Under the pieces are notes generated by a model. That model had not been told where the DNA came from. It worked only from the letters and a program-made list of their open reading frames with translations, and did no database searches. The position numbers and the translations under genes are program-made. 64,000 nt of DNA from a virus, in IMG/VR virus record IMGVR_UViG_3300047585_000133, positions 1 to 64,000 of that record; one strand, written 5' to 3'. Each line of letters opens with the position of its first letter. Position 1 is the stretch's first letter. Of the stretch, positions 1-64,000 are shown piece by piece.

Positions 1-249
1 CGGCATGTTGGTAACGGTGACGGCCACGTTGGAAGCCATCGAACCGCCCGAGGCCGAAGCGAACGTTACCTGCGGGGCCCCGGTCCCGGAGGTGTAGCCG
101 CCGCCGGTCGCCAGCTCGGTGCCGTTGCTGGTGTTAGTGCCCACCGCCGTGTCCAGGCGGCAGGTGATCGGCGTGGTCGGAGCCGTGAAGCTGCCGCCCA
201 CGCTGGCCTGGAGCAGGCCGTTGCTGAAGGTCTGGTCGAGGTTAGACAC
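1..249 (-). CDS. Partial tail fibre/minor tail-type protein (N-terminal 83 aa)
   Basis: The frame starts at GTG 249, with a GGGGAG ribosome site just upstream, and runs off the left edge without a stop. The N-terminus (LDQTFSNGLLQASVGGSF, then CRLDTAVGTNTSNGTEL and a GGGYTSGTGAPQVTF stretch) has the shape of the small phage proteins that carry T...GTEL..GGGY motifs, usually annotated as tail-fibre or minor structural. The start overlaps the stop of the upstream gene by 8 bp, so the two are probably co-translated. The family call rests on motif memory only. Confidence 0.6.
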   Translation of the reverse strand, partial: MSNLDQTFSNGLLQASVGGSFTAPTTPITCRLDTAVGTNTSNGTELATGGGYTSGTGAPQVTFASASGGSMASNVAVTVTNMP

Positions 250-442
250 TGGCTCCCCTGAGGATCACGTCGCAGCTTCCATCGGGGCACCCGTTCGCCG
301 CGCAGCACCGGAAGTGACGGCTGACGACGGTCATGCTGCCGTCGCCGCCCGGCACCACCACCTGGTGGTGGCCGAGGTCGTCGACGGTCTTGCACTCGTC
401 GCACTCGCGCAGAGCACGGACAGACTCAGGCTGCACGGACAC
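242..442 (-). CDS. Small Cys-rich protein, 66 aa
   Basis: GTG start at 442 is preceded by AGGAGGG at good spacing. The protein has a CDEC pair near residue 14 and a C-terminal CCAANGCPDGSC cluster, compatible with a small zinc-binding fold. It lies 28 bp after the endolysin and overlaps the next gene, so it is in the same minus-strand operon. No function recognised. The leader holds a CCCAGAAGG element (461-470) seen upstream of other genes in this window. Confidence 0.6.
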   Translation of the reverse strand: MSVQPESVRALRECDECKTVDDLGHHQVVVPGGDGSMTVVSRHFRCCAANGCPDGSCDVILRGASV

Positions 443-470
443 GGGGGGCTCCCTCCTGATCCTTCTGGGC

Positions 471-1469
471 TCAGAACCGGACGAAGGCAGAAGCGCCGAG
501 CGTCGTCTTGGTGTCGCTGCGCTGGAGCCGCACCGTAGCGACGTCGCTCCAGGTCTTGCGGAAGACGAGACTGGCCGCCTTGCCGTTGTGCAGGGCAGAA
601 GTGAGCACCTGGGCGGCCGACCCGTCGGTGAACCAGGCGGTGGCCGTCAGGACCGCCCCGGTGTCCCCGGTGACGATCACCTGGAAGTCAGTGCCGGGGA
701 CGGTCGCCGCCACCGGGATGTCGACCGGGGCATCCCCGGGACGGACCTGGATCAGGGTGCCGGGTCCGGCCACAGCCGCCTCCTGGATGGTCGTGACGGT
801 CGTGATCTTGACGGGGGCGGCAGCTTTCGCGGGAAGAACGTGCGCGGCGAGCCCGGCGGCGGTCCCGGCGAAAGCAGAGCAGTCCGCCGGGCCGCTGATT
901 CCCGCGATAGAAGCACTGGAGGTGAACTGGAGCAGCAGCGGGGCCTTCCCGCCGTACGGCGCCCACCAGGCAGCCGGGACCTGGGCGTACAGCAGTGCAG
1001 GATCCCCGGTGCCGTCGACGTACTCGCTGGCCCACAGCCAGTCGCAAAAAGACAGGTTCTCCCCGCCCGTGTACCAGTGCGGCGCGTACCCGCCGACGGG
1101 ATGCCCCGGGTAGAGTTTGCGCAGCTCGGCCGCGCAGTCCTGCGCCTGGGCGAGGGTGGGGCTGCCAGAGGACCGCTCCATGTCGATGACGACCCCGCAC
1201 CCGGTCAGGTCCCCGGCCTCGGAGGAAAAGTACTGGGCCTGAGAGCTGCCGGACGGCCCGGCGTCCAGGAACAGGTAGGCCAGCGGGACGAACCCGTGCG
1301 CGGCCACCTGCTTCAGCCCGGCCTTCGACTTGTCCCAGTCCGGGTTGGTATAGGTGGTGCCCTCGGTGACCTTCTCCGCCCCGCCGATGCAGACCGCAGC
1401 CGTCCTGGCCCAGGCGGGAACGCCCTGGAAAGAGGAGCAGTCGACGACGTAAGAGGTTGTCCCGGTCAC
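471..1469 (-). CDS. GH25-family endolysin (lysozyme/muramidase), 332 aa
   Basis: The N-terminal about 200 residues look like a GH25 muramidase, which cleaves the MurNAc-GlcNAc bond of peptidoglycan. Visible marks are the opening VVDCSSFQG, where the Asp follows the first strand, and the D-x-E catalytic pair in GCGVVIDMERSSG. The C-terminal about 120 residues form a separate beta-rich domain, possibly for wall binding. Start is GTG 1469 with a GGAAGGGG site. No signal peptide is visible, so release would need a holin; a candidate lies at 50145. The lytic domains of the hub protein at 17163 are more likely to serve entry, so this is the best candidate for host lysis. Confidence 0.85.
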   Translation of the reverse strand: MTGTTSYVVDCSSFQGVPAWARTAAVCIGGAEKVTEGTTYTNPDWDKSKAGLKQVAAHGFVPLAYLFLDAGPSGSSQAQYFSSEAGDLTGCGVVIDMERSSGSPTLAQAQDCAAELRKLYPGHPVGGYAPHWYTGGENLSFCDWLWASEYVDGTGDPALLYAQVPAAWWAPYGGKAPLLLQFTSSASIAGISGPADCSAFAGTAAGLAAHVLPAKAAAPVKITTVTTIQEAAVAGPGTLIQVRPGDAPVDIPVAATVPGTDFQVIVTGDTGAVLTATAWFTDGSAAQVLTSALHNGKAASLVFRKTWSDVATVRLQRSDTKTTLGASAFVRF

Positions 1470-1493
1470 ACCCCTTCCGGGGGCGGAACGGGG

Positions 1494-1844
1494 CTAAGGG
1501 ACGATCAGCCCGCCCGGGGACTTGCCGTGGCCGTTGGCCGTGGCCCGCACCTTGCCGGAGATGGCGGACACCTGCTTCGCTGCGGCCTGGTGGAGGGCGC
1601 CGACGACCCGGGCCACTTCGTCCTTACTGTGCGGGTCACCCACCGGGGCGAACGGCATGATGCTGTCCCCGGTCTCCGGGACGGGCAGCCCGATACCGAC
1701 CACCCAGCTGACGGTGCCGCCGTCGAGCATGTTGACGAACGGGAGGACCTCCCACTCGATCACCTCGCGCTCGGCCTCCAGGACGGGCAGGCCCGCGACG
1801 GCCTCCTGGACGTACATGGCCACGATGTCAGCCAGCCTCTTCAT
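1494..1844 (-). CDS. Hypothetical protein, 116 aa
   Basis: ATG 1844 overlaps the stop of the helicase gene (TAATG), and the stop is 24 bp before the endolysin. The protein is mixed alpha/beta with an N-terminal MKRLADIVAMYVQEAV helix and no Cys cluster or membrane segment. I do not recognise the family. The tight spacing argues for a real gene in the helicase-endolysin operon. Confidence 0.65.
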   Translation of the reverse strand: MKRLADIVAMYVQEAVAGLPVLEAEREVIEWEVLPFVNMLDGGTVSWVVGIGLPVPETGDSIMPFAPVGDPHSKDEVARVVGALHQAAAKQVSAISGKVRATANGHGKSPGGLIVP

Positions 1845-3418
1845 TACCCCGCCTTCCTCGGCCGCGCCTGGGCGTACATCTCCCGGCGGTCATCGGCCGT
1901 GACGAACCCGTCTGCCTCGTCATCATGCAGCATGAAGTCCTGGTCCGCATTACGGGCCAGGACACTGCTCATATGCGAAGCGCTCTCCACGGACGACTCC
2001 AGTACGAACGTGACGAAAGTCAGCGGGTCGAGGCGGCCGAAACGGTGGCCCCGGCTGGCCCGCTGCACCCGCGTGGAATGCTTGGTAGCCGGCTCGTACT
2101 CGGCAATCACCTGGACGTAGGGGACGTTGATGCCCTTGGAAGCGGCGTCCGAGCACACCAGGACGGCCCCGCCGGAGCATGTCTCGAACCCGTGAAGCTG
2201 GCGGTCGCGCTCGTCCTGGGTCATGCCGCCGTGGTAGGTGAACACCGGCCGGCCGTCCAGGCGCCGCTTCAGTACCGGCAGGACCGTGTGCGCGAACCAG
2301 GTGAAGACCATGAGCTTGCCGCCGGACGACATCACGATATCCGCCATGGAGACCAGCTCCTGGGCCTTGGCGGACGAGCACTTCTCCAGCTCTCCGCCCA
2401 GCTCCTCGGCCACCATGACGGCCAGGGCCGACTCCCCGGTTCTGGCCGATTCCAGGACCGCCAGCGGATCCCCGGCCAGGATGCGCAGCAGCACCGCGAG
2501 ACCCGGCACGTCCTGCCGTTCGCCTTCAGGCGTCCAGGCCAGGTCCTCCAGCTGCTGGTAGAGCCGGTACTGGTCGGCGTGCATCCGGATACGGCGGAAT
2601 TCCTCCAGCAGCGGCGGGAACGACTCGCGGACATCGGGATCGGACTTGCGCTTGCGCAGGATGTAAGGATCGCACTGCGCGCGGAACCACGCCATTCCCT
2701 CGGGCCGGTAGCTCGGGCGGCCGTAGATATCCCGGCTCCTGACCACCGTGCGCTCGTACTCGGCGACCGTAGGCATGGCGTGCGGCACGACCACCCGCAT
2801 CAGGTTGAGCATCCCGTCCAGGTCGGTTTCCATCGGGGTGCCGGTCAGCCCGAGGACCCAGGTCTCCTTCGAGGCGGCACGGAGCTGCCGGGCCAGCCAG
2901 TGGTGGGCCTTGTAGAGTTTGGAGTCGCGGCCGTGACCGACCTTGGTCACCTCGTCGTAGACGACCAGCACCCGCTTGCCGAGGAGGGCTTCCGCGAGAG
3001 GGCCGGGAGCGATGGTGCGGGACCGGCTCTTTTTCGGCGGGAACACAGCCGCGTCGTCGCGGGCCGTCTCGTAGGTCGTGATCAGCGCCTGGGGGAGATC
3101 TTCGAGGAATTTCCTGCGCCTCGGGCCGTGGTAGACCGCAGCGCCCAGCCGGGTGAACCGGGCGAAGTCTCGCTTCCACTCCGACAGCTTGTTCGCCTCG
3201 CACACGACCAGTACGAGGTCGACGGCTTCGTACTCGAATGCCGCGCCTGCCACTCCGAGTGCGACCACAGTCTTGCCCAGCCCCATGTCAGCGGCGATGA
3301 CAACGTTATTCGTCAGGTAGGACCGGGCGATGTAGTCGTACTGCCAGTCGATGTGGAAGCCCGGCTTGAAGAAGATGCCCGGAGGCCACTCGGGGTGCGG
3401 TTCTCCCAGTTCAGGCAT
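1844..3418 (-). CDS. SNF2/SF2-type DNA helicase, 524 aa
   Basis: Superfamily 2 motor of the SNF2 type. In order: Walker A ADMGLGKT (near residue 46), the DEVT Walker B box (VLVVYDEVTKVG), motif III LTGTPMET, and the C-terminal motifs SDAASKGINVPYVQ and HSTRVQRASRGHRFG with the arginine finger. Likely acts in phage DNA replication, recombination or remodelling. An upstream in-frame start at 3520 is possible, but a promoter-like motif at 3460-3479 would then lie inside the coding region, so ATG 3418 is preferred. A DinG-type helicase gene diverges from the same intergenic region. Confidence 0.85.
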   Translation of the reverse strand: MPELGEPHPEWPPGIFFKPGFHIDWQYDYIARSYLTNNVVIAADMGLGKTVVALGVAGAAFEYEAVDLVLVVCEANKLSEWKRDFARFTRLGAAVYHGPRRRKFLEDLPQALITTYETARDDAAVFPPKKSRSRTIAPGPLAEALLGKRVLVVYDEVTKVGHGRDSKLYKAHHWLARQLRAASKETWVLGLTGTPMETDLDGMLNLMRVVVPHAMPTVAEYERTVVRSRDIYGRPSYRPEGMAWFRAQCDPYILRKRKSDPDVRESFPPLLEEFRRIRMHADQYRLYQQLEDLAWTPEGERQDVPGLAVLLRILAGDPLAVLESARTGESALAVMVAEELGGELEKCSSAKAQELVSMADIVMSSGGKLMVFTWFAHTVLPVLKRRLDGRPVFTYHGGMTQDERDRQLHGFETCSGGAVLVCSDAASKGINVPYVQVIAEYEPATKHSTRVQRASRGHRFGRLDPLTFVTFVLESSVESASHMSSVLARNADQDFMLHDDEADGFVTADDRREMYAQARPRKAG

Positions 3419-3459
3419 GTTTTGACAATACCCCCTGGTATTCTCGGGAGGGACGTTGA

Positions 3460-3479
3460 AATACAGGATTTCTTGATAG
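3460..3479 (-). promoter_or_regulatory. Recurrent promoter-like motif, copy 1 (upstream of the SNF2 helicase)
   Basis: Minus strand reads CTATCAAGAAATCCTGTATT, matching the shared pattern TTATCAAGAAAAGCTGTATA. It lies about 40 bp before ATG 3418 and leaves room for a short leader with an AGGGGG site. The TGTATT end resembles an actinobacterial -10 box; no ordinary -35 box is seen at 17-bp spacing. Confidence 0.55.
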
Positions 3480-3533
3480 TAGTATAGGGGTACAGCCCGG
3501 CACCGGGGCGCACCTGACAAGCAGGAGGACCAG

Positions 3534-5582
3534 ATGACCGTAACGCCAGAGCAGGCCCCGGCGAACTTCGCCGACGTCCAGGCGATCTTCGAGGAGAAAC
3601 TCCCCGGCTACACCCGCCGGCCGCTCCAGGTGTCACTGGCCGGGCAGGTCGAGGGACTGCACCGGAACAAGAAGCACGGGCTGGTCGAAGGCGGTACCGG
3701 AATCGGCAAGTCCTTCGCCATCATGATCCCCGCGATCCTCTCCGGTCAGCGCACCGTCATCGCCACCGCCACGAAAGCACTTCAGGGACAGTACGCGGCC
3801 AAAGACCTGCCGTTCCTCCAGGAGAACCTCGGAGTCCCGTTCACCTGGGCGATCCTGAAGGGCCGGTCCAATTACCCGTGCCTCGCCAAGCTCGCCGAGG
3901 TAACGCACCCCAGCCCGGCGCAGCAGACGGTCATCGCCCGGATCGAAGAGCTGAGCACCCCCGAGGCCCAGAGGGACCTGGAGGTCACCGACCGGGAAGA
4001 CTTCCCCGCGCTGCGGGACGAGGAGTGGCGCGACCTGTCCATGGCGGCCGGGGAGTGCCCCGGGGCCAGCTCCTGCCCCTTCGGGGAAAAGTGCATCGCC
4101 GAGCGGGCCAAGGCCAAGGCCGCCGGCTCGGCGATCGTCGTGACCAACACGGCCTACCTGCTGCTGGACCTGCTGCTGCGGGCGAACACCGAAGGCAACG
4201 TGGCGCTGCTGGGCGACATGGACCGCATCGTTATCGACGAGGCGCACACCCTCCCCGATGCCGCTACCTCGGCCCTGGAGGAGACTCTGAGCGAAAGCGC
4301 CTTCCTGCGGCTCGGCCGCGATATGGCCGCGTACCTGGAGCGCGAAGAACTCAACGCGGAGCTGGCCCTGGACATCGAGCGGGCCGTCGCCGCCCTGTGG
4401 CAGGCTGTCAGCTCGCAGTACCGGGCCTTCGCCGCGCGGGAGAAGAGCAACGACCCGATGCCGCTGCCGCAGAAGAAACTGATGGACCTGCTCGGCCCGC
4501 TGTTCGTCGGCGTCACCCAGGCTGTCCGGACGGCCCGGCAGGAAATCCTCGGCCACCGGGTATGGGATGAAGACGTCAGGCTGGTCCGTTCCCGGCTGCT
4601 GAACCGCTCGGCCAAAGCCCTCGCCCAGATCGAGGACTACTGCCTCGAATCCGACGACACGACCGTCCGCTGGGCGGAAATGACCGTCACCCAGTGGAAA
4701 GGCGAGAAGAGGGAGCGCATCTCCATGCGGTCGGCCCCGGTCAGCGTCGCACCGTTCCTGCGCCGGGCGCTGTGGGACACCGTCCCGACGACACTGGTGT
4801 CCGCGACACTGACCAGCGGCGGGGACTTCGGCTACATCGCCGAGACGGTCGGCCTGAACCAGAACAGGAAGGGCGCAGACGGCAACCCGGATCCGGAGGC
4901 AGTCGAATACAGCGCGGGTTCCCCGTTCGACTTCCCGGAGCAGGCAGTTCTGTTCACCCCGGACAAGGACCAGCCGGCGCCGTCCGGCACTTCGAAGTCG
5001 GCCTGGCTTGCCTACGCCCAGTCCGCCACGAAGTGGCTGGTCGAGCAGAGCCAGGGCGGCGCACTGCTGCTGTTCACCAGCCGCCTGGCAATGAACGAGG
5101 CGTACAAGTCTCTTGCGGCAGGCTTCCAGGCCCAGGGACTGCACGTCATGCGCCAGGGCGATGCTCCCAGCGGGGAGCTGGTCCGGATGATGAAAGAAGA
5201 CGGCAACTCGGTCCTGTTCGCCCTGCGGACCTTCTTCGAAGGGATCGACATACCGGGAGACGCCCTGCGGCTGGTCGTCATCGACAAGCTGCCGTTCGCG
5301 GTGCCCACCGACCTGGTCTACAAGGCGCGGGCCGAGGCGATCGTGCGCAGATACGGAAAATGGGCGGACTTCAACAAGATCATGGTCCCGCAGATGGCAC
5401 TGATCCTCACCCAGGCGTTCGGGCGGCTGATCCGCCACGCGGATGACAAAGGCGTAATCGCCATCCTCGACCCCCGGCTGAACAGCAAGGGATACGGGAA
5501 GCAGATCCTGAAGGCGCTGCCCCCGGCCCGGCAGACAACGGACCCGAGGATCGCGGGAGAGTTCCTCGCCCGGTCCCGGTAG
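3534..5582 (+). CDS. dinG-like: DinG/XPD-type Fe-S helicase, 682 aa
   Basis: Superfamily 2 helicase of the DinG/XPD group, a 5'-3' DNA unwinder. It has Walker A GGTGIGKS near residue 55, DEAH box IDEAHTL, and a C-terminal set with FEGIDIPGDALRLVVIDKLPF and QAFGRLIRH. Between motifs I and II lie cysteines in NYPC, GECPGASSC and PFGEKC, the expected ligands of a 4Fe-4S cluster. ATG 3534 follows AGGAGGACC. Length is normal for DinG. The gene is followed directly by a strong hairpin terminator. Probable role in replication-fork or recombination intermediates. Confidence 0.88.
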   Translation: MTVTPEQAPANFADVQAIFEEKLPGYTRRPLQVSLAGQVEGLHRNKKHGLVEGGTGIGKSFAIMIPAILSGQRTVIATATKALQGQYAAKDLPFLQENLGVPFTWAILKGRSNYPCLAKLAEVTHPSPAQQTVIARIEELSTPEAQRDLEVTDREDFPALRDEEWRDLSMAAGECPGASSCPFGEKCIAERAKAKAAGSAIVVTNTAYLLLDLLLRANTEGNVALLGDMDRIVIDEAHTLPDAATSALEETLSESAFLRLGRDMAAYLEREELNAELALDIERAVAALWQAVSSQYRAFAAREKSNDPMPLPQKKLMDLLGPLFVGVTQAVRTARQEILGHRVWDEDVRLVRSRLLNRSAKALAQIEDYCLESDDTTVRWAEMTVTQWKGEKRERISMRSAPVSVAPFLRRALWDTVPTTLVSATLTSGGDFGYIAETVGLNQNRKGADGNPDPEAVEYSAGSPFDFPEQAVLFTPDKDQPAPSGTSKSAWLAYAQSATKWLVEQSQGGALLLFTSRLAMNEAYKSLAAGFQAQGLHVMRQGDAPSGELVRMMKEDGNSVLFALRTFFEGIDIPGDALRLVVIDKLPFAVPTDLVYKARAEAIVRRYGKWADFNKIMVPQMALILTQAFGRLIRHADDKGVIAILDPRLNSKGYGKQILKALPPARQTTDPRIAGEFLARSR

Positions 5583-5600
5583 TCCCCCGGAAAACGCACA

Positions 5601-5630
5601 GAGGCCCCTTCTGCCGCAAGAAGGGGCCTC
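5601..5630. terminator. Strong bidirectional hairpin terminator
   Basis: Perfect 12-bp stem GAGGCCCCTTCT / AGAAGGGGCCTC with a 6-nt loop, between the ends of two convergent genes (3534 plus and 5694 minus). No long T-run follows on either side, which is common in high-GC actinobacterial terminators. Confidence 0.85.
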
Positions 5631-5693
5631 TTCAGCGCTAACACGGTTCCTCGCGTTGAGAATACAGGCAGTAAGCGGGATAAATCCAGCCGG

Positions 5694-7295
5694 TCACGCG
5701 GCGAGGATCTGAATAGCCTTCCCGGCCGACCCGGCGGTGCCCGCAGACCCGGTCCCGGTAGCGCCCCCGCCAGTCCCTGCTGTCACCGTGACGGACCCGC
5801 CGCCGGACAGCGGGACCAGCGTCACGGTGATCACGATGCCTCCGCCGCCTCCGCCGCCTCCGCCGCAGTTCCCGGCGATCGGAGTAGCTCCCGGGCCGCC
5901 GATCGCCGAGATCACGCCGTTGTTAGCGATCGAACGGGCGAAGACGGCGACCACTCCGCCGCCCGACCCGCCCGCCGCTCCCGGGTTAGCCCCGTCACCG
6001 GACCCCGATCCCCCGCCGGCGCCGCCGCCGAGGAGAACCAGCGCTCCGGCCAGGACAGCAACTCCGGTAAGGACCGAGTAGGGGTTGCGCCACGCAACGG
6101 TCCCTGAGGACGACGCCACGGTCCCGCCGCTGCCGCCCGCCCCCTTGGCCGGGCTCGCGCCGCCGTTGCCGCCCGCGCCTGCTGCGGTAGAAGAAGCAGC
6201 AGGGGCAGCAGCCCCCGCATTAGTAGTGCCCGAAGCCCCTGCCCAGGCGGCGTACAGCAGGTTGCCCGCGAGCGGGCCCGGGGAGGAACCCGACGCCGGG
6301 CTCCCGTTGTTGACGATCGAGCCGTTGTTGACCAGCGCGCCGTTAACCTGGAGCGGCAGCCCGGCGGTATTGAGGGTGACACCGGAGTTGACTGTCAGCG
6401 ACGACGGGGGGTTCTCCAGGAACACTTCGGTCATCGTGTAGGTCGAGCCGGACAAGGTCAGCCCGGTGTAGGAGGTCGTCCCGTTCAGGACGACGGCACC
6501 ACCGGAACCGCTGCCGAAAATGCCGTAGAAGGCGATAGCACCGGGCGCGGACAAGGAGCCGGGGATTACGACTGTCTGGCCGGAGGTGCCGAGGACGACC
6601 TGGTTGCTGCCGCTGGCGGAGGCGCCCTGGCCGATCGCCACGGAGTTCGTCCCACTGGCGCTGGCTCCCTGGCCGACGGCAACCGACCCGGTCCCGCCTG
6701 CGACGGCACTGCCGCCGAGCGCGACCGAGTTGTTGGCTGCCGCGCTGGCGGCGGTACCCAGGGCGGTCGCCTGCTGCCCGGCTGCCGCCGCACGCTGGCC
6801 GACCGCCGTAGAGGAGTTCCCGGTCACGGCTGCCTGCTGTCCGACAGCTGTCGAGGAAGTACCGGAGGCCGAGGCCGCCTGCCCGGCGGCGAACGAGGCG
6901 GTTCCGGACGCAGTGGAGGAATCGCCGTAGGCGACCGCCTGGTTCCCCGGAGCCGTGGAGTCGTTGCCGACGGCAGTGGACTGGGTTCCGGCTCCCGTGA
7001 AGACCAGGCTGACGGTGGTGAGGGAGCTGACCTGGACGTCGATGTCGGGAATGATCACCGACGTCTCGCCGGGCGGGGCGATCTGGATGTCCACCCGCTG
7101 CGGGGCGTCCATGTAGAAATCAATCGTCCCGTCCTGGGTGATGAACGGGTTGGCCAGCAGGTCGCTGGAAGTGCCGTCCACGTACAGGGGCAGGCCCACG
7201 GGGGTACTGGTGCCGTTGACGAGGATCGTCACCGCCGTCCCGGCCAGGTAGTCGCCCATAGTGTCGGTGACGGGGGCGCGGTAGTGAGCGCGCAC
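5694..7295 (-). CDS. Tail fibre/adhesin with YadA-like head repeats and Gly-rich C-terminus, 533 aa
   Basis: Residues about 1-105 form an N-terminal attachment domain. Residues about 105-245 are many copies of a 14-residue unit with alternating A/S-x-G steps (for example STAVGQQAAVTGNS), the left-handed beta-roll pattern of YadA-type trimeric adhesin heads. A beta-strand region follows, then a very Gly-rich tail with runs of nine glycines. Being the last gene of the tail operon, 9 bp after a 1485-aa tail protein, it is probably the receptor-binding fibre. Start is GTG 7295 with an AAGGGAG site. Confidence 0.75.
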   Translation of the reverse strand: MRAHYRAPVTDTMGDYLAGTAVTILVNGTSTPVGLPLYVDGTSSDLLANPFITQDGTIDFYMDAPQRVDIQIAPPGETSVIIPDIDVQVSSLTTVSLVFTGAGTQSTAVGNDSTAPGNQAVAYGDSSTASGTASFAAGQAASASGTSSTAVGQQAAVTGNSSTAVGQRAAAAGQQATALGTAASAAANNSVALGGSAVAGGTGSVAVGQGASASGTNSVAIGQGASASGSNQVVLGTSGQTVVIPGSLSAPGAIAFYGIFGSGSGGAVVLNGTTSYTGLTLSGSTYTMTEVFLENPPSSLTVNSGVTLNTAGLPLQVNGALVNNGSIVNNGSPASGSSPGPLAGNLLYAAWAGASGTTNAGAAAPAASSTAAGAGGNGGASPAKGAGGSGGTVASSSGTVAWRNPYSVLTGVAVLAGALVLLGGGAGGGSGSGDGANPGAAGGSGGGVVAVFARSIANNGVISAIGGPGATPIAGNCGGGGGGGGGIVITVTLVPLSGGGSVTVTAGTGGGATGTGSAGTAGSAGKAIQILAA

Positions 7296-7304
7296 GGTTC
7301 TCCC

Positions 7305-10300
7305 TTAGTCGAAGGCCTCGGCCATGCTTCGCCAGGCGGCAAGCACCCCGGACGGGGCGGTCAGGACGGAGTAGTTCCCGGTGCCGAGCCAGATCAGGTC
7401 GTAGTTCTGCTTCGCGGCCTGTTTGCGGCCCGTGAAGAACTTCTGCACGTAGGCGATGAACGCCTCGCACTCCTTCGCGGAGTAGGCGACGTGGTCGGCC
7501 CCGAAACTGGACAGGCCGAGCGGCATGCCGTGCGCGTCGGCGAAGGCGGCGGCCCCGGCCAGGGTGGGCGCCCACGAGCCCGGCGCCGGCCCGGAGCAGT
7601 AGAACGTCGGGGCGATGACGTCCACCAGGTCGTCACCCGGGTACCAGGTGTTCAGCCACCCGCTGGTCATCGCCGCATTCGAGACAGCCAGGACGTGCTG
7701 GTAGCCGTTGAGCCGGATCGCGTTGACGTAGCCGGGCAGCAGGGCCAGCCAGTCCGCCGGGTTGGCCATGGCGGTGTCCGTGCCCGCCCAGATGGAGACG
7801 GATGCTTCCAGGTTGCCTGCCTGGCAGCTCTGGAGGAACGCCTTGAGCTGCGCCGGGGTAGTGGTGGCGTCCGGCTGGACGTCGAACAGCACCCGGCGCA
7901 GCCCGGCGTCCCCGGCTGCGTCAGAGGCGGCGAGGCTGGCGGGAATCTGGTTGCCGAGGGCGATGCGCCGGGCCGGGATCTGCTGGCCGGTCCCGGAGAC
8001 CCACGCGGTGACCAGGGAGTTCGAGGAACTGACCGGGCCGAGGTCGGCGCCGGCCCCGAATTCTGGCAGCGGGATGCGGATAGCGGTGATGTTCACGCTG
8101 GCGGCGGCGCTGAAGGCCGCCGCCCCGGACCGTTCCGTTCCGGTGATGACCGGGTTGTTGATCCCGTAGACGTCGCAGAACGTATCGGTGTAGACGTCGC
8201 CGCCGTCGGCGGGCGCGTAGGAATCGGTGTAGACGTCGATGTAGATATCGGTCCAGGTCTGGTCGAGGACCACGACCTCCGCCGGCTCCCAGGCGAAGCC
8301 CGCGCCGATCTCAGCGGCCGGGGGCAGCGGCAGCCCGGCCGGGAAGTTGTTCGGCGCGACGGACACCCCGAGTATCTGCCGGACCGCGAAGTACCAGTCG
8401 TCCGGCACCGGACCGGACGACATCTGCCAGCGGGGATCGTCCTCCACGGACGTGTACTGGTCGGCGGGGGACATGTTCGGGCCGTGGCCGATCCCGGCCG
8501 GGCGCGGCGGGATGCCGCGCGGCCAGGTCTGGTACCAGGGGCGGATCACCAGCCCGGATATCACCAGGCCGGGCCGGTAGCCGGTCACCCGCCACATGAG
8601 CTGGGTGCCCTGCCCGGAGGCGGGAGCCGGGAAGACCAACGCACCGCGCGGGTTGTTGCGGATGTCGTAGGCGTCCTGCCAGCTGGTGCCGCCGTCGTTG
8701 CTGAACTGCCAGGTGATGGCGTCGTCGAACACCGATATGTTGTCGACGCCCCACGTGTCGGTGGTGGAGTCCTTCTGGATCACCTGGGCGGTGACCGTCT
8801 GGCCGAGCGGCGTCACCGTAGTATCGGGAGTACTCCAGGCCAGCCCCTCCAGATCGCTCCAGTCAGGGTAATCCCCCTGGACAGCAGTCCAGTCGTTAGC
8901 AGAAACTGACACCTGGCCGACGGTGAACCCGGCGTACCACTCGGTAACCGACCCTCCCGCTACCGACTGCTCGGCCTCGGCGATCACCGTGCCGGTCGCC
9001 CCGTCCAGCAGCTGGAGGTACAGCGGAGCGGACAGGGCAACCGGGGTAAATACCCGGGCGGCGGCGTACAGCCGGCCGCCTGGTGACACGGCGACGGGGA
9101 TACCGGCATAGGCGATTCCGCCGAAGGACGAAGAGACGGGCGGCAGCCCGAAGTCGATCCATTCAGGGACGAGGGTCTCCAGGTTCTCCCAGGACGAGTA
9201 GGAAGTCTCCAGGTAGGCCCAGCTCCCGGGGACATAGGCGGTACTGAGCGCGGGCGCGCCGCCGCGTGTCACCGCGACCATAGTGCCGAGCTGGGAGTCC
9301 TCGGCGGACAGAGCCAGCGGCATCGCGTCGCCGACCGGGGCCCAGTCCGGGAATCCGGGCAGGGAGAAGTCAGAGTCGGACAGCAGCTGGACCGGGTTGG
9401 ACTGGACGCTGGCAAACTGAAGGCCGGTAACCGCGTGCGAGGAGGACAGGACGACGCTCTGCGCAGTCGCCCCGGCCGTGGAGAGGTTGGACGGGGTGAA
9501 CAGCCCGGTGCCCGGCAGCAGGTCCCAGCCGCCGAAGGTGAACTCGCTGACGTCGACGTTGTCCAGGTTCGCGAAGGTCTCGGTGTACTGGGCGGTGTCG
9601 TCGGCCTGGGTATAGTCGGTCGCGTACATGCTGATCGAGGAGACCGCGACGAAGTACGCGATCCGTCCGGTAACGGGGACGTTCTGCTGCTGGTAGGCGC
9701 TCGGGCCGGCGGCGGCCGGGATAGCCTGCGCCGGCTGCCACTGCTGGAAGCCGTACAGCGCGCCGCCGGCCTGGGACATCCTGGCGGCTGACAGCGGGTC
9801 GGCGGCGTACAGCGCCTCGGTCGGGAGCACGGTGCCCGTCGAGGGGGGCGCGGGAACGGGCGGCGGGGCGTCCCCGAGATTGAAGGCCGCCGCGATCGAG
9901 GTGGCGACGGCGAGTCCGGCATCAAGCTGCGCCGGGGTGGTCGGACTGGCCTGCGCGGCGGTCGGCTGCGCCTGCGGCGGGAAGTACTGGCCGGCCGCCG
10001 TGGTGGGCTGGAGGTAGTCGTAGGGCTCAGCCTGAAGGCAGGTGAACTCGAATTTCCAGCAGCTCGCCGTTACCGGGTCGAACTCGGCGTACCCGGCGGA
10101 CAGGGTGAAGCTGCGGGGGACCTGGACCCAGTTGCAGGCCTCGAAGCTGGCTCCGGGGCCGCCGACGAAGCCCCAGGGGCAGACGGCTCCCAGGACCCAC
10201 TGCGGGTGGAACCGGGCCACCGCGTTCTGAACGGAGGGGGCTCCGGCGGGGGCGGTGACGTACGCCGGGGGACCGGCGGCGAAAGCCGTGAAGTCCGCCG

Positions 10301-11762
10301 GGATGCCTCCGGTCATGGTGATCTGCTGCTGCTTGAGGATGAAGCTGGTCAGGATGTAATTGCCGCTCAGCACTTCCTGCGACGGGTCGACAGCCTGGAT
10401 TCCGCCGAAGCGGAACAGCGGTGACGGCGGCGGGACGGTAGCGGCCGACTGGCTCAGCCCGCCCTGCGGGTTCCAGGCGAACAGGCTGCTTCCGTCCCAC
10501 CCGAAGCAGAACTGAAGCCGGTCTCCCCGGCTGTGCGGGAACTGCCACTGGCACAGCACGCCGCCCGACGGGATGTTCTGCGGACTGTCCGGGTCGGGAA
10601 CGGTCACCGACCAGGTCCCGGCGGAGAACGAGAGCTGGAGGCACCCGGCGTCCGCGACAATGTAGGTCCCGCTGTCGCCCGAACCGAAAGACGGCATGAT
10701 CTCGCAGGCGCCCCACCAGGGGCTGGCCGAGGTAGTCCCGGCCGCCTGGTTGGACAGGTCGAGCCATCCCGGGGCCGTCCCGAAGGAGATTCCCTGGGAG
10801 GCGGTTACCGGAAACTGGGAGCCGCCCGGGTTGAGCAGCCCGGCGGAGACCGGGTCGTCCAGCGCGGGGAAGCTGGTTCCGGCGGGCGGCGGATCGGCGG
10901 AGTAGTAGAGGTTGTAACGTACTCCGCTGGTTACGGGCTGGAGGCTGAACGCACTGACCGTCTGAGCGTTGCCTTCGGCGTCGCGGCCGTCCAGGTAGAG
11001 GTTGACGACAGAGGAGGAGCTGGGCTGCGGGGCACAGCGCCAGGTACCGCCCTGGAGCAGGTCGGCGGCCCTGTTCTCCCGCACCGCGACCTGCACCGGG
11101 GAGCCGTTGACGTCAGAGCTGGTAGTGAACGGCTGCCGCTGACTGAGCGTCACCGGGCTCCGCAGGGTCGGCGGGACCTGGTCCCGGGTGGTGACACGGC
11201 AGCCGATGTCGAGGTTCCGGCAGCCCAGCGGGTACGGTACCGGGACCCCGGCTGCGTTGCAGGGCACCGACTGCCCGGCCGGGCTGCCGGGGCGCAGGCA
11301 GTGGATGAGGATCTTGCTGGTGGTCACCGGGACGATGGGCTCGTCGTGCTTGACCCAGTGGCCGTTGCCGTAGTGGTAGGGGTTGAGCCCGGCGTTCAGC
11401 GCGGCGGGACTGTCCACCAGCGGCGGCACCGACCCGCTGGTGACGATCATGAGCTGCATGCCGCTGGGAGTAGTCAGGTACTGCCACTGGGCGCCGTCCC
11501 ACCACCAGAAGTACGCGGCGTGGGGGAAGTGCGGCAGTTCCAGGGACAGGTAGCTGACGTACCGGGCCTGGCCGAGGGAGACGGTCAGCTCCTCAGCGGT
11601 CGGGTCTCCGGCGTAGCGCGGCTGCGACGACCAGAACTTCTGCTGCGACTGGGCAGTGGAAGAAACAGGGACAACGGACGCGGCCGGGATGCCGTCGATA
11701 TAGACCTGCGCTGTCGCGGGGATCGCGAAGCCGCCCGGGGACCGGAGCGTGTTCGCAGCCAT
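7305..11762 (-). CDS. Large tail/baseplate protein with C-terminal GH26-like domain, 1485 aa
   Basis: ATG 11762 (MAANTLRSPGG) overlaps the upstream stop as ATGA; a longer frame to 12182 exists but its extra N-terminus is shadow of the upstream gene. The long beta-rich body has several jelly-roll-like segments and Trp-rich strands. The last about 230 residues resemble a TIM-barrel glycoside hydrolase: ADWLALLPGYVNAIRL, LNTWYPGDDLVDVIAP and GMPLGLSSFGAD, the WYPGDD-VD signature being typical of GH26. Position after J and a gpI-like gene fits a baseplate or tail-tip protein that attacks surface polysaccharide. Catalytic residues were not verified. Confidence 0.75.
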   Translation of the reverse strand: MAANTLRSPGGFAIPATAQVYIDGIPAASVVPVSSTAQSQQKFWSSQPRYAGDPTAEELTVSLGQARYVSYLSLELPHFPHAAYFWWWDGAQWQYLTTPSGMQLMIVTSGSVPPLVDSPAALNAGLNPYHYGNGHWVKHDEPIVPVTTSKILIHCLRPGSPAGQSVPCNAAGVPVPYPLGCRNLDIGCRVTTRDQVPPTLRSPVTLSQRQPFTTSSDVNGSPVQVAVRENRAADLLQGGTWRCAPQPSSSSVVNLYLDGRDAEGNAQTVSAFSLQPVTSGVRYNLYYSADPPPAGTSFPALDDPVSAGLLNPGGSQFPVTASQGISFGTAPGWLDLSNQAAGTTSASPWWGACEIMPSFGSGDSGTYIVADAGCLQLSFSAGTWSVTVPDPDSPQNIPSGGVLCQWQFPHSRGDRLQFCFGWDGSSLFAWNPQGGLSQSAATVPPPSPLFRFGGIQAVDPSQEVLSGNYILTSFILKQQQITMTGGIPADFTAFAAGPPAYVTAPAGAPSVQNAVARFHPQWVLGAVCPWGFVGGPGASFEACNWVQVPRSFTLSAGYAEFDPVTASCWKFEFTCLQAEPYDYLQPTTAAGQYFPPQAQPTAAQASPTTPAQLDAGLAVATSIAAAFNLGDAPPPVPAPPSTGTVLPTEALYAADPLSAARMSQAGGALYGFQQWQPAQAIPAAAGPSAYQQQNVPVTGRIAYFVAVSSISMYATDYTQADDTAQYTETFANLDNVDVSEFTFGGWDLLPGTGLFTPSNLSTAGATAQSVVLSSSHAVTGLQFASVQSNPVQLLSDSDFSLPGFPDWAPVGDAMPLALSAEDSQLGTMVAVTRGGAPALSTAYVPGSWAYLETSYSSWENLETLVPEWIDFGLPPVSSSFGGIAYAGIPVAVSPGGRLYAAARVFTPVALSAPLYLQLLDGATGTVIAEAEQSVAGGSVTEWYAGFTVGQVSVSANDWTAVQGDYPDWSDLEGLAWSTPDTTVTPLGQTVTAQVIQKDSTTDTWGVDNISVFDDAITWQFSNDGGTSWQDAYDIRNNPRGALVFPAPASGQGTQLMWRVTGYRPGLVISGLVIRPWYQTWPRGIPPRPAGIGHGPNMSPADQYTSVEDDPRWQMSSGPVPDDWYFAVRQILGVSVAPNNFPAGLPLPPAAEIGAGFAWEPAEVVVLDQTWTDIYIDVYTDSYAPADGGDVYTDTFCDVYGINNPVITGTERSGAAAFSAAASVNITAIRIPLPEFGAGADLGPVSSSNSLVTAWVSGTGQQIPARRIALGNQIPASLAASDAAGDAGLRRVLFDVQPDATTTPAQLKAFLQSCQAGNLEASVSIWAGTDTAMANPADWLALLPGYVNAIRLNGYQHVLAVSNAAMTSGWLNTWYPGDDLVDVIAPTFYCSGPAPGSWAPTLAGAAAFADAHGMPLGLSSFGADHVAYSAKECEAFIAYVQKFFTGRKQAAKQNYDLIWLGTGNYSVLTAPSGVLAAWRSMAEAFD

Positions 11763-13123
11763 CAGGCGGTCGCCGCCGGGACACGGGGGCCGGAGTAGGG
11801 CGCGCACTTGACCGCGACGCTGGAGGCGGCGCGGGCGGAGACGGCGCGAGCGGGTGTCATTGCCGCCTGAGAGGCCTGGTACTGGGCGAGGGTGCCGTTC
11901 GGGAAGGAGACGGCCTGGAAGTTCTGCCCGTCGGTGATCCGGGACTGCCCGGGGATGAACCCCTGGACCGCCTGGGAGGTCACGGCGGTGATCTCCCCGG
12001 CGTAGCTGTACTGGCCGGAGCCGGACCGGGACAGCGGGGGTGCCGGCTGGACGTAGGAGCCCGCAGGGAGCTGCCCGGCGTTCACTCCCTGGTAGGAGTT
12101 CGTTACCGCCGAGTAGGCATCTGACGAGGGGTTCACCGGGGTCACGGTGTGGGTCAGCTCCCAGTTCTGGCTGTCGGCCCATGCCCCGGCGATCGGCAGC
12201 GGCACCATCGTGGCCAGGCCGCCCGGAGCGAAGCTGACGATGGAGGCGGCCGGGCGGAGTACCTCGACGACCGACAGCACCCCGAACATGTCCGCCCCCT
12301 GCTCGGCGAGCCCGGCTGCCGTTGAGGCATACTGCTTGCGGGGCTCGATAACCACCTCGGACGGGATGCCGTTGACGTTGATGTACGGCACGTAGCCTTC
12401 AAGAGCCGACCAAGTCTGCCCGATAGTGGCCGACCAGGGGGTATATGTCGCGGTGACCTCCTCCCAGGTCCGGAAAGAGGGTGACGTGTCGCTGGTGCCG
12501 AGCCGCCAGGCTTCCCATGCCTGGCAGGTAACCCCGGTGATGGCCTCGGCCAGGGCGGTCATGCCCGGCATGGTGCCGCCGAGGGTGATCGCGCGGGCGA
12601 GCTGGATGATGCGCTCGCGGAACACCGCGTCGGCCGCCTGCACCTCGTCCCAGGCGTCAGGAGAAGCCAGGTCGGTATAGGGGGACACCGGCTGGTTCGT
12701 GTTGGGATTGGCGGGCAGAGAACCCGAGGGGCCCCTCTGCGCCCCGAACAGCGCCCCGTAGAAGCTGTCCAGGTCGTAGAAATTAGTCGAGGTGATGGCC
12801 TGCTGGAGACGGGAGATCATGCTTCGCTTGAGGAGCTGCCCGGTGCCCGCATCGCCCAGCAGCGCCGCCATGAAGTGGTACAGCATGGACGTCGGGGCGA
12901 CGTCGTAGACGTTGCTCGGGAAGTTGGGAAGCTGGGCGGCTACCTGGAGGGGCGGCGACAGCAGGTTGGTGGCGGTGGAGGTGCCCGCCGGCAGCGGCTG
13001 GGTGGAGGGAGTCTGGAGTCCCAGCACCGAAGCCTGCTGCACGTTCGGGTAGCTGAACAGGTCGTTTCCGCCGTTGGTGATAACTCCGGTGCTCAGCGTG
13101 GGATCCGTCAGAACCTGGGGCAT
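11762..13123 (-). CDS. Baseplate/minor tail protein in the gpI position, 453 aa
   Basis: ATG 13123 shares bases with the J-gene stop (TGATG) and its own stop overlaps the next start. N-terminus is Pro/Ser-rich, the middle is helical (NFYDLDSFYGALFGAQRG, FRERIIQLARAITLGGTMPGM, EAITGVTCQAWEAWRLG), and the C-terminus is Ala/Ser-rich. No domain recognised, but the order gp25-J-this gene-fibre genes matches P2-like baseplate loci, where tail protein I follows J. Function by position only. Confidence 0.65.
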   Translation of the reverse strand: MPQVLTDPTLSTGVITNGGNDLFSYPNVQQASVLGLQTPSTQPLPAGTSTATNLLSPPLQVAAQLPNFPSNVYDVAPTSMLYHFMAALLGDAGTGQLLKRSMISRLQQAITSTNFYDLDSFYGALFGAQRGPSGSLPANPNTNQPVSPYTDLASPDAWDEVQAADAVFRERIIQLARAITLGGTMPGMTALAEAITGVTCQAWEAWRLGTSDTSPSFRTWEEVTATYTPWSATIGQTWSALEGYVPYINVNGIPSEVVIEPRKQYASTAAGLAEQGADMFGVLSVVEVLRPAASIVSFAPGGLATMVPLPIAGAWADSQNWELTHTVTPVNPSSDAYSAVTNSYQGVNAGQLPAGSYVQPAPPLSRSGSGQYSYAGEITAVTSQAVQGFIPGQSRITDGQNFQAVSFPNGTLAQYQASQAAMTPARAVSARAASSVAVKCAPYSGPRVPAATA

Positions 13124-14952
13124 CAGGCGTAACTCCCCATCGTGTTGTTCGCCTTCGCGACGACGACTACCCCGCCGAAGGTGGGAAGCTGCGCCGCGCC
13201 CAGGACGATATCCACCGGGTTCCCGCCGCTGTCTACGTAGCTCTGGGTGACGACTCCCTCGTAGACCTGCTGGATGCCGACATTGAAGGCATTCGGGTCG
13301 GAAGAGGACCAGGTGGAGTAGTCGGCTCCGGTCAGGAACCGCGAGGCGGTAACGCCCGTAGTGCTCTCCACCGCCTGGATCACCGAGGAGGGGTAAATAC
13401 GGCTGTTGAAGCCGAGCTGGGACAGATAGGTCTGGAGGCTGGTGTTGATCGCGGTCAGGGTAACCGACTGGGTGACGCCCGGGTCGAAGATCACGGCCAG
13501 GCTGAACTGGAGGTCCACTTCGATCCCCTGGTGGGCCAGCACGTCCTGTCCGGCCAGGCGCCAGCTCTCGAAGTTAGCCTGGATCGCGGCGGGCACGTCG
13601 TTGTAGGTGTAGTCCTCGGACAAGGTCACCGGGCTGCGGGCCGGAGGCTGGTAGGAGGCATCCCATTCGAGGCCGAAGTCCGAGTACGGGCTCCAGCCGA
13701 ACGCGCCGCTGCGGTGCACTACCTGGTAGGCGTAGGTGACGCCGCCGGACACGGCACCGAGCGGGTACTGGGGGGTGGCCTGGCCGTAGGTCACGCCGTC
13801 TACCACCAGAACGGGAGGCACGGTGAGGATCGGCCCCCACGGCAGCGCGAGGAAGACGTTCCCGGCGACCGGCAGGGTCCCGTCGGGCCGGATGAAGTCT
13901 CCGGCGTACCAGCTGGACCCGGTACTGGCCGAGAACACCGTGGCGCTGGTGTAGTTGACCGTCGTGGCAGCAGCAGCGGGACGGCTGCCGGCGCACCAGA
14001 CGTCCACCCGCGTGTAAATCCCTTCTTCGGGGGAATTCCGGGAGTAGGTGTCCATGTAGAGGAAGCTGAGGTCGATCAGCTCTCCGTTCGGGAAGTAGCT
14101 GGAGTCGATCACCGAGATACTCGGCGGGTCGTCCTGGTAGTTCCACGTGTACTGGGTGCCGGGGGCGGCCACGTTCCCGTTGTCGATATCGGTCCCGCAG
14201 ACCTGGCCGGACGGGTACGTGTACTGCGCATCTGACACGGTGGAGGTCGCCGATCCGCTGGTGACCTGGAGCTGCTCGCGGAACCGGGTGGCCCCGTCCA
14301 CCACGTTGGCGGCGGTGCAGTCCGGGTCGTTGGTAGCCAGGCCGAGAAACATCTGGCTGGTCCCGGCCATGTTCTTGAAGACGGTGGCACTCCACCTGGC
14401 CTGGAGCTGGGCGTCGGTCTCCTGGTTGGCCCCGCCGGTCAGCGCGGTGACGTTGGTGCAGGCGGTGACCTCGGCGACCGGCGTCTGGATCTGGGTGAGA
14501 GTGCCGGTGCTGACGTTTCCCTGCGGCCCGGCGGTAACTGCCTGGACGGGCGCGGCCCCCGTGAGAGCGGCCGGGTCGAGGATCGCGGCCGTCAGCGTCT
14601 GCACGACGACCGACCCGTTTTCCGAGGCGATCTGGGTGCCGACCGGGACCGAGACGGTATCGACGGCGGTACCACGAGTGAAGGAGACGGTCCCGACTGA
14701 ACGGGTAGCCGGGTAGCGTGACATACCGAAAAGCTGAACGAAAGAATCCAGCGCAGAGCCTGTCATCGAATTAATATCATATTGGTAGGAAAGCATCTGG
14801 CTGTTCAGCGATGCCGAAGAGATACTCGCAGCTACCGCGTCGATGATCTTCCTGGTGACCGACCCGACCGTGGTGTCCAGGTCGGGCTCGCTGGCGGCGA
14901 GTACCGCGATGATCTGGCTGGAGATGTCCGACTGCGAGGTAGGAGTTGTCAT
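13123..14952 (-). CDS. Baseplate J-like protein (P2 gpJ / T4 gp6 type), 609 aa
   Basis: The N-terminal half has the baseplate-J pattern: SVTRKIIDAVAASISSASL, a GSALDSFVQLFGMSRYPATRSVG segment, FTRGTAVDTVSVPVGTQIAS, and GGANQETDAQLQARWSA. These proteins form the wedge ring that triggers sheath contraction. The start MTTPTSQSD at 14952 is preferred because it overlaps the gp25 stop; the same frame stays open far upstream. It is encoded between gp25 and a gpI-like gene, the normal order. Confidence 0.85.
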   Translation of the reverse strand: MTTPTSQSDISSQIIAVLAASEPDLDTTVGSVTRKIIDAVAASISSASLNSQMLSYQYDINSMTGSALDSFVQLFGMSRYPATRSVGTVSFTRGTAVDTVSVPVGTQIASENGSVVVQTLTAAILDPAALTGAAPVQAVTAGPQGNVSTGTLTQIQTPVAEVTACTNVTALTGGANQETDAQLQARWSATVFKNMAGTSQMFLGLATNDPDCTAANVVDGATRFREQLQVTSGSATSTVSDAQYTYPSGQVCGTDIDNGNVAAPGTQYTWNYQDDPPSISVIDSSYFPNGELIDLSFLYMDTYSRNSPEEGIYTRVDVWCAGSRPAAAATTVNYTSATVFSASTGSSWYAGDFIRPDGTLPVAGNVFLALPWGPILTVPPVLVVDGVTYGQATPQYPLGAVSGGVTYAYQVVHRSGAFGWSPYSDFGLEWDASYQPPARSPVTLSEDYTYNDVPAAIQANFESWRLAGQDVLAHQGIEVDLQFSLAVIFDPGVTQSVTLTAINTSLQTYLSQLGFNSRIYPSSVIQAVESTTGVTASRFLTGADYSTWSSSDPNAFNVGIQQVYEGVVTQSYVDSGGNPVDIVLGAAQLPTFGGVVVVAKANNTMGSYA

Positions 14953-15386
14953 CAGGCGGTGACCGTCCTCGACGCCTGCACCTGCGTGCCCCCCATCGTG
15001 GTAAGGGTGACGGTAACCTGCACCGCGTCCGGCCGGGTCCCCGCTGAGGCCGTGATGCTGTTGACCACGGAGATCACGTCGGCGGCGTTGAGCTGGCTCC
15101 GGGTGTTGGTCATGGACGCGGACTTGAGCACGAGCTGCTGCGCCGCCATGAGCGCGTTGAGCACCCGCTGTGCCTCTGAGGCAACCATCGCCTGGGTGCC
15201 GGAATTCTGCGGCGCACCGAGATAGCCCGTCAGCGCCGAGCCCCAGTTCGGGTTGAACGGGTCGCTTCCGTAGGGCTCGGACAAGGCGCAGGCTGTCCGC
15301 TGGCGCACGTAGTCGGCCCCGGTCACCGTAGCGAAACCGCGCCCGGAAGCGAGGAGATCGCCGCCAGTGAGCTGTAGGTCTTTCAA
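14952..15386 (-). CDS. gp25/gpW-like baseplate wedge protein, 144 aa
   Basis: TTG start at 15386 follows GGGAGG at 6 nt. The protein matches the gp25-like pattern: a short strand (LQLTGGDLLASGRGF), a VRQRTACAL helix, then LSEPYGSDPFNPNWGSALTGYLG, ending in a beta-hairpin sheet. It connects sheath and wedge in contractile tails. It lies inside the open frame that joins its neighbours on both sides (see the 15425 finding). Confidence 0.85.
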   Translation of the reverse strand: MKDLQLTGGDLLASGRGFATVTGADYVRQRTACALSEPYGSDPFNPNWGSALTGYLGAPQNSGTQAMVASEAQRVLNALMAAQQLVLKSASMTNTRSQLNAADVISVVNSITASAGTRPDAVQVTVTLTTMGGTQVQASRTVTA

Positions 15387-15422
15387 GTCCGCCTCCCTTT
15401 CTTCCGGGCCATCGGGAGAGGG

Positions 15423-17163
15423 CTAAAACCGGGAGTACGTCGAGGAAGGAGTAAGCCCCCACCTGGAACCCGTCGCCGGAAGTCACGCAGGCTGCCTCGA
15501 TCGCGAATGTTCCGGTAGATGTAAAGGCCACGGCCCCGTCGATGGTGACGACGTACACGTCCCCGCTGACCATCGTGATACCGAAAGTGGCGGCGCTCCC
15601 GGCTGCCTTCGCCCCGGCCGACCACGTATTAGCCCCTTCGGCTGCAACGAAACTGATCAGGCCGCCGGGCGATCCCGGGCCGGCCCACTGGAAGCCGAGG
15701 TCCCCGCCGTTCTGGCTGGCGACCACGTAGAGCTGCCCGTGGATCCGGTAAGTCCGCGCACCCACGGTGCTGGAGAAGACCGATCCGAAAGTGGTCGAGG
15801 TAATCGGCTGGGCGCTGGTGCTGACGAGGGAACGCCGCTGGGTGCTGTAGGCCTGCTCGTCGACCCCGTCTACCACCTGAAGGGTCCCGGCCGTCGTCGC
15901 GTAGACCGAAGCGGACCCGGACACCGCCGCCGGGGTGCCGCCGCCGGGCAGGACGATGCCTGTCTTGGTGATCTGGGAGAAGACCGCCCCGCCGAACTCG
16001 AAGACGATCTTGGCAGGAACGGTACTGTCGGCCGATTCGGAGAAGAGCTGGATCGCGGCGTCGTCGCCGCCTTCCTTGCCGGACGTCATGATCAGGCCGG
16101 CATACTCGTTGACGTCCCCGGCGTTGGTCACCGTGCCGAAGATCTGGCCGTTGAGGGTGGCGTGAGTCCGGCCGCCGGCTGTCAGCGCCAGAATGGCATC
16201 GCCGTCGGAGACGAGCAGTCCGGCGGAGGAGTTACCGCTCCCCCACACCCACAGGCCCTGCGCGTAGACGTTGCCCTCGGCGTCGATGCCGGAAGCGGCG
16301 GCTATCGAGGCGATCAGGTTGCCGGAAGCAGGAGTGCCTGAGTAGAAGAAGGAGCCGGCCGGGTTGATGACGAAGTCGGTGCCCTGGAAGACCGAGCCGG
16401 TGAAGGTGGCAGCATCGACGAAGGTGCCGTCGATGATCCCCGCGATGACGATCCCTGCCGCTATCTGCTCGGCCGTGATCGTGTTGGCGGCGATCAGCTC
16501 GGCGGTCACCGACCGGGCAGCGATCGCCTGGGTGCCCCACTGGTAGGGAGTCCACTCGACTCCGGTCCACTGGTTGAGCTGGTAACCGTCTTCGGCGTTG
16601 TACCACAGGTCCCCGTAAGAGGGATCTTCTGGTGCGGTGCCGGAGATGGTGGTGGTGACGCCGCCGATGTCGCTGGCAGTGAAGTTCACCTGGCTGGCGG
16701 CGATGTTCGCCTGAGCGGCGATCTGCGCGGCAGTGATCGCCTGGGGCGCAATGGCCTGGGACGAGAACTGGAGCGGTACCCAGGAGGTTCCGTTCCAGGT
16801 GGAGACGGAATTGCCCTCTGACGGGTTGATCCACACCTCGCCGACAGACGGGGCAGCCGGTGCGGTCGCGTTGACGATGATGCCGACGGCCTGGGCCGAG
16901 GGGAACTGCCCGGCTGAGGTCGCCACGACGGCGGAGAAGGTGTACTGTCCGGCGTCCGCCTGGGTAACCATCCAGGTTTCGCCGGGCTGCGGGAGCTGGC
17001 TCTTGCTCCGCTGGATCATCATCGGGACGGAGACCTGGGTGTTCTGCCGGTCCACGGCGACAGCGGTTTTCCCGTCCGGGCTGATCGCCTGGACGGTGAC
17101 CAGTTTGCTGGTGAACCCGACGGAGTTGGTGGACCCGTTGACCGCCTGGCGCGGCGCCGCCAT
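15423..17163 (-). CDS. Baseplate spike-like/minor tail protein; stop lost by an apparent 1-nt indel
   Basis: ATG 17163 (MAAPRQAVNG) overlaps the hub stop. Residues about 15-95 look like an OB-fold of the spike type (LVTVQAISPDGKTAV, GETWMVTQADAGQYTF), followed by repeated WYN-type segments (GDLWYNAEDGYQLNQW, GEVWINPSEGNSVSTW) and a beta-rich C-terminus. The frame reads GAYSFLDVLPV and then runs on with no stop through gp25 into J. Removing one base from the A4 run at 15425-15428 gives ...LDVLPV-stop just before the gp25 ribosome site. I therefore place the true end near 15423; the assembled frame is unbroken to 13123. Confidence 0.65.
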
Positions 17164-19817
17164 CAGCCGCCCGCCGCCGTGGTCCCGGTGGCCGCTGTTC
17201 CCGTGGCCGCGTTCGGCAGGTTGGTCCCTGAAACGAGCCCGCCGGCGACGGGCAGGCCGATAAGCTGGCCGCCGGAGTCGTTTCCCGAGCCCGGGATGCG
17301 CGCCGGAGCGGCGATGTTGGCGGTCGTGTTGAAGTAACCGCCCTCGCCCAGCTGGAACGTGTGGGTGACGGTCGTGCAGTAAGCCTGGAAGCTGAAGTCC
17401 GGAACCTGGATCAGCATCCCGGGCCACAGCTCCGGCATGAATGTCATGGGGACGTCGGCGTCGTACTGGTAGGCCCAGCTGCGCATGAACAGGAACAGCG
17501 CGCCGAAGAACTCGCCCTGCGGGCCGACGATCCCCGACAGCTGCTCCATGTCGGGCCGGGCGCCGAACCTCTTGTAGACGTAGTCGGTGAACGTCTTGGC
17601 CGCCGCCGTCGTGGGGTCCAGGCCGAACAGCGCGTACATGATCGCCGGGATATCGATGCTGGCGATGCCCATGGTCGTCATCGCGAACAGCAGGTCCTGG
17701 GGGATCGACTGGTCCCCGGTGGAGCTGGTGATGGAGATCGAGGAGACCTGGCCGCTGCCCAGGTCGATCTGGTCCTGCGGGGCGGCGGTCACGAACTGGT
17801 GCGTCACCAGCTGCTCGTCGTCCCAGTAGACCGTGAAGTCCTGAAGTTCGATCGATTCGATCTGCATGACGGCGGCGGTCCCCCAGATGCCGTAGAAATC
17901 CGGGAACCAGGCGATCAGGTCGCCGTTGGGAGCCGAGCAGAAGGACCGCATGCAGGATCCGAACATGTTTTTGACGTACGGCAGGAGAGGACTGTCGGCC
18001 ATCAACGCGCGGGGGCCGGTAAGGATCTGCGCGATGTTCATCGCGTCGGTGTCGAAGGTCGGGATCCACGGGGAGCTGCCGAACAGCGCGTCGAACGGGT
18101 CGCTGGGGTTGTACCAGGGCTGGGTGGAGGCGGAGGTGACCTGGAGGCCGCCGTTGGCCAGCTCCGAGCTGGGCGAGACCGACGTGGTGGTGCCGGCGGA
18201 GGCGGGCGAGCCCGCCGCCATGGCCGCCCCGTTGGCCGGAACGGACTTGTAGGCCGGGGAGGTGCCCGGAGTACCCGAGTAGTCGACGTTCGGGGCCAGG
18301 CCGCCGAAAGAGAACCCGTAGGGGTTGGCGTTGCTGTAGGGCCCGGCGCTGACGACGGCGGCGTAGGTGCCGGTGGTGTGCTCCCCTACTGAGTTGGCGC
18401 CGGTCCCGCAGCTGATCTCGACGTGGGAAGAAGAACCGGGCGCGCCGTAGAACAGCAGCGCACCCGGCGTGTTGAGTGCCTGGGTGACGGAGATCTCGCT
18501 GACCCAGGTGCTCTGCTCCTCCGAGGTACGCGGGCAGCCGCCGATCGACCCGGTGGTGTGGTAGTACACCCACTGCACGAAGCTGGAGCAGTCCAGGACA
18601 GTCGGCACGGCGACGGTGTAGGCGGAGTCGTTTCCCTCCTGGTAGGGAACCGAGTAGGTGTCCACCAGGTTCAGGGCAGTGCCGAGGAGCTGCGTCCCGG
18701 TAGCCTTCCCCGTCTTGGTAGCGGAGGTAGAAGAGGTGGAGGGGACGTTGGCCAGGGACGAGGTCCCGTCAGCCGACAGCTGGGTGACGACAGCGGTGGC
18801 CATCGTCTGCCACTGGGCGTAGGGGGACCCGTCGGCGTAGGCGGACCGCTGCACCGCCTGGGCCTGCTGCGCGTCAGTCATCGTCGAGCGGTTGGACAGG
18901 GCCAGCAGGGTCTTGGTGAACGCCTGGGTCGCGTAGGTGTCGTTGGCGACCTGGGCGGCAGTCCCCCAGCCGTCGGCCGGGTTCTGCTGGAAGAGCCCGA
19001 TAGCACTGGCAGAGCTGCCCTCGTTGGCTCCCAGGCGCGACTCCTGGTAGGCGGTCATGATCGCCACGACCGCGTCGTTGGCCGTGCCGCCCATCTGCAT
19101 CACGACGTTGTAGATCAGGGTGGCCGTCTGCGCCTGGGCGGTGGTGAGCGCCACGCCGCCGTAAGTCGCGGCTTTCAGCGCGCCGGACGGGACGGTGACG
19201 CCGCCGCCGGTCACGCCGCCTACGATGCCGCCCGCGCCGAGGCTGGCGTAGAACTGCTGGGCGAGACTGTCGGCGTCGGCGGCATCCGACTGGATCTCCT
19301 GGGCGATCTTGTAGGCCCAGGCGGACCAGGCCTGCGGCATCCCGGCGATGTGGACCTTGGACGACGGCCAGCCGACGACGTTCTGGAGGACGGCGATGAT
19401 GGCGGCCGAGGTTCCGCCGTCGTCGGGATTAGCCGCACTGGCCATGGCCTGGGCGACCATCGTCTGACTGGCGGGCAGGCCCGGGTCCCAGAACCAGTAC
19501 TGGAGTCTTTTCAGCGAGCAGGAGGCGGTGATCTGCACCGAGCTTGGCCAGGCGGTGACCAGCGGGACCTGGTTCAGGTAGCCGGTGAAAACGCGGACCC
19601 AGGAGACGCGCTTCATCATCACGATGATCCGGTCGTTGGGGGTGAAGACTCCCGCGTACTTCCGGAACGGATTCTGGAGGGTGAAGCTGAAGGTGGAGAC
19701 CCCGTCGCTGCGGCGGACCATCGTGCCCTGGGTGAGGTCGTCGCTGACGTCGATGATCCCGTTGTTCTGCGTCGCTATGTAACATTTAATCCCGGGAGCG
19801 TACATAAATACGGCCAA
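17163..19817 (-). CDS. Baseplate hub with lytic-transglycosylase-like and NlpC/P60-like domains, about 884 aa
   Basis: N-terminal about 200 residues form a hub-type fold (DLTQGTMVRRSDGVSTFSFTLQNP, PNDRIIVMMKR). Residues about 230-330 resemble a lysozyme-like transglycosylase (MTAYQESRLGANEG, IGLFQQNPADGWG; Glu near 259). Residues about 380-475 resemble NlpC/P60 (TVLDCSSFVQWVYY with Cys near 410, SSSHVEISCG with His near 465). The C-terminus returns to hub-like strands ending in a LysM-like LPELWPGMLIQVPD stretch. This is the T4 gp27/gp5-type puncturing machinery with two peptidoglycan-cutting activities. TTG 19817 has GGAGG at 9 nt; ATG 19805 is the alternative. Confidence 0.8.
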   Translation of the reverse strand: MAVFMYAPGIKCYIATQNNGIIDVSDDLTQGTMVRRSDGVSTFSFTLQNPFRKYAGVFTPNDRIIVMMKRVSWVRVFTGYLNQVPLVTAWPSSVQITASCSLKRLQYWFWDPGLPASQTMVAQAMASAANPDDGGTSAAIIAVLQNVVGWPSSKVHIAGMPQAWSAWAYKIAQEIQSDAADADSLAQQFYASLGAGGIVGGVTGGGVTVPSGALKAATYGGVALTTAQAQTATLIYNVVMQMGGTANDAVVAIMTAYQESRLGANEGSSASAIGLFQQNPADGWGTAAQVANDTYATQAFTKTLLALSNRSTMTDAQQAQAVQRSAYADGSPYAQWQTMATAVVTQLSADGTSSLANVPSTSSTSATKTGKATGTQLLGTALNLVDTYSVPYQEGNDSAYTVAVPTVLDCSSFVQWVYYHTTGSIGGCPRTSEEQSTWVSEISVTQALNTPGALLFYGAPGSSSHVEISCGTGANSVGEHTTGTYAAVVSAGPYSNANPYGFSFGGLAPNVDYSGTPGTSPAYKSVPANGAAMAAGSPASAGTTTSVSPSSELANGGLQVTSASTQPWYNPSDPFDALFGSSPWIPTFDTDAMNIAQILTGPRALMADSPLLPYVKNMFGSCMRSFCSAPNGDLIAWFPDFYGIWGTAAVMQIESIELQDFTVYWDDEQLVTHQFVTAAPQDQIDLGSGQVSSISITSSTGDQSIPQDLLFAMTTMGIASIDIPAIMYALFGLDPTTAAAKTFTDYVYKRFGARPDMEQLSGIVGPQGEFFGALFLFMRSWAYQYDADVPMTFMPELWPGMLIQVPDFSFQAYCTTVTHTFQLGEGGYFNTTANIAAPARIPGSGNDSGGQLIGLPVAGGLVSGTNLPNAATGTAATGTTAAGG

Positions 19818-19833
19818 TATCAAGCACCTCCGG

Positions 19834-20598
19834 TCACGACTGGGGAATAGCGATACCCGGAGACGAAGCAGCATCGGCCGCGTTCGTCACCCCCGGGGAC
19901 GGGTACCCGGCCGCTGCGATGGCGGCAGCGGAGGACACGCCGGGGACCAGGGCCGAGGACGTCGTGCCGGGCGCGGCGGTGAGCTGCGTGAAAGTGCTCT
20001 GCGCGGTCCCGTTGACGGCCGGAGCGGTCCCGCTGACGGGCAGGATCGTGCCGTAGTCAGTCGGTACCTGGCTCGCCTCCAGCTGGGTGGAGAACGGGTA
20101 GAAGTACTGAACGGCCGGGTCGCTGGCGTAGGCGCTGGTGGTATCGATCACCGAGCTGGTCACCACCGAAGCAGAGTTCTGCCCCGGCGACTGGGCGGCC
20201 TCGAAGACGAAGACCGGGCTGAACGCCATCATCCCGGTATGCGCGCCCCACTCGAATCCGGACAGCGGCATGCCCTGCTGATTGAAGTTCCGGACCGGAA
20301 TGAGTACCTGCATGAACGGGAAGACCGTGCGGACCGCGTTGGGGTCCAGGGCGTACTGGGCGTAGGCAGACATCCAGTTGACGAAGTCCGACCGCTCGTC
20401 CCAGCTCTTCAGCAGCACCTGGAGAGAAAACTGCTGGTTGGCGCTCCGGTGCGGGTAGTAAGCCCGGCTGATACGCGCCTGGTCCTCGGCGTACACCATG
20501 TCCACGCCGTAGCCCACGATCCCGGCCCGCACCGAGTAGGTGTAGGCCGTGGTCCCGTCGGTGTACGACAAGGTGCAGTTGAGTCCCTGTCTGGGCAT
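19834..20598 (-). CDS. Minor tail/baseplate protein, 254 aa
   Basis: ATG 20598 overlaps the stop of the 82-aa gene; the stop lies 17 bp before the hub start. The N-terminal about 170 residues are strand-rich (CTLSYTDGTTAYTYSV, FSLQVLLKSWDERSDFVNWM, FPFMQVLIPVRNFNQQG); the C-terminal about 85 residues are low-complexity Ala/Ser/Thr/Pro. No recognised family. Location between tape measure and hub indicates a baseplate or tail-tip component. Confidence 0.65.
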   Translation of the reverse strand: MPRQGLNCTLSYTDGTTAYTYSVRAGIVGYGVDMVYAEDQARISRAYYPHRSANQQFSLQVLLKSWDERSDFVNWMSAYAQYALDPNAVRTVFPFMQVLIPVRNFNQQGMPLSGFEWGAHTGMMAFSPVFVFEAAQSPGQNSASVVTSSVIDTTSAYASDPAVQYFYPFSTQLEASQVPTDYGTILPVSGTAPAVNGTAQSTFTQLTAAPGTTSSALVPGVSSAAAIAAAGYPSPGVTNAADAASSPGIAIPQS

Positions 20599-20846
20599 CA
20601 GCCGGAGTACTCCCCGGTGGCGTCAATAGCCGCGTCCCCGGCGACCGTCTGGCCGGTGGGATTAGCCGGGGCGTAGACGGGCACGGCCAGAGACTCGTAG
20701 TCGGCCCGGGACAGGTCGTGCACCAGGCGGTACTGAGTCATCCCGAACCCGTACATCTCGACCATGACGGGCTCGCCCGCCGGGACCGGCTGCGGCATCG
20801 AGATCGGTACGTCTGCGCCCCAGGCGGGGGGAATGTTGAACGGCAT
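20598..20846 (-). CDS. Small baseplate-locus protein, 82 aa
   Basis: ATG 20846 is preceded by GGAGGAAAG and, further up, by the palindrome CTTCCCCCGGAAG at 20866-20878. The sequence is Pro-rich at the N-terminus and then has YGFGMTQYRLVHDLSRADYESLAV. It sits where small tail protein X-like genes occur, but I see no clear LysM motif. Function unknown. Confidence 0.6.
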   Translation of the reverse strand: MPFNIPPAWGADVPISMPQPVPAGEPVMVEMYGFGMTQYRLVHDLSRADYESLAVPVYAPANPTGQTVAGDAAIDATGEYSG

Positions 20847-20865
20847 GAGTGTCTTTCCTCCGGTG

Positions 20866-20878
20866 CTTCCGGGGGAAG
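20866..20878 (-). promoter_or_regulatory. Recurrent leader palindrome CTTCCCCCGGAAG
   Basis: Dyad TTCC-CCC-GGAA followed by CACCGGAGG and ATG 20846. The same element precedes the tape-measure gene and the holin candidate, and shorter forms precede several other genes. Function unknown: operator, transcription start region or mRNA element. Confidence 0.5.
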
Positions 20879-20879
20879 A

Positions 20880-21482
20880 TCAGGTGCCCGGCGTCAGGGT
20901 CCCGGTGTAGATGCCGGTGTATTTGTTGGCCGTCCAGCCCACGCCGTCGCTGATCCGGGCCATGAACGCGGCGACCGCCTGCGACGACTGCTGGGCCAGG
21001 GCGCCGTCCACGGTCCCGGCCGGGATCAGGGCGGAGGATTCCTGGACGATGAACAGGGTGAGGGAGTACCGCTGGTTGGACTTGCCCGGCTTGAGGATCA
21101 GGGAGTTGCCGCCGTCGGGGTCCATCAGGGCCTTGACGTAGACGTTCCAGCGCCAGCCCTTCGGCGGGTAGGTAAACACCGCCGGCGGGTGCATGAGAGC
21201 CTGGGTGTTGCTGTCGGCGCTCTGCGCCTCCATAATCGCGGTAACGGTAGTGAGAAACGCCTGGGCCAGTTCCCAGCTCTCCCCGGCGGAAACGGCGCGG
21301 TCCTCGCCGAGGCTGCCCTGGACGGTGAGGTCGTCGAGCCGGGCGCCGAGGACCTGGATCACCCGGCCGCCGATGGTCTCCACCACGTTGGTTTGCACGG
21401 CCCATGTCCAGTCGATCATGTCCGGATCGATCCTGAACGCGATCGAAGGCCCTCCCGGGTACCCAAGCGTCGCTGTTCCCAT
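20880..21482 (-). CDS. Minor tail/baseplate protein, 200 aa
   Basis: Start codon at 21482 (MGTATLGYPGGPSIAFRI). Strand-rich N-terminus (DPDMIDWTWAVQTNVVETIGG, RVIQVLGARLDDLTVQGSLG), a central helix (AGESWELAQAFLTTVTAIME) and FTYPPKGWRWNVYVKAL. The shape recalls LysM/gp53-type or distal-tail adaptor proteins that sit between tape measure and hub, but no signature is certain. Function assigned by position only. Confidence 0.65.
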   Translation of the reverse strand: MGTATLGYPGGPSIAFRIDPDMIDWTWAVQTNVVETIGGRVIQVLGARLDDLTVQGSLGEDRAVSAGESWELAQAFLTTVTAIMEAQSADSNTQALMHPPAVFTYPPKGWRWNVYVKALMDPDGGNSLILKPGKSNQRYSLTLFIVQESSALIPAGTVDGALAQQSSQAVAAFMARISDGVGWTANKYTGIYTGTLTPGT

Positions 21483-21533
21483 GACATCACCTCCCCTGGA
21501 CGTACTTCTGTTACTTCCAGGGGTAGCGGTGCA

Positions 21534-21553
21534 TTATCAAGAAAAGCTATAAT
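21534..21553 (+). promoter_or_regulatory. Recurrent promoter-like motif, copy 2 (leaderless arrangement)
   Basis: TTATCAAGAAAAGCTATAAT ends in a perfect TATAAT, and ATG 21560 starts 7 nt after it. If this is the -10 box, the mRNA would be leaderless or nearly so, a common situation in actinobacteria. Confidence 0.65.
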
Positions 21554-21559
21554 CAAGGC

Positions 21560-21931
21560 ATGAGGACGAGAACAGCACTGGCGCTCAGCTCGGTAGCCGG
21601 ATCCCTGGGATGCTTCACCGGGTGGGCCGTGATGTGGCTGCGGTACTCCCCGTGGGGAGACACCGGGGCACTCACTATCGGGGTACGGCTCGGCCTGGCC
21701 GGGCTGCTGCTCTTGATCTATCCGGTGCTCCTCGTCGTGACCGCTATCGCGAGGTCGGCCCACCGGGAGCTGCGCGCCCTCGGGCTGTCCGACCGCCAGG
21801 CCAGGACAGTCGAACTGGGGGCGCTGGCAGTAGCGGACGTCGCCTGGTACGAGCACAACCGGAAGGTTTCCGAGCGTCTCACCGAGAGCGTGATGGGACC
21901 GGAGCGAGGAGATAACCCGTGGACTCCCTGA
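21560..21931 (+). CDS. Small membrane protein, 123 aa
   Basis: ATG 21560 lies directly after the TATAAT of a recurrent promoter-like motif, so translation is probably leaderless. Two hydrophobic segments are visible (ALSSVAGSLGCFTGWAVMWL and LGLAGLLLLIYPVLLVVTAI), followed by a charged cytoplasmic tail (RELRALGLSDRQARTVELG). It forms a two-gene plus-strand operon inside the minus-strand tail locus. No family recognised; such insertions are typical of phage morons. Confidence 0.7.
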   Translation: MRTRTALALSSVAGSLGCFTGWAVMWLRYSPWGDTGALTIGVRLGLAGLLLLIYPVLLVVTAIARSAHRELRALGLSDRQARTVELGALAVADVAWYEHNRKVSERLTESVMGPERGDNPWTP

Positions 21932-22263
21932 GGGCTACCGGCCTAAACGGCAGGAAGATACTCCAAGTCATCGAGACGCACTGCCCGGTCCACTGCCCGG
22001 GTTGCCTGGAATGCCAGCATGGAGAAGCCGTGGGAGTCAGTAACCCGAAGCCGAGGAGCATATGGCACTTCACCTGCCCGGTCTGCAAGCGGGTGATCGC
22101 CGCCAGGGGAGGGATCCTCAAGTTCTGCCTGCACATGCCCTACGATCCGGGCAGGGCCCTCTTCACCGAGAAGGGACGGCCCTGCAAGACGTCCGGGAAG
22201 ACCCTCCGGGAAGCAGAGGTCCTGGCAGCAGAGATCGAGCAGCGCCGTAAGTACCAGCCTTGA
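21919..22263 (+). CDS. Zinc-ribbon-like small protein, 114 aa
   Basis: GTG 21919 follows GAGGAG at 7 nt and overlaps the membrane-protein gene by 13 bp. Cysteines occur as HCPVHCPGCLEC and CPVCKR plus a later FCLH and PCKTSG, compatible with one or two zinc knuckles. Unknown function, possibly nucleic-acid binding. Its 3' end overlaps the convergent transglycosylase-like gene by about 120 bp. Confidence 0.65.
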   Translation: MDSLRATGLNGRKILQVIETHCPVHCPGCLECQHGEAVGVSNPKPRSIWHFTCPVCKRVIAARGGILKFCLHMPYDPGRALFTEKGRPCKTSGKTLREAEVLAAEIEQRRKYQP

Positions 22264-22931
22264 GCCTCCTCGTGCGCCCAAGCCGCACACGGTGACCCGT
22301 ACTCCGGGTCGATGTAATCGAGTATCCCCCAGCGCACCTGTACGTCCGGGTCAGTAGCCCAGTCAGGCCCTGCCGAGGCCATCTTGTCCCCCGGCAGGGC
22401 CTGCGGTATCCCGTACGCGCCCGACGCGGGATTCTCGGCGTAGGCGTTCCATCCGCTCTCGCGCTCCCACAGCTCGTACAGGCAGGAGTACTGGCCTGAT
22501 CCCACCAGGGACTCGGCGTAGGCCTGCGGGGAGCCGTAGGAGGCCGTCTGGGTCGCCGGGGACGGTGCAGCGGAGTACGAGGGGTACGGCGCCGCCGCAG
22601 GCGCCGAGGACGCAGTCTGAACCGGGTGCGGGGCGGCCTTGACGGTCTTCGGCTCCGGCGGCGGGATCAGCCGGGCCGCTGACAGGTCGTCGGTGACACG
22701 GGGGGCGGCAGTCCCCGCGACCGGAACACGACGGGGGATCCGGGCCCGGTAGGAGGCGAAGGCGCGCGGCGCGGAAGCGGCCTGCGGGGAAACCGGGGTC
22801 TTCAGGTAGTCGGCCGTAAGGGACGGCGGGGAAGAAGGCCAGCGGACGGACGGCTGGACCAGGGCGATGGCCGCTGCGGTCAGGGCGACGGAAGCAAAAA
22901 CCTGGTGCGGTTGCGGTGAGCCGGGGTGCAT
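22140..22931 (-). CDS. Secreted transglycosylase-like protein with C-terminal extension, about 263 aa
   Basis: Residues about 10-30 (VFASVALTAAAIALVQ) look like a signal anchor, then a Pro/Ala-rich linker. The C-terminal domain (ESLVGSGQYSCLYELWERES, GWNAYAENPASGAYGIPQAL, PGDKMASAGPDWATDPD, CAAWAHEEAQGWY) is the lysozyme-like module common in actinobacterial wall proteins, with Glu in WERESGW. Such proteins normally end at GWY; here the frame continues about 40 residues antisense to the gene at 21919. ATG 22931 has GGAG upstream; GTG 23042 is an alternative. It may locally cut peptidoglycan during infection. Confidence 0.65.
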   Translation of the reverse strand: MHPGSPQPHQVFASVALTAAAIALVQPSVRWPSSPPSLTADYLKTPVSPQAASAPRAFASYRARIPRRVPVAGTAAPRVTDDLSAARLIPPPEPKTVKAAPHPVQTASSAPAAAPYPSYSAAPSPATQTASYGSPQAYAESLVGSGQYSCLYELWERESGWNAYAENPASGAYGIPQALPGDKMASAGPDWATDPDVQVRWGILDYIDPEYGSPCAAWAHEEAQGWYLRRCSISAARTSASRRVFPDVLQGRPFSVKRALPGS

Positions 22932-23055
22932 CGGGCTCCAGACCTCGCGGGGACGGCCTCGGGGCCGGCGCTCCCGCGAGCGGGGCCGGGGCCTAGCCGG
23001 CTGCAAGGCAGCAAAGTAACACGAGAGTAACGAGATGCACACGGGATCCGGGTAA

Positions 23056-25308
23056 TCAGCGGCTCGCCTGGGTGGTGTAGGTGTTAGCCGGGACAGTCGC
23101 GGTAGCCGCCGCCTGGTCGCTGGTGGACGGCAGCAGCTTCAGCAGCTGCGCCGCCTCCGTCGTCAGGCTGAACGTCCCGCCGATCGTGCCGCTCGATCCC
23201 GGGTGAGCCTTCTGGAACGCGGACATCGAGGTACCCAGCGTCGAGCCGGCCTTCTGCTTGACTTCCCCGGCCGTGGAGGCTCCCGCATTGACCAGGCCGC
23301 CGGTCAGGTCGGAGGTGTTCCCGATCGCCTTGCCCGCGCTGTTGTAGAACTCGACCGAGCCGGCCGCCATCTCGTTCGGGTAGTACTTCATCGCATCCTG
23401 CATGCTCATCACCCGCTGCCCGGTTGAAGTCTGCACCGCCACCTGGTCGCTGGAGCTGGTGTTCTGGAGGAGGCTTTCCAGCACGGGGGAGCGCTGGCCG
23501 CTCTGCTTCTCCGCCGCCAGGTAGGGCGCGGCGGCCGAGTTGTCACCCTGGAGCACCTGCTGCCAGGACTTGGACTGGTCGCCGATGATCTGCCCCCACA
23601 GACCCGGCTGGCTCGCGGTGGCCAGGCCGCCCTTCCCGGTCGGGGCATTGCCCAGGTTCTTCGCGGAGACGCTCGCCCCGGTGTTGTTGGCGATCGAGGA
23701 GTTCGAGCTGGCTTCGTTGACGCCGGCCATCTGCTGGACGATGTACTGCATCGCCTGGGTATTGGTCATGTTCGAGCCGGTCATGCTGTTGACGTAGCCG
23801 GCCCAGACGTTCTCGTTGATGTTGCCGCTGGTCTGGTACTTGTTCAGGAACTGGCTCACGATCGAGCTGTACAGGTCGGGGTTGGCCTTCAGCGCGGACG
23901 TGCCGCCCGCCTGCTGGATCATCTGCTGCATGCCCTGCTGCTCGGTCTTGGTCATCAGGCCGCTGGAGGTGATCTCCGAAAGGCCCTGGCCGGACAGCAG
24001 CTGGTTGTACTTCGCCGGGTCGGTCCGCTGGATCTGCTGAAGCTGGGGCACCGACAAGCCGCTCTGCCCGGCCAGCAGGTACTGGTTCTGGGACGACAGC
24101 AGCCCGGAGAAGTTCGCCGAGGACATCTGCTTTCCCCCGGCCGCCTGCATCCCGGCAACGCCCTGCGCCACCCCGGTCGCCCCGTTTCCGGCCCCCTGGC
24201 CGAGCACGGTGGAAAAGTAGGAGGTGAACTGCTGCCGCGCGGTCTCCGCGTTGGTGCCCGCCTCCCCGGCGGCCTTGGACAGGTCGTTGAGGGCGCTGGA
24301 GAGCTGGTCGAGATTAACAACCGGGTTCTGGCTGGCGGCTCCGAGAACCTGAGTGGACTCGTTCACGCTCATCCCGGTCTTCGTGTAGTTCCCGTAGATG
24401 AAATTGAGGGCCGACTGCCGGTTCTGCTGCTCCCCGCCCTCGTCGGACGCCGCCTGGTTGTACCCCATCTGGGTGACCGCGCCGAAAGCCTGGCTGGCGG
24501 CCCCCGACGGCATCCGGCCGAACATGGACGCCTGGTAGGCCAGCGCGTGCAGCCGTTCGGTCTGCGCCCCCAGGTTGGAGCCGCCCTCCACGTTCTGGTA
24601 CATCCTCCCAGCCTCGCGCTGGGTCAGGTACTGGTTGGCGCCCCAGTTGACAGCGTCGATCGCCGTTCCGACACCCGGGATGGAACGGACCGCGTTCATG
24701 ACGGTTCCGGGACCACCGCCGGAAGCCGCGACCTGCGCGCCGAGGTTCTGCAAGACGTAGGCGGTCCCGGCGGCGACCGGGCCCCGGCTGCCCCGCGTGC
24801 CGGTGCCGAACAGGAACCCCGTCAGGCCGCCCTGCGGCCTGACCGGGCCCGGCTGCGGTCCCTGCGGCGCGTTCGGGTTCTGCTGGGCCCCCTGGTTGCC
24901 TCCCCCGCCGCCAGCGGGACCGTTCTGGGTGCCGTAGAGCGGGACCCCGGCGATCCACTGGCCGATCTGCTGCGCCAGGTAAGCCTGCATATTGGATGCC
25001 GACGAGCCAGCGCTGAGAACCGACTGCTGGGCCATGCCGGGGCCGCCGATATTCTGGCCGAGCGCCTGGGCATTAGCGACGAACTGCGGGTTGATCTGCG
25101 GGGTATTGGAGCCGGCACCGCCCTGGTTGCCGCCCATCTGGTAGCGGGCCGAAGCATTCAGGCTGCGCTGGATCATCTGGGTCTGCGCGGTGAGGGCCTG
25201 GTTGAGTCCCCGCAGCTGCTGGGACAGCTGGGACAGAGCCTGCGCATTCGGGTCCGGCTGGTTCACCGACTGCTGCGCCTGCGGGCCGCCCGGCCAGGGG
25301 ATCGTCAT
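23056..25308 (-). CDS. Tail tape measure protein, 750 aa
   Basis: Position directly after the frameshifted chaperone pair, with long helical Gln/Ala/Ser-rich segments and few aromatics, marks the tape measure. It starts with a coiled region (NAQALSQLSQQLRGLNQAL), has a Gly-rich hinge near residues 135-170, small hydrophobic patches (TVMNAVRSIPGVGTAIDAV) and a Thr/Ala-rich C-terminus. No lytic domain is visible inside it; those are on the hub. ATG 25308 has AGGAGG upstream. Confidence 0.8.
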   Translation of the reverse strand: MTIPWPGGPQAQQSVNQPDPNAQALSQLSQQLRGLNQALTAQTQMIQRSLNASARYQMGGNQGGAGSNTPQINPQFVANAQALGQNIGGPGMAQQSVLSAGSSASNMQAYLAQQIGQWIAGVPLYGTQNGPAGGGGGNQGAQQNPNAPQGPQPGPVRPQGGLTGFLFGTGTRGSRGPVAAGTAYVLQNLGAQVAASGGGPGTVMNAVRSIPGVGTAIDAVNWGANQYLTQREAGRMYQNVEGGSNLGAQTERLHALAYQASMFGRMPSGAASQAFGAVTQMGYNQAASDEGGEQQNRQSALNFIYGNYTKTGMSVNESTQVLGAASQNPVVNLDQLSSALNDLSKAAGEAGTNAETARQQFTSYFSTVLGQGAGNGATGVAQGVAGMQAAGGKQMSSANFSGLLSSQNQYLLAGQSGLSVPQLQQIQRTDPAKYNQLLSGQGLSEITSSGLMTKTEQQGMQQMIQQAGGTSALKANPDLYSSIVSQFLNKYQTSGNINENVWAGYVNSMTGSNMTNTQAMQYIVQQMAGVNEASSNSSIANNTGASVSAKNLGNAPTGKGGLATASQPGLWGQIIGDQSKSWQQVLQGDNSAAAPYLAAEKQSGQRSPVLESLLQNTSSSDQVAVQTSTGQRVMSMQDAMKYYPNEMAAGSVEFYNSAGKAIGNTSDLTGGLVNAGASTAGEVKQKAGSTLGTSMSAFQKAHPGSSGTIGGTFSLTTEAAQLLKLLPSTSDQAAATATVPANTYTTQASR

Positions 25309-25324
25309 AGCTCTGCCTCCTGTG

Positions 25325-25334
25325 CTTCCGGGGG
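25325..25334 (-). promoter_or_regulatory. Recurrent leader element CCCCCGGAAG (tape measure)
   Basis: Minus strand reads CCTTCCCCCGGAAGCACAGG and then the AGGAGG of the tape-measure gene. It is nearly identical in sequence and spacing to the copy before the gene at 20846. Confidence 0.5.
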
Positions 25335-25360
25335 AAGGCCAGCCGTCCTCCGCGTCTCCC

Positions 25361-26286
25361 TCAGGTCCACTCAGGATGCGGTACGTACTGGTGGCCGCTC
25401 TCCGGCGCCGTCACGCGCGGCATGATCGGCGGGGCCTCCTCGCGGATGACAACCGTCTTGGAAGCCTCGACCAGCGCGGCCATGTCGGCGGCGTACGATT
25501 CGGGAGTAGCCTCTTCCAGCCGGAACCCGGTCATGTCGGACCCGGTGGACGGGAAAGCCGTCTCGTCGCCCTGGTCCGGGCCGGAGAAGAACTCCGGCCA
25601 CGCCTGCACCGGACTGGCCGCGCCGGAAGACACAAGCGAGGCCAGCACGATATCGCGCCTGCGCTGCTGGTCGCCGAGGCCGTCGAGGAAGTACAGGATC
25701 TCCAGGCATGCTTCCTGGACCTTGCTGAGCGACGGCCCTGCTAGGATTCCCCGGCGCTCGGCGATGCGGATCTGGCGCTCAGCCCAGGGTTCGCAGCGTC
25801 CCCCGGGACCGATGATTTTCCCAGCTCCGTCATCACCTCGCGCTGCCTGATCTCCAGCTGGAGGTAGGCGCCGAAGATCGCATCGATGGTCGGGGGAAAC
25901 CAGCGCTTGGCGTAGTTGAAGCGCTCCAGGGCCCACTTGTACGGCTGGCCCGGGTGCTCGCCGAGCGGGACCGGCATCGGCTGGTGGTCGATCGAGTCCA
26001 CGCACAGCCCGCAGATCGCGGTGGCGTACGCCTTGGTACCGCCGATGCCGCCCTCGTACTCGTGAGTGAGCTGGGCGACCAGCAGCTCCTCGTCGGTGGT
26101 GAGAGAGCGGACTGCGATCCGGTGGCCGCACCACTCGAACCAGCCCCGGATGAACCCCAGGGACAGCAGCCCGGAGAAGTCCTCGCGCCAGGCCGCGTCC
26201 TCGGTCTTCTCGAAGTGCACTTCGAGTTCGGCGTCCGTCGGGCCGTCGCCGGCCGGGACTTCCTCGTCCGGGAAAGTGTCGGTCAC
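25361..26286 (-). CDS. Tail assembly chaperone, long frameshift product (gpGT type), about 308 aa
   Basis: The first 155 or so codons are those of the 25741-26286 gene. At GGGAAAA (25816-25822) a -1 slip moves ribosomes from GGA AAA into GGG AAA ATC and continues in an otherwise start-less frame that stays protein-like to 25361 (SLSKVQEACLEILYFLDGLGD, RRRDIVLASLVSSG). This is the conserved G/GT arrangement in front of tape-measure genes; the long form is needed for tail length control and tube polymerisation on the tape measure. Confidence 0.85.
25741..26286 (-). CDS. Tail assembly chaperone, short product (gpG type), 181 aa
   Basis: GTG 26286 overlaps the upstream mini-gene as GTGA. Acidic N-terminus, helical body (FIRGWFEWCGHRIAVRSLTT, LQLEIRQREVMTELGK) and a short tail beyond the slip site. 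Non-shifted ribosomes make this protein, usually the major product. It sits immediately upstream of the tape measure, as expected. Confidence 0.8.
   Translation of the reverse strand: MTDTFPDEEVPAGDGPTDAELEVHFEKTEDAAWREDFSGLLSLGFIRGWFEWCGHRIAVRSLTTDEELLVAQLTHEYEGGIGGTKAYATAICGLCVDSIDHQPMPVPLGEHPGQPYKWALERFNYAKRWFPPTIDAIFGAYLQLEIRQREVMTELGKSSVPGDAANPGLSARSASPSAGES
25816..25822 (-). promoter_or_regulatory. Programmed -1 frameshift slippery site GGGAAAA
   Basis: In the zero frame the heptamer reads G-GGA-AAA, the ideal X-XXY-YYZ form. It lies at the 3' end of the gpG-like frame, and only the -1 frame continues as protein. Confidence 0.85.
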
Positions 26287-26459
26287 GCCTGGTTTTTCCC
26301 GGATTCGGGAATCGTCAGGGTAATGTCGCCGTCAGCGGACGCCACCTTCAGGGTGACCTCGCCGTCAGCGAAAGTAACCGCCGCCTTGCCCTGGTCTGTC
26401 TTGATGCGGCAGGTCACCGAGCCGTCGGCCCCGGCCTCTGCCTTGACGTCGATGTTCAC
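26283..26459 (-). CDS. Mini-gene, beta-rich protein of 58 aa
   Basis: GTG 26459 overlaps the upstream stop (GTGA) and its own stop overlaps the chaperone start (GTGA). Sequence alternates hydrophobic and polar residues (VNIDVKAEAGADGSVTCRIK, AAVTFADGEVTLKVASADGD, ITLTIPE), a clear beta-sheet pattern. Probably a tail decoration or small structural protein; family unknown. Confidence 0.6.
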   Translation of the reverse strand: MNIDVKAEAGADGSVTCRIKTDQGKAAVTFADGEVTLKVASADGDITLTIPESGKNQA

Positions 26460-26623
26460 GCGCGGTTCGTCCCCCAGCGCAGCTCCCGTGAGCGCTGCGT
26501 CATCTCCTTGTTCACGTCGCCCGGCGCTGTCCGGGCTGCGGGCTCTGCGACGTCAACCGCCACCGACCCGGACGCGGTCGTGCCGTCCGGGTTGGTGACA
26601 GTGACGTCGATCTGGAGGATCAC
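26456..26623 (-). CDS. Mini-gene, 55 aa, Ig-like strand fragment
   Basis: GTG 26623 overlaps the stop of the preceding Ig-like gene. It begins VILQIDVTVTNPDGTTASG, nearly repeating the VTAVVTNPDGTTASS of its upstream neighbour, then ends in a basic stretch (NKEMTQRSRELRW). It may be a split or duplicated Ig-like strand pair. Short but embedded in a chain of perfect GTGA overlaps. Confidence 0.55.
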   Translation of the reverse strand: MILQIDVTVTNPDGTTASGSVAVDVAEPAARTAPGDVNKEMTQRSRELRWGTNRA

Positions 26624-26934
26624 GACGCCGGCGGGGTCCCCACCGTGGAGGTGAACACGGCAGTGCCGGCCACGTTGGACGTCTGGGTGTAGGAATCGCC
26701 GAAGCTGTCGGTGACCGAGACGGGGAACGGGGTAGCGGGAGCGCCGCCCACCTGCGCGGTCGCGGTGCTGCTCGCCGTCGTCCCGTCGGGGTTGGTGACG
26801 ACGGCGGTCACCGTCAGGGTGCTCCCGGGGTTGGCCGGGTCGGTATAGGCGACGGTGACCGTGATCGGGTCGCCCGGCTGGTACGAGGGCTGGTCCGTGG
26901 TGACGACGGGAGCCGTCGGAGCGGGGGTAGTCAA
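26620..26934 (-). CDS. Ig-like (Big-type) structural protein, 104 aa
   Basis: TTG 26934 follows GGAGGAGG. A single Ig-like domain is suggested by PSYQPGDPITVTVAYTD, STLTVTAVVTNPDGTTASS and TPFPVSVTDSFGDSYT. Ig-like domains decorate many phage tails and can bind surface carbohydrates weakly. It lies between Lsr2 and the chaperones; tail tube or sheath decoration is a guess. Confidence 0.65.
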   Translation of the reverse strand: MTTPAPTAPVVTTDQPSYQPGDPITVTVAYTDPANPGSTLTVTAVVTNPDGTTASSTATAQVGGAPATPFPVSVTDSFGDSYTQTSNVAGTAVFTSTVGTPPAS

Positions 26935-26968
26935 GGAGGTCCTCCTCCGGAAGGAAAGTCTGTCTTAC

Positions 26969-26978
26969 CTTCCGGGGG
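26969..26978 (-). promoter_or_regulatory. Recurrent leader element CCCCCGGAAG (Ig-like gene)
   Basis: Minus strand CTCCCCCGGAAGG about 35 bp before TTG 26934; a second TTCCGGAGG lies closer to the start and includes the ribosome site. Confidence 0.45.
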
Positions 26979-26988
26979 AGGACCGGGG

Positions 26989-27327
26989 TCAGCCGGAGAT
27001 TCTCTTCAGCTCGTCGTACTCGGCGACAATCCGCCCCGGGACGCGGCCCCGGTCCTTGACCTCGTAGCCGCGCTCCCGGGCGTAATCCCGGATTTCCGGC
27101 AGGTCCCGGCGGACGGTACGGCTGCGGCGCGTCCGGGCCGCCGGACCGGACTTCGGTGCCTTGCGGCCCTTCTCGACGAACAGCCGAAGCTCCTCCCGCA
27201 GGTTCCCCGCCTGCTCGTCACTGAGATCGATCTCGTAGTTCGTCCCGTCCAGGCCGAACTGCACAGTCTCAGAGGCCTCGCTTTCGTCGAGGTCGCTGAC
27301 CAGCTCGGTGACTAGCTTCTGTACCAC
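26989..27327 (-). CDS. lsr2-like: Lsr2-family nucleoid-associated protein, 112 aa
   Basis: The N-terminal dimerisation half reads QKLVTELVSDLDESEASE then TVQFGLDGTNYEIDLSDEQA, the classic Lsr2 signature. The C-terminal half (RDLPEIRDYARERGYEVKDR, then GRVPGRIVAEYDELK) is the AT-hook-like DNA-binding domain; here the usual RGR is DRGRVPG. Lsr2 bridges AT-rich DNA and silences foreign genes in actinobacteria. A phage copy could replace, compete with or counter the host protein. GTG 27327 has AAGGAGGA upstream and its own promoter-like motif at 27377. Confidence 0.9.
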   Translation of the reverse strand: MVQKLVTELVSDLDESEASETVQFGLDGTNYEIDLSDEQAGNLREELRLFVEKGRKAPKSGPAARTRRSRTVRRDLPEIRDYARERGYEVKDRGRVPGRIVAEYDELKRISG

Positions 27328-27376
27328 AGTCTTCCTCCTTGCGCGCGAATGCACTGACCAAGGAGGAATTCTACAG

Positions 27377-27397
27377 CAATACAGCTTTTCTTGACAG
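27377..27397 (-). promoter_or_regulatory. Recurrent promoter-like motif, copy 3 (upstream of lsr2-like)
   Basis: Minus strand reads TGTCAAGAAAAGCTGTATT, about 50 bp before GTG 27327, leaving a leader with a strong AAGGAGGA site. It sits between the tail-tube stop and Lsr2, so Lsr2 can be transcribed independently of the tail operon. Confidence 0.6.
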
Positions 27398-27401
27398 AAC
27401 G

Positions 27402-27944
27402 CTAGTTGGTCAGGGTGCCCGCCACGTACTGGTTGGAGTTCAGCGGCAGGTAGTGGGTGTAGGCGAACGTGATGCCCTTGGTCACCGCGAGGGCCCCGAC
27501 CGTCACCGTCTCGCCGTCGTTGATGTCGACGACGGTGACGTTCTGGTACACCTTGCCGCGCCAGGCACTGGGATTGCTCTCCGTCCCCGGCGGCTTGATG
27601 ATCATCGACGCGGTGACGTAGTTCGGGTCGGCGGCCAGGGCGGTGAAGATGTCCACCATGTCCCAGGTGCCGGTCAGCCCGGCGAGCTGCCACCACACCG
27701 GCTGGCTCCACAGCTCCCGGATGGTGATCATCACCGTCCCGCCGGAGATCACACGGGACGTGGCGATCTCCACCGGGTGCTCGGCACCGATGGGCTGGAT
27801 AAAAACTGGTAAGGCTGTCCAACGTCAGAGAATGCTCTCTGCCCGCTGTCCTCCCACCCCTCGTAAACAGTAGGCGATCGGCTGCGAATTGTAACTAAGT
27901 ACCGTATAACCGCTGCCTACGACCCTTGCTTGGGTTGTTGCCAT
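27402..27944 (-). CDS. Putative tail tube protein, about 180 aa, frame broken by two apparent indels
   Basis: ATG 27944 follows GGAGG. Frame 1 gives MATTQARVVGSGYTVLSY then NSQPIAY; from about 27870 a second frame gives VYEGWEDSGQRAFSDVGQPY; from about 27800 a third gives QPIGAEHPVEIATSRVISGG to TAG 27402. Joined, these make one plausible 180-aa protein in the place expected for the tube (after sheath, before chaperones). One base too many near 27865-27875 and one missing in A5 at 27801-27805 would restore it. An essential gene is unlikely to be dead, so sequence error is suspected. Confidence 0.6.
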
Positions 27945-28057
27945 ACCAGGCACCACCTCCCCTCCACTACCGGGCGCTTCCGCGCAAGCCTGCGTCTCTA
28001 GGCCTTCTGGGGGCGCGATGGCTATGTCAATGCTGGCTACACTGATAATCTTGGATC

Positions 28058-28203
28058 ATGGCCCAGGCATGGATCGAGATCGCGCTGCACGGAGCGGGCT
28101 GGACCTCAGCGCGATCGGCGAGGACGGGCACGCCGTCGCCAACCTGCTGTGGAAGATCTCCGGGTACCTGAAGGGCCGGGCCGGCGGCCGGGAGAAATCA
28201 TGA
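28058..28203 (+). CDS. Small hypothetical protein, about 48 aa, probable 1-nt deletion
   Basis: ATG 28058 starts MAQAWIEIALHGAGW; a second frame continues DLSAIGEDGHAVANLLWKIS, then GYLKGRAGGREKS to TGA 28203. Adding one G to the GG at 28099-28100 joins them into a 48-49 aa protein. A TGATAAT sequence ends 10 nt before the ATG, so the mRNA may be leaderless. Its stop overlaps the next start (ATGA). Confidence 0.5.
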
Positions 28204-28433
28204 AACGCGCGGTCCGGGTGTGCGCCGTCGTGATGACCGGCGACGGGGACACCGACGAGGACGCCGCCGCAGCCTACGATGCGGTCGCCCGCGCCCTGCA
28301 AGACTGCGCGGCAAGGAAACGGCGCGGAGAGACCAGGCTGCTCCTCCCCATCGAGTACCCGCTGGTCAGGTTCGAGCTGGACAGCGCCCCGCTGGACAGC
28401 GCCCCGCTGGACAGAGCAGAAAGTCATGAATGA
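28200..28433 (+). CDS. Hypothetical protein, 77 aa, with short C-terminal repeat
   Basis: ATG 28200 overlaps the previous stop. N-terminus MKRAVRVCAVVMTGDGDTDE is strand-like, then a helix (AAAAYDAVARALQDCAARKR). The end carries LDSAPLDSAPLD, from a 15-bp tandem repeat (CTGGACAGCGCCCCG). Convergent with the methyltransferase gene 21 bp away. Function unknown. Confidence 0.6.
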   Translation: MKRAVRVCAVVMTGDGDTDEDAAAAYDAVARALQDCAARKRRGETRLLLPIEYPLVRFELDSAPLDSAPLDRAESHE

Positions 28434-28454
28434 GGGGCCGGGCCGGATCCCGCA

Positions 28455-29207
28455 TCACAGACCAGTGACAGCCGAGGACTGACGCTCATCATCTTTAGAC
28501 AGTCGAAGCGCTGCCTGCTCGCACCACCGCTCATCAGACTCAATTCCGACCGCAGGCAGCCCGAGTTCCCTTGCGGCCAGCAGAGCAGACGCTGATCCCG
28601 CAAACGGGTCAAGCACCGGCAGGCCAGGCGGGGCAACCACGGACAGCAGGTCACGGAGCAGCGGAAGCGGCTTCTCGGTCGGGTGCGCCCCTCCCCGCAC
28701 CGGGGCGCAGCGAAGAACATTCCCCATGTCACGACGCTGCGGGGGAAGCGGGGAGCCGAGCGACATGTGCACGACGAACTCATGCTGATTACGGAAGACC
28801 GCGCCCATCCCGAACATCGTCTTGTCCCATACCAGGGTCGGGTGCTGGCGGAGGTCAGCGCTCTCCAGTGATGCGGCAAGGCTCGCCGCCATGCGCCAGT
28901 CGATAAAGCTGAGCACGTGACCGCCCTGGACGAGCAGCCTCCGCCACTGGAGCCCGCACTGCCGCATGAGCCAGGTAAATCCCTGGGTGCTCATGGCATC
29001 CCCGTGAATCCAGTCGCCGTCCCCTTGCGACCGGATCATTGACTTGCGAAGGCTGCGGGAGTTCTCCCTTCGCCCTCCGCTTGAGTAAGGAGGGTCGGCC
29101 AGGACCGCGCCGACAGTGCGAGGCTGCATTCCTTCCATGATTCCGAGGCAGTCTCCGTAATAAAGAGTAACCAGGTCATCACGGTAATACGGCTCCGGGA
29201 GCAGCAC
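28455..29207 (-). CDS. DNA methyltransferase, DPPY type (N6-adenine or N4-cytosine), 250 aa
   Basis: Catalytic motif DPPYSSGGRRENS near residue 39 and AdoMet-binding motif LDPFAGSASALLAARELG near residue 205 show an amino-methyltransferase with the catalytic motif first, the beta-class order. TEKPLPLLRDLL in front of the AdoMet motif is also typical. GTG 29207 begins 3 bp after the sheath stop; an ATG-led start is absent. Lying between sheath and tube, it is an accessory gene, probably protecting phage DNA from host restriction. Confidence 0.85.
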   Translation of the reverse strand: MLLPEPYYRDDLVTLYYGDCLGIMEGMQPRTVGAVLADPPYSSGGRRENSRSLRKSMIRSQGDGDWIHGDAMSTQGFTWLMRQCGLQWRRLLVQGGHVLSFIDWRMAASLAASLESADLRQHPTLVWDKTMFGMGAVFRNQHEFVVHMSLGSPLPPQRRDMGNVLRCAPVRGGAHPTEKPLPLLRDLLSVVAPPGLPVLDPFAGSASALLAARELGLPAVGIESDERWCEQAALRLSKDDERQSSAVTGL

Positions 29208-29209
29208 GG

Positions 29210-30751
29210 CTAGCTGCCCGTCCCGGTCGCCGAGGCGTTCTGCTGCGACTGGATCGCCGTCAGCCCCCCGGACAGGTCGATCGACATCTGCACCGTGATG
29301 TAGTTCAGCGGCATCGCCGGCAGGTACGTGAACACCACCGTGATGATCGTCGGGTTGCCGCCCGGGTAGGCCTGCTGGGTCACCGTCAGGTTCTGGTAGG
29401 AGATGATCACGTTCCCCGTGACCGCCGCCTCCAGGATGCCCAGCACCGACTCCTGCACCGCGCTGACCGTGTTCGCGGTGATCGGCGACCCGATCAGGCC
29501 GCTGGACTGCAATCCCTGGCTGACCGCCACCAGCAGGGAATCCGCCTGGCGGACCACCGAGATCTCCTGGTGGTTGATCGCGCTCATGTCCGTCGTCAGG
29601 CCCTGCCGGCAGATCAGCGCCCCCGTGTAGTTCACCGCGCAGACACTCACCCCGTAAGCGGCAATCGAGTTCATGAACGCGTTGGTCATCGAACTGACCT
29701 CGGCCTGCGGCAGGCCCGCCGTTCCCCGGATCACCTGGTTGGTCGTCCCGGTGTTCACCGGCAGGGACGACAGGACGGCCCCCAGGGCTACCGCCAGGTA
29801 ACATCCGCTGGCCTGGAACGTCGTACTGGTCGCCGTGTTGTACAGCTGCACGATCTCCGGGTAGGCCAGCACCAGGCGCCGCGACGCGATAGCGGAGGCG
29901 AACGTCGGAACCGGGATATCGGACTCGCTGTAATTGCGCGGCAGCCCGAAGAACCCGATCCGGGGGAAACCGTCGTTGTAGGCGGTCACCATCGCGGTGT
30001 TCAGCGCCTGCGCCATCGACATCGCCTCCGCCGCCACCGTCCCCGATCCCGGGGTCAGGTCGTCGGTGAACACCGGCACCACGATCGTGCACGCCGCCGT
30101 GGTAGCGACCTTCGCGTAGGCGGCGGTGAACTGCTGCTCCAGCGAGCCGTCCGCCGGGTTGCAGGCCACCATGAGCAGGGTCGTCGCCCCGTTGGAGAAG
30201 GCGATCTGCGCGGCGCACGACAGCGGGTTGGCCACCTGGGAGGCGTTCACGGTCACGGGGACCGTCGACAGGAACGGCTGCCCGTAGGCGTTGATCACCG
30301 ACTGCTGGTCGGTGAAGACCTGCGGGGCGTAGTAGGTCGCGTCCGCGTAGTTGTAGGTGATAGCGACCTGCTGGCCGTCGGAAACATTCGGGCTGCCGCT
30401 GACCCGGACGATGGTTGCCGAGGCCAGGCCCGGGTTCCCCGACGGGCTGGCAACCACCGTCAGGGTGTAGTCCGTCCCCGGGGTCAGGATCGTCCCGGCC
30501 AGGGTGGTCACTACGGGAGCGGAGATTGCGGGCGGCCCGGATACGGCCGTAGTGAAAATCCCCGTGTAGGTCAGGGCGGTGGCGCTGGCGGCCGAGATGA
30601 TCAGCGACTGGATCGCGGTGCGGTAGCCGAGGGCCGGGCCGATCAGGGTGACGACCTGGGACGGCACCAGGGGAGTGACGACGACCGGGATGGAAGTGTC
30701 CTGAACGTACACCTGCGGAGGGGTGTACGACGTAAAGGATGGGATTGTCAC
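29210..30751 (-). CDS. Contractile tail sheath protein, 513 aa
   Basis: N-terminus SFTSYTPPQVYVQDTSIPV is the sheath start (PGVYV-type handshake strand). Central domain has VQQxxxxxAYGQPFL-like and FSNGATTLLMVACNPADGSL. The C-terminal domain carries SSMTNAFMNSIAAYGVSVCA and FTYLPAMPLNYITVQMSIDL, the conserved end that interlocks sheath subunits. This makes the phage a myovirus. GTG start at 30751, with a CCCCGGAAG element at 30794. Confidence 0.85.
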   Translation of the reverse strand: MTIPSFTSYTPPQVYVQDTSIPVVVTPLVPSQVVTLIGPALGYRTAIQSLIISAASATALTYTGIFTTAVSGPPAISAPVVTTLAGTILTPGTDYTLTVVASPSGNPGLASATIVRVSGSPNVSDGQQVAITYNYADATYYAPQVFTDQQSVINAYGQPFLSTVPVTVNASQVANPLSCAAQIAFSNGATTLLMVACNPADGSLEQQFTAAYAKVATTAACTIVVPVFTDDLTPGSGTVAAEAMSMAQALNTAMVTAYNDGFPRIGFFGLPRNYSESDIPVPTFASAIASRRLVLAYPEIVQLYNTATSTTFQASGCYLAVALGAVLSSLPVNTGTTNQVIRGTAGLPQAEVSSMTNAFMNSIAAYGVSVCAVNYTGALICRQGLTTDMSAINHQEISVVRQADSLLVAVSQGLQSSGLIGSPITANTVSAVQESVLGILEAAVTGNVIISYQNLTVTQQAYPGGNPTIITVVFTYLPAMPLNYITVQMSIDLSGGLTAIQSQQNASATGTGS

Positions 30752-30822
30752 TAAATGTCCCTTTTCCCGGTCCGGGCCCTGAAGTGGTCATCTCTTCCGG
30801 GGCAGCACGAGACAATGACCGC

Positions 30823-31068
30823 ATGCCGAAACTCCCCTGGCCCGAGGGCCTCCCGGCCGAGCCGTCGCACGTGGCGAAAGAGGTCCCCCTGCGCACCTGG
30901 TACCGCTCCCTGAAAGACGGAAAGCTGTGGTGCGAGAGCAGCGACCCGGACGAAGTGAGGACCAGCGGAGGCGACGCCCTCCAGGTACTGCGGTACTACG
31001 CGGTGACCAGCGGCTGGCAGCCCTGGGACCCGGATGAGATCCGCCCGGACGAGATTCCCCGGGTCTAG
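30823..31068 (+). CDS. Hypothetical protein, 81 aa
   Basis: ATG 30823 (MPKLPWPEGLPAEPSHVAKE) is preferred over the upstream start at 30739, which would overlap the sheath start. Contains TWYRSLKDGKLWCESSDPDE and LQVLRYYAVTSGWQPWDPDE, a compact aromatic-rich fold. Lies in the divergent region behind the sheath and converges on the neck gene. No family recognised. Confidence 0.6.
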   Translation: MPKLPWPEGLPAEPSHVAKEVPLRTWYRSLKDGKLWCESSDPDEVRTSGGDALQVLRYYAVTSGWQPWDPDEIRPDEIPRV

Positions 31069-31718
31069 TCCGGCGGCGTCGTGATGATCTCCCCCGACGG
31101 GATATCGATGATCGTCTGGTCGGGGAAACCCTGCACGTCCATCACCACCTGGATCTCACTTAGGTTGACCAGCGCCTGGGTGTACGGGTCGGTGACGAAC
31201 TCCCCGATCACCTGGACCGCGAAGCCCCGCTCGTAGATCACGTCCATCGTGCCCCACGGCGTACCAGGTGCAGCCGCGCCGCTGCGGTCCTCCACCGTGT
31301 CGAAACTCCACACGCTGGCCACCAGCGGGGCGTTCTCCGTGATCTGGCGGAAGTGAGACGGGAAACTCGACTGGGCGGCGAACGCGGTCAGGGAGATCAG
31401 CTGGTCGTAGATCATGTCCCGCTCGTTGGAACTCAGCGCCACGATCGTGAACACGACATGGCCGGCGAACCGCCAGCGGGCGTAGGAATTGTTCTGCGCG
31501 TCCGTCTGGGTATAGGCGATCCCCACCGTCCGCAGCTCGGCGCCCTCGTAGTCCACCCAGATCGCCGGGTACTGCGCCTGCTCCACCGGGTACTCAATCG
31601 ACACAAACGGCTGCCTCGAAGTGCCCCCGTCGGCGTCAGGCGGCGGGTAGCGGGAGGTGAACGACTGCTGGATCGCGTTGACCGCAGTCGTCTTGATTGT
31701 CCTCAGGTACCCGGTCAC
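31065..31718 (-). CDS. Putative tail terminator/neck protein, 217 aa
   Basis: GTG 31718 with a GCCCGGAAGC element just upstream. Strand-helix pattern with RYPPPDADGGTSRQPFVSIE, EGAELRTVGIAYTQTDAQNN and HVVFTIVALSSNERDMIYD, ending in a strand-rich C-terminus. Its place between the gp10-like neck gene and the sheath is where tail terminator (gpU-type) genes lie. Assignment is positional. Confidence 0.6.
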   Translation of the reverse strand: MTGYLRTIKTTAVNAIQQSFTSRYPPPDADGGTSRQPFVSIEYPVEQAQYPAIWVDYEGAELRTVGIAYTQTDAQNNSYARWRFAGHVVFTIVALSSNERDMIYDQLISLTAFAAQSSFPSHFRQITENAPLVASVWSFDTVEDRSGAAAPGTPWGTMDVIYERGFAVQVIGEFVTDPYTQALVNLSEIQVVMDVQGFPDQTIIDIPSGEIITTPPD

Positions 31719-31789
31719 ACTGCTTCCGGGCTCGCCCGCACCAGATCCGGCCCGGCCGGATACTAACCAGTGTCACCGCAGCGGGTGAG

Positions 31790-31821
31790 GGCGGCGCCTC
31801 CAGGGGTCAGGGGGCGCCGCC
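31790..31821. terminator. GC-rich hairpin, possible terminator
   Basis: Perfect 9-bp stem GGCGGCGCC / GGCGCCGCC with a 14-nt loop, between the stop of the 55-aa zinc-knuckle gene and the next start. No T-run follows, so it may instead be an mRNA processing or stability hairpin. Confidence 0.4.
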
Positions 31822-31826
31822 GCCGC

Positions 31827-31994
31827 TCAGGCGTCCCAGAGCCCGGTGTCATGGCGGCTGATGCGTTTCCCCTTACGCGAGGGAAACTGCTTCCGGACCC
31901 GGTACGGCATCCGCTCGGCGTCCCCGTGGCCCGCGATCTTGTGGGACTTGCACATCGGGCAGCCCTTCCAGCGGCGGCTACTCGTCCTGGCCAA
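31827..31994 (-). CDS. Small zinc-knuckle basic protein, 55 aa
   Basis: TTG 31994 (MARTSSRRWKGCPMCKSHK) has GGGGAG at 9 nt and overlaps the upstream gene by 17 bp. One CPMC knuckle, many Lys/Arg, and the ending KQFPSRKGKRISRHDTGLWD resemble the small WKxCPxCKPHK...RHD proteins found near neck genes of many Streptomyces phages. Function unknown. Confidence 0.6.
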   Translation of the reverse strand: MARTSSRRWKGCPMCKSHKIAGHGDAERMPYRVRKQFPSRKGKRISRHDTGLWDA

Positions 31995-32286
31995 AGTCTG
32001 TCACTCCCCGCTTACCGCAAACAGAGCACCGAACGTTCTCCATCCACCAGGCGTACGCCTCGTCCGGGTCCATGTCGGTCAGCTCACCGGGGAACGCGAC
32101 GCAGGTGACCCCGTACTCCTTCTCGCCGCACGAGCAGACCGTCCTCGTCCCGTCCAGGTGAACGTGATGATCGCGGTGCGGGTCGTTGGCTTCCTCCCAG
32201 GCCAGCTCCTGGAGTTCATCCGCCTCGCGGATCTCCCGGCGCACGGCAGCTTTAGCAGCCATCCGGCCTTCCCAGGTGTCAGTCAT
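31978..32286 (-). CDS. Zinc-ribbon-like protein, 102 aa
   Basis: ATG 32286 overlaps the stop of the intein-containing gene (ATGA). Cysteines occur as VCSCGEKEYGVTC and, at the end, RCSVCGKRG. N-terminal half is a charged helix (EIREADELQELAWEEANDP). HRDHHVHLDGTR adds possible His ligands. Part of the neck operon; unknown role. Confidence 0.65.
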   Translation of the reverse strand: MTDTWEGRMAAKAAVRREIREADELQELAWEEANDPHRDHHVHLDGTRTVCSCGEKEYGVTCVAFPGELTDMDPDEAYAWWMENVRCSVCGKRGVTDFGQDE

Positions 32287-33689
32287 CAGAACCGGCTCCT
32301 CCAGGTTCGGTCTGCCGCGTAGATCCGGTTGGGGACGATACCGCCCTGCTGGGCCGCCAGGGACACCGCATGGTTGAGGAACTTGCGCGGCGCCAGTCCC
32401 GGGTGCCGCCACTTCACCCCGACGTTGCCCTTGGCGACGGCCCCGGCCACCTTGCCCGGCGTCGTGAACGGGCGGCTCGTCTCCCGTTTGGAGATCCGGC
32501 CGGGAGCACCAGGCTGGACGGCCTTGCGGAAGATCAGCACCTGGGTCTTCCCGGACAGGGTCAGCCGGGTCTTCGCCTTCGGGTTCTTCGCCCGCTCGCT
32601 GCCGTCCAGGTCGTCGACCCACATCGGGATCGTCTTGCCCTGGAGGGCGAACATGGTGAACGGCCGGATGCCCTGTTCCTGGAACCAGACGTAGCTGTTG
32701 TGACTTGCCATCCCCTCAGACATGTAGGTGTGCTCGCTTGTCTCCATAAGCATCACCATCCGCTCTCCGACATCTCGGACTGCCACTACCCGGCGTTCTC
32801 TGGTCGCTCGCATGTACCTGTTTTCGTAGCGCAGCTTGGGAAGCAGCCGGAGCGGACGAATAGACCCCAAGAATCTGGCTTGCTCTGAAAATCCGCCCAG
32901 GATGTCAAGATGCCAAGCGGTACCCGTACCCTGCCAGGCTCTGTAACGGAAGCCCCGAGATTCCAGCAGACGCTTGATCTCATCAAGCACAGGGCCAGCA
33001 TTCTGGGCTACTACCAGTCCTCCTGCGTTGGTCCACGACTCGCTTCGAGAGCCGTTGTAGAACATCGATCCTTCACCGTCGTAAATCCCAGCGAGCCACC
33101 CAGCCTCTCGCGACTTGTCTTCGTCCCAGGTAGGCAGGTAGTAGCCGATCCGGTCTCCGGGTCGCAGCTCGGCCGCCTTCATCCACTTCCTCGGATGACC
33201 ATCATGGCGAGATCCGAGGAGCGGGTGAGTCCGGGTACACGTGAAGCGGAATCCGTCGTCGAATTCGACCTCTACGCACTGGCGCGGCGCAGGAACAGCA
33301 GCGAGAACCTCGGCAGTACGGAAGCGACGACCTCGACCCCGGTATCCGTCTGGAGTCGGGACAACATCCTCGTCCACTGCGATGAGCTTGTCTCCGGCGA
33401 CGATCTTTTCGACTGGAACCCACTGCCAGTCTGATCTCAGGACACGCATACCAAATGATACACAGTCTGCCCAGCCGAGGCCGAAGAAGCCCTGGCCGTA
33501 CAAGGGGAACAGGCGGCTGGCCGAGGCCCCGGTCAGCTTCGGCATGACCCGCCGGGCCTCCTTGACGGCGACGTTGGCCAGGGTCCGGGCCCGGGACCCG
33601 GACAGGCCGTCCACCCGCATGATCAATCGATCGGGATGGGCGGCGATCACCATCTCCTGCGTCTCGACCAGAGCGACCATGCTGCCCAT
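32286..33689 (-). CDS. HK97 gp10-like neck/tail-completion protein interrupted by an intein (467 aa precursor)
   Basis: The exteins (about 75 aa N-terminal, 136 aa C-terminal) join as GLGWAD-SYVWFQEQGIRPF to give a 211-aa protein. The GIRPFTM.L.GKTIPM segment and a basic C-terminus are typical of the small phage neck or tail-completion proteins that follow connector genes. Residues 76-331 are an intein (separate entry). ATG 33689 or ATG 33680 could be the start; no strong ribosome site is visible. First gene of the leftward tail operon, next to the repeat-rich non-coding region. Confidence 0.8.
   Translation of the reverse strand: MGSMVALVETQEMVIAAHPDRLIMRVDGLSGSRARTLANVAVKEARRVMPKLTGASASRLFPLYGQGFFGLGWADCVSFGMRVLRSDWQWVPVEKIVAGDKLIAVDEDVVPTPDGYRGRGRRFRTAEVLAAVPAPRQCVEVEFDDGFRFTCTRTHPLLGSRHDGHPRKWMKAAELRPGDRIGYYLPTWDEDKSREAGWLAGIYDGEGSMFYNGSRSESWTNAGGLVVAQNAGPVLDEIKRLLESRGFRYRAWQGTGTAWHLDILGGFSEQARFLGSIRPLRLLPKLRYENRYMRATRERRVVAVRDVGERMVMLMETSEHTYMSEGMASHNSYVWFQEQGIRPFTMFALQGKTIPMWVDDLDGSERAKNPKAKTRLTLSGKTQVLIFRKAVQPGAPGRISKRETSRPFTTPGKVAGAVAKGNVGVKWRHPGLAPRKFLNHAVSLAAQQGGIVPNRIYAADRTWRSRF
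32697..33464 (-). other. Intein, 256 aa, with LAGLIDADG-type endonuclease motif
   Basis: Begins at Cys (CVSFGMRVLRSDWQWVPVEK), contains block B FTCTRTHPLLG, a LAGLIDADG-like helix LAGIYDGEGS at intein residue about 124, and ends EHTYMSEGMASHN followed by Ser, the nucleophile of the C-extein. All residues for the splicing steps are present. Only one LAGLIDADG helix is obvious, so the nuclease may be reduced or its second motif diverged. Codon use is less GC-rich than in the flanking exteins, suggesting separate acquisition. Confidence 0.88.
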
Positions 33690-34368
33690 GGTAGGCCCGG
33701 ATAGGCTACCGGCGGGTAAGCTACCGGCGGGTAACCGGCTTAGAAAACTAATTCCACTAGTGCAACCTAAATACCCTAACTACTACTATAGACAATAAAT
33801 TTTTTCTAAAAATTATTAGTAGTTAGTACTTATAGGTGTTGCAGTTAGCGAACGCCACGCGGCTACTGATAGTCACTACGCGGCCACTTAAAGTGATAGT
33901 GCAATTCTTCCGAGAGCCAGTGCAATTCTTTGTGCACTGAAAGTGCGATTCTTTTGTTCGATATACGCGGCTGACCTGGAGTTAGTGCAATAGTGCAGTT
34001 CTTTTGCCCTGGTATGAGCTACGCGCGATGCTAAGGCTAAGTTACGTAATCGTCAGTTCACTCTTAGTCACTACGCGGCCGGTCTCCCCGTGATGTCCGA
34101 TTTGACTTATTTGAGAGCTTCGTCCCTCCGCAGATTTTCTCAGAGGATCCGGGCAAAAATAACTGCACTATTGCACTTCTTGCAGCTAGCATTACTTAAA
34201 TCGAATACAGGTTCTGCACTTTTAATTGCACGGGTCTGCACCAGACGGCCGAGAATTGCACGGATCTCCGTCACGACCCGGACTCGGTTATGGTGACTGC
34301 TACCCTGGCCAGCCTCTTTGCGGCAATCTGGCCTAGTCAGTCCCGTGCGTCACCATAAGGAGTCTTCC
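33690..34368. repeat. AT-rich non-coding region with direct and inverted repeats (candidate origin or control region)
   Basis: About 680 bp without a convincing gene, much less GC-rich than the rest. Holds a tandem 15-bp repeat GCTACCGGCGGGTAA (33705-33734), a 10-bp inverted repeat CTAACTACTA / TAGTAGTTAG around an A/T-only core (33776-33826), four AGTGCAATTCTT-like direct repeats (33898, 33919, 33942, 33992), and a perfect 17-bp inverted repeat AGTGCAATAGTGCAGTT (33984-34000 with 34161-34177). CTACGCGGC recurs at least three times. Transcription diverges from it on both sides, as at replication origins or master control regions. A 68-codon frame at 34090 looks spurious. Confidence 0.6.
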
Positions 34369-34611
34369 GTGAGCGTTACTGCGCCCGTACCCAGAGAGGG
34401 CGGCGACCGCCTGTTCACCCCGGCCGAGGTGGCGGCGATCTTCCGGGTCGACCCCAAGACGGTCACCCGCTGGGCAGCTGCCAGACCTCCCCGGATCCGC
34501 TCAATGCGTACCCCGGGCGGCCACCGCCGGTTTCCCGAGTCCGAGGTCTACCTGCTGCTGAACGGGCAGGTCGCGGGCACCGCCCAGCAGTTATCAAGAA
34601 AACCTGTATAA
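34369..34611 (+). CDS. bldC-like: BldC/MerR-like helix-turn-helix regulator, 80 aa
   Basis: GTG 34369 follows AAGGAG. Core is LFTPAEVAAIFRVDPKTVTR then WAAARPPRIRSMRTPGGHRR and FPESEVYLLLNG, the BldC/excisionase winged-helix pattern with TPGGHRRF recognition loop. In Streptomyces BldC binds DNA cooperatively on direct repeats and holds back sporulation genes; the direct repeats just upstream of this gene are a natural candidate target. A promoter-like motif overlaps its last codons and points at the tRNA array. Confidence 0.85.
   Translation: MSVTAPVPREGGDRLFTPAEVAAIFRVDPKTVTRWAAARPPRIRSMRTPGGHRRFPESEVYLLLNGQVAGTAQQLSRKPV
34591..34610 (+). promoter_or_regulatory. Recurrent promoter-like motif, copy 4 (entry to the tRNA array)
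   Basis: TTATCAAGAAAACCTGTATA overlaps the end of the BldC-like gene. Nothing but tRNAs and tiny ORFs follows for 8 kb, so this is the best visible promoter for the tRNA array. Confidence 0.6.
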
Positions 34612-34706
34612 AAGTCTTGCTGGTTGGCGAGAGAGGATGGTACGGTTTGAACATGCCGCCGGGGAACCGGCGGACAGCAGACCCCAGCAGTCCAGGACAA
34701 GGAAGC

Positions 34707-34823
34707 ATGGAACTCTCCGCCTCACCCGTTTACCAGCCGTCGTGCTGGCTGAAGGCGCATGACGCCGTCAGCTTCCAGCCCGCGACTGGAAGGGGCAGTG
34801 AGCGCCGGGGGCTCCCCGGGTAG
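34707..34823 (+). CDS. Possible micro-protein, 38 aa
   Basis: ATG 34707 has CAAGGA upstream; product MELSASPVYQPSCWLKAHDA and on to a basic end. It sits between the array promoter and the first tRNA. No homology recognised and codon signal is weak; could be leader RNA without coding function. Confidence 0.3.
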   Translation: MELSASPVYQPSCWLKAHDAVSFQPATGRGSERRGLPG

Positions 34824-34907
34824 GACCTTACGAGGAACTTGCCCAGGAGCCGCCAGCGGAGAGAAAACCGCAGGCGGCTCCTCTGGTTCCCGGGTACAAC
34901 TGAACAT

Positions 34908-34975
34908 GCGAGTAGCCGCTGGGCGGTAGCCGGTCTCCAAAGCCGGCAAGCTGGGTTCGACTCCTGGTACTCGTG
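34908..34975 (+). tRNA. tRNA-Trp (CCA)
   Basis: Anticodon arm CCGGT-CTCCAAA-GCCGG; acceptor GCGAGTA pairs with TACTCGT; discriminator G. D-arm is short (total 68 nt). Confidence 0.8.
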
Positions 34976-35405
34976 CTGGTCCGCGAGGACCTTGCCACCG
35001 GCTGACGGGCGAGAGCCCCGAGGACGGCAACCGGCTCGACTTTTCTCATCTCAACAGCGGAACACGATGCGGCAGGGTGCCAACCTGCCGCACGGTGACC
35101 AGCGGACTGGCCCCTGCCCCGGTATGGTGGCGGAGGAGATCTCCGTACGACCTTTACGGATGGTTCAGGGCACGAAACAAACGGGGCAGGAGCCAGCCTG
35201 CCGGTCACCCAGATTTCGGCGCGGTGAAAGACAATGCAGCTACTCCCGGGGAGCAGCGGCCGTTAAAGGCCGGGGACGTACCGTCAAGGATGGTTCCTGT
35301 ACCGGGCACCGCGCCAGCAAGACTCCCCTCCTCCCGGTGTGCTCACACCCGCCGGGACAAGGGAGCCGTGGGCCCGTCCCTGCTTGCGGGGTCGGGCTCC
35401 ACCAC
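34976..35405 (+). other. 430-bp spacer in the tRNA array without recognised gene
   Basis: No tRNA or convincing ORF. Contains an 8-bp hairpin GCGGCAGG / CCTGCCGC with a 7-nt loop (35069-35091), and a GGAGCC...GGCTCC hairpin just before tRNA-Ala. Could be leader or processing RNA. Confidence 0.4.
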
Positions 35406-35478
35406 GGGGCCTTGGCGCAGCTGGTAGCGCGTCTGCATGGCATGCAGAAGGTCAGGAGTTCGACTCTCCTAGGCTCCA
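35406..35478 (+). tRNA. tRNA-Ala (GGC)
   Basis: Arm TCTGC-ATGGCAT-GCAGA; acceptor GGGGCCT/AGGCTCC with the G3:U70 alanine identity pair; discriminator A; no encoded CCA. Confidence 0.9.
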
Positions 35479-35790
35479 CGAGGGGGCGGTGCGGGTTCGA
35501 ATCCTGCCCGGCGGGAGAAATCCCAACGGTAGCTCAATGGCAGAGCAGCCCCCGTCAGTTTGGGCAGGATAAACCGGGCGAAACGTAGATGATCCCGGTG
35601 GAGCGGGGACGGCAGGCCGGCGGAACATCGTGCCTGTGGTACTTGGTTGTCCTGGACCGGGAGGGTACCCCGGACGCAAACCTGGTAGGTGCCGTCGTGA
35701 AACACGGCCGTGAGTAGCGGCGGCAACTGCCCGGCGGGCGCCGCGAGCCCGTTAATAGGAAACCGGACCGAGGATTCCGGACGCGGACCT
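35479..35790 (+). other. Spacer with orphan T-arm and a separate D-arm-like segment
   Basis: An unattached T-arm-like stem-loop GCGGGTTCGAATCCTGC lies at 35491-35507, then GGTAGCTCAATGGCAGAGC (a D-arm-like segment) at about 35527-35545 without a matching 3' half. The order, 3' half before 5' half, is that of a permuted tRNA, but the possible acceptor pairing is poor; tRNA debris is more likely. The remaining about 240 bp show no gene. Confidence 0.4.
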
Positions 35791-35865
35791 GGGCTGTTAG
35801 CTCACCGCAGGTAGAGCACTGCACCCGCAATGCAGAGGTACCCGGTTCGAGCCCGGGACGGTCCA
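35791..35865 (+). tRNA. tRNA-Ala (CGC)
   Basis: Arm CTGCA-CCCGCAA-TGCAG, with C instead of U at position 33. Acceptor GGGCTGT/ACGGTCC includes G3:U70; discriminator A. Followed by an orphan T-arm-like hairpin near 35876-35894. Confidence 0.85.
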
Positions 35866-35990
35866 CGGGAGGAAGACGCAGGGTTCGATTCCATGCCCGG
35901 CCGCTTGGGAGGCCGGCGCTCATGCGAGTACGCGTTGCGGAAAGCCTGCGCCGGCCGCGTCCGGTACCTCAGGGCAGAGGACTCCGTCAC

Positions 35991-36063
35991 GGGGAAGTAG
36001 CTCAGCTGGAAGAGCACCCGCCCTGCAAGCGGGATGTCAGGGATTCGAGTTCCCTCTTCTCCA
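35991..36063 (+). tRNA. tRNA-Ala (TGC)
   Basis: Arm CCCGC-CCTGCAA-GCGGG, C33. Acceptor GGGGAAG/CTTCTCC with G3:U70, discriminator A. Standard D- and T-arms. Confidence 0.9.
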
Positions 36064-36114
36064 CGTCGGCCTCTGGAATCCCCGGGAGAATGATCTCCCG
36101 CCATGCCGGCTCCA

Positions 36115-36188
36115 CGGGATATTGCGTAGTGGTAGCGCGCCTGGTTTGGGACCAGGCGGCTGGGGTTCGATTCCCTGTATCCCGACCA
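36115..36188 (+). tRNA. tRNA-Pro (TGG)
   Basis: Arm CCTGG-TTTGGGA-CCAGG; acceptor CGGGATA/TATCCCG; discriminator A and CCA encoded. Confidence 0.92.
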
Positions 36189-36258
36189 GTCGCCTGGAGC
36201 TGGCTCAAGCTCCCTGGTTTCCCCCGAGCAGGGAGCTGGTCCCGGAAGCACCGGGAGG

Positions 36259-36324
36259 GCGGCGTTAAGTCCGGTACACGGCTGCGGCGCACGGGACATT
36301 CCGGTTCGACTCCGGATCGCCGCA
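36259..36324 (+). tRNA. tRNA-like element without canonical D/anticodon arms (66 nt)
   Basis: Acceptor GCGGCG/CGCCGC and a perfect T-arm TCCGG-TTCGACT-CCGGA are present, but the 34 nt between form GTCCG...CGGGAC around a large loop, with no standard 5+7+5 anticodon arm. Pseudo-tRNA or tRNA-like RNA. Confidence 0.45.
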
Positions 36325-36434
36325 GTGCAGTAGGCCGCGTTGCCCCTAGCAAGCGGGCGCCGAAAAACCGCCTGGAGCGGCAGTAGCTTGCAGGTGACCG
36401 GGACGCGATCGCGACGTGAGCCCGGCACCGTCAA

Positions 36435-36508
36435 CGGAGCGTAGCTCAACTTGGCAGAGCACTCGGCTGGGGGCCGAGCGGTTGCGCGTTCAAATCGCGC
36501 CACTCCGA
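36435..36508 (+). tRNA. tRNA-Pro (GGG)
   Basis: Arm CTCGG-CTGGGGG-CCGAG; acceptor CGGAGCG/CACTCCG with one C-A mismatch; discriminator A. Confidence 0.88.
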
Positions 36509-36584
36509 CGTGAGGGCCTAGGGCCGGGTAACCGGCTGGCGCGATATACGACCTAGGGAGCGGGAGCACTGGTACCCCGCATAT

Positions 36585-36659
36585 CTGGCTATGGCGCAGC
36601 TTGGCTAGCGCGCTGCCTTCGGGAGGCAGAGGTCCCCAGTTCAAATCTGGGTAGCCAGA
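36585..36659 (+). tRNA. tRNA-Pro (CGG)
   Basis: Arm CTGCC-TTCGGGA-GGCAG; perfect acceptor CTGGCTA/TAGCCAG; discriminator A. With TGG and GGG, most Pro decoding is covered. Confidence 0.92.
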
Positions 36660-36795
36660 CGAGACCCAAAGGCCACGGGTCTGCTGGAACGCGGGTTCGC
36701 TACCTGCGTTGGATGCAAGGTGTAGGGCGCACAGGGGCGCGCGGACGCCCAGAGCCGGGGGAAACCCGGTAGCTGGGTGGTCACGGGCCTCGGGG

Positions 36796-36812
36796 CCGGG
36801 TTCAACTCCCGG
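36796..36812 (+). other. Orphan T-arm hairpin
   Basis: CCGGG-TTCAACT-CCCGG is a perfect T-arm, but no matching acceptor or anticodon arm could be built from the 110 bp upstream. Confidence 0.4.
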
Positions 36813-36879
36813 GGCATCGCTGGATCTCAAAGGCCCAAGTGAGGCGGAAGATAGGGCCACGCCCTGCCGGAGATCTTAT

Positions 36880-36953
36880 GGTCGCTTAGCTCAGTTGGAA
36901 CGAGCGCCTGATTGAAACCCAGGAGGACCCCCGTTCGGCTCGGGGAGTGACCA
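36880..36953 (+). tRNA. tRNA-Phe (GAA)
   Basis: Arm CCTGA-TTGAAAC-CCAGG (last pair A-C); acceptor GGTCGCT/AGTGACC; T-arm CCCCG-TTCGGCT-CGGGG; discriminator A. Confidence 0.85.
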
Positions 36954-37007
36954 CGGTGACGGAGTACTACGTCACTTGGGCCCTGTGGTAAGCGCACCAC
37001 AGGGAAA

Positions 37008-37068
37008 GCGGTTGGCAGGCTACGCCAGCTCCTCCGGGGGCGAGCCGGGTTCAAAACCCGGGACCGTG
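37008..37068 (+). tRNA. Degenerate tRNA-like element (61 nt)
   Basis: D-arm TGGC...GCCA and perfect T-arm CCGGG-TTCAAAA-CCCGG exist. The anticodon arm GCTCC...CGAGC has an 8-nt loop, and only about 5 acceptor pairs form. A 9-bp hairpin CCCTGTGGT/ACCACAGGG (36981-37004) precedes it. Amino acid cannot be assigned. Confidence 0.4.
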
Positions 37069-37107
37069 CGATGCCGTGACCCTGTCGATCGCAGGATCAC
37101 CACGGCA

Positions 37108-37129
37108 GCCGGGAAAGAACTTTCCCGGC
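37108..37129. terminator. Inter-tRNA hairpin
   Basis: Perfect inverted repeat GCCGGGAAAG / CTTTCCCGGC separated by 2 nt. No T-run; probably an RNA-processing or stability hairpin rather than a terminator. Confidence 0.4.
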
Positions 37130-37203
37130 GCGAAGGTTGCCGGTAACCCCTGCGTTAAAGGGAGGCAGTTCCGTTGCAACGGACTGCCGTGGAACTGGAC
37201 CAT

Positions 37204-37274
37204 GCGGATGTCGTCCAACGGCAGGACAGCAGCCTTCCAAGCTGCTGATGCGGGTTCGAGTCCCGTCTTCCGCT
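37204..37274 (+). tRNA. tRNA-Gly (TCC)
   Basis: Arm GCAGC-CTTCCAA-GCTGC; acceptor GCGGATG/CTTCCGC with one T-T mismatch; discriminator T. Confidence 0.92.
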
Positions 37275-37471
37275 CTACGGCACGACGCCCCGCCTGGCTC
37301 CGCCCAAATGGTACCCAGGGGGATACGGCCGGGAGAGTAGCGCTCCTCCCGGTAAGCCGGCCTGTTGCAACGGGCCGGACTTCGTGCCGCCCGGGTGATC
37401 CTGCCGGAGCCCCTGTGAGCCCTGCCGCAAGCGGGGCAATACCAGGCTCCCCGGCGGGACTCCGGGACCCT

Positions 37472-37544
37472 GCGCCGCTAACTCAACTGGCAGAGTACCG
37501 TCCTCTTAAGTCGGGAGTTGGGGGTTCAAGTCCCTCGCGGCGCA
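37472..37544 (+). tRNA. tRNA-Lys (CTT)
   Basis: Arm CCGTC-CTCTTAA-GTCGG (one T-T mismatch); acceptor GCGCCGC/GCGGCGC; discriminator A. Confidence 0.88.
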
Positions 37545-37546
37545 CT

Positions 37547-37618
37547 GAAGGAATGCTGAAGGCCAAACCCGGGGCTGGTGCCGACGAAGAGGCCTCCTGC
37601 CACCAGCAGCATTCCTTC
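37547..37618. repeat. Inverted repeat spanning an inter-tRNA spacer (12 bp)
   Basis: GAAGGAATGCTG (37547-37558) and CAGCATTCCTTC (37607-37618) are perfect complements and bracket the spacer between tRNA-Lys and tRNA-Leu. Confidence 0.7.
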
Positions 37619-37622
37619 TCAC

Positions 37623-37696
37623 GGGCAAGTAGCAGAACGGCATATGCGGCGGATTCAAGCTCCGCGCTCTTACGGGTTCGAATCCCGTCTTGCCTA
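37623..37696 (+). tRNA. tRNA-Leu (CAA)
   Basis: Arm GCGGA-TTCAAGC-TCCGC; acceptor GGGCAAG/CTTGCCT; discriminator A. The variable loop is short (about 7 nt), unusual for a leucine tRNA. Confidence 0.8.
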
Positions 37697-37776
37697 CGTG
37701 CCGGGTCGCTCCCGGCGGAGCAGGGGATCGTGCACAGGACCCGTCCTGCCCAGTGGACCGGGGAAGTGCTCACCAT

Positions 37777-37848
37777 TGGAGTATGGCGTAATCGGCAGCG
37801 CGCCGGGTTCTGGTCCCGGCGGTCTAGGTTCGAGTCCTGGTACTCCAG
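37777..37848 (+). tRNA. tRNA-Gln (CTG)
   Basis: Arm CCGGG-TTCTGGT-CCCGG; acceptor TGGAGTA/TACTCCA; discriminator G, as usual for Gln. Confidence 0.93.
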
Positions 37849-37916
37849 CGTGATCGTCGGAGTTTCGTTGGCAGGATCCCAGTCCTGCACCTGGGCAACT
37901 TCGCCGGCGGTCTTAT

Positions 37917-37989
37917 GCCCCTGTAGCTCAGACGGAAGAGCAGTGCACCCGTAATGCACAGGCCAGCGGTTCGAAGCCGCTCGGGGGCT
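37917..37989 (+). tRNA. tRNA-Thr (CGT)
   Basis: Arm GTGCA-CCCGTAA-TGCAC, with C33; acceptor GCCCCTG/CGGGGGC; discriminator T. Confidence 0.88.
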
Positions 37990-38123
37990 CGTAGTGCAAC
38001 ACCGGAGACCTCGGTCTCGCATGCACGTCCGGGTAGCGCAAGGTGGAACCGTCCGGCGGTTAGAAGGAGCGAGGTACAGGCGGGGCTCCCGCGACGGCTA
38101 GGGATGAGGCCGTCACCACGATC

Positions 38124-38186
38124 GTGATCCTGGTCAGGCCCAGGTGTGCGAGTGGCCATAGGCATGAGGGCCGCCGCCAGGATCAC
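38124..38186. repeat. Inverted repeat in inter-tRNA spacer (10 bp)
   Basis: GTGATCCTGG (38124-38133) and CCAGGATCAC (38177-38186); the right arm ends 3 nt before tRNA-Leu(GAG). Confidence 0.65.
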
Positions 38187-38189
38187 CAT

Positions 38190-38274
38190 GTCCGTGTGGC
38201 GAAATGGCATACGCGCCAGCTTGAGGTGCTGGTGCCCCGCGAGGGGTGTGAGGGTTCGAGTCCCTCTTCGGACA
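38190..38274 (+). tRNA. tRNA-Leu (GAG)
   Basis: Type II tRNA: arm CCAGC-TTGAGGT-GCTGG, long variable arm, T-arm GAGGG-TTCGAGT-CCCTC; acceptor GTCCGTG/TTCGGAC with one mismatch; discriminator A. Confidence 0.9.
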
Positions 38275-38449
38275 CATGGTGGGAGATCCCGGTGACGGGC
38301 TAACCGGGGCGGATTGCGTCCAGCGGTCTGCTAGCTCAGGGCCGCTTCTGGACAGAAGAGCCCCACCTTACACGCCTCTGGCTCCAACGAGCGGGCGTCC
38401 CCTGTACGGACACCAGCCCGGGGTGGCACCGGGTGGAGGCTCCATTCGA

Positions 38450-38520
38450 TCCGGGATCGTTTAACGGCAGGACGCGGTATTTTGAGTGCCGCTGTGTTGG
38501 TTCGAGTCCAGCTCCCGGAA
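38450..38520 (+). tRNA. tRNA-Gln (TTG)
   Basis: Arm CGGTA-TTTTGAG-TGCCG; acceptor TCCGGGA/TCCCGGA; discriminator A. Confidence 0.9.
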
Positions 38521-38532
38521 CGAAAGTCACAT

Positions 38533-38605
38533 GCCCGGATAGCTCAGTTGGCAGAGCATGCGCATGGTAAGCGCAAGGTCATCGGTTCAAATCCGTTTTC
38601 GGGCT
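38533..38605 (+). tRNA. tRNA-Thr (GGT)
   Basis: Arm TGCGC-ATGGTAA-GCGCA; acceptor GCCCGGA/TTCGGGC; discriminator T. Confidence 0.92.
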
Positions 38606-38617
38606 CGCATTAAATAT

Positions 38618-38689
38618 GTCGGCGTAACTCAGCGGTAGAGTGCGGCGTTGCCAACGCCGTTGTCGCGGGTCCGAATCCCGTCGCCGACT
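38618..38689 (+). tRNA. tRNA-Gly (GCC)
   Basis: Arm CGGCG-TTGCCAA-CGCCG; acceptor GTCGGCG/CGCCGAC. T-loop is TCCGAAT instead of TTCGAAT; discriminator T. Confidence 0.9.
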
Positions 38690-38911
38690 CTATGGGGTAC
38701 CAGATCTCTGCTGGCCCAAAGCCCGAGCCATGGCACAGAGCATCCTCCGAGGCCGGACGCGGCCGACGGGGACCCCATTTCAGGCAGGTACAGGATCAGT
38801 ATGGTCTGGCAAAGCGGCGGAAGTCGCCATTCTCCGGAGAACGCAACCTGACCTGACTCCCTATCCGACTCCCGGGACGGATCCAGACAAGGGGGATAAG
38901 TCCCGGGGCAT

Positions 38912-38983
38912 GCGACCGTAGTGTCAAAGGCAGCACACGACCTTCCCAAGGTCGGTGAGCCGGTTCGAATCCGGTCGGTCGCT
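38912..38983 (+). tRNA. tRNA-Gly (CCC)
   Basis: Arm CGACC-TTCCCAA-GGTCG; acceptor GCGACCG/CGGTCGC; discriminator T. The 222-bp spacer before it shows no gene. Confidence 0.92.
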
Positions 38984-39100
38984 CACCTGACACCAGCATC
39001 AGGCTCCGCGAGCCGCCTGCCCCAAGGTTTCCGGGCAGATGAGACTACGGTTGCCCAAAGGTATCTTCAAGCGGACTCCGGGCTGGCGGGGTCCGTCCAT

Positions 39101-39185
39101 GGGCGTGTGGTGGAACGGCAGACACGCTGGCCTCAGGTGCCAGTGGCCCGGAAGGGCCGTGAGGGTTCGAATCCCTCTTCGCTCA
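39101..39185 (+). tRNA. tRNA-Leu (CAG)
   Basis: Type II: arm CTGGC-CTCAGGT-GCCAG, variable arm with GGCCC/GGGCC, T-arm GAGGG-TTCGAAT-CCCTC; discriminator A. Confidence 0.92.
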
Positions 39186-39288
39186 CAAAGCCGCTGGCGA
39201 CGCGGCGGCCTGGCATGGCGGGATCAGCATTTCCAGGATGCCCGCCTGACCATTTACCCCAAGCCTGGACCCGGGGGAGCGTCGTAAT

Positions 39289-39373
39289 GGAGAGTGAACC
39301 GGACGGGCGTCCGGGCTTCGCTGCTAACGAATGCGCGCTGTGAAGGCGTGGGTTTCGAGTACTCCGCTCTCCG
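39289..39373 (+). tRNA. tRNA-Ser (GCT)
   Basis: Type II: D-stem CCGG/CCGG, arm around CTGCTAA, acceptor GGAGAGT/GCTCTCC, discriminator G. T-stem TGGGT/ACTCC has one mismatch. Confidence 0.82.
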
Positions 39374-39806
39374 CTCGACGGGCTGTAAGGAACGGGTTGT
39401 TCCGGCCGGCAAGACGGGTTCGAGTCCCGTACAGTCCACGCGGGGTTCGATTCCCCGCTACGGGTGCTGCGACCCGTGCCAGGCTCCGGCCGCGAAGCGC
39501 TCCCAGGGGCGACCGCAGATTATGGAGAGGTCGCCTAGTCTGGCCTATGGCGCCGCGTCGGAAGCGCGGTCGGGGTAACCCTCGCGAGTTCGAATCTCGC
39601 CCTCTCTGCCACTCGCCGGCAGCCATGTCCAGAGTGAGCACCTCCTGCTGGCCGGGGGTCGTGAAGATGATCTCCACGCCGAACTCCCCGTGCTTGCCCT
39701 CCACCATGAAGAGGGCCCTCTTGATCATGGTCACCACAGGGAGCGCAGCCGCGTCTGGATTCTTCAGCCCCCGGACCGTCACGGTCACCTTTATCTCGCC
39801 TTCCAC
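39324..39806 (-). CDS. Antisense small protein inside the tRNA array; first about 67 aa look genuine
   Basis: GTG 39806 opens MEGEIKVTVTVRGLKNPDAA then LPVVTMIKRALFMVEGKHGE and FGVEIIFTTPGQQEVLTLDM, a convincing beta-alpha protein. No stop occurs before the frame enters the antisense of tRNA-Ser(GGA), after which residues are shadow-like until 39324. Either the protein carries a tRNA-derived tail or a stop was lost. Function unknown. Confidence 0.5.
   Translation of the reverse strand: MEGEIKVTVTVRGLKNPDAAALPVVTMIKRALFMVEGKHGEFGVEIIFTTPGQQEVLTLDMAAGEWQRGRDSNSRGLPRPRFRRGAIGQTRRPLHNLRSPLGALRGRSLARVAAPVAGNRTPRGLYGTRTRLAGRNNPFLTARRAESGVLETHAFTARIR
39380..39438 (+). tRNA. Armless tRNA-like element (59 nt)
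   Basis: Full acceptor GGGCTGT/ACAGTCC with G3:U70 (an alanine-type acceptor), T-arm ACGGG-TTCGAGT-CCCGT and discriminator A. A single hairpin GGAAC-GGGTT-GTTCC replaces both D- and anticodon arms. Looks like a structured acceptor/T minihelix rather than random decay. Confidence 0.55.
39440..39458 (+). other. Orphan T-arm hairpin after the armless element
   Basis: GCGGGG-TTCGATT-CCCCGC is a perfect T-arm-like stem-loop directly abutting the 3' end of the preceding element, with no other tRNA parts. Confidence 0.45.
39524..39611 (+). tRNA. tRNA-Ser (GGA)
   Basis: Type II: arm CCGCG-TCGGAAG-CGCGG with C33; acceptor GGAGAGG/CCTCTCT; discriminator G and encoded CCA. Confidence 0.9.
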
Positions 39807-39821
39807 CCCGGAAGGCTATCT

Positions 39822-39904
39822 GGCGAGGTCGCACAGTGGCCTAGTGCGCTTGCTTCGAAAGCAAGTGGGGGCGACCCCCGTGAGTTCGAATCTCACCCTC
39901 GCTG
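39822..39904 (+). tRNA. tRNA-Ser (CGA)
   Basis: Type II: arm CTTGC-TTCGAAA-GCAAG; acceptor GGCGAGG/CCTCGCT; discriminator G. Confidence 0.93.
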
Positions 39905-39906
39905 CT

Positions 39907-39983
39907 CTGTCCCGGCCGCTCACTTCGCGTGCTTCGAGGTTTCGTGAGCCTCCCTCTTTTAGGTCGCACACGAGCCGGGACAG
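39907..39983. repeat. Inverted repeat spanning an inter-tRNA spacer (10 bp)
   Basis: CTGTCCCGGC (39907-39916) and GCCGGGACAG (39974-39983) enclose the spacer between two serine tRNAs. Confidence 0.7.
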
Positions 39984-39988
39984 GTCAT

Positions 39989-40071
39989 GGCGGGGTCGCC
40001 TAGCGGCCTAGGGCGCCGGCTTTGAAACCCGGTGAGGGGAACCTCCGTGGGTTCGAATCCCACCTCCGCTG
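39989..40071 (+). tRNA. tRNA-Ser (TGA)
   Basis: Type II: loop TTTGAAA; stem CCGGC/CCCGG with one mismatch; acceptor GGCGGGG/CTCCGCT; discriminator G. With GCT, GGA and CGA this covers all Ser codons. Confidence 0.9.
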
Positions 40072-40269
40072 CTAGACGCCCGTGCGGGTGCGCCTGGTGT
40101 TCCAGTTGCCCGCGCCCCAGCCGGACCCGAACCCGGCGGCGGCGAGCGCGAAGAAGGCGAGCCCGATGGCGATGATCCCGACGACGACGGTCAGCGAGAT
40201 GCTGTGGACGCCGACGATCGCGATGATCGCGGCGACGATGAAGGCGAGGACGGCAAGGCCGTAGGTCAT
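40072..40269 (-). CDS. Small two-helix membrane protein, antisense within the tRNA array, 65 aa
   Basis: ATG 40269 with AAGGAG upstream. Two hydrophobic helices (YGLAVLAFIVAAIIAIVGVH and LTVVVGIIAIGLAFFALAAA) and a basic C-terminal tail (NWNTRRTRTG). Its stop abuts the 3' end of tRNA-Ser(TGA) on the other strand. A hairpin CATGCTCCT/AGGAGCATG and a CCCCGGAAG element (40310-40318) lie in its leader. Confidence 0.7.
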   Translation of the reverse strand: MTYGLAVLAFIVAAIIAIVGVHSISLTVVVGIIAIGLAFFALAAAGFGSGWGAGNWNTRRTRTGV

Positions 40270-40328
40270 GACATGCTCCTTCTACTGGAGGAGCATGCGC
40301 TCCCCGGTGCTTCCGGGGCGCGCACCAC

Positions 40329-40402
40329 GGGCGTGTAACTCAGATGGTCAGAGTACTTCCCTGATAAGGAAGAAGGCGCTGGTTCAAGTCCAGCCTCGCC
40401 CA
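40329..40402 (+). tRNA. tRNA-Ile (GAT)
   Basis: Arm CTTCC-CTGATAA-GGAAG; acceptor GGGCGTG/CTCGCCC with one mismatch; discriminator A. Confidence 0.92.
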
Positions 40403-40472
40403 CCGGCACGCAGCGATCATCTGAGCCAGGACGTTCCGGAGACACGGCTGTACCGGGCGCTGCGAGCCTCAC

Positions 40473-40545
40473 GGCGGTGTAGCTCAGTCGGCAGAGCACC
40501 CGACTCATGATCGGGTTGCCGGTGGTTCGATCCCACCTACCGCTA
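40473..40545 (+). tRNA. tRNA-Met (CAT), elongator type
   Basis: Arm CCCGA-CTCATGA-TCGGG; acceptor GGCGGTG/TACCGCT; discriminator A. A lysidine-modified Ile reading is possible but less needed, as an Ile(TAT) gene follows. Confidence 0.88.
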
Positions 40546-40547
40546 CC

Positions 40548-40623
40548 GGGGGCGTATCCCCTCTGCCTTATAAGCAGTCGAAAGGGTAACCGGTGCAAGC
40601 GGGTTCAAGCCCCGCCGCCCCTA
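40548..40623 (+). tRNA. tRNA-Ile (TAT), atypical D region
   Basis: Arm CTGC-CTTATAA-GCAG gives TAT for the rare ATA codon. Acceptor GGGGGCG/CGCCCCT and T-arm GCGGG-TTCAAGC-CCCGC are sound. The D-arm is not recognisable and the variable region is long (about 20 nt). Confidence 0.7.
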
Positions 40624-40624
40624 C

Positions 40625-40695
40625 GCCTCTCTAGCACAATGGAATGCAGCGGGCTTTTACCCCGTGGAGTCAGGGTTCAAGTCCCTGGGGAGGCA
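40625..40695 (+). tRNA. tRNA-Lys (TTT)
   Basis: Arm GCGGG-CTTTTAC-CCCGT; acceptor GCCTCTC/GGGAGGC; discriminator A. Starts 1 nt after the previous gene. Confidence 0.9.
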
Positions 40696-40699
40696 CTGA

Positions 40700-40773
40700 G
40701 CGCCAGTAGCTCAGCGGAACAGAGCGGCTGGCTTCTATCCAGCTGGTCGGGGGTTCGATTCCCTCCTGGCGTA
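40700..40773 (+). tRNA. tRNA-Arg (TCT)
   Basis: Arm GCTGG-CTTCTAT-CCAGC; acceptor GCGCCAG/CTGGCGT; discriminator A. Confidence 0.92.
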
Positions 40774-40857
40774 CGTGAACGGCCGCGCTTAAAGACGGCC
40801 CCGTGGACCCGCAGCTAGCGGCGGGGACTCAGAGACTCGTCGGTCAAGCAGTCCTAT

Positions 40858-40929
40858 GGTCCTATCGTCTAGCGGTCAGGACGGCTGCTTCTCAGGCAGC
40901 TGACGCGGGTTCGACTCCCGCTGGGACTA
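40858..40929 (+). tRNA. tRNA-Glu (CTC)
   Basis: Arm GCTGC-TTCTCAG-GCAGC; acceptor GGTCCTA/TGGGACT; discriminator A. Confidence 0.92.
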
Positions 40930-41109
40930 CGAACACGGGTAAGCGCGCTTGGCCTTTACCGGACCGATCATCCGGGTAACGGCCTGGAGACCCTGAAGGG
41001 CGAAGCCTCGGCTATGAGGGCTTGTTATGATCCTCCTGTGAAGCAGGGAAATCGCCCTGGGACCGGCGGTACATGGCACGCCCGGGGACCCGCCTGCAAC
41101 GCGCACCAA

Positions 41110-41181
41110 GCCCCCATCGTCTATTGGTTAAGATCGCGGCCTTTCAAGTCGCGGAACGGGGTTCGAATCCCCGTGGGGGAG
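41110..41181 (+). tRNA. tRNA-Glu (TTC)
   Basis: Arm GCGGC-CTTTCAA-GTCGC; acceptor CCCCCA/TGGGGG plus a 1-72 G-A mismatch; T-arm CGGGG-TTCGAAT-CCCCG. Confidence 0.9.
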
Positions 41182-41212
41182 CAAGGCCGGGACTGTTATC
41201 CTGGTCGTGCGA

Positions 41213-41287
41213 CGCGGAGTGGGGAAGTTCGGTGTTCCCGCTGGCCTCATAAGCCAGAGATCGCTGGTTCAAATCCAGCCTCCGCTA
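41213..41287 (+). tRNA. Initiator tRNA-fMet (CAT)
   Basis: Arm CTGGC-CTCATAA-GCCAG. Acceptor CGCGGAG/CTCCGCT has the unpaired C1-U72 that marks bacterial initiators, and the D-arm starts TGGGGAAG. Initiator tRNAs are seldom carried by phages. Confidence 0.85.
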
Positions 41288-41298
41288 CGAGAGAAGCA

Positions 41299-41349
41299 GG
41301 TGCTAGCGCTCTTACGTCCGGACGTACTGGGGGCCTGTTCGCTAGCACC
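41299..41349. repeat. Inverted repeat after the initiator tRNA (10 bp)
   Basis: GGTGCTAGCG (41299-41308) and CGCTAGCACC (41340-41349); a TACGTCCGGACGTA palindrome lies in the loop. The rest of the spacer to 41481 shows no gene. Confidence 0.65.
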
Positions 41350-41481
41350 GGACCGTGACCGGCTGCCCGGCCGGCTCTCGCAACGGGCAGGCCCATCCGG
41401 ATGGCAGTACGGGTGTCAGCAGACCCCCTCGCGCTGCGGGCCGAAGCGGGGGACCAGAATCTTCTAGTGCGAGGAGAAATC

Positions 41482-41559
41482 ATGCGAGAAAAAGACCCGG
41501 CTCCGTGCGGCGCCTGCGGGCAGGTACACGACGGGCCGTGCCCTGGCCAGGGCGGCTGA
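41482..41559 (+). CDS. Cys-rich micro-protein, 25 aa
   Basis: ATG 41482 is preceded by GAGGAG at 7 nt. Product is MREKDPAPCGACGQVHDGPC followed by PGQGG: a CxxC...H...C set that could bind one zinc. It ends 8 bp before tRNA-Asn. The strong ribosome site and Cys pattern support a real gene. Confidence 0.5.
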   Translation: MREKDPAPCGACGQVHDGPCPGQGG

Positions 41560-41567
41560 ACGAACGA

Positions 41568-41641
41568 TCTCCGGTAGCTCAATCGGCAGCAGCAGCGTCC
41601 TGTTAAGGCGATGGTTCCAGGTTCGAGTCCTGGTCGGAGAG
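41568..41641 (+). tRNA. tRNA-Asn (GTT)
   Basis: Loop CTGTTAA with 4-bp stem CGTC/GGCG; acceptor TCTCCGG/TCGGAGA; discriminator G. Confidence 0.88.
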
Positions 41642-41718
41642 CTGTGCGGTCCTGCCCGCGCCGACACCACCCGGGATGCACGGGGAGGGAAGCACCCGGC
41701 GGGGTGCAGCAGGATCAT

Positions 41719-41792
41719 GGTTGTGCAGAGCAGACGGAGTGCTCGCCTCCCTGTCAAGGAGGAGATCACGGGTTCGAGTCCCGTCACGACCG
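41719..41792 (+). tRNA. tRNA-Asp (GTC)
   Basis: Arm CCTCC-CTGTCAA-GGAGG; acceptor GGTTGTG/CACGACC; discriminator G. Confidence 0.93.
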
Positions 41793-41834
41793 CTGAGGGG
41801 AAGGTCATTACCGGGCGGCAGGACACCTTCCCCT

Positions 41835-41969
41835 TCAGTCCAGCCCGGCGCGGCGCCGGAGTTCGCGGTGGGCAACCTGGCTGACGTTCAGGATGGCGCG
41901 CCAGCCGCCGTACCACTTGCCGACGGCAAGTCCGACAAGTAGACCGACGACCAGGCCTGCGAGGAACAT
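41835..41969 (-). CDS. Single-helix membrane micro-protein, antisense in the tRNA array, 44 aa
   Basis: ATG 41969 has GAAGGT and GGAGG upstream. N-terminal helix MFLAGLVVGLLVGLAVGKWY is a clear membrane anchor, followed by a basic tail (HRELRRRAGLD). The stop overlaps an inverted repeat GGGGAAGGT/ACCTTCCCC (41797-41833) that could end its transcript. Confidence 0.6.
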   Translation of the reverse strand: MFLAGLVVGLLVGLAVGKWYGGWRAILNVSQVAHRELRRRAGLD

Positions 41970-42006
41970 ACCTTCAACGGTACCTCCGGCCGAAGTGCCT
42001 GACTAC

Positions 42007-42081
42007 GGGTGTTTAGCTCAGCGGGAGAGCGCTGTCTCGACAAGGCAGAGGCCGCAGGTTCGATCCCTGCACCACCCACCA
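42007..42081 (+). tRNA. tRNA-Val (GAC)
   Basis: Arm CTGTC-TCGACAA-GGCAG with C33; acceptor GGGTGTT/ACCACCC with one mismatch; discriminator A and CCA encoded. Confidence 0.88.
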
Positions 42082-42204
42082 GCAGCATGGGCTCTACCCG
42101 GTGATCTCCAGGGGCCGGCAGTTTCGTTCTAGACTCCGGGGCGGCTGGCGGAAGGTCCGAAGGCGGTAATCCTGGTTAAGCCGCCCGAATAGCCCATGCT
42201 GCTG
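42080..42204. repeat. Inverted repeat spanning an inter-tRNA spacer (14 bp)
   Basis: CAGCAGCATGGGCT (42080-42093) and AGCCCATGCTGCTG (42191-42204), the longest of the spacer repeats, between tRNA-Val and tRNA-Arg. Confidence 0.75.
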
Positions 42205-42209
42205 TACAT

Positions 42210-42283
42210 GCCCTCATAGCTCAGCGGACAAGAGCGGCGCGCTACGGACGCGCAGGACGGGAGTTCGAGTCTCTCTGGGGGTA
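42210..42283 (+). tRNA. tRNA-Arg (ACG)
   Basis: Arm GCGCG-CTACGGA-CGCGC; A34 expected to be edited to inosine by host TadA; acceptor GCCCTCA/TGGGGGT; discriminator A. Confidence 0.9.
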
Positions 42284-42309
42284 CGCGAAGGTGGTGTAAG
42301 AGGCCGGCT

Positions 42310-42341
42310 CCGGCCGGGTCCGTGCGCACGGGCCCGGCCGG
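42310..42341. terminator. Very strong GC hairpin
   Basis: CCGGCCGGGTCCGTGC pairs with GCACGGGCCCGGCCGG (16 bp, one G-T pair, no spare loop). No T-run; possibly a transcription pause or attenuator within the array. Confidence 0.5.
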
Positions 42342-42373
42342 ACAGGGGACCTCAAACGGAAGGAGGCGGAACC

Positions 42374-42460
42374 ATGGATAACCGCGCTCCGGACAGCACT
42401 CCCCGGTTCCACCCGGGGCAGTCCTGGCAGAATCCAGGCCTTCGTGCCACGGGCAATTAG
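42374..42460 (+). CDS. Possible micro-protein, 28 aa
   Basis: ATG 42374 has AAGGAGG upstream. Product MDNRAPDSTPRFHPGQSWQN then PGLRATGN; the stop lies inside tRNA-Val(CAC). Good ribosome site, unknown function. Confidence 0.4.
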   Translation: MDNRAPDSTPRFHPGQSWQNPGLRATGN

Positions 42461-42522
42461 CTCAGCGGGAGAGCGCTTCGTTCACACCGAAGAAGTCGGC
42501 GGTTCGAGTCCGTCATTGCCTA
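42451..42522 (+). tRNA. tRNA-Val (CAC)
   Basis: Arm CTTCG-TTCACAC-CGAAG; acceptor GGGCAAT/ATTGCCT; discriminator A. Confidence 0.92.
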
Positions 42523-42524
42523 CC

Positions 42525-42600
42525 GGGTCGTGATCCATATGGCTGAGGAAACGGTTTGTGAGACCGTTATTGACGGGTTCGAATCCCGTACGACCCTCCA
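42525..42600 (+). tRNA. tRNA-His (GTG)
   Basis: Arm ACGGT-TTGTGAG-ACCGT; acceptor GGGTCGT/ACGACCC; CCA encoded at 42598-42600. The usual extra G at -1 is not obvious in the gene. Confidence 0.88.
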
Positions 42601-42601
42601 T

Positions 42602-42686
42602 GGCAGGTTACTCAAGCGGCAACGAGGGCGGCCTGTAAAGCCGCTGGCCCAGTCCTGCGCTGGTTCGAGTCCAGCACCTGTCACCA
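42602..42686 (+). tRNA. tRNA-Tyr (GTA)
   Basis: Type II: arm GCGGC-CTGTAAA-GCCGC, variable arm, T-arm GCTGG-TTCGAGT-CCAGC; discriminator A and CCA encoded. Confidence 0.93.
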
Positions 42687-42687
42687 T

Positions 42688-42761
42688 GCACCTGTAGCTC
42701 AGCGGACAGAGCGCCGGTTTCCGGAACCGGGTTGCCGGGGGTTCGAGTCCCTCCAGGTGCA
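42688..42761 (+). tRNA. tRNA-Arg (CCG)
   Basis: Arm CCGGT-TTCCGGA-ACCGG; acceptor GCACCTG/CAGGTGC; discriminator A. Confidence 0.93.
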
Positions 42762-42762
42762 C

Positions 42763-42912
42763 GTGCATCCCCAGGGCCGCCGGCTAACCATTGGCCGGTT
42801 ACAACAGCCCCCTGCTCAGTCCTCATGGACATACATGGCCGGATGAAGGGAGTCCTGGTACCAGGCGGCACCTCCAAGTGCCCGGTACCGGCGGATAGGC
42901 CCGGGGATGCAC
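42763..42912. repeat. Inverted repeat spanning an inter-tRNA spacer (10 bp)
   Basis: GTGCATCCCC (42763-42772) and GGGGATGCAC (42903-42912) bracket a 150-bp spacer that otherwise holds no gene. Confidence 0.65.
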
Positions 42913-42915
42913 CCT

Positions 42916-42987
42916 GACGGGATGGCCGAGCGGCTCAGGCACGCCCCTGCAAAGGGCGATACACGGGTTCGAATCCCGTTTCCGTCT
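42916..42987 (+). tRNA. tRNA-Cys (GCA)
   Basis: Arm CGCCC-CTGCAAA-GGGCG; acceptor GACGGGA/TTCCGTC; discriminator T (U73 is the Cys identity base). Confidence 0.93.
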
Positions 42988-43022
42988 CGGGGACCTGGTC
43001 CGGTGCACCGACGCAGATGCTA

Positions 43023-43095
43023 AGCCCGGTAGCTCAGCGGACAGAGCCGCCGTTTCCTAAACGGAAGACCGAGAGTTCGAATCTCTCCCGGGCCG
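43023..43095 (+). tRNA. tRNA-Arg (CCT)
   Basis: Arm CCGT-TTCCTAA-ACGG; acceptor GCCCGG/CCGGGC plus a 1-72 A-C mismatch; discriminator G. Last tRNA of the array. Confidence 0.88.
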
Positions 43096-43135
43096 CCTGA
43101 ACGTGTTCCGCTGCTGAGCTGCGCCGGGAAGGGTC

Positions 43136-43468
43136 ATGAGCACGCCGATCCCGCCCGATACCGTCGCCCAGGGGCAGACCGGGCACATCGCCGCCCACAA
43201 CTCGATCTCCGACGTCCTGACCCAGTTCGAGAACCAGCTGTCCGCCATTCCCGGCCTCAGCTACGGGACTGCCACCCTCGTCGCCGGGTCGGTGAACGTC
43301 ACCCTGCCGTCGGTGACCACGGGCGTACCCATCCTCGTTTCACGGATGACCCCGGGCGGGACCGTCGGCCACCTGGCCGTTCCTGTCGTCAATAACGGCA
43401 GCGGCTTCACCATCACCTCCAGCTCGTCCGCCGACACCTCCGTGATCGCCTGGCTCGTCCTCGGCTAG
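43136..43468 (+). CDS. Small virion-type protein, 110 aa
   Basis: ATG 43136 follows GGGAAGG, 41 bp after the last tRNA. Sequence is strand-rich with Thr/Ser/Val (TATLVAGSVNVTLPSVTTGV, PVVNNGSGFTITSSSSADTS) and has an N-terminal HIAAHNSISDVLTQFENQLS helix, resembling small capsid or tail decoration proteins. Opens the plus-strand structural cluster. Confidence 0.65.
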   Translation: MSTPIPPDTVAQGQTGHIAAHNSISDVLTQFENQLSAIPGLSYGTATLVAGSVNVTLPSVTTGVPILVSRMTPGGTVGHLAVPVVNNGSGFTITSSSSADTSVIAWLVLG

Positions 43469-43496
43469 CGGCCACGGAAGGACTAGGAGGAAATCA

Positions 43497-44051
43497 ATGT
43501 CCGTCATGGAATCCGACCTGCCCTCGGCAGGCGACGCGCTGTCCGTCATGTGCCAGAACCAGATGTCCGGCCGTACCGTCATCGCGGCCGATGCCAAGCG
43601 GAACTACGAGGTCGTCTGGGAAGGGAAAGGGGACCCGGACGGCAACGACGTCCAGCCGATCCCCGACGCCCTGCTGCGCACCATCCAGTTCCAGCGGGCT
43701 ATCAGCCGGGGGGTAATCCGCGTCGTCGAGGGAGCCGACCACCCGGTGGTGAAGCAGGCCCTGGCCCGGCAGAACGACTCGTTCGCCAGGCGGATGGCCG
43801 CCTCCGACATGGCCGCCCGCGAGGTGATCGACGCCCCTGCCGCGAACGACATCACCGTGGTCAACTGTTTCGGCCCCGGCAGCCGTGAGGGAGCCGTCTG
43901 CGGGGAGCAGGTGCCGGTCCGCTCCGGGGACACCGGCAAGCCGCCGCTGTGCGACCGCCACGCGGGACTGAAGGACCGCTGCGTCAAGCGCGGCGACGGC
44001 CCCTGGGTCCTGGAGGACGACGGCCTCGCATTCGAGGGAGGGCAGTTCTAG
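43497..44051 (+). CDS. Hypothetical protein with C-terminal Cys/His cluster, 184 aa
   Basis: ATG 43497 has AGGAGG upstream. The first about 110 residues include NYEVVWEGKGDPDGNDVQPI, the next about 70 hold VVNCFGPGSREGAVCGEQV and PLCDRHAGLKDRC, four cysteines with His that may bind zinc. Context suggests a virion-associated protein; no family known. Confidence 0.65.
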   Translation: MSVMESDLPSAGDALSVMCQNQMSGRTVIAADAKRNYEVVWEGKGDPDGNDVQPIPDALLRTIQFQRAISRGVIRVVEGADHPVVKQALARQNDSFARRMAASDMAAREVIDAPAANDITVVNCFGPGSREGAVCGEQVPVRSGDTGKPPLCDRHAGLKDRCVKRGDGPWVLEDDGLAFEGGQF

Positions 44052-44088
44052 ATGGACGCGCTCAGCGCTGCGGCAGCAGGGACCTGAA

Positions 44089-44511
44089 ATGACCAGGGGG
44101 CACGTCGACCCGGCGATGATGACCGGGACCTATGACACCTCGGACACCGCCGGGCCGTCGGCTCCGCATACCGAGCTGCGCGGAGTGACCCCGGCCTTCG
44201 ACATGGCCCGTGCGTCCGACCTGGCCTGGGCGCTGCGCGCCATGGACCCGGATGACGAGGACGTCTCCCCGAACGTCGTGCAGACCAGTCCGGGGCTGAC
44301 CGTCAACCGGGGAGACCCGGACGGCGACCGCCAGCGGGTAGCCGACGCTGCGCAGCGCGCCAGGCAGGCCCTGGAAGAGGCGGGCATGGACCTGGACGCG
44401 AAGACCGGGGCGATCCGGACCAGAGACCACTCCGCGCCCTGGGAAAACCACGCCGCCGCGATCGGGCCGATGACCGTTGTTGACGAGAATACTGACCGGA
44501 GTGCCGGATGA
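44089..44511 (+). CDS. Hypothetical acidic protein, 140 aa
   Basis: ATG 44089; stop overlaps the next start (ATGA). Acidic and helical: DMARASDLAWALRAMDPDDE and DRQRVADAAQRARQALEEAG. Ends in the strand PMTVVDENTDRSAG. Could be an assembly or attachment helper for the following FN3 protein. Unknown. Confidence 0.65.
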   Translation: MTRGHVDPAMMTGTYDTSDTAGPSAPHTELRGVTPAFDMARASDLAWALRAMDPDDEDVSPNVVQTSPGLTVNRGDPDGDRQRVADAAQRARQALEEAGMDLDAKTGAIRTRDHSAPWENHAAAIGPMTVVDENTDRSAG

Positions 44512-46850
44512 CCGTCCCCGCTGACTTCTACGGCGTCCCCCTGATCGGGGTCACCGAGCAGACCGACTCGATCACCCTGACGGCGAGCCCGTCGGCCCTG
44601 TCGAAGAAGGGAATCGTCTCCTACCCGTCGCTGGAGACCGCCGGGGCATCTCCGACCGCCGACGTGATCACTGTCTACGACGTCACCGCGAGCAAGACCC
44701 TGGTACTGAACACCGACTACACGCTGACCGCTTCGGGCAGCTCGCCGGAAACGCAGACGTACTCGGTAACCTGGGTCAGTTCCTCGTCGAACGCCGCCAG
44801 CGGCGACACCTGCCGGGTCACCTACCGCTGGGGTACTGTCCCGGACACGTCCTTCAACGCGGGCGACTTCGAGGGCGAGCCCGGTGCCGCCCCGACGGGC
44901 ACCGCGTTCGAGGCGTCTAACCAGGCGACCACCGGATCCACGGTCGCGGGCATCGGCGACCAGGCAGCGGGCGGCTCCCTGACCGACCCGGCCATGGGTA
45001 CCCAGTCCAGCTCGGAGACAGGTGCTCCCGGCAGCGAGTACAAGGTTACCGGGGTTTCCCCGGGGCCGTTCGGGTGGACCGGGCCCGGCGCCCCCGACTC
45101 CGAGGGCGTCTACGGCGGGGACCTGCCGGAGAACTTCACTCCGTCCACCAACTACGAGTCCGGCACCCTGGACACCACGTACGCGGGCGGCGGCGACCTG
45201 GTGCCGTCGATGTACTCCAGCCCGAACGGCTACCGCGCCCCGTCAGCCGGAGTGGCCGCAGCGAACAAGGACACGACGCTGACGGACATCCTGGGCAACC
45301 AGGTTAACGACACCCCGGTCTTCGCCGACGCCTCGTACGCGGCGGCGGTCATCGACACCAGCTACATCGGCGCCCCGGCTAAGCCCACTCCGCTGCTGAC
45401 GCAGACGGACGCCTTCGCCGCCGCCCAGGCGGGCTCGCCGCAGTACCTGAGCCAGTCCGGGATCGTCCCGTCCACCATCGTGGTGACGGACACCAGCACC
45501 TCGGCGACGCTGGTACTGACCACCGACTACACGGTGACCACCGCCGGAAACGGGCCGACGCTCGCCGCCTATATCACGCCGGCCAGCGGGACGAACTTCA
45601 CCAGCGGGAACAACATCTCGGTGGCCTACTCCTACGGGGACGCCACCTACTGGGACTCCAACCCCCCGGCGAGCGTCCCGGGCGCGCCGACGATGAACTC
45701 CGTCACGGCCGTCAACCGGGGCGCGAAAGTCAGCTGGTCGGCGCCTTCGACGGACGTCTACGTCCAGTACTACCTGCTCCAGGCCAGCGACCTGGGTACG
45801 ATGTACGTGCCCTACACCGGCCAGCCGGTCTCCTACGGGCAGCCGTCTCCCTCGGGCGGCGCGGACGTGGGCCAGCCGACTTTCCAGTCCGACGCGCTGA
45901 CCCTGCTGGCCGCCGCCCTGGCGGTTCCGGCCTCGGCGCCCTCCCTGGCCACCGCGACAACCGGCGGCACCGTCCTGGCCGGGACCTACCACGCCGTCGT
46001 CACGTACGTGAACGCCAACGGCGAGACCACCGGGTCGGCAGCCGGGTCGGTCACCACCACCGGGTCCACTTCGACGATTACGGTCCCGTCCCCGGCGGCC
46101 GAGACCGGGACGACCGGATGGTACGCCTACGTCACCCAGGCCGGCGGCTCGACCTACACCCGGCAGCAGGCCGCCGGATCCCCCACGGCGGTCGGCACCG
46201 CTCTTACCCTGACCGCGCCGCCGACCAGCACCGGGGCGAATCCCCCCACCTTGAACACCACCGTCCCGACTCTGTCCAGGACAGGCATCCTCACCCCGCC
46301 GGGACAGCTCATCGTCCGCGACATCACTTCCTCGGGGCAGTCGATCCTGACGTCGGGGGAGATCGCGGGCGGCGAAGCCGACCCGCTCCAGGCGGACGGC
46401 CAGGTGCTGGAGTACGGCTACGACTACACGGTTACGACGATCGGGACAGGACCCTGGACCCAGTACCAGGTCGCGTTCGTGGCCAGCTCGGTCAACGCCA
46501 GGGCGGGCGATTCCATCACGGTGGACTACTGGTACGGCGCGGACCCGTCGTCGGTGGCTGCGGTCTTCACCCAGGGCCTCCTTCAGAACACCCCGGTCAT
46601 CTACCGGCCGGACGGGACAACTCCCTACAACCAGGGCTACCGCTTCAAGGTGGCCGCCGGGAACCAGGCCGGGCTCGGGCCTTTCAGTGCCTGGTCGTCC
46701 TACGTGGTGCCGCTGAACTACAACGAGGCCCAGCCCGGGTCGGAAGGCTCGATCACCGTGGGCACCGGGTCGCTGGATCCGGCCAACGCGACCAATCCCA
46801 TCTACCGTCCCGACGGCACGGTCAAGTCCGGCACCGGACTCGGAGGCTGA
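44508..46850 (+). CDS. FN3-containing virion surface protein, 780 aa
   Basis: Beta-rich throughout. Two similar blocks read VITVYDVTASKTLVLNTDYT and TIVVTDTSTSATLVLTTDYT, and a third is LIVRDITSSGQSILTSG with EYGYDYTVTTIGTGPWTQ, an internal repeat of a strand-rich module. Residues about 385-430 (PPASVPGAPTMNSVTAVNRG, AKVSWSAPSTDVYVQYYLLQ) form a fibronectin type III domain; another sheet with GTYHAVVTYVNANGETTG follows. Likely a long fibre or surface protein binding host polysaccharide. Confidence 0.75.
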   Translation: MTVPADFYGVPLIGVTEQTDSITLTASPSALSKKGIVSYPSLETAGASPTADVITVYDVTASKTLVLNTDYTLTASGSSPETQTYSVTWVSSSSNAASGDTCRVTYRWGTVPDTSFNAGDFEGEPGAAPTGTAFEASNQATTGSTVAGIGDQAAGGSLTDPAMGTQSSSETGAPGSEYKVTGVSPGPFGWTGPGAPDSEGVYGGDLPENFTPSTNYESGTLDTTYAGGGDLVPSMYSSPNGYRAPSAGVAAANKDTTLTDILGNQVNDTPVFADASYAAAVIDTSYIGAPAKPTPLLTQTDAFAAAQAGSPQYLSQSGIVPSTIVVTDTSTSATLVLTTDYTVTTAGNGPTLAAYITPASGTNFTSGNNISVAYSYGDATYWDSNPPASVPGAPTMNSVTAVNRGAKVSWSAPSTDVYVQYYLLQASDLGTMYVPYTGQPVSYGQPSPSGGADVGQPTFQSDALTLLAAALAVPASAPSLATATTGGTVLAGTYHAVVTYVNANGETTGSAAGSVTTTGSTSTITVPSPAAETGTTGWYAYVTQAGGSTYTRQQAAGSPTAVGTALTLTAPPTSTGANPPTLNTTVPTLSRTGILTPPGQLIVRDITSSGQSILTSGEIAGGEADPLQADGQVLEYGYDYTVTTIGTGPWTQYQVAFVASSVNARAGDSITVDYWYGADPSSVAAVFTQGLLQNTPVIYRPDGTTPYNQGYRFKVAAGNQAGLGPFSAWSSYVVPLNYNEAQPGSEGSITVGTGSLDPANATNPIYRPDGTVKSGTGLGG

Positions 46851-46851
46851 G

Positions 46852-47511
46852 ATCGCCACCTACTCGACTGTCCTGGGGCTGAAACTCAACGACGAGTCCG
46901 ACCCGTTCCAGCTCAGCGACTTCATCCAGAACTGGGAGACGCTCGACGCCTCCCCGGGGACCTACATCTGCACGTCCACGTCCCGGCCGAGCTGGGGCAC
47001 CGGGCAGGCCGGGCGGCTGATCTTCATGAGCGACCTGAAGCAGCTGTCCTACTGGTCCGGGACGACCTGGAACGACCTGCGGGACGCCGCCCCGGTGTTC
47101 GCCGGCGGCTACTACATCAACGCTGCCTGCAACCCGGGCTCGACCGGGGTCTTCAACGTGCTGACGCTGACCACTCCGCGCCCGTCGGCGCTGAGCATCT
47201 GGATGGGCGCGACCTTCACCTACCCGGCCAACGGCTGGCAGATCGCCGCGCAGGCGATCACCTTCGACGGCACCGCCTCGCTGATGGGAAGCTTCCAGGA
47301 GGAGGTCCGGTTCGCCGGGGACCCGTACTCGACGGGCGGCGAGGGAGCGACCAACGCCACGAGCATGACGCTGATCCCGGACTGCACCGCCGGGCAGCAC
47401 CAGATCGGGGTCCGGGTGCAGGTCAGCAACACCTACTTCACGACCGTGACGCTCGTCGGGGTGAAGATCCTCGCGATGCTCTCGACTTACGCTTCGGGTA
47501 ACAGCCTGTGA
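46852..47511 (+). CDS. Virion-type protein, 219 aa, apparently starting at ATC
   Basis: The conserved-looking frame begins IATYSTVLGLKLNDESDPFQ directly after GGAGG at 5 nt and the FN3 stop, but the codon there is ATC, not ATG/GTG. The next standard start (ATG 47026) would delete a protein-like N-terminus and lies far from a ribosome site. The body is a jelly-roll-like sheet (RPSALSIWMGATFTYPANGW, QHQIGVRVQVSNTYFTTVTL). Either a rare ATC start or a base error. Confidence 0.65.
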   Translation: MATYSTVLGLKLNDESDPFQLSDFIQNWETLDASPGTYICTSTSRPSWGTGQAGRLIFMSDLKQLSYWSGTTWNDLRDAAPVFAGGYYINAACNPGSTGVFNVLTLTTPRPSALSIWMGATFTYPANGWQIAAQAITFDGTASLMGSFQEEVRFAGDPYSTGGEGATNATSMTLIPDCTAGQHQIGVRVQVSNTYFTTVTLVGVKILAMLSTYASGNSL

Positions 47512-47520
47512 GGTGACCTG

Positions 47521-48420
47521 GTGAGCATCACCGACCCCGGCCTGGTCGACTGGACCGAGCGCACGTACCTGAGCCAGTTCTCCCAGCCGCCGCTTACCTT
47601 CACGGTCTACATCGGCGGGGCACCTGCCGACCCGGACGGCTCCTCGGTAACCGGGCGGCTGCTGATGCAGAACCCGGACGGCACCGAGGCCCTGGTGAAC
47701 ACCTACACGGCGGTCCGGGAGGCGCCCGGCACGTACGTGATCACCCCGTCCAGCTCCGACACGCAGACGCCGGGGTACGCCGAGCTGGACTGGATCTACG
47801 CGATCAGTGCCGTGCCGCAGCAGTACGCCACCTACCTTCAGATCGGCCCGGCCAACCCGTACTACGACGCACTGCCGCCGGAGACGCAGGACTTCCTCAA
47901 CGACCAGGTGTGGGTCCGGTTCGCCGACCTCTTCGACTCAGCCGGGGGCGGCCCCAACCTCCAGGAATATTTTCAGGCGCACTGGTCACGAGGCCGGATG
48001 GCGCAGATGATGAACATCGCGCTGCACAAGATCAACGCGGTCGCCCAGCCGTGGAGCAACTACACCCTCGACGGGGTGGACGGCCCGATGTACGCCTATC
48101 ATTTCTGGGGCGGCCTCCTGGCTTCCTACACCTACGTGGAGTGCTGCAAGCAGCTGATCCGCTCCTACACCGAGCAGCCGCAGTTCTCCGGGCCGCCGGT
48201 CGCCCGGATGGACCGCCGCGACTACACCGACCGCTGGCGGGCCGCCCTCCAGGACGAGCAGGCGGAGCTGAAGTCCCTGCTGGACGTGTTTAAGATTCGT
48301 CACATTTTGAATGGGTCACCTCGGGTGCTAGTTTCGGGAGGCAGCTATGGACGTTACGCCCCGACCAGGATCGCAGGCAGTGTGGCGGCTCGTCCGAGGA
48401 TGTATGCCAGGTGGTATTGA
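47521..48420 (+). CDS. Structural protein, 299 aa
   Basis: GTG 47521 with GAGGTG upstream. The first about 120 residues are an Ig-like sheet (PPLTFTVYIGGAPADPDGSS, APGTYVITPSSSDTQTPGYA). The rest is helical: EYFQAHWSRGRMAQMMNIAL, FWGGLLASYTYVECCKQLIR, RWRAALQDEQAELKSLLDVF. It looks like a head-tail or tail-completion component, family not named with confidence. The end overlaps the next gene by 74 bp. Confidence 0.65.
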   Translation: MSITDPGLVDWTERTYLSQFSQPPLTFTVYIGGAPADPDGSSVTGRLLMQNPDGTEALVNTYTAVREAPGTYVITPSSSDTQTPGYAELDWIYAISAVPQQYATYLQIGPANPYYDALPPETQDFLNDQVWVRFADLFDSAGGGPNLQEYFQAHWSRGRMAQMMNIALHKINAVAQPWSNYTLDGVDGPMYAYHFWGGLLASYTYVECCKQLIRSYTEQPQFSGPPVARMDRRDYTDRWRAALQDEQAELKSLLDVFKIRHILNGSPRVLVSGGSYGRYAPTRIAGSVAARPRMYARWY

Positions 48421-48655
48421 TCCAGTCTGCGTCCACGGTCACGGCATGAACGGCTGGCCCGACGGCCAGCCGGTCACCCCCTGGGCCGACCCGTGGCATG
48501 ACATAGCCGGGGACATCAGGAGTCTCTACATCCTGGATTCGTTCACGCTGCCGCTGCCGACGAAGCACAGCCGCGAGCGCGAGCGCTGGCGCGAGTCCGG
48601 CACCCTCACCCGGGAGATGATCGCCCGGCTGCTGGCGGGCGAGTTCAGGGAGTGA
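48347..48655 (+). CDS. Hypothetical protein, 102 aa
   Basis: ATG 48347 has GGGAGG at 5 nt, which outweighs the alternative ATG 48446 although it causes a 74-bp overlap. Contains PVTPWADPWHDIAGDIRSLY and a basic C-terminal helix (KHSRERERWRESGTLTREMI). Function unknown; stop overlaps the next start. Confidence 0.6.
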   Translation: MDVTPRPGSQAVWRLVRGCMPGGIDPVCVHGHGMNGWPDGQPVTPWADPWHDIAGDIRSLYILDSFTLPLPTKHSRERERWRESGTLTREMIARLLAGEFRE

Positions 48656-48861
48656 CGCCGCCCCCGGGTACCTGCCAGTGTTCCCGGTCCCCGTTCCGCT
48701 CGTGCAGCTCTGCCATCACCCAGGAAGACCTGCTGTGCGACACCTGCCGGGCCGTCCGGGACGCGGGGGCGGCCTGCTGGGTAATGCCGGTTCTCCCGGA
48801 CGAGTACGTGCACTTCGGCGTCATCCTGGCTGACAGCGGGTTCTCCGTCCTCTGGCCGTGA
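48652..48861 (+). CDS. Small Cys-rich protein, 69 aa (paralogue of the 49244 gene)
   Basis: GTG 48652. N-terminal TCQCSRSPFRSCSS then ITQEDLLCDTCRAVRDAG; the TQEDLLCDTCR core is shared with the protein at 49244, so the pair arose by duplication. Likely a zinc-binding mini-domain. C-terminal half (VMPVLPDEYVHFGVILADSG) differs. Confidence 0.65.
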   Translation: MTPPPGTCQCSRSPFRSCSSAITQEDLLCDTCRAVRDAGAACWVMPVLPDEYVHFGVILADSGFSVLWP

Positions 48862-49244
48862 GGGAAAGGCAGATAATAACCGTCATGCCCTCTTCTCCCT
48901 GGATCCGCGACATCCTCGACGTCTACTGCCCGGCGTGCGGCGAGCCGAAGCTGCACCTGATGCAGTCCGACGTCATCCACTGCCTCGCTCCCGGCTGCCC
49001 AGACCCGGACGCGGCCCACAAGATCCTCGCCGAGCGGGAAACCCTCGACATCGTGACGTTCGACGACGGCCACTTCAACGTGCTCCACCCCCTGCGGGAG
49101 CGGATCGGCGGGGCGCTGCTGGACTGCCCGGTGGCCGAGGCGCTGGCTAGCACCCCGACGGCGGCGCAGCGGGCCGGGGGCCGGTACCGCGTGTGGCTGG
49201 ACGAGGACGGAAAGCTGATCTTGAAGCAGATCGAGGAGACGTAG
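48858..49244 (+). CDS. DUF6085-like zinc-binding protein, 128 aa
   Basis: Overlaps its neighbours by 4 and 1 bp. Core WIRDILDVYCPACGEPKLHL, IHCLAPGCPDPDAAHKILAE, FDDGHFNVLHPLRERIGGAL matches my memory of the DUF6085 family found in many Streptomyces phages. Two CxxC-type pairs should hold a zinc ion. GTG 48858 or ATG 48885 may be the start. Role unknown. Confidence 0.75.
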   Translation: MRERQIITVMPSSPWIRDILDVYCPACGEPKLHLMQSDVIHCLAPGCPDPDAAHKILAERETLDIVTFDDGHFNVLHPLRERIGGALLDCPVAEALASTPTAAQRAGGRYRVWLDEDGKLILKQIEET

Positions 49245-49465
49245 TGACCTGCCAGTGCGACGTCATCCCGGAGCGGCCGTGCCCGGCGCAGGTCACCCAG
49301 GAGGACCTGCTGTGCGACACCTGCCGGAAAGCCAGGAGACCCGGCATGATCCACGCCGCCTCCACGATCTTCGGCGGGAGCATCGTGCGGACCTCGCACC
49401 TGGCCATCGACGCAAGGGTGTTCGCCCCGGAAGGATTACAGGCGGCAGCGGGGGAGGACGCATGA
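49244..49465 (+). CDS. Small Cys-rich protein, 73 aa (paralogue of the 48652 gene)
   Basis: GTG 49244 (MTCQCDVIPERPCPAQVTQE, then DLLCDTCRKARRPG) overlaps the DUF6085-like stop. Shares CQC...C...TQEDLLCDTC with the 48652 protein but has a different C-terminus (MIHAASTIFGGSIVRTSHLA). Probably zinc-binding. Confidence 0.65.
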   Translation: MTCQCDVIPERPCPAQVTQEDLLCDTCRKARRPGMIHAASTIFGGSIVRTSHLAIDARVFAPEGLQAAAGEDA

Positions 49466-49779
49466 TCGTCTTCCCGCTGGTCAGCCGGTTCTTCCGGGCG
49501 GTGCTGGGCGAACCCCGTGCGCAGAACGTCATGAACAAGTGGCTGATGTACTTCTGGGTCGCCAACCTCGTCGGCGTGCACCTGGTGTTCTTCTTCGCCA
49601 ACAGCTTCTGGCAGAAGGCCTCGATCCTCTACCTGGCCGACATCTCCGTGTACGCCTGCATCGGCCAGCACTACACCGGGATGACCGCGTCCCTGACCGG
49701 GCTGAAAGCCGATGACCGGGCCGAGGCCCTGGAAGCATCAGGAGGCGATGACAGTGACCAGACGCGAACAGGAACTTGA
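49462..49779 (+). CDS. Membrane protein with two hydrophobic segments, 105 aa
   Basis: ATG 49462 overlaps the previous stop. Segments LMYFWVANLVGVHLVFFFAN and SILYLADISVYACIGQHYTG are likely membrane helices, followed by a charged tail (LKADDRAEALEASGGDDSDQ). Possible lysis accessory or infection membrane protein; it lies three genes before the holin candidate. Confidence 0.65.
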   Translation: MIVFPLVSRFFRAVLGEPRAQNVMNKWLMYFWVANLVGVHLVFFFANSFWQKASILYLADISVYACIGQHYTGMTASLTGLKADDRAEALEASGGDDSDQTRTGT

Positions 49780-49990
49780 AACCGAGAACCGGATGCTGCG
49801 CGAGCAGGTGGTCACCCTGGTGAAGTTCGTCGAGCAGGCGACCCGGCCGGTGATCCGCCTGGACTCCGCCCCGGCTTACCCGGTGTACATCCCGGACGGC
49901 AACCCTCCCTACTGGTACTGGAACCCGGTCGTCAACTACGGCAGCTGGATCTCTCCTGAGGTAAGCGTCTCTACTTTGACGTTCTCCTGA
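49748..49990 (+). CDS. Coiled-coil/aromatic small protein, 80 aa
   Basis: ATG 49748 with GGAGG upstream, overlapping the previous gene by 32 bp. N-terminal coiled coil (TRREQELETENRMLREQVVT, LVKFVEQA) and a Tyr/Trp/Pro-rich end (PPYWYWNPVVNYGSWISPE). Unknown; might be a small fibre or chaperone. Confidence 0.6.
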   Translation: MTVTRREQELETENRMLREQVVTLVKFVEQATRPVIRLDSAPAYPVYIPDGNPPYWYWNPVVNYGSWISPEVSVSTLTFS

Positions 49991-50068
49991 GCTATCCTGG
50001 CGGCGTGAGGGGCTGCCCCCGTGCCCCCGCGTCCGAATGAAGGCCCGGTTCCCCGCCCGGCCTCTTCA

Positions 50069-50112
50069 GGAGCCCGCCTGCGTTCAGAGCCCGCAGGCGG
50101 GCTCCCTCTTTT
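50069..50112 (+). terminator. Rho-independent terminator
   Basis: 14-bp stem GGAGCCCGCCTGCG / CGCAGGCGGGCTCC, 9-nt loop, then CTCTTTT. It ends the 43.1-50.0 kb plus-strand operon. Confidence 0.85.
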
Positions 50113-50122
50113 CCCCCGGAAG
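50113..50122 (+). promoter_or_regulatory. Recurrent leader element CCCCCGGAAG (plus strand)
   Basis: TTTTCCCCCGGAAG lies directly after the terminator T-run and 23 bp before ATG 50145. Same TTCC-CCC-GGAA palindrome as before the genes at 20846 and 25308, here on the other strand. Confidence 0.5.
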
Positions 50123-50144
50123 ACGTGAGACCGGGGAGGAATCG

Positions 50145-50525
50145 ATGACGGAAGACAGCGCCGGACTGGGAATGGCGGTGAACCCGTCGCGGTTCGAGAA
50201 GATCCTGGGCCTGATCCCCCGGTTCCTGTCCAGTCACGTCCACGTGATCTGGCTGCTGGGTCTCGGGATCTACCTGATTGTCCTGCCGCTGTGCGGGGTG
50301 AACGTCAGCGCCAAGTCCGAGCTGATCGGCGGCAACTACACCAACGTGAGCGGTGATATCGGCGCCTGCATCGCCGCCGGGGGAACAGTCCACCTGGTGA
50401 AGCAGCAGCGCAAGCGGAACAGGGTGACTGACGCCACCCACAAGATCATGGCCGATCTCTACCGCGAGCGCACAGGCGAGGCTCACCCGGCGGCGGTCAC
50501 GGAGATCACCGAGCCCCAGGGGTAG
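50145..50525 (+). CDS. Holin candidate, membrane protein of 126 aa
   Basis: ATG 50145 has GGGGAGGAA upstream. One clear membrane helix (VIWLLGLGIYLIVLPLCGVN), a second weaker hydrophobic segment (DIGACIAAGGTVHLV), then a basic tail (KQQRKRNRVTDATHK). Size, topology and charged C-terminus fit holins, which release the endolysin; the GH25 gene is far away at 471. Could also be an unrelated membrane protein. Confidence 0.5.
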   Translation: MTEDSAGLGMAVNPSRFEKILGLIPRFLSSHVHVIWLLGLGIYLIVLPLCGVNVSAKSELIGGNYTNVSGDIGACIAAGGTVHLVKQQRKRNRVTDATHKIMADLYRERTGEAHPAAVTEITEPQG

Positions 50526-50528
50526 CCG

Positions 50529-52745
50529 GTGCCCACCCAGAACGGCGCCGCCGCGTTCTCGGCCGGCCCCAGCGGCACCCAGGAGCTGCTGGACCAGGCT
50601 GGGAACGTCTTCCTGGACCAGGCGGGGAATCCTCTTCTCCTCCAGGGCGGCTCGGTACCCGGGGCGTCGATGGCCGTTACGGCTTCCTCGTTCACGCCCG
50701 ACCTGCACGGAGCAGCCGCCCTGTCCGGTACGGGAGAGCTGGCTTTCGGGACCGCCCCCGGCGCCGCCGCCCTGTCCGGGTCGGGTTCCCTGGCGGGCGG
50801 CGCGGCCGTCGTCAACCCGAACCCGTCGGCCGGCCTTTCGGCCGCTGCTTTCCTGACGGTTCCGGCACGGGTCATCAAGAACGCCTCGGCGTCGCTTTCG
50901 GCTGCCACGGTGATGACCGTCTCCGGGTTCGTCCCGCTGCTGACCGCCCGCCCGGTCATGGGCGCGACCGCCGTGGTCCACCAGGCTGCCGCCGCGCACC
51001 TGGCGGCCGGGGCGGTGCTGAGCGCCGCGACGTCGGCTTCGGCTGCGCACCTGAGCGCCGGGGCCGTGCTGCTCGCGCCGGGCCGGGCGGCGGCGGCCAG
51101 GCTCCTGGCGGGCACCAGCCTGCGGGTGTCCGGCAGCTACTTCATGCCGGGCCAGGCGGCCCTGTACGCCGCGCCCGCCCTGGCCGGGGCCGCGCACGTC
51201 ACCGAGCCCGGCTCTGTGCACCTGGCCGCCTCCACGGCGCTGGCGGCGGCGGCGCTGCTGCACGTCTCCGGCGGTGCCGCACTGCACGGGTCGGCGGCAC
51301 TGGCGGCAGCCCCGTTTACCGCTTCCGCTCACCTGGCCGCTGCCCCGCAGCTCGCAGCAGCGGGCGGGAAGACCGCACAGGCCGCTGCCGGCCTGCACGC
51401 CCCCGGTTCCGTCACGGCCGCCGCAAAGGTCACCGAGCATGCCAGGAGCGCTCTGGGGGCCGCTGCGGTGCTGTCGCCCCGTGCGGTCGTGGCCAAGACC
51501 GCCAGGGCCGCCCTGGGGGCTTCTGCCGTGCTGCACGCGGCGGGGATCCGCAGCGTTACCGGGCACGCTCCGTTCACGGCGGCCACGGCTCTGACGGCAC
51601 ACGGCGCCCGCACGGCCGTGGCCGCCGCCGCACTGTCCGCACCGGGCACTGCCGGGACTGCCGGCCACGTGTTCCCGGGCGCCCGGATGCACGCTTCCCC
51701 GTCGCTGGCGGCCGGGGCGGTGCTGTCCCGGCCGGGGCGGGCGGCGCTGGCGGCTACGGCGCGGCTGACCGGGACGGCGCACGGGACCGTGTTCCCGTCA
51801 GCTGCCTTTACGGCACCCGGTGCCTTCCTGCCTACTCCGCTGGGAGTAGTCCGGGCCCAGGCCGGATTCACCGCCCGGCCGTGCCTGCACGCCGCTGCGG
51901 AGACCAGGCCCGGAATCCCGCTTCCGGTCCGCCCGGCGGGGCAGCAGCCCGCCTGGCAGCGGGACGTCCAGCGGTTCGCAATTGTCCAGGAACGGCAGCG
52001 GCACGCCCAGGCGCTGTGGCAGTACGGGGAGCTGGCGGTGTTCGCCCTGCTGTGGCGGCCGGAAGACATCGGGCCCGGTCTGGCGCAGCGGTGCACCCGC
52101 TGCTGGAATCCCTCGGCGGTGATCGCCGGCCTGCCGCCGGATACCGTCCCGCCGGCGGGCTACTACACGATCCCCGGGGTGGAGGACCAGATCAGCGCCG
52201 CCTACGGGCAGGGGAACCAGTACCGCTGCACCCTGTGCTACGGCACCCAGCTCATCGCGGCCGGCCAGGTGAAGGTCCCCGGGGTCCGGGCCCTGCTGGT
52301 GCGCCCGGCTGTCCTTACCGACACCGACCAGAACCAGCAGCGTACCGCGAAGGGCACGGTGAACACCGGGTCGGTGTCGGTGCAGAGCACCCCGGACTTC
52401 CGGGTGAACACCCTGGACTACTTCTTCCGGTCCGACGGGCGCCGCTACCAGCTCCAGGTCCCGGCCCGGACCACCTTGCGGACCGGGTTCGGTTCCCCGT
52501 GGCAGGCTTCGGCTGCGATCAGCTACAACCTGGCGAACGCGTCCCTGGAAGACCCGAAGGCGTCGGTGGCGTACATCATCCCGCCGCTCAAGGGAGAGCT
52601 GGAGCGGGTACTGGGCACCTATACCCGCATCCCGGCTGACTACGCGTGGATCGAGCAGGTCAACGGCCCGCTGATCCCCGGAGAAGACCCGCCTCCGGCC
52701 GCCTCGGGGCTCTACCAGCCGCCGGTCAGTCTCGGGATCCGCTGA
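50529..52745 (+). CDS. Ala-rich repeat protein with C-terminal zinc-ribbon virion domain, 738 aa
   Basis: GTG 50529. Residues about 45-430 are built of many Ala/Leu/Gly/Ser/Val-rich units of roughly 20 residues (for example AAHLAAGAVLSAATS, ALHGSAALAAAPFTASAHLA), probably a beta-solenoid or extended rod. The C-terminal about 260 residues are ordinary globular protein: LWQYGELAVFALLWRPEDIG, QRCTRCWNPS and YRCTLCYGTQ (two CxxC pairs, a zinc ribbon), LLVRPAVLTDTDQN. The C-terminal part resembles conserved Streptomyces phage structural proteins; the rod looks like an expansion in this phage. Confidence 0.7.
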   Translation: MPTQNGAAAFSAGPSGTQELLDQAGNVFLDQAGNPLLLQGGSVPGASMAVTASSFTPDLHGAAALSGTGELAFGTAPGAAALSGSGSLAGGAAVVNPNPSAGLSAAAFLTVPARVIKNASASLSAATVMTVSGFVPLLTARPVMGATAVVHQAAAAHLAAGAVLSAATSASAAHLSAGAVLLAPGRAAAARLLAGTSLRVSGSYFMPGQAALYAAPALAGAAHVTEPGSVHLAASTALAAAALLHVSGGAALHGSAALAAAPFTASAHLAAAPQLAAAGGKTAQAAAGLHAPGSVTAAAKVTEHARSALGAAAVLSPRAVVAKTARAALGASAVLHAAGIRSVTGHAPFTAATALTAHGARTAVAAAALSAPGTAGTAGHVFPGARMHASPSLAAGAVLSRPGRAALAATARLTGTAHGTVFPSAAFTAPGAFLPTPLGVVRAQAGFTARPCLHAAAETRPGIPLPVRPAGQQPAWQRDVQRFAIVQERQRHAQALWQYGELAVFALLWRPEDIGPGLAQRCTRCWNPSAVIAGLPPDTVPPAGYYTIPGVEDQISAAYGQGNQYRCTLCYGTQLIAAGQVKVPGVRALLVRPAVLTDTDQNQQRTAKGTVNTGSVSVQSTPDFRVNTLDYFFRSDGRRYQLQVPARTTLRTGFGSPWQASAAISYNLANASLEDPKASVAYIIPPLKGELERVLGTYTRIPADYAWIEQVNGPLIPGEDPPPAASGLYQPPVSLGIR

Positions 52746-52959
52746 GGTTGCCGGAATCGTCGAACTCGCCGTTCCGCACCCCGCCGAGGAAGTCGTGCCA
52801 CTCGCCGGGCGTGAAGCACAGGATGCCTTCCTCCGGCCTGCGGCTGTTGCGCACGTTCACGGAGCCGTCGAGGAGGAACTGCACCTCGACGCAGTTGCCG
52901 TTGGCGTAGCTGAAGGAGGACTTGATCCATTCCGGCTCTGATGTAACTCTTTGTGCCAT
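52726..52959 (-). CDS. DUF397-family protein, 77 aa
   Basis: ATG 52959 with AGGA upstream. EWIKSSFSYANGNCVEVQFL, then DGSVNVRNSRRPEEGILCFT and PGEWHDFLGGVRNGEFD, is the DUF397 signature (W.KSS.S...G.CVEV, VR.S, F.P.EW..F). In Streptomyces these small proteins are usually encoded beside Xre-type regulators; no such partner is seen here. Its stop overlaps the convergent 738-aa gene by 20 bp. Confidence 0.85.
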   Translation of the reverse strand: MAQRVTSEPEWIKSSFSYANGNCVEVQFLLDGSVNVRNSRRPEEGILCFTPGEWHDFLGGVRNGEFDDSGNLSGSRD

Positions 52960-53062
52960 ACCAGTCATCCTATGTAGTAACGTGGTCGTGTGCTCCGGGT
53001 ACGTGCGGCCCACCTGCCCGCAGGCACGGTGAGGCCCCGGCCTGGAGGCGGGCCGGGGTCCC

Positions 53063-53290
53063 TCACTGCCAGATAGAGATCGCCGCCCGGATCTTTCCGT
53101 CGTCCGGGTTGCCGAGCACTTCGGTCAGGTCTTCCTGCGTCGGCCGGGCTTCCTCGTCCAGGGGCATGCGCACGATCAGGTCAGCCAGCCGCTCACGGCG
53201 GCGCTCCTTCTCGTCCAGTTCCCCGGTGACCCGCTCCTTCGCCAGCTTCAGCGCGCCGATGATGACCGTTCCCGCCTCTTCGATGTCCAT
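53063..53290 (-). CDS. Hypothetical charged helical protein, 75 aa
   Basis: Start near ATG 53290 (MDIEEAGTVIIGALKLAKER), with ATG 53302 also possible. Charged helix VTGELDEKERRRERLADLIV and ending LTEVLGNPDDGKIRAAISIW. Divergent from 53328 with only about 37 bp between starts, so the two share a promoter region. Unknown function. Confidence 0.55.
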   Translation of the reverse strand: MDIEEAGTVIIGALKLAKERVTGELDEKERRRERLADLIVRMPLDEEARPTQEDLTEVLGNPDDGKIRAAISIWQ

Positions 53291-53327
53291 GCCCCGCATC
53301 ATAAAGCGTCCCGGTAAAGTCACGGAC

Positions 53328-53504
53328 ATGGACGTAATGCGCGCCGGGCGCAGCCTGAGCCAGGTTCCGGAGAGCCTGTGCACCCTCTACCGGGTCACCG
53401 GAGAGGACTGGCAGGACCACGAGTGCATCGGCATCGTGAAGTCTCCGGAGATAGCGGCAGCCGTCTGCGAGGCTGTCAACGCACGGGGTATACCGCTGCC
53501 ATGA
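53328..53504 (+). CDS. Hypothetical protein, 58 aa
   Basis: ATG 53328 (MDVMRAGRSLSQVPESLCTL) then YRVTGEDWQDHECIGIVKSP and EIAAAVCEAVNARG, a compact alpha/beta fold. A GGTAAAGT sequence 12-19 bp upstream might be a -10 box. Unknown. Confidence 0.55.
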   Translation: MDVMRAGRSLSQVPESLCTLYRVTGEDWQDHECIGIVKSPEIAAAVCEAVNARGIPLP

Positions 53505-53514
53505 CGCAGCCGGA

Positions 53515-53688
53515 GTGAGAACCCCGCTCCGCTGGTGGCGCGAGGTCTTCATGGCAGACCTGCGGCGCGAGCTGCCCGTGATCGTCCGGGCCCAGCGCGA
53601 GATGCCGTTCGTCCGCGATGCCGGCGGCGTGCCGGTTGCCGTCGCGGCTATCCCCCGGAAGGAGCAGGATCAGCCTCCGGGGAGGTGA
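53515..53688 (+). CDS. Hypothetical small basic protein, 57 aa
   Basis: Starts at GTG 53515 or, with a better GAGG site, at ATG 53551 (MADLRRELPVIVRAQREMPF). Arg-rich with VRDAGGVPVAVAAIPRKEQ at the end. Lies 3 bp before the coiled-coil membrane protein. Confidence 0.5.
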   Translation: MRTPLRWWREVFMADLRRELPVIVRAQREMPFVRDAGGVPVAVAAIPRKEQDQPPGR

Positions 53689-53691
53689 ACC

Positions 53692-54282
53692 GTGCCGGAC
53701 GAGGAGCACACGTCCGCCTGGGGGCAGCGTTCCTCTCCGTCCGGGGACTGGCGGCCGGTCCCTGACCCGACCTCCCTGACCACAGAAGCCGTACGTCTCG
53801 CCACGGAGCAGTTCCGGCGGGAAATGGCCGCCGAGCGCGAGTTCATCCTCTCCCGGATCGCGCTCGGCACAGCGGAAACGCGCCGGGTAGAGGAAGTCAT
53901 CCGGGAGAGATTTTCCGCGATCGAGGGCACGTTCTCCTCCAACGCCCTGGCCCTGACCGCCGCCCTGGCCGCGCAGAAGGAGGCGGCGGCCGAGCAGAAC
54001 AAGTCGAACTCCACCGCGATCGACAAGTCCGAGGAAGCCACCAAGGAGACGATCGCGGCCAACGCGGCACAGACCTCGGCCGGACTGAGTTCCCAGGCGG
54101 CGATAGTCGCCGACCTCAAGGAACGGGTGGTGCGCCTGGAGACCGCCGGCCCGGTCCGCCTGGAGGAACGGTCGGAGCGGCGCCTGGACCGGGGCGTCAG
54201 CATGGCAACGCTCATGGCGGTGATTGCCGTCGTCTCGGTGGTCGCCGCTATTGCCCTCGGCCTGGCGGCTGCTCTCAGGTAG
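53692..54282 (+). CDS. Coiled-coil protein with C-terminal membrane anchor, 196 aa
   Basis: GTG 53692 with GGGGAGG upstream. Residues about 35-160 are a long coiled coil rich in Ala/Glu/Lys (REMAAEREFILSRIALGTAE, AAQKEAAAEQNKSNSTAIDK), and the C-terminus is one membrane helix (MATLMAVIAVVSVVAAIALG). This layout occurs near lysis genes of actinophages, where it is called a membrane or second holin-like protein; spanin-like function cannot be shown. Confidence 0.65.
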   Translation: MPDEEHTSAWGQRSSPSGDWRPVPDPTSLTTEAVRLATEQFRREMAAEREFILSRIALGTAETRRVEEVIRERFSAIEGTFSSNALALTAALAAQKEAAAEQNKSNSTAIDKSEEATKETIAANAAQTSAGLSSQAAIVADLKERVVRLETAGPVRLEERSERRLDRGVSMATLMAVIAVVSVVAAIALGLAAALR

Positions 54283-54341
54283 TCCCGAATGTCGGACCCC
54301 TCCGGTAAAATACAAGGTAATCAGATAAACCGGAGGATTAC

Positions 54342-55445
54342 ATGGCCGCGTACGCGCCCGCAGGACAGCCCGCCAATATCATCAACCACTTCGTTTTCGT
54401 GGTGGACGAGTCGTACTCGATGAAGCACCTGAAGGACACCACGATCCGGGTGTTCGACGCCTTCATCTCGCGGCTGGCCGCCAAGTCCAGGGCCAAGGAG
54501 CAGGAGACACGGGTCACCGTGTACTTCTTCAACTCCTACGGCACCGAGCGGTGCGTCATCTACGACATGGACGTGCTCCGCGTTCCCTCTCTCGCGGGAA
54601 TGTACCGCCCGGACGGCAACACCGCGCTGCTGCGCACTTTCCTGCTGGCCATCAGGGACCTGCGGGAGCTGCCGCAGAAGTACGGCGACCACTCGTTCGC
54701 CGTCTTCGGGTTCACCGACGGCCAGGAGAACGACAGCGCCCGGCCGCGTACCCACCAGGCGCAGTCGAAGGTGATCGCCGAGCTGCACCAGGCTATCCTT
54801 ACCGCTCCCGGCAACGAGACGTACGGCCTGTTCGTGCCCGACCAGGAAGGCGTCCACGACGCTAAGAGCTTCGGGTTCCCGGCCGGCAACATCAGTATCT
54901 GGAACCCGAACTCAGCTGAGGGCATCGAGGAAGTCGGCCGGCTGCTCGACGACGTGACCGAAGGCTACATGGAGGGCCGCAAGCACGGCGTGCGCGGCTA
55001 CAGTGCCAGTTCCAGCGCACGAGGCGGCGGCCTGTTCAGGATGCGGGACTTCACCGCCAGCGACGTCCAGCACTCGCTTACCCCGGTCACTCCCGGCAGC
55101 TTCTTCTACCTGGACGTCGAGCAGCAGCACCGCGACCCTGGGTCCGACGGTGCCCGGCTCGACTGGTTCGTCGAGAAGGAGACGAAGAAGCCGTTCCAGC
55201 GGGGACGCTACTACTACCAGTTCACCAAGAAGGAGAAGGTCCAGGGCTACAAGCAGGTTGCCATCGAGGTCGGCGACGTCCTGTACTCCGGGACGCTGGA
55301 CGAGACCCGGGAGCTGCTCGGCCTGCCGTCTGACCACGCCGTGGCGCTGAGCCCCGACCAGAAGCCGGGCGCCACTATCTTCATCCAGTCGACAAGTAAT
55401 AACAGGAAGCTGATGCCGGGGACGCGGCTGCTGGTGCTGCGGTAG
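54342..55445 (+). CDS. von Willebrand factor A (vWA) domain protein, 367 aa
   Basis: ATG 54342 with CGGAGGA upstream and an AT-rich region (GGTAAAATACAAGG) further up as likely promoter. MIDAS metal site: VFVVDESYSMKHLKD (DxSxS) near residue 22 and VFGFTDGQENDS near residue 126, with a Thr loop (RPDGNTALL) between. The C-terminal part is beta-rich (PGSFFYLDVEQQHR, GATIFIQSTSNN). vWA proteins mediate metal-dependent binding; the closest feel is TerY-like or phage-borne vWA proteins. Own transcription unit. Confidence 0.8.
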   Translation: MAAYAPAGQPANIINHFVFVVDESYSMKHLKDTTIRVFDAFISRLAAKSRAKEQETRVTVYFFNSYGTERCVIYDMDVLRVPSLAGMYRPDGNTALLRTFLLAIRDLRELPQKYGDHSFAVFGFTDGQENDSARPRTHQAQSKVIAELHQAILTAPGNETYGLFVPDQEGVHDAKSFGFPAGNISIWNPNSAEGIEEVGRLLDDVTEGYMEGRKHGVRGYSASSSARGGGLFRMRDFTASDVQHSLTPVTPGSFFYLDVEQQHRDPGSDGARLDWFVEKETKKPFQRGRYYYQFTKKEKVQGYKQVAIEVGDVLYSGTLDETRELLGLPSDHAVALSPDQKPGATIFIQSTSNNRKLMPGTRLLVLR

Positions 55446-55454
55446 CTTCTCTCC

Positions 55455-55646
55455 GTGCCGGAAAATCCTGCCCCCGAGGGCTACCGCGACGCCGGGAACC
55501 TGACGATCACCGTCAGGTTCCCGGCTGGCCCGTTCGTTATCCAGGGCCTGGTTCTGGAACACGAGGAATGCGGGCGGCTGGTAGCCCCGGACGGGGTCGG
55601 GAAGCACGAGCGGCTGCACCCGGAAGGCGGGAAGGAGGCAACATGA
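55455..55646 (+). CDS. Hypothetical protein, 63 aa
   Basis: GTG 55455, 9 bp after the vWA gene; stop overlaps the next start (ATGA). Includes AGNLTITVRFPAGPFVIQGL and a CGRLVAPDGVGKHERLH segment. No family recognised. Confidence 0.55.
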   Translation: MPENPAPEGYRDAGNLTITVRFPAGPFVIQGLVLEHEECGRLVAPDGVGKHERLHPEGGKEAT

Positions 55647-55915
55647 TCCAGGACAGCGACGCAAAGGTGCTCGCCTGCCTGCGCGAGCACGGGCCCGGCA
55701 CCATCACGGTGAAGCAGCTCGCGCAGATGACGGGCCTGCCCCGGATCACCGTCCGGACGTCGGTGGATACTCTCGACTTCGACGGCCTGATCTGCCTTCT
55801 GACTAACGGGCCGGAGACGACGTACATGATCCGCCACCTGCACGCGGATCCGGGAGAGTGCGGGCAGCCGCTGGGAATGACGGTCCAGGAGGTCCACCCG
55901 GACGGGCAGCGCTAG
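55643..55915 (+). CDS. Winged-helix DNA-binding protein, 90 aa
   Basis: ATG 55643 with GGAGG upstream. DAKVLACLREHGPGTITVKQ, LAQMTGLPRITVRTSVDTLD and FDGLICLLTNGPETTYMIR form a standard winged helix of the MarR/GntR-like kind, recognition helix near residues 33-46. Probably a small transcription regulator at the end of the vWA operon. Confidence 0.7.
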   Translation: MIQDSDAKVLACLREHGPGTITVKQLAQMTGLPRITVRTSVDTLDFDGLICLLTNGPETTYMIRHLHADPGECGQPLGMTVQEVHPDGQR

Positions 55916-55920
55916 CGGCA

Positions 55921-56115
55921 CTATTCCGGCAGGTCCGGCGAGAGAGGCTCCGCGCGGCCGTCCCGCATGTCGGCTTCGGCTTCCTCGACCAGCTTGCCGA
56001 GCTGCCCCGAGAAGCGCCGGACCTGGCCGGCCGCCTCCTGGACTTCGAACCTGACGGGCCCGTTCACGTAGGAGACGGTGACGACCTGGCCGCTGCGGGA
56101 TGCGGAGAATGGCAT
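55921..56115 (-). CDS. Hypothetical protein, 64 aa
   Basis: ATG 56115 (MPFSASRSGQVVTVSYVNGP); then a helix QVRRFSGQLGKLVEEAEADM and an acidic end. Convergent with the winged-helix gene 6 bp away. Unknown. Confidence 0.5.
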   Translation of the reverse strand: MPFSASRSGQVVTVSYVNGPVRFEVQEAAGQVRRFSGQLGKLVEEAEADMRDGRAEPLSPDLPE

Positions 56116-56196
56116 AGGACGAGGCTACTGCGTGATCTCGCCCAGGTCCCGGACAATCCTGGCGGCCTCGGCCAGGATGCGGTTCCCTCAGATCAG

Positions 56197-56742
56197 TCAG
56201 GCAGGGTCGTGCACGTCCGGCTCCTGCTTGACGTAGCGCCACCCCTCGGTCAGCGGCGGCCGGTCCGGGCCCTCGTAGCTGCTCTTCACCTCGTCGGCGC
56301 GGCCCTGGGCCGCCTCAGCCTCGTCGGCAGCCTCCTGTGCACGGATCTTAGCGTCGTCGGCCAGCCGCTGGGCGACATGAGGACGGGAGGCATCCTGGTA
56401 TTCGGCTTCCGCCTGCCGGCGGGCGTCCTCGGCTTCGGGCTGGTCGCGGGGGAGCCGGAACCCGTCCACGGCCTCGACGGCACTGAGGTCTACTCCGGCG
56501 GGGACAGCGGCGACCGGGGTATCCCGCTCGCGCTTCTCCTCCTCGGTGAGCGGGACGCCGTTCTCGTCCAGGTCCTCCTCCGGGACGGCCTCGTCCGAGG
56601 CCTCCGGGGACCGCGTGCCGTCGGCCGCGTGCACGGTGCCCTGTCCGGGCTCGTCCTTGATCCTGCCGGTCACTTCGCCGGTCACTTCGCCGGTTACCCG
56701 GCCGGTGACCTCGCGGTCGTCCTCGTCCCTGTTCCTGCTCAT
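56197..56742 (-). CDS. Acidic low-complexity protein with VTGE tetrapeptide repeats, 181 aa
   Basis: ATG 56742. Begins with repeated VTGR/VTGE units encoded by 12-bp DNA repeats near 56668-56710, followed by a very acidic disordered region and a charged coiled coil (AEDARRQAEAEYQDASRPHV). It resembles a scaffold-like or disordered linker protein. Nothing indicates an enzyme. Confidence 0.6.
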   Translation of the reverse strand: MSRNRDEDDREVTGRVTGEVTGEVTGRIKDEPGQGTVHAADGTRSPEASDEAVPEEDLDENGVPLTEEEKRERDTPVAAVPAGVDLSAVEAVDGFRLPRDQPEAEDARRQAEAEYQDASRPHVAQRLADDAKIRAQEAADEAEAAQGRADEVKSSYEGPDRPPLTEGWRYVKQEPDVHDPA

Positions 56743-56793
56743 ACGGTATTCCTTCCTCTTTTTATAGCCCTTTATGTTCTTCTGGCCGGAATG

Positions 56794-56871
56794 CTAAAGG
56801 ATTCCGAGCACGAACAGCACGATAAGTACGATAACGATCAGGAGGATCAGGCTCCACGGAAAATACGGCAT
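56794..56871 (-). CDS. Single-helix membrane micropeptide, 25 aa
   Basis: ATG 56871; product MPYFPWSLILLIVIVLIVLF then VLGIL, an almost pure Leu/Ile/Val membrane helix. Ribosome site is weak (AAAGGGCAG). Similar tiny hydrophobic peptides are often missed in phages. The rest of 56743-56918 shows no gene. Confidence 0.5.
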   Translation of the reverse strand: MPYFPWSLILLIVIVLIVLFVLGIL

Positions 56872-56918
56872 GTGCTATGACTGCCCTTTAAGTAACAGCC
56901 TATTCACTGCCTTCTGAA

Positions 56919-57296
56919 TTACCAGGTCTTTTCGTCCAGCAGCCGGCTGCTGTCGATCGCTTTCAGCCGGGCGGCGAACTGGGCCGGGCGGCTGGCTTCC
57001 CGCAGGGTGTCCAGTTCCTCGCGGTACAGGACGACCAGAGAGCCGCTGTGCTGAGCGCGCCAGGCCGCCCGGTAGGGGCGCATCGCGGAGTCAGTCAGGT
57101 CGCTGCCGATCTCGACGTGCACGGTCAGGATCCTGGGGACGGCAACACGGAGCGCAGTCCACTGCCACGCAGGCATATCTCCTGCCGGCCGCGCTTCCAT
57201 GACGACGCGCAGGACAGGGACCTCGTGAAAATGGCACAGCCCGTAGAACAGGGCCTCCATCGGCGAGTCCAGCACGATCTCAGAGGATGCCTTCAC
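56919..57296 (-). CDS. Hypothetical protein, about 125 aa
   Basis: Likely start GTG 57296, overlapping the previous stop as GTGA (GTG 57305 also possible); a longer frame to 57419 begins with shadow sequence. Strand-helix protein with SEIVLDSPMEALFYGLCHFH, EVPVLRVVMEARPAGDMPAW and a C-terminal helix. Unknown. Confidence 0.6.
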   Translation of the reverse strand: MKASSEIVLDSPMEALFYGLCHFHEVPVLRVVMEARPAGDMPAWQWTALRVAVPRILTVHVEIGSDLTDSAMRPYRAAWRAQHSGSLVVLYREELDTLREASRPAQFAARLKAIDSSRLLDEKTW

Positions 57297-57496
57297 GCGA
57301 GCCACGACAGCGTGTCCTTCCTGGTAACGGTAAGCATGGATACCGCGTCCCACATCGGCCGGCACCCGCGCGGGTCGCCGGGATGCCCGGACAGACGGCC
57401 GCCGTCGTCGTGAATCCACCAGCCCGGGTTCGGCATCCAGCCCAGCTTCCGGCGGTGCGCCGTGCAGTAGAAGACAGGCAGCTCGGTCTCTTTCAC
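57293..57496 (-). CDS. Hypothetical protein, 67 aa
   Basis: GTG 57496 overlaps the upstream stop (GTGA) and its stop overlaps the next start. KETELPVFYCTAHRRKLGWM then PNPGWWIHDDGGRLSGHPGD, rich in Trp, His and Cys. Unknown. Confidence 0.6.
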   Translation of the reverse strand: MKETELPVFYCTAHRRKLGWMPNPGWWIHDDGGRLSGHPGDPRGCRPMWDAVSMLTVTRKDTLSWLA

Positions 57497-57762
57497 TGCT
57501 CCTCCGGGTACAGGTGGCCGTAGGCGGCGATCATGTCGCGGGCATGCATGAGCTTCTCAGACCTGTAACTCGGCTGCTGGTAAGCGATCCCCGGCGGCGG
57601 CCCGCTGGCGATCAGGTCTTCCTCGAACTCGGTCCGGACCTCCCGGCAGTGGACGATGAGGCACCTCATGCACAGCGGGGTGTCCGGGTCGCAGTCCATG
57701 CAGACGTCGCAGGCCTGGTACCCAGAGTCGGCGTTCCCGCACCGGCTGCACGGCGATGTCAT
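57493..57762 (-). CDS. Zinc-finger-like Cys-rich protein, 89 aa
   Basis: ATG 57762. Cysteines CSRCG, ACDVCMDCD and LCMRCLIVHC make up to two zinc sites, similar to B-box or RanBP-type fingers. The C-terminal half is helical (YRSEKLMHARDMIAAYGHLY). Could bind nucleic acid or protein. Confidence 0.65.
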   Translation of the reverse strand: MTSPCSRCGNADSGYQACDVCMDCDPDTPLCMRCLIVHCREVRTEFEEDLIASGPPPGIAYQQPSYRSEKLMHARDMIAAYGHLYPEEQ

Positions 57763-57764
57763 AA

Positions 57765-58298
57765 TCAGCTGCCTCCTTCGTCATCCTGGAACCGGAAACC
57801 GAGCGCGTGCGAGTGACCGCGCAGCAGCTCCCGGACCATGGTGGTGAACTCCGGGTCGCCGGAGACCCTGGCGGTCATCTCGGCGACGATCTCGTTGAGG
57901 CTGGCCAGGTTGGCGGCGACGGCGTCCAGGCGGGTGCTATCGGCAGCTTTGTCGTCGGCTCCGAACGGAGACCAGGCCGGGAATCCGGGCAAGTGACCGC
58001 TGAGAGACTCTGCCCCGAACTCGACGGTGATGATGTCGCCGGGGTCTACGGTCGTCAGCTCGATGGAGGCCCGCAGGACATATCCGGTGTCCTGGTTGAT
58101 CACGGCGACGCGGTGCACGGTCCTGCGCGGCGAGGTTACCGGATAGGGAATGTCGACCTTGAGCTTGCCGGCGGTCGCCGGGGGAGGAAAAGGCACGTCG
58201 GGTACTTCCACGGTGACGCGGTCAGTGGTGAACAGCCGGGCCGTCAGCCGGGGCGCCTTGGTCTCTAGTGCGGGACGGCGGTTGATCTCGGTGCCCAT
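57765..58298 (-). CDS. Hypothetical protein, 177 aa
   Basis: ATG 58298. First about 110 residues are a beta sandwich (RLFTTDRVTVEVPDVPFPPP, TVHRVAVINQDTGYVLRASI), the rest helical (STRLDAVAANLASLNEIVAE). May be a small structural or adhesin-like protein; no family known. Confidence 0.6.
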   Translation of the reverse strand: MGTEINRRPALETKAPRLTARLFTTDRVTVEVPDVPFPPPATAGKLKVDIPYPVTSPRRTVHRVAVINQDTGYVLRASIELTTVDPGDIITVEFGAESLSGHLPGFPAWSPFGADDKAADSTRLDAVAANLASLNEIVAEMTARVSGDPEFTTMVRELLRGHSHALGFRFQDDEGGS

Positions 58299-58299
58299 G

Positions 58300-58503
58300 T
58301 CAGCAGCTCCCGAAGAAGAACGAAGTGAATCCCAGGCCGGACTCGTCCGGGGTGAAGTGCAGTTCTTCCAGCCGGACCAGGTCCTGCGGCGAGACGAGGT
58401 CCGGGCTGACGTCCACGTAGAGCAGGTCGTGCGTGCAGTTGGTGGGAATCTCAGGGTTGGCGTACTTGCGCATGATGACCAGCGCTTCGATCAGAGCATC
58501 CAT
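58300..58503 (-). CDS. Hypothetical protein, 67 aa (tandem paralogue A)
   Basis: MDALIEALVIMRKYANPEIP, HDLLYVDVSPDLVSPQDLVR, LEELHFTPDES. Clearly related to the 58505 gene just upstream (same helix, HD-LxVxV-P-xVxPxxLxRL and LHF motifs), so a tandem duplication. No function known. Confidence 0.65.
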   Translation of the reverse strand: MDALIEALVIMRKYANPEIPTNCTHDLLYVDVSPDLVSPQDLVRLEELHFTPDESGLGFTSFFFGSC

Positions 58504-58504
58504 G

Positions 58505-58714
58505 TCAGTGCACTCCCGGCCAGGAAAAGGTGTGCCCGTCCTGGATGAAGTGCAGCTTCGCCAGCCGGGTCAGGTTTTCCGGCGTGACGACCGTCGGGTC
58601 TACCTCGACGCAGAGGACGTCCTCTCCGGTGTATACGTCGTGAGCGGGATACGCGCAGGTACCAGGCTGCGCGTACCAGTGCAGAATCATCAGTCCCTCG
58701 ATCAGTTCTTCCAT
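58505..58714 (-). CDS. Hypothetical protein, 69 aa (tandem paralogue B)
   Basis: MEELIEGLMILHWYAQPGTC, DVLCVEVDPTVVTPENLTRL, AKLHFIQDGHT. ATG 58714 has AGGAG at 8 nt and its stop is 2 bp before the start of its paralogue at 58300. Confidence 0.65.
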   Translation of the reverse strand: MEELIEGLMILHWYAQPGTCAYPAHDVYTGEDVLCVEVDPTVVTPENLTRLAKLHFIQDGHTFSWPGVH

Positions 58715-58715
58715 G

Positions 58716-58880
58716 TCAGTGTTCTCCTGGCACTTCGGTGTCCAGATTGACGGTGACCGCGATTATGCTGTCGCACAGCAGCACGCGCAGGATGCCTTCC
58801 GCGTCGGTTGCCCCGCATTTCACGCCGTACGCGGCCAGCTTCTCTGCCAGCGATGCGATCTCCTGTGCTAGTTCGCTCAT
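58716..58880 (-). CDS. Hypothetical protein, 54 aa
   Basis: ATG 58880 (MSELAQEIASLAEKLAAYGV), then GATDAEGILRVLLCDSIIAV and TVNLDTEVPGEH. Helix-strand-strand layout like a shortened form of the two following paralogues. First gene of the leftward mini-operon; diverges from 58919. Confidence 0.6.
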   Translation of the reverse strand: MSELAQEIASLAEKLAAYGVKCGATDAEGILRVLLCDSIIAVTVNLDTEVPGEH

Positions 58881-58889
58881 GGATGCATC

Positions 58890-58909
58890 TTATCAAGAAA
58901 AGCCGTAAT
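58890..58909 (+). promoter_or_regulatory. Recurrent promoter-like motif, copy 5 (near-leaderless)
   Basis: TTATCAAGAAAAGCCGTAAT followed by GTATAG, with ATG 58919 only 9 nt after the motif. As at 21534 the transcript would be leaderless or nearly so. Confidence 0.6.
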
Positions 58910-58918
58910 GTATAGCCT

Positions 58919-59302
58919 ATGAGACGCACCGTCAGCGCAGCCAAGGTCCAGTGGGAAGTCCAGGACCTCCGCGAGCAGCTCGTCATCGCTCAGGCCGAGC
59001 TGGTCAAGACAGAACGGGTCATCCGCGAGATCGTGCGGCACCCGCGCAACAGGGCCGGGGTCTTCGGAGCAGGGGACGCTCCTCTCTACACCGACCCGGC
59101 CAGGGCGGTAGACGCACTGCGCGAAATGGGCCGGCTCGCCTACCTGGTCTACCCGGGCCGGAAGAACCGGATTAAGCCGGGAGTGCTGCTGCGCCAGTAC
59201 GAGGGCAGGATCACGGCAGTAGTGAGCCTGGAGGGCCGGCTGGAAGCACTGGAGGCCGCGCTGCGCGAGGCCGGGGTGAACCTGGACGTACTGCCCGGGT
59301 AG
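58919..59302 (+). CDS. Coiled-coil hypothetical protein, 127 aa
   Basis: ATG 58919 directly behind promoter-like motif copy 5, without a ribosome site, so probably leaderless. N-terminal coiled coil (QWEVQDLREQLVIAQAELVK, TERVIREIVRHPRNRAG), a central turn, and a C-terminal helix (RLEALEAALREAGVNLD). Single-gene plus unit. Unknown function. Confidence 0.65.
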   Translation: MRRTVSAAKVQWEVQDLREQLVIAQAELVKTERVIREIVRHPRNRAGVFGAGDAPLYTDPARAVDALREMGRLAYLVYPGRKNRIKPGVLLRQYEGRITAVVSLEGRLEALEAALREAGVNLDVLPG

Positions 59303-59342
59303 TTCTAGCCCTGCTTCCGGCCGGTCTTCATGAGCCCCTCCC

Positions 59343-59585
59343 TCAGGCGTATGCGATCCAAGCGGCCATCGGCGCGGTACCTGGCTCCGGGCCGTACCAG
59401 ACGACGATCCGGATGTTCGTGACCGGGCCAGTCTGGATGCCCTCTTCCAGGCAGTTGCCCAGGACGGCGTTCGCGAACTCCTCGGGGTCGTCGTCATAGT
59501 CGTCGTTCGTGCCGGTCATGTCGTCGACAGGCACCCAGGTCTGGTCGTCGTCGGTGGCCTCGACTGCGTAGGTGAAGGTCGTCAC
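59343..59585 (-). CDS. Hypothetical acidic protein, 80 aa
   Basis: ATG 59585 (MTTFTYAVEATDDDQTWVPV), an Asp-rich loop, then DPEEFANAVLGNCLEEGIQT and TNIRIVVWYGPEPGTAPMAA. Alternating strands and a helix; unknown. Motif copy 6 lies just upstream but in the opposite orientation. Confidence 0.6.
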   Translation of the reverse strand: MTTFTYAVEATDDDQTWVPVDDMTGTNDDYDDDPEEFANAVLGNCLEEGIQTGPVTNIRIVVWYGPEPGTAPMAAWIAYA

Positions 59586-59595
59586 GAGAAGCAGC

Positions 59596-59615
59596 TTATC
59601 AAGGAAAGCTGTATT
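59596..59615 (+). promoter_or_regulatory. Recurrent motif, copy 6 (orientation does not face a gene start)
   Basis: TTATCAAGGAAAGCTGTATT on the plus strand, between two minus-strand genes. In this orientation it would make RNA antisense to the 59630 gene. This copy argues that the motif might be an operator or antisense promoter rather than always a gene promoter. Confidence 0.5.
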
Positions 59616-59629
59616 GTCTAGCGCCAGGT

Positions 59630-60097
59630 CTAGAACTGCTCAGGGTCGTAGATAACATCCGGGTGAAAAGGGATCTTGCGGCCTGTCACCACCGGGTCAC
59701 CGGAGTAGTCCACGGGCGGCTCCGGCGGCATCCTCCCGCCGAGCATCAGCACCTCCTCGGTGACGATCACCAGCCGCCAGCCGTCCTTGTCCAGGTCCGG
59801 GTTCACCTTCACCGGGACGGGGAACCAGTCCCCCGCCGTGGTCTCCCAGCCGGAGCGCTCCCACAAGTCAGCATCCATGTGCAGCAGGTGGCGTACCGCA
59901 GGGTGCATCTCCAGGCGCAGCCCGTCCGGCAGCCGCTGGCCTGGCATCCAGTGCTCGTGCACGTACTCGTTGACGCTGGTGACCAGGTGACGGACCAGCT
60001 GCTGCTCTTTCCTCCAGCCGGGGCAGTCGTGGCCGGTGGACCCCTGGTGGGCAGGATGGGGTTCTTCGTTGCCGCAGCGCGGCCAGGGGATGCTCAC
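59630..60097 (-). CDS. Hypothetical protein, 155 aa
   Basis: ATG 60097 overlaps the upstream stop. N-terminal PWPRCGNEEPHPAHQGSTGH and DCPG hold Cys/His that could bind zinc. The middle is helical (QLVRHLVTSVNEYVHEHWMP), then LEMHPAVRHLLHMDADLWER, and a strand KDGWRLVIVTEEVLML. Unknown. Confidence 0.6.
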   Translation of the reverse strand: MSIPWPRCGNEEPHPAHQGSTGHDCPGWRKEQQLVRHLVTSVNEYVHEHWMPGQRLPDGLRLEMHPAVRHLLHMDADLWERSGWETTAGDWFPVPVKVNPDLDKDGWRLVIVTEEVLMLGGRMPPEPPVDYSGDPVVTGRKIPFHPDVIYDPEQF

Positions 60098-60330
60098 TGA
60101 CCCGGATCCCGCAGCACTAGCCGGCCTTGCATGGCCAGTCTGACCAGCACGTCTTCCCAGTCAGTGCCGCCGATCACCTCGACTCCGAGGACCTGGCCGT
60201 CTGAATCCACGTCGATCATCTCGGAGTCGCTTACCTCAAAGGTCCGGGCCACCTTGCCTTCGCGCAGCTTCGCGTAGCAGGCGTTCACCTGGGGGTCGTG
60301 CCTGAATTCAAGTACCTTCGCTTCGCCCAT
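60094..60330 (-). CDS. DUF2283-like protein, 78 aa
   Basis: ATG 60330. NACYAKLREGKVARTFEVSD, SEMIDVDSDGQVLGVEVIGG matches the DUF2283 pattern (Y..L..G.V..T......v.vD.d..G.vvGiEvl). These small beta proteins are widespread in phages and bacteria with unknown role. Stop overlaps the next gene. Confidence 0.75.
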   Translation of the reverse strand: MGEAKVLEFRHDPQVNACYAKLREGKVARTFEVSDSEMIDVDSDGQVLGVEVIGGTDWEDVLVRLAMQGRLVLRDPGQ

Positions 60331-60418
60331 GACAGCAGGCTAACGGACCGGGCAGGGCCTCCCCAGGCTCTTGGTCACTCGGGAGACCGTGCCTTACTGC
60401 ACCGGCCGGAGTACCAGG

Positions 60419-61423
60419 TCACCGGAGAAGAGAAGAACCGCTTGTCGCCCGGTAGCGCAGCATCGCCCAGAACTGGTCGGCCGACGGTGCCGTCCGCAAG
60501 GTCTGGAGATCCTCCTCGAAGAGCACGGCCAGCAGGCCGCGCTGGACTCGCCAGGCTGTGTGCTTCGGCTCAGTGTCTTCTTTCACCCAGTGGTCGCCTT
60601 TGGTCTCTACGGCGATCACTTCTCCGCGCCACTCGCAGATAAAATCAGGCGCGTAGGAACCGCGATCACCCCAGGGAATCTGCTCATCGCCCTCCGGGCG
60701 GCGGCAGCCGATCTCCATCAGGTAGCAGAGTCCCTTGAAGGCTGATTCGAGTCCGTTGAGCTGCTCGTTCGGCCGGGTGTGCTCCTGCGAGCACTTGTCG
60801 GAGCAGTAGCGGCGGTGACCCTGGGATTTCGGGTAGGTGAACTGCCGACCCTCGCGCGGGCAGCCAGGGTTCTGGCATACAGCGATGAGGGTATTGGCGG
60901 GGTCGGCCTGCCGCCTGAGCGCATACTTCTCACGGCACTCGTCAGAGTGGTACTTCTTCGGGTAAGGACTGTAGAAGACCTCGCCGCACGGGCAGGTGGT
61001 CATCTTCCGCTTGTCGGCCCAACGGTCCTTGTTGTCTACGGACCGGGCGCACGTCAGTCCACAGAACCGCTGCGGAGAGTTGACCGGGGCCTCGAATATC
61101 TCCTCGCACGCCGGGTTCTCGCATGACCTCGCCTCGCGAGCGATAACCCGCTTGCGTCCGCCGTGCTGGCCGCCGGAGCCGATCCGGTTTCGCTGGCTTG
61201 CTGCGATCCGCTCGTTGATCTCCCGCTGGTAGTCCTCGCTGCGCCCGGCGTTCGGGTTCCTCGGCCGGGCGGCCAGTTCGATTCCCTCTTCACCGAGCCA
61301 CCGGGAGAGAGTCTGGACGCTGGGACCCAGAAGCTGGCTGATCTCGCTGAGCGACTTCAAGTTCTCGATGTAGAGACGCTTGACCTCGTCGATGTACTGG
61401 CTTTTCTTAGATGTTCTAGACAT
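60419..61423 (-). CDS. Homing-endonuclease-like protein: HTH, several zinc fingers, PD-(D/E)XK-like nuclease, 334 aa
   Basis: ATG 61423 has GGAGG. Residues 10-45 are a helix-turn-helix (LKSLSEISQLLGPSVQTLSR, WLGEEGIEL). Residues about 95-230 hold at least three Cys clusters (SCENPACEEIF with FCGLTC; CPCGEVFYS with HSDEC; CQNPGCPREG with YCSDKC). Residues about 240-330 carry SYAPDFICEWRGEVIAVETK, the D...E-x-K core of PD-(D/E)XK nucleases related to Vsr-like homing enzymes. It sits next to the major capsid gene, a favoured homing target. The upstream hairpin may limit its translation. Confidence 0.75.
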   Translation of the reverse strand: MSRTSKKSQYIDEVKRLYIENLKSLSEISQLLGPSVQTLSRWLGEEGIELAARPRNPNAGRSEDYQREINERIAASQRNRIGSGGQHGGRKRVIAREARSCENPACEEIFEAPVNSPQRFCGLTCARSVDNKDRWADKRKMTTCPCGEVFYSPYPKKYHSDECREKYALRRQADPANTLIAVCQNPGCPREGRQFTYPKSQGHRRYCSDKCSQEHTRPNEQLNGLESAFKGLCYLMEIGCRRPEGDEQIPWGDRGSYAPDFICEWRGEVIAVETKGDHWVKEDTEPKHTAWRVQRGLLAVLFEEDLQTLRTAPSADQFWAMLRYRATSGSSLLR

Positions 61424-61425
61424 GA

Positions 61426-61468
61426 AACACTCACCTCCTCCGTCATCGTATCGGAAGAAGTGAGTGTT
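61426..61468 (-). promoter_or_regulatory. Hairpin over the endonuclease ribosome-binding region
   Basis: AACACTCAC (61426-61434) pairs perfectly with GTGAGTGTT (61460-61468). On the minus strand the GGAGGTGAG ribosome site lies at the base of this hairpin, so pairing would hide it. T4 homing endonucleases are controlled in a similar way. Confidence 0.55.
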
Positions 61469-61478
61469 ATGCAAGCTT

Positions 61479-61510
61479 GCTAGTCAAGATACACTTAAGT
61501 CATGACTAGC
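61479..61510 (-). terminator. Hairpin downstream of the major capsid gene
   Basis: GCTAGTCA / TGACTAGC 8-bp stem with a 16-nt loop begins 7 bp after the capsid stop. No T-run; could partly terminate or protect the capsid mRNA before the endonuclease gene. Confidence 0.45.
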
Positions 61511-61516
61511 TAAGAC

Positions 61517-62542
61517 TCAGCTTTTCGTGATCGACGCCAGCCCTCTTGGATTGAGCACCGACATAGCGATCATTTCATCGAAGACCCAGCCCTTCCAGAA
61601 CGCCTCGACGTTGTGGTTCTCTTCGACATCCAGGCTGTAAAGAATCGGGAAAACTCCGAGGAAGTTGGGTTCGGGAGCCAGGAAGATCTTCGCCTGGGGC
61701 ACGATGATGGACCGCTGGATCTGGAACTCGCCGAAGGACGTGATGGTCTCGCCGGCGACCACCCGGTCCTTGAACGCCCATCCGGTTTGGTTTATATCCC
61801 ACCGGAACATGTCCCGGTAGTCGAACGGGTTGATCAGGATGCGGGCCGACGGCAGCTCGTGCAGGTCGGTCATGGCGACCGCGCTGTACAGCGAGCCGGG
61901 GGTCAGGTACCCCGACGCCTCGGTGATGTTGTGGTTGGGCGTGACCACGTGGTCCGGGCGGGTGGCGTAGTCGGTGATCGCCGCCTGAAGCAGGACCAGC
62001 AGCCGGGCGTCCTCCTGCTTGAGGATGGCCTGCTTGGTCTCGTCCTGGGCCTGCTCGACGGCGTTGATCCGCAGGTAGAACAGGTCTTCCTTGCGGATGG
62101 CCGGGCGCGACGCGATCCGGAAGAACCGGACCGGGATCCGCTTGCCCTCGAACGGGGTGACCCGGACTTCGCCTTCAGTCCCGGACAGGATGTAGGCCTG
62201 GCCGAGGTCGTCCCAGACGTCGTACTCCACCGGGGTACCGGGGGTGACCGGGTCCTCCACCAGGACGTTGCGGACGATGCCCTGGTACCGGAGCTTCAGC
62301 TGGATCGGCCCGACCATGCCGACACCCAGGCGCCGGAAGCCGTGCATCTCGTCGGAGAGGATCAGGGCCATCTTCCGGACCTTGGCCTCCCTCGTAAGAG
62401 AGACGCCGTTGGTCCGTGCCCGCCGGGCCTCGATCTGGGCGATGTAGTCGTCGGACTTCCGCGAGGCCACGCGGGGCCGCAGGCCGCCGCCCGGAGCCAG
62501 CGCCAGCTGCCCGCCGGCCGAAGTGGTCGCCAGCTCGTTCAT
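61517..62542 (-). CDS. Major capsid protein (HK97 fold, likely), 341 aa
   Basis: ATG 62542 with GGAAAGG upstream. Length and pattern fit an HK97-type capsid: basic N-arm, AKVRKMALILSDEMHGFRRL, an E-loop-like EYDVWDDLGQAYILSGTEGE, and a long A-domain with MTDLHELPSARILINPFDYR, EFQIQRSIIVPQAKIFLAPE and MSVLNPRGLASITK. Flanked upstream by decoration-type genes, as in other phages. I did not verify an encoded protease. Confidence 0.75.
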   Translation of the reverse strand: MNELATTSAGGQLALAPGGGLRPRVASRKSDDYIAQIEARRARTNGVSLTREAKVRKMALILSDEMHGFRRLGVGMVGPIQLKLRYQGIVRNVLVEDPVTPGTPVEYDVWDDLGQAYILSGTEGEVRVTPFEGKRIPVRFFRIASRPAIRKEDLFYLRINAVEQAQDETKQAILKQEDARLLVLLQAAITDYATRPDHVVTPNHNITEASGYLTPGSLYSAVAMTDLHELPSARILINPFDYRDMFRWDINQTGWAFKDRVVAGETITSFGEFQIQRSIIVPQAKIFLAPEPNFLGVFPILYSLDVEENHNVEAFWKGWVFDEMIAMSVLNPRGLASITKS

Positions 62543-62594
62543 GGGTTCCCTTTCCTGCGTTCCCGCGTGTTTTCTGTTTCTCGCTGCCCGGTCG

Positions 62595-63224
62595 TCAGAC
62601 CTTGGCCGCAGTCAGGTTGCCGGCGGTGCCGGAGGTGAAGGCGGGCAGGCCGCCGATGGTGAGCTTGGTGCTGGAGTTGACCTTCAGCAGCCGGGCCACC
62701 GGGGAGGAGATCGTGACGCTCGACGACCAGGGGACGAGCATCCCCTGGTTGGAGGTCGCCGTGGACACCCCGACCAGCTCCGAGCCGGAACCGTCCGTCG
62801 GGTCCGTCCACGTCTGGGTGGCGTCGAACGCGGGAGCCAGGATCTCGAACTCCGAGTCGGGGCCCAGCACCCACACCGCGAAGGCGTTGATGCCCGCGTA
62901 GAGCAGCTCGTCGATGCCGTCGCCGCCGACGTACAGCGCACCGAGGCCGTAGACCGGCTGGACGCCCGCTGTCGCCAGGGTGGTGCCGGCGTTGCCCGAG
63001 TAGGCGGTGCCGGTCATCGTCTTGGAGCCCATCTGGGTGGTGTTCGCGCCCACCGGGGCCACCAGGTCGCCGCCGGTCCGCATGTAGCCCATCCCGGGCC
63101 ACAGCGGGATCGCACGGGTCCAGGCCGGGTCGAGGAAGCACGACTTGGGCGTGGCCTGGGTCCAGGAATAGAGCGGGCGAATTGTCCTTTTGACGTAATC
63201 ATTTGAAAGGTACGTTCTGATCAT
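62595..63224 (-). CDS. Capsid-associated (decoration/minor head) protein, 209 aa
   Basis: ATG 63224 (MIRTYLSNDYVKRTIRPLYS) has AGGAGG upstream; the longer frame to 63386 adds shadow residues. Strand-rich with DPAWTRAIPLWPGMGYMRTG, YGLGALYVGGDGIDELLYAG and VWVLGPDSEFEILAPAFDAT. Being directly upstream of the capsid gene, it is probably a head stabilising protein. Ends in the small-residue-rich AFTSGTAGNLTAAKV. Confidence 0.65.
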   Translation of the reverse strand: MIRTYLSNDYVKRTIRPLYSWTQATPKSCFLDPAWTRAIPLWPGMGYMRTGGDLVAPVGANTTQMGSKTMTGTAYSGNAGTTLATAGVQPVYGLGALYVGGDGIDELLYAGINAFAVWVLGPDSEFEILAPAFDATQTWTDPTDGSGSELVGVSTATSNQGMLVPWSSSVTISSPVARLLKVNSSTKLTIGGLPAFTSGTAGNLTAAKV

Positions 63225-63412
63225 AGTATGTATGCCTCCTGATACTCGAACGCACTTTCCATGAGAAGAGCGGCCGAATGGTACTCGCCGAGATATAGAG
63301 AGGACGAATCGTCTACCTGAAGCCCAGCCCGGAGCAGCTCGCCGAGGTGATCGCCCTGCTGGAGGCAGCGCAGCAGCGAGCCGCACATCTGCTCGAATAG
63401 CGGGCTGCTCAT
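63221..63412 (-). CDS. Hypothetical protein, 63 aa
   Basis: ATG 63412 with GAGGAGG upstream; stop overlaps the next start (ATGA). Helical: EQMCGSLLRCLQQGDHLGEL, LGEYHSAALLMESAFEYQEA. Head-operon small protein of unknown role. Leader has a CCCCAGAAGG element (63445-63454). Confidence 0.6.
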   Translation of the reverse strand: MSSPLFEQMCGSLLRCLQQGDHLGELLRAGLQVDDSSSLYLGEYHSAALLMESAFEYQEAYIL

Positions 63413-63475
63413 CTGCTGCCTCCTCTCACCGGGTTCCTGCTATTCCTTCTGGGGCTGCGGACGCAAAAGGCACCG

Positions 63476-63826
63476 TCATGACAGCGTCGTCGTGTTAGCG
63501 GAGAACAGCGCACTCAGCGCCGTGGCCGGGATCAGCGAGTACTCCGCGTCCGAAAGCACCGCGACGGCGCCGCCGGAGTAGCGGATCCCGTTGGGCAGCA
63601 CCACGTTGGACAGGTCCGCCGTGATCGTCACCTGATGACTCACGTCCCCTCCCAGGGAGCCCGTGGAAGTGCCCCCGGCACCCGCCGTCAGAAGTGCCTT
63701 CGCCCCCGCCGTCAGCAGTCCGAACTGATCGTCCGGGAGCGTGAAACCGGCTCCCGCCGCATAGCGGATGCCGTTCGGCATGACAATCGAGTCGGTGCCG
63801 GAGTTGACGACGAGGGAGTAGGTCAT
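63476..63826 (-). CDS. Small head protein with internal duplication, 116 aa
   Basis: ATG 63826 overlaps the upstream stop. Two copies of one unit: IVMPNGIRYAAGAGFTLPDD near residue 14 and VVLPNGIRYSGGAVAVLSDA near residue 75, each followed by a short Ala-rich helix. Probably a capsid decoration or assembly protein made by tandem duplication. Confidence 0.65.
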   Translation of the reverse strand: MTYSLVVNSGTDSIVMPNGIRYAAGAGFTLPDDQFGLLTAGAKALLTAGAGGTSTGSLGGDVSHQVTITADLSNVVLPNGIRYSGGAVAVLSDAEYSLIPATALSALFSANTTTLS

Positions 63827-64000
63827 CAGTCGAACAGGTCCGAAGCGTCCAGGTCGTCCATGACCGCCGGGGCGTAGGAAGCCGACGCCCCCACCGAGGC
63901 GAGCGACGGAACCGACCGGGACGCGGTGCGCGCCACCGGGCGGGCCGCCTGCCGCTGCTGGACGACCGGAGTCTGCGACAGGACGCTGATCTCCCGCTCG
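63826..64000 (-). CDS. Partial head-locus protein, C-terminal 57 aa
   Basis: The frame enters from the right edge and ends at TGA 63826. Visible part is Gln/Ala/Arg/Ser-rich (LSQTPVVQQRQAARPVARTA) and ends MDDLDASDLFD. A disordered, acidic C-terminus in front of capsid genes fits a scaffold, protease or portal tail, but cannot be decided here. Confidence 0.5.
   Translation of the reverse strand, partial: EREISVLSQTPVVQQRQAARPVARTASRSVPSLASVGASASYAPAVMDDLDASDLFD

Follow-up and report, generated by a model that had tools for sequence, protein, structure and literature searches.

Introduction

Why phages carry tRNA genes has been debated for 50 years. The locus described here raises this question for a whole set of tRNAs: what would a phage gain from an ordered array that covers every amino acid, and what is the role of the conserved spacers between its genes? 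The window analysed is a 64,000-nt stretch of the viral record IMGVR_UViG_3300047585_000133. This record carries head, portal, sheath and tail genes and belongs to a large Bxz1/E3-like contractile-tailed soil phage, whose host is probably an actinomycete.

A dense tRNA array covers all 20 amino acids

In the window, 39 tRNA genes are detected by ARAGORN, all on the plus strand and within 8.2 kb (Table 1). No further tRNA gene was found by ARAGORN outside the array in the 120-kb viral contig, including the remaining 56 kb. The density is about 4.8 genes per kb, while a phage tRNA array is defined as a tRNA gene cluster with at least 2 tRNA per kb, and the locus is therefore a high-density tRNA array within a viral genome. 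The universal 20 isotypes and an initiator are present in the ARAGORN set, as the initial annotation had claimed, and the gene number lies above the roughly 30 that it took as the minimum. Its list of missing anticodons (TAC, TGT, TAA and TAG) was confirmed; TCG-Arg is absent too, and its codon is covered by ACG (inosine).

The total of 41 genes given by the initial annotation could be upheld in part. Of the 39 ARAGORN genes, 38 exceed the cut-off of the Rfam tRNA model, and the exception is the weak Trp gene, which scores no more than 25 bits against a related model. The Ser(GCT) gene was detected only with relaxed ARAGORN settings and through a tRNA-Sec match below threshold (35.4 bits), but its slot is conserved across all six lineages described below and its enlarged T-loop is common to the window and L018. 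The Ile(TAT) sequence was called by neither ARAGORN nor Rfam, and a normal tRNA gene occupies its position in L017, L018 and L031. The tally is thus 39 good tRNA genes, one probable Ser(GCT) and one degenerate Ile(TAT). Most of the array tRNAs have no encoded CCA end, tRNA-His of the window is without G-1/C73, and the Ala tRNAs inspected retain G3-U70. Two further readings were rejected. The Thr(TGT) gene of L018, to which ARAGORN assigns a two-base anticodon, was considered decayed but is intact on inspection. At 35480-35560, the order of tRNA pieces suggested a permuted or split gene, but the acceptor halves do not pair and similar T-arm pieces occur elsewhere; these pieces are read as tRNA debris.

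Table 1. Positions of the array, its flanking elements and selected tRNA and spacer features in the window
Feature	Position	Strand	Observations
BldC-family regulator gene	34318..34611	+	directly upstream of array; NF033787, 82.1 bits vs cut-off 77
Promoter-like element TTGCTG-18-TACGGT	34617..34646	+	found by eye; stretch conserved in L017-L019
tRNA array	34908..43097	+	39 ARAGORN genes, probable Ser(GCT), degenerate Ile(TAT); isoacceptor order common to six lineages
tRNA-Trp	34908-34976	+	ARAGORN; weak in Rfam
Trp-Ala spacer structured RNA, ~100 nt	35218..35319	+	all six lineages; predicted pseudoknot CCYGG with CCRGG
114-nt conserved spacer element	35562..35675	+	different slots in different relatives
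Pro-Phe spacer, conserved, structured	36661..36879	+	zE -7.4; 14 compensated pairs vs 9.4 expected
Phe-Gly spacer, conserved, structured	36955..37203	+	conservation and structure in relatives
Gly-Lys spacer, conserved, structured	37276..37471	+	zE -7.1; 9 compensated pairs vs 4.3 expected
Lys-Leu spacer, conserved, structured	37546..37622	+	ends pair together; 6 pairs changed on both sides
Gly-Gly spacer 5' part, conserved, structured	38691..38785	+	conservation and structure in relatives
tRNA-Ser(GCT), probable	39289..39374	+	enlarged T-loop
Small membrane-protein-like ORF	40072..40269	-	inside Ser-Ile spacer; conserved
tRNA-Ile(TAT), degenerate	40548..40624	+	anticodon loop present, normal D-arm absent
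Initiator tRNA-fMet	41213..41288	+	C1xU72, R11-Y24, G29-C41, G30-C40, C31-G39
Structured spacer	42082..42209	+	12-bp closing helix; odd tRNA-like gene there in L017-L019
Arg-Val spacer, conserved, structured	42285..42450	+	10 pairs changed on both sides
Arg-Cys spacer, conserved, structured	42763..42915	+	7 pairs changed on both sides; invariant loops

The tRNA set is kept while the tRNA bodies diverge

The same array exists in five other IMG/VR lineages (six including the window). All six have 34 isoacceptors in common, and the order of these is almost identical (Kendall tau at least 0.99). The tRNA bodies have diverged, with 40-97% identity to the window across lineages. Because the order of the set is kept and the bodies have changed, selection appears to act on the tRNA set. 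Fixed order and anticodons in six arrays of diverging tRNAs suggest that a complete set, and not the decoding of a few rare codons, is what selection maintains. The gene of the BldC family, which points to a soil actinomycete as host, is also upstream of the array in L017-L019; the promoter-like element that follows it in the window was not picked up by the consensus promoter scan.

With standard wobble, the array can read 99.2% of the 21,434 codons that the confident genes contain. The unreadable codons are ACA, GTA, CTA and TTA, which the phage uses 71, 91, 15 and 0 times, respectively. At least one of them is found in 41 of the 50 confident genes, and this counts against independence from host tRNAs. 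The proposal that translation could go on without host tRNAs thus finds partial support: the 20 amino acids and the initiator are covered, but these four codons are not. The weak Trp score, the tRNA-His without G-1/C73 and the degenerate Ile(TAT) also point against a full supply set. No synthetase was among the matches listed when about 88 called ORFs were scanned with Pfam and PHROG (for the window, the best 25 of 42 PHROG families). Since no synthetase was listed and most of the tRNAs are without an encoded CCA, the host presumably provides for charging and CCA addition. A LigT-like RNA ligase match in the profile scans is not attributable to one gene.

One explanation is that the array serves codons which are commoner in the phage than in its host. 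Each of the four unreadable codons is the rarest of its box in the phage, as expected from this explanation. However, nearly every box is covered, with common and rare codons alike, isoacceptors are kept for codons that are hardly used (CAA 13 uses, CCA 28, ATA 21 in relatives), and the presence of an initiator is not explicable by codon bias. Codon compensation is thus unlikely to account for the array. We lean towards the reading that the array is a co-transcribed tRNA supply unit which works while the host pool is depleted; the high share of readable codons and the rarity of the unreadable ones fit this reading too. The whole array would be transcribed together, and soon after infection its tRNAs would replace host tRNAs removed by host anticodon nucleases or by general shut-off, so that phage protein synthesis, initiation included, could continue on host synthetases and ribosomes. 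Both tRNA replacement and nuclease escape have been argued for other phages (PMC10264068, PMC11555353).

The initiator tRNA carries an altered 31:39 pair

The gene assigned as an initiator scores 59.1 bits. Like bacterial-type initiators, it has no Watson-Crick 1-72 pair (the C1xU72 mismatch is followed by G2-C71, C3-G70 and G4-C69) and has a purine 11-pyrimidine 24 pair (G11-C24, read from the sequence). It departs from them in the three G-C pairs 29-31/39-41 with G on the 5' side, where G29-C41, G30-C40 and C31-G39 replace the canonical GGG/CCC. The initial annotation had regarded the initiator as especially unusual. Its presence is not, as five of the six lineages have one, but the 31:39 pair is. 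tRNAs related to it were found in 56 phage records, where many are annotated as tRNA-Met.

The initiator pairs 29-41 and 30-40 are read by 16S rRNA (PMC11497404). Both of these G-C pairs are kept in the window initiator, and only the third is altered. VapC cleaves initiator tRNA at the bond between A38 and C39 (PMC4105405). In the initiator, the one tRNA included in the cut-site comparison, C39 is replaced by G39 at this bond, which is the kind of cut-site change expected of nuclease-evading phage tRNAs. Judged from these positions, an initiator with C31-G39 may still initiate while escaping VapC cleavage; within the supply unit, the changed pair beside the cut bond may keep initiation going.

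The flipped pair is rare in the bacterial genomes sampled. Pattern searches detected it in 2 of these 598 genomes (Pseudomonadota, 2 of 299; Bacillota, 0 of 299), whereas at least 120 viral stretches carry it. The broad viral counts are lower bounds, and the ratio of flipped to canonical viral initiators is available only from a narrow pair of patterns with matched context, which gave 3 flipped versus 14 canonical. Among 21 phage initiators inspected, 10 carried the flip, a share that is not a frequency because most of the set was retrieved with the flipped sequence of the window as query. Two observations run against the preferred reading: the initiators of L017 and L018 have the canonical stem, and L030 has no initiator. 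Since a single base pair at a known cut site differs sharply between viral and bacterial copies, the pattern offers a clean test of nuclease escape.

The array tRNAs could alternatively be decoys to which host anticodon nucleases are diverted, and a complete set of diverged tRNAs would offer these enzymes all their targets. This is very improbable, because the initiator alters the nuclease bond rather than retaining it and the charging identity elements are retained in the Ala tRNAs inspected.

The spacers are conserved and structured

In relatives, 64% of the spacer sequence is conserved, often more strongly than fourfold-degenerate coding sites. The spacers covary as RNA structure, with 103 compensated pairs versus 51.9 expected; the membrane-protein-like ORF in the Ser-Ile spacer served as the coding control for these tests. 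For the Trp-Ala RNA, the covariation score was 0.210 versus 0.127 after shuffling, a value reached by none of 500 shuffles, and its unpaired stretches are near-invariant in relatives. The 114-nt element is 94% identical to L017, 90% to L019 and 77% to L018.

A search of 34300-43300 against Rfam (E up to 1) returned tRNAs alone above threshold, with no match to GOLLD, ROOL or, for the Trp-Ala RNA, any family; weak matches to YrlA, Tymo and a plastid UTR are tRNA overlaps or chance. Known phages compared by DNA gave only short tRNA matches and none to the Trp-Ala spacer. In bacterial genomes, a 23-base Trp-Ala RNA pattern had 0 matches and an 18-base pattern had 14 scattered matches, compared with about 7.5 expected by chance on our own estimate. 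These 14 were rejected as homologues. With R1, the covariance model built for the Trp-Ala RNA, four gave weak partial scores (at most 23.8 bits over 41-43 bases, E 0.002-0.025), which are taken as chance since all lie at the selecting pattern in unrelated taxa.

The locus might instead be mainly an island of RNA genes in which the structured spacer RNAs are what is selected, as with GOLLD and ROOL, and the tRNAs mature alongside. The conserved bases, the compensated pairs and the Trp-Ala RNA of all six lineages fit this, and GOLLD and ROOL are located near phage tRNA islands (PMC12286853, PMC6582537). However, spacers of at least 30 nt number only 15 in L030 and 22 in L031, and both lineages keep the tRNAs. 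Most spacer RNAs are thus dispensable and the tRNA set is not, which makes this explanation improbable. Another explanation takes the spacers as maturation or insulation hairpins together with old tRNA gene debris, conserved through recombination between related arrays. Consistently, six tRNA T-arm fragments lie in the window spacers and none in 111 kb elsewhere, several spacers fold back on themselves over the full distance between two neighbouring tRNAs, and elements move between slots. Recent exchange would not leave compensatory changes, however, and the Trp-Ala and Arg-Cys RNAs have conserved loops beyond the needs of a plain hairpin; we hold this explanation to be quite unlikely.

Under the supply reading, at least some of the spacers probably aid spacing, folding and processing of the precursor, and some may be RNAs in their own right. 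It is possible, although we are doubtful, that the array is a mixed operon in which a near-complete tRNA set alternates with ten or more classes of structured RNA that Rfam lacks and that have their own functions, and that phage initiators have repeatedly flipped the single G-C pair not read by the ribosome to escape A38-C39 nucleases. Beside GOLLD and ROOL, such spacer RNAs would open another field in which to seek RNA function in phages.

Comparison with known tRNA arrays

Complete tRNA arrays are already known in phages, and the present array is a variant of them. Among virus clusters of 15-37 tRNAs, eight have the universal 20 isotypes (Morgado and Vicente 2019, PMC6409571), a study in which the terms fMet and initiator are absent. 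Compared with those clusters, 39-40 genes form one block here and the spacers are conserved structured RNAs. The cluster C mycobacteriophages Bxz1, Dandelion and Myrna are distant relatives of the phage (about 29% identity in structural proteins). Their arrays are similar in having about 31 tRNAs each, a single strand in the main cluster and an initiator-like Met tRNA, but the tRNA order is different, the main cluster has 26-29 ARAGORN tRNAs, and neither Myrna nor Dandelion matches R1. GOLLD and ROOL are likewise phage-encoded structured noncoding RNAs beside tRNA islands; they are single RNAs of several hundred nucleotides, whereas many small RNAs outside any Rfam family alternate with tRNAs here. 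Mycobacterial tandem tRNA array units are also ordered, with conserved isotypes and tRNA sequences that vary within a group (PMC5966550). Units of that kind also occupy host chromosomes, prophages and plasmids, whereas the window array lies in a free viral contig.

Gene content and codon coverage

ARAGORN detected 39 tRNA genes in the window (34908-43097), all on the plus strand, and none in the remaining 56 kb of the contig, the window being the first 64 kb of an IMG/VR virus record of 120,290 bases. When three runs were combined, 38 of the 39 passed the Rfam tRNA model, Trp being weak. Many plus-strand tRNAs and coverage of all 20 amino acids, both claimed in the initial annotation, were recovered. 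Its count of 41 genes is best given as 39 good, one probable [Ser(GCT)] and one degenerate [Ile(TAT)]. G3-U70 is kept in all three Ala tRNAs, anticodon loops are mostly regular, and CCA is encoded in few of the tRNAs. No synthetase was found in family scans, of which the PHROG scan of the window covered the 25 listed of 42 families. The tRNA-His of the window and of two related lineages (L018, L019) lacks G-1 and C73, and its charging is uncertain; a canonical tRNA-His occupies the same slot in the relatives L017, L030 and L031.

Under standard wobble, the only unreadable sense codons are ACA, CTA, GTA and TTA; together they account for 0.83% of 21,434 codons as counted from crude in-house gene calls. 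The array thus nearly matches what the phage itself requires. It had been proposed that translation could continue without host tRNAs. Nearly all codons can indeed be read. An unreadable codon nevertheless occurs at least once in 41 of 50 confident genes, and for the sequenced phage the idea of translation free of every host tRNA is therefore not supported. Relatives retaining Thr(TGT) come closer to full independence.

Features of the array and its surroundings
Feature	Position	Strand	Remarks
BldC-family regulator gene	34318-34611	+	directly upstream of array; same position in L017, L018, L019
Trp-Ala structured RNA	35218-35319	+	~100 nt; in all six lineages
Ser(GCT)	39289-39374	+	slot kept in all relatives; enlarged T-loop common to window and L018
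Ile(TAT)	40548-40624	+	anticodon loop present; no normal D-arm
Initiator tRNA	41213-41288	+	C1xU72, G2-C71, C3-G70, G4-C69, G11-C24
tRNA-His	42525-42600		no G-1 or C73
T-arm fragments	35491-35507, 35879-35895, 36300-36316, 36796-36812, 39414-39430, 39441-39457		in spacers
65-aa ORF	40072-40269	-	membrane-protein-like; conserved in L018
Odd tRNA-like gene	L017 3562-3642; L018 10651-10731; L019 4101-4180	-; +; -	Leu-type D-arm, no regular anticodon loop
Uracil-DNA glycosylase match	L016 11449-12060	-	right part of contig
GNAT acetyltransferase match	L015 19196-19714	+	right part of contig

Gene order is fixed while tRNA bodies diverge

Five further lineages were gathered by protein search and spacer pattern; two more contigs were identical copies. 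Each related lineage carries 35-40 tRNAs (ARAGORN), 34 isoacceptors are common to all six lineages, and Kendall tau of isoacceptor order is at least 0.99 for every pair. Slot by slot, the tRNA bodies are 40 to 97% identical to those of the window; in structural genes, identity at fourfold-degenerate sites is 64, 61 and 59%. The bodies differ far more than expected of conserved genes. Anticodon and position are thus retained, and the bodies diverge or get replaced. Between Val(GAC) and Arg(ACG), L017, L018 and L019 carry an odd tRNA-like gene, and the window has a structured spacer in this slot.

Conserved structured RNAs in the spacers

Spacers occupy about 5 kb of the array's 8.2 kb. Homologous stretches were found in relatives for 20 of 32 spacers (64% of spacer bases), often with 78-94% identity. 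Across 19 spacer groups, 103 pairs of the consensus structures were changed on both sides, versus 51.9 in column shuffles; the z of 7.9 is a guide only, since some sequences recur between groups and dinucleotides were not preserved in shuffling. Compensated pairs numbered 10 in the Arg-Val, 7 in the Arg-Cys and 6 in the Lys-Leu spacer. No excess was observed in several groups, such as Arg-Glu, Pro-Pro2, fMet-Asn and a 114-nt element whose slot varies between relatives, nor in the control spacer coding for a small protein on the minus strand.

The clearest case is the Trp-Ala RNA. Its structure, which includes a predicted pseudoknot (CCYGG/CCRGG) based on a single compensated pair, had a covariation score of 0.210 from six sequences only, compared with 0.127 after shuffling (0 of 500) and a far lower value after sliding. 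With a covariance model, one match was obtained in each of the six lineages and none in phages E3, Myrna, Dandelion and Mx1. No Rfam 15 family matched any spacer RNA. Most spacers are absent from L030, either through loss or because they were never there, so the tRNAs do not need most of the spacer RNAs.

Six tRNA T-arm fragments lie in the 5 kb of spacers versus none in the other 111 kb; they are remains of former tRNA genes that decayed within the spacers.

The initiator tRNA carries a changed anticodon stem

The initiator tRNA has the acceptor and D-stem features expected of an initiator. Its C1-U72 mismatch is real, but encoding an initiator is not especially unusual as had been suggested: a search with this copy matched 56 phage records, and initiator-like tRNAs are not rare in large phages. 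In the anticodon stem, G29-C41 and G30-C40 are followed by C31-G39, where G on the 5' side would be expected in all three pairs. Among the relatives, L017 and L018 are canonical, L019 has A31-U39, L031 has C30-G40 and C33, and L030 has no initiator.

C31-G39 was present in 10 of 21 phage initiators inspected, a set biased towards the flipped query; hosts of the flip-bearing phages were Actinomycetota, Gammaproteobacteria and Alphaproteobacteria. Among bacterial genomes, the flip pattern occurred in 2 of 299 from Pseudomonadota and in none of 299 from Bacillota (2 of 598 in total). Of 40 Pseudomonadota genomes, 34 had the canonical pattern, its Bacillota control being one genome with four copies. 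IMG/VR contained the flip pattern in at least 120 stretches, and 118 of the 121 matches listed had a mismatch or weak pair at 1-72. In a narrower matched context with complete counts, IMG/VR held 3 flipped versus 14 canonical copies, against 2 in an estimated 254 bacterial genomes (Fisher p ~0.002).

In enteric bacteria, VapC toxins cleave the A38-C39 bond of initiator tRNA (PMC4105405), and A1339 and G1338 of 16S rRNA read pairs 30-40 and 29-41 (PMC11497404). The flip therefore alters the site of cleavage but leaves the two rRNA-read pairs intact, and it may be an escape from VapC-type cleavage. Phage tRNAs have been argued to carry changes at nuclease sites, and phages are said generally to avoid encoding an initiator where VapC targets it (PMC10264068). 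No description of the flip was found in open-licence papers.

Phage, host and surrounding genes

Identified genes encode head, portal and sheath proteins as well as methyltransferase and helicase. The structural proteins are about 29% identical to those of Rhodococcus phage E3 and cluster C mycobacteriophages such as Myrna and Dandelion, so the phage is distant from all isolates. The BldC family is known from actinomycetes such as Streptomyces, and its gene upstream of the window array and three related arrays suggests an actinomycete host. A conserved stretch with TTGCTG-18-TACGGT between this gene and the array may be promoter-like, a reading kept tentative because a consensus promoter scan did not list it. 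Nine terminators were found inside the array versus 6.2 expected, few beyond chance. The 65-aa membrane-protein-like ORF at 40072-40269, the one in the control spacer, lies inside the array on the opposite strand. The right part of the contig gave LigT-like RNA ligase and rifampin ADP-ribosyltransferase family matches with no specific gene assigned.

Comparison with known phage tRNA arrays

Phage tRNA arrays that cover 20 isotypes and keep their order while the sequences vary have been published (PMC6409571, PMC5966550), and structured RNAs adjoining phage tRNA islands, GOLLD and ROOL, are already described (PMC12286853, PMC6582537). The present array is real, near-complete and known in kind. 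A further precedent for RNAs beside phage tRNAs comes from T4, whose tRNA cluster includes the stable RNAs C and D. Two points are new: how many small structured RNAs alternate with the tRNAs, and the flipped initiator pair, which contrasts with what bacterial genomes carry; the conserved structured spacers and this nuclease-site change are the features worth following.
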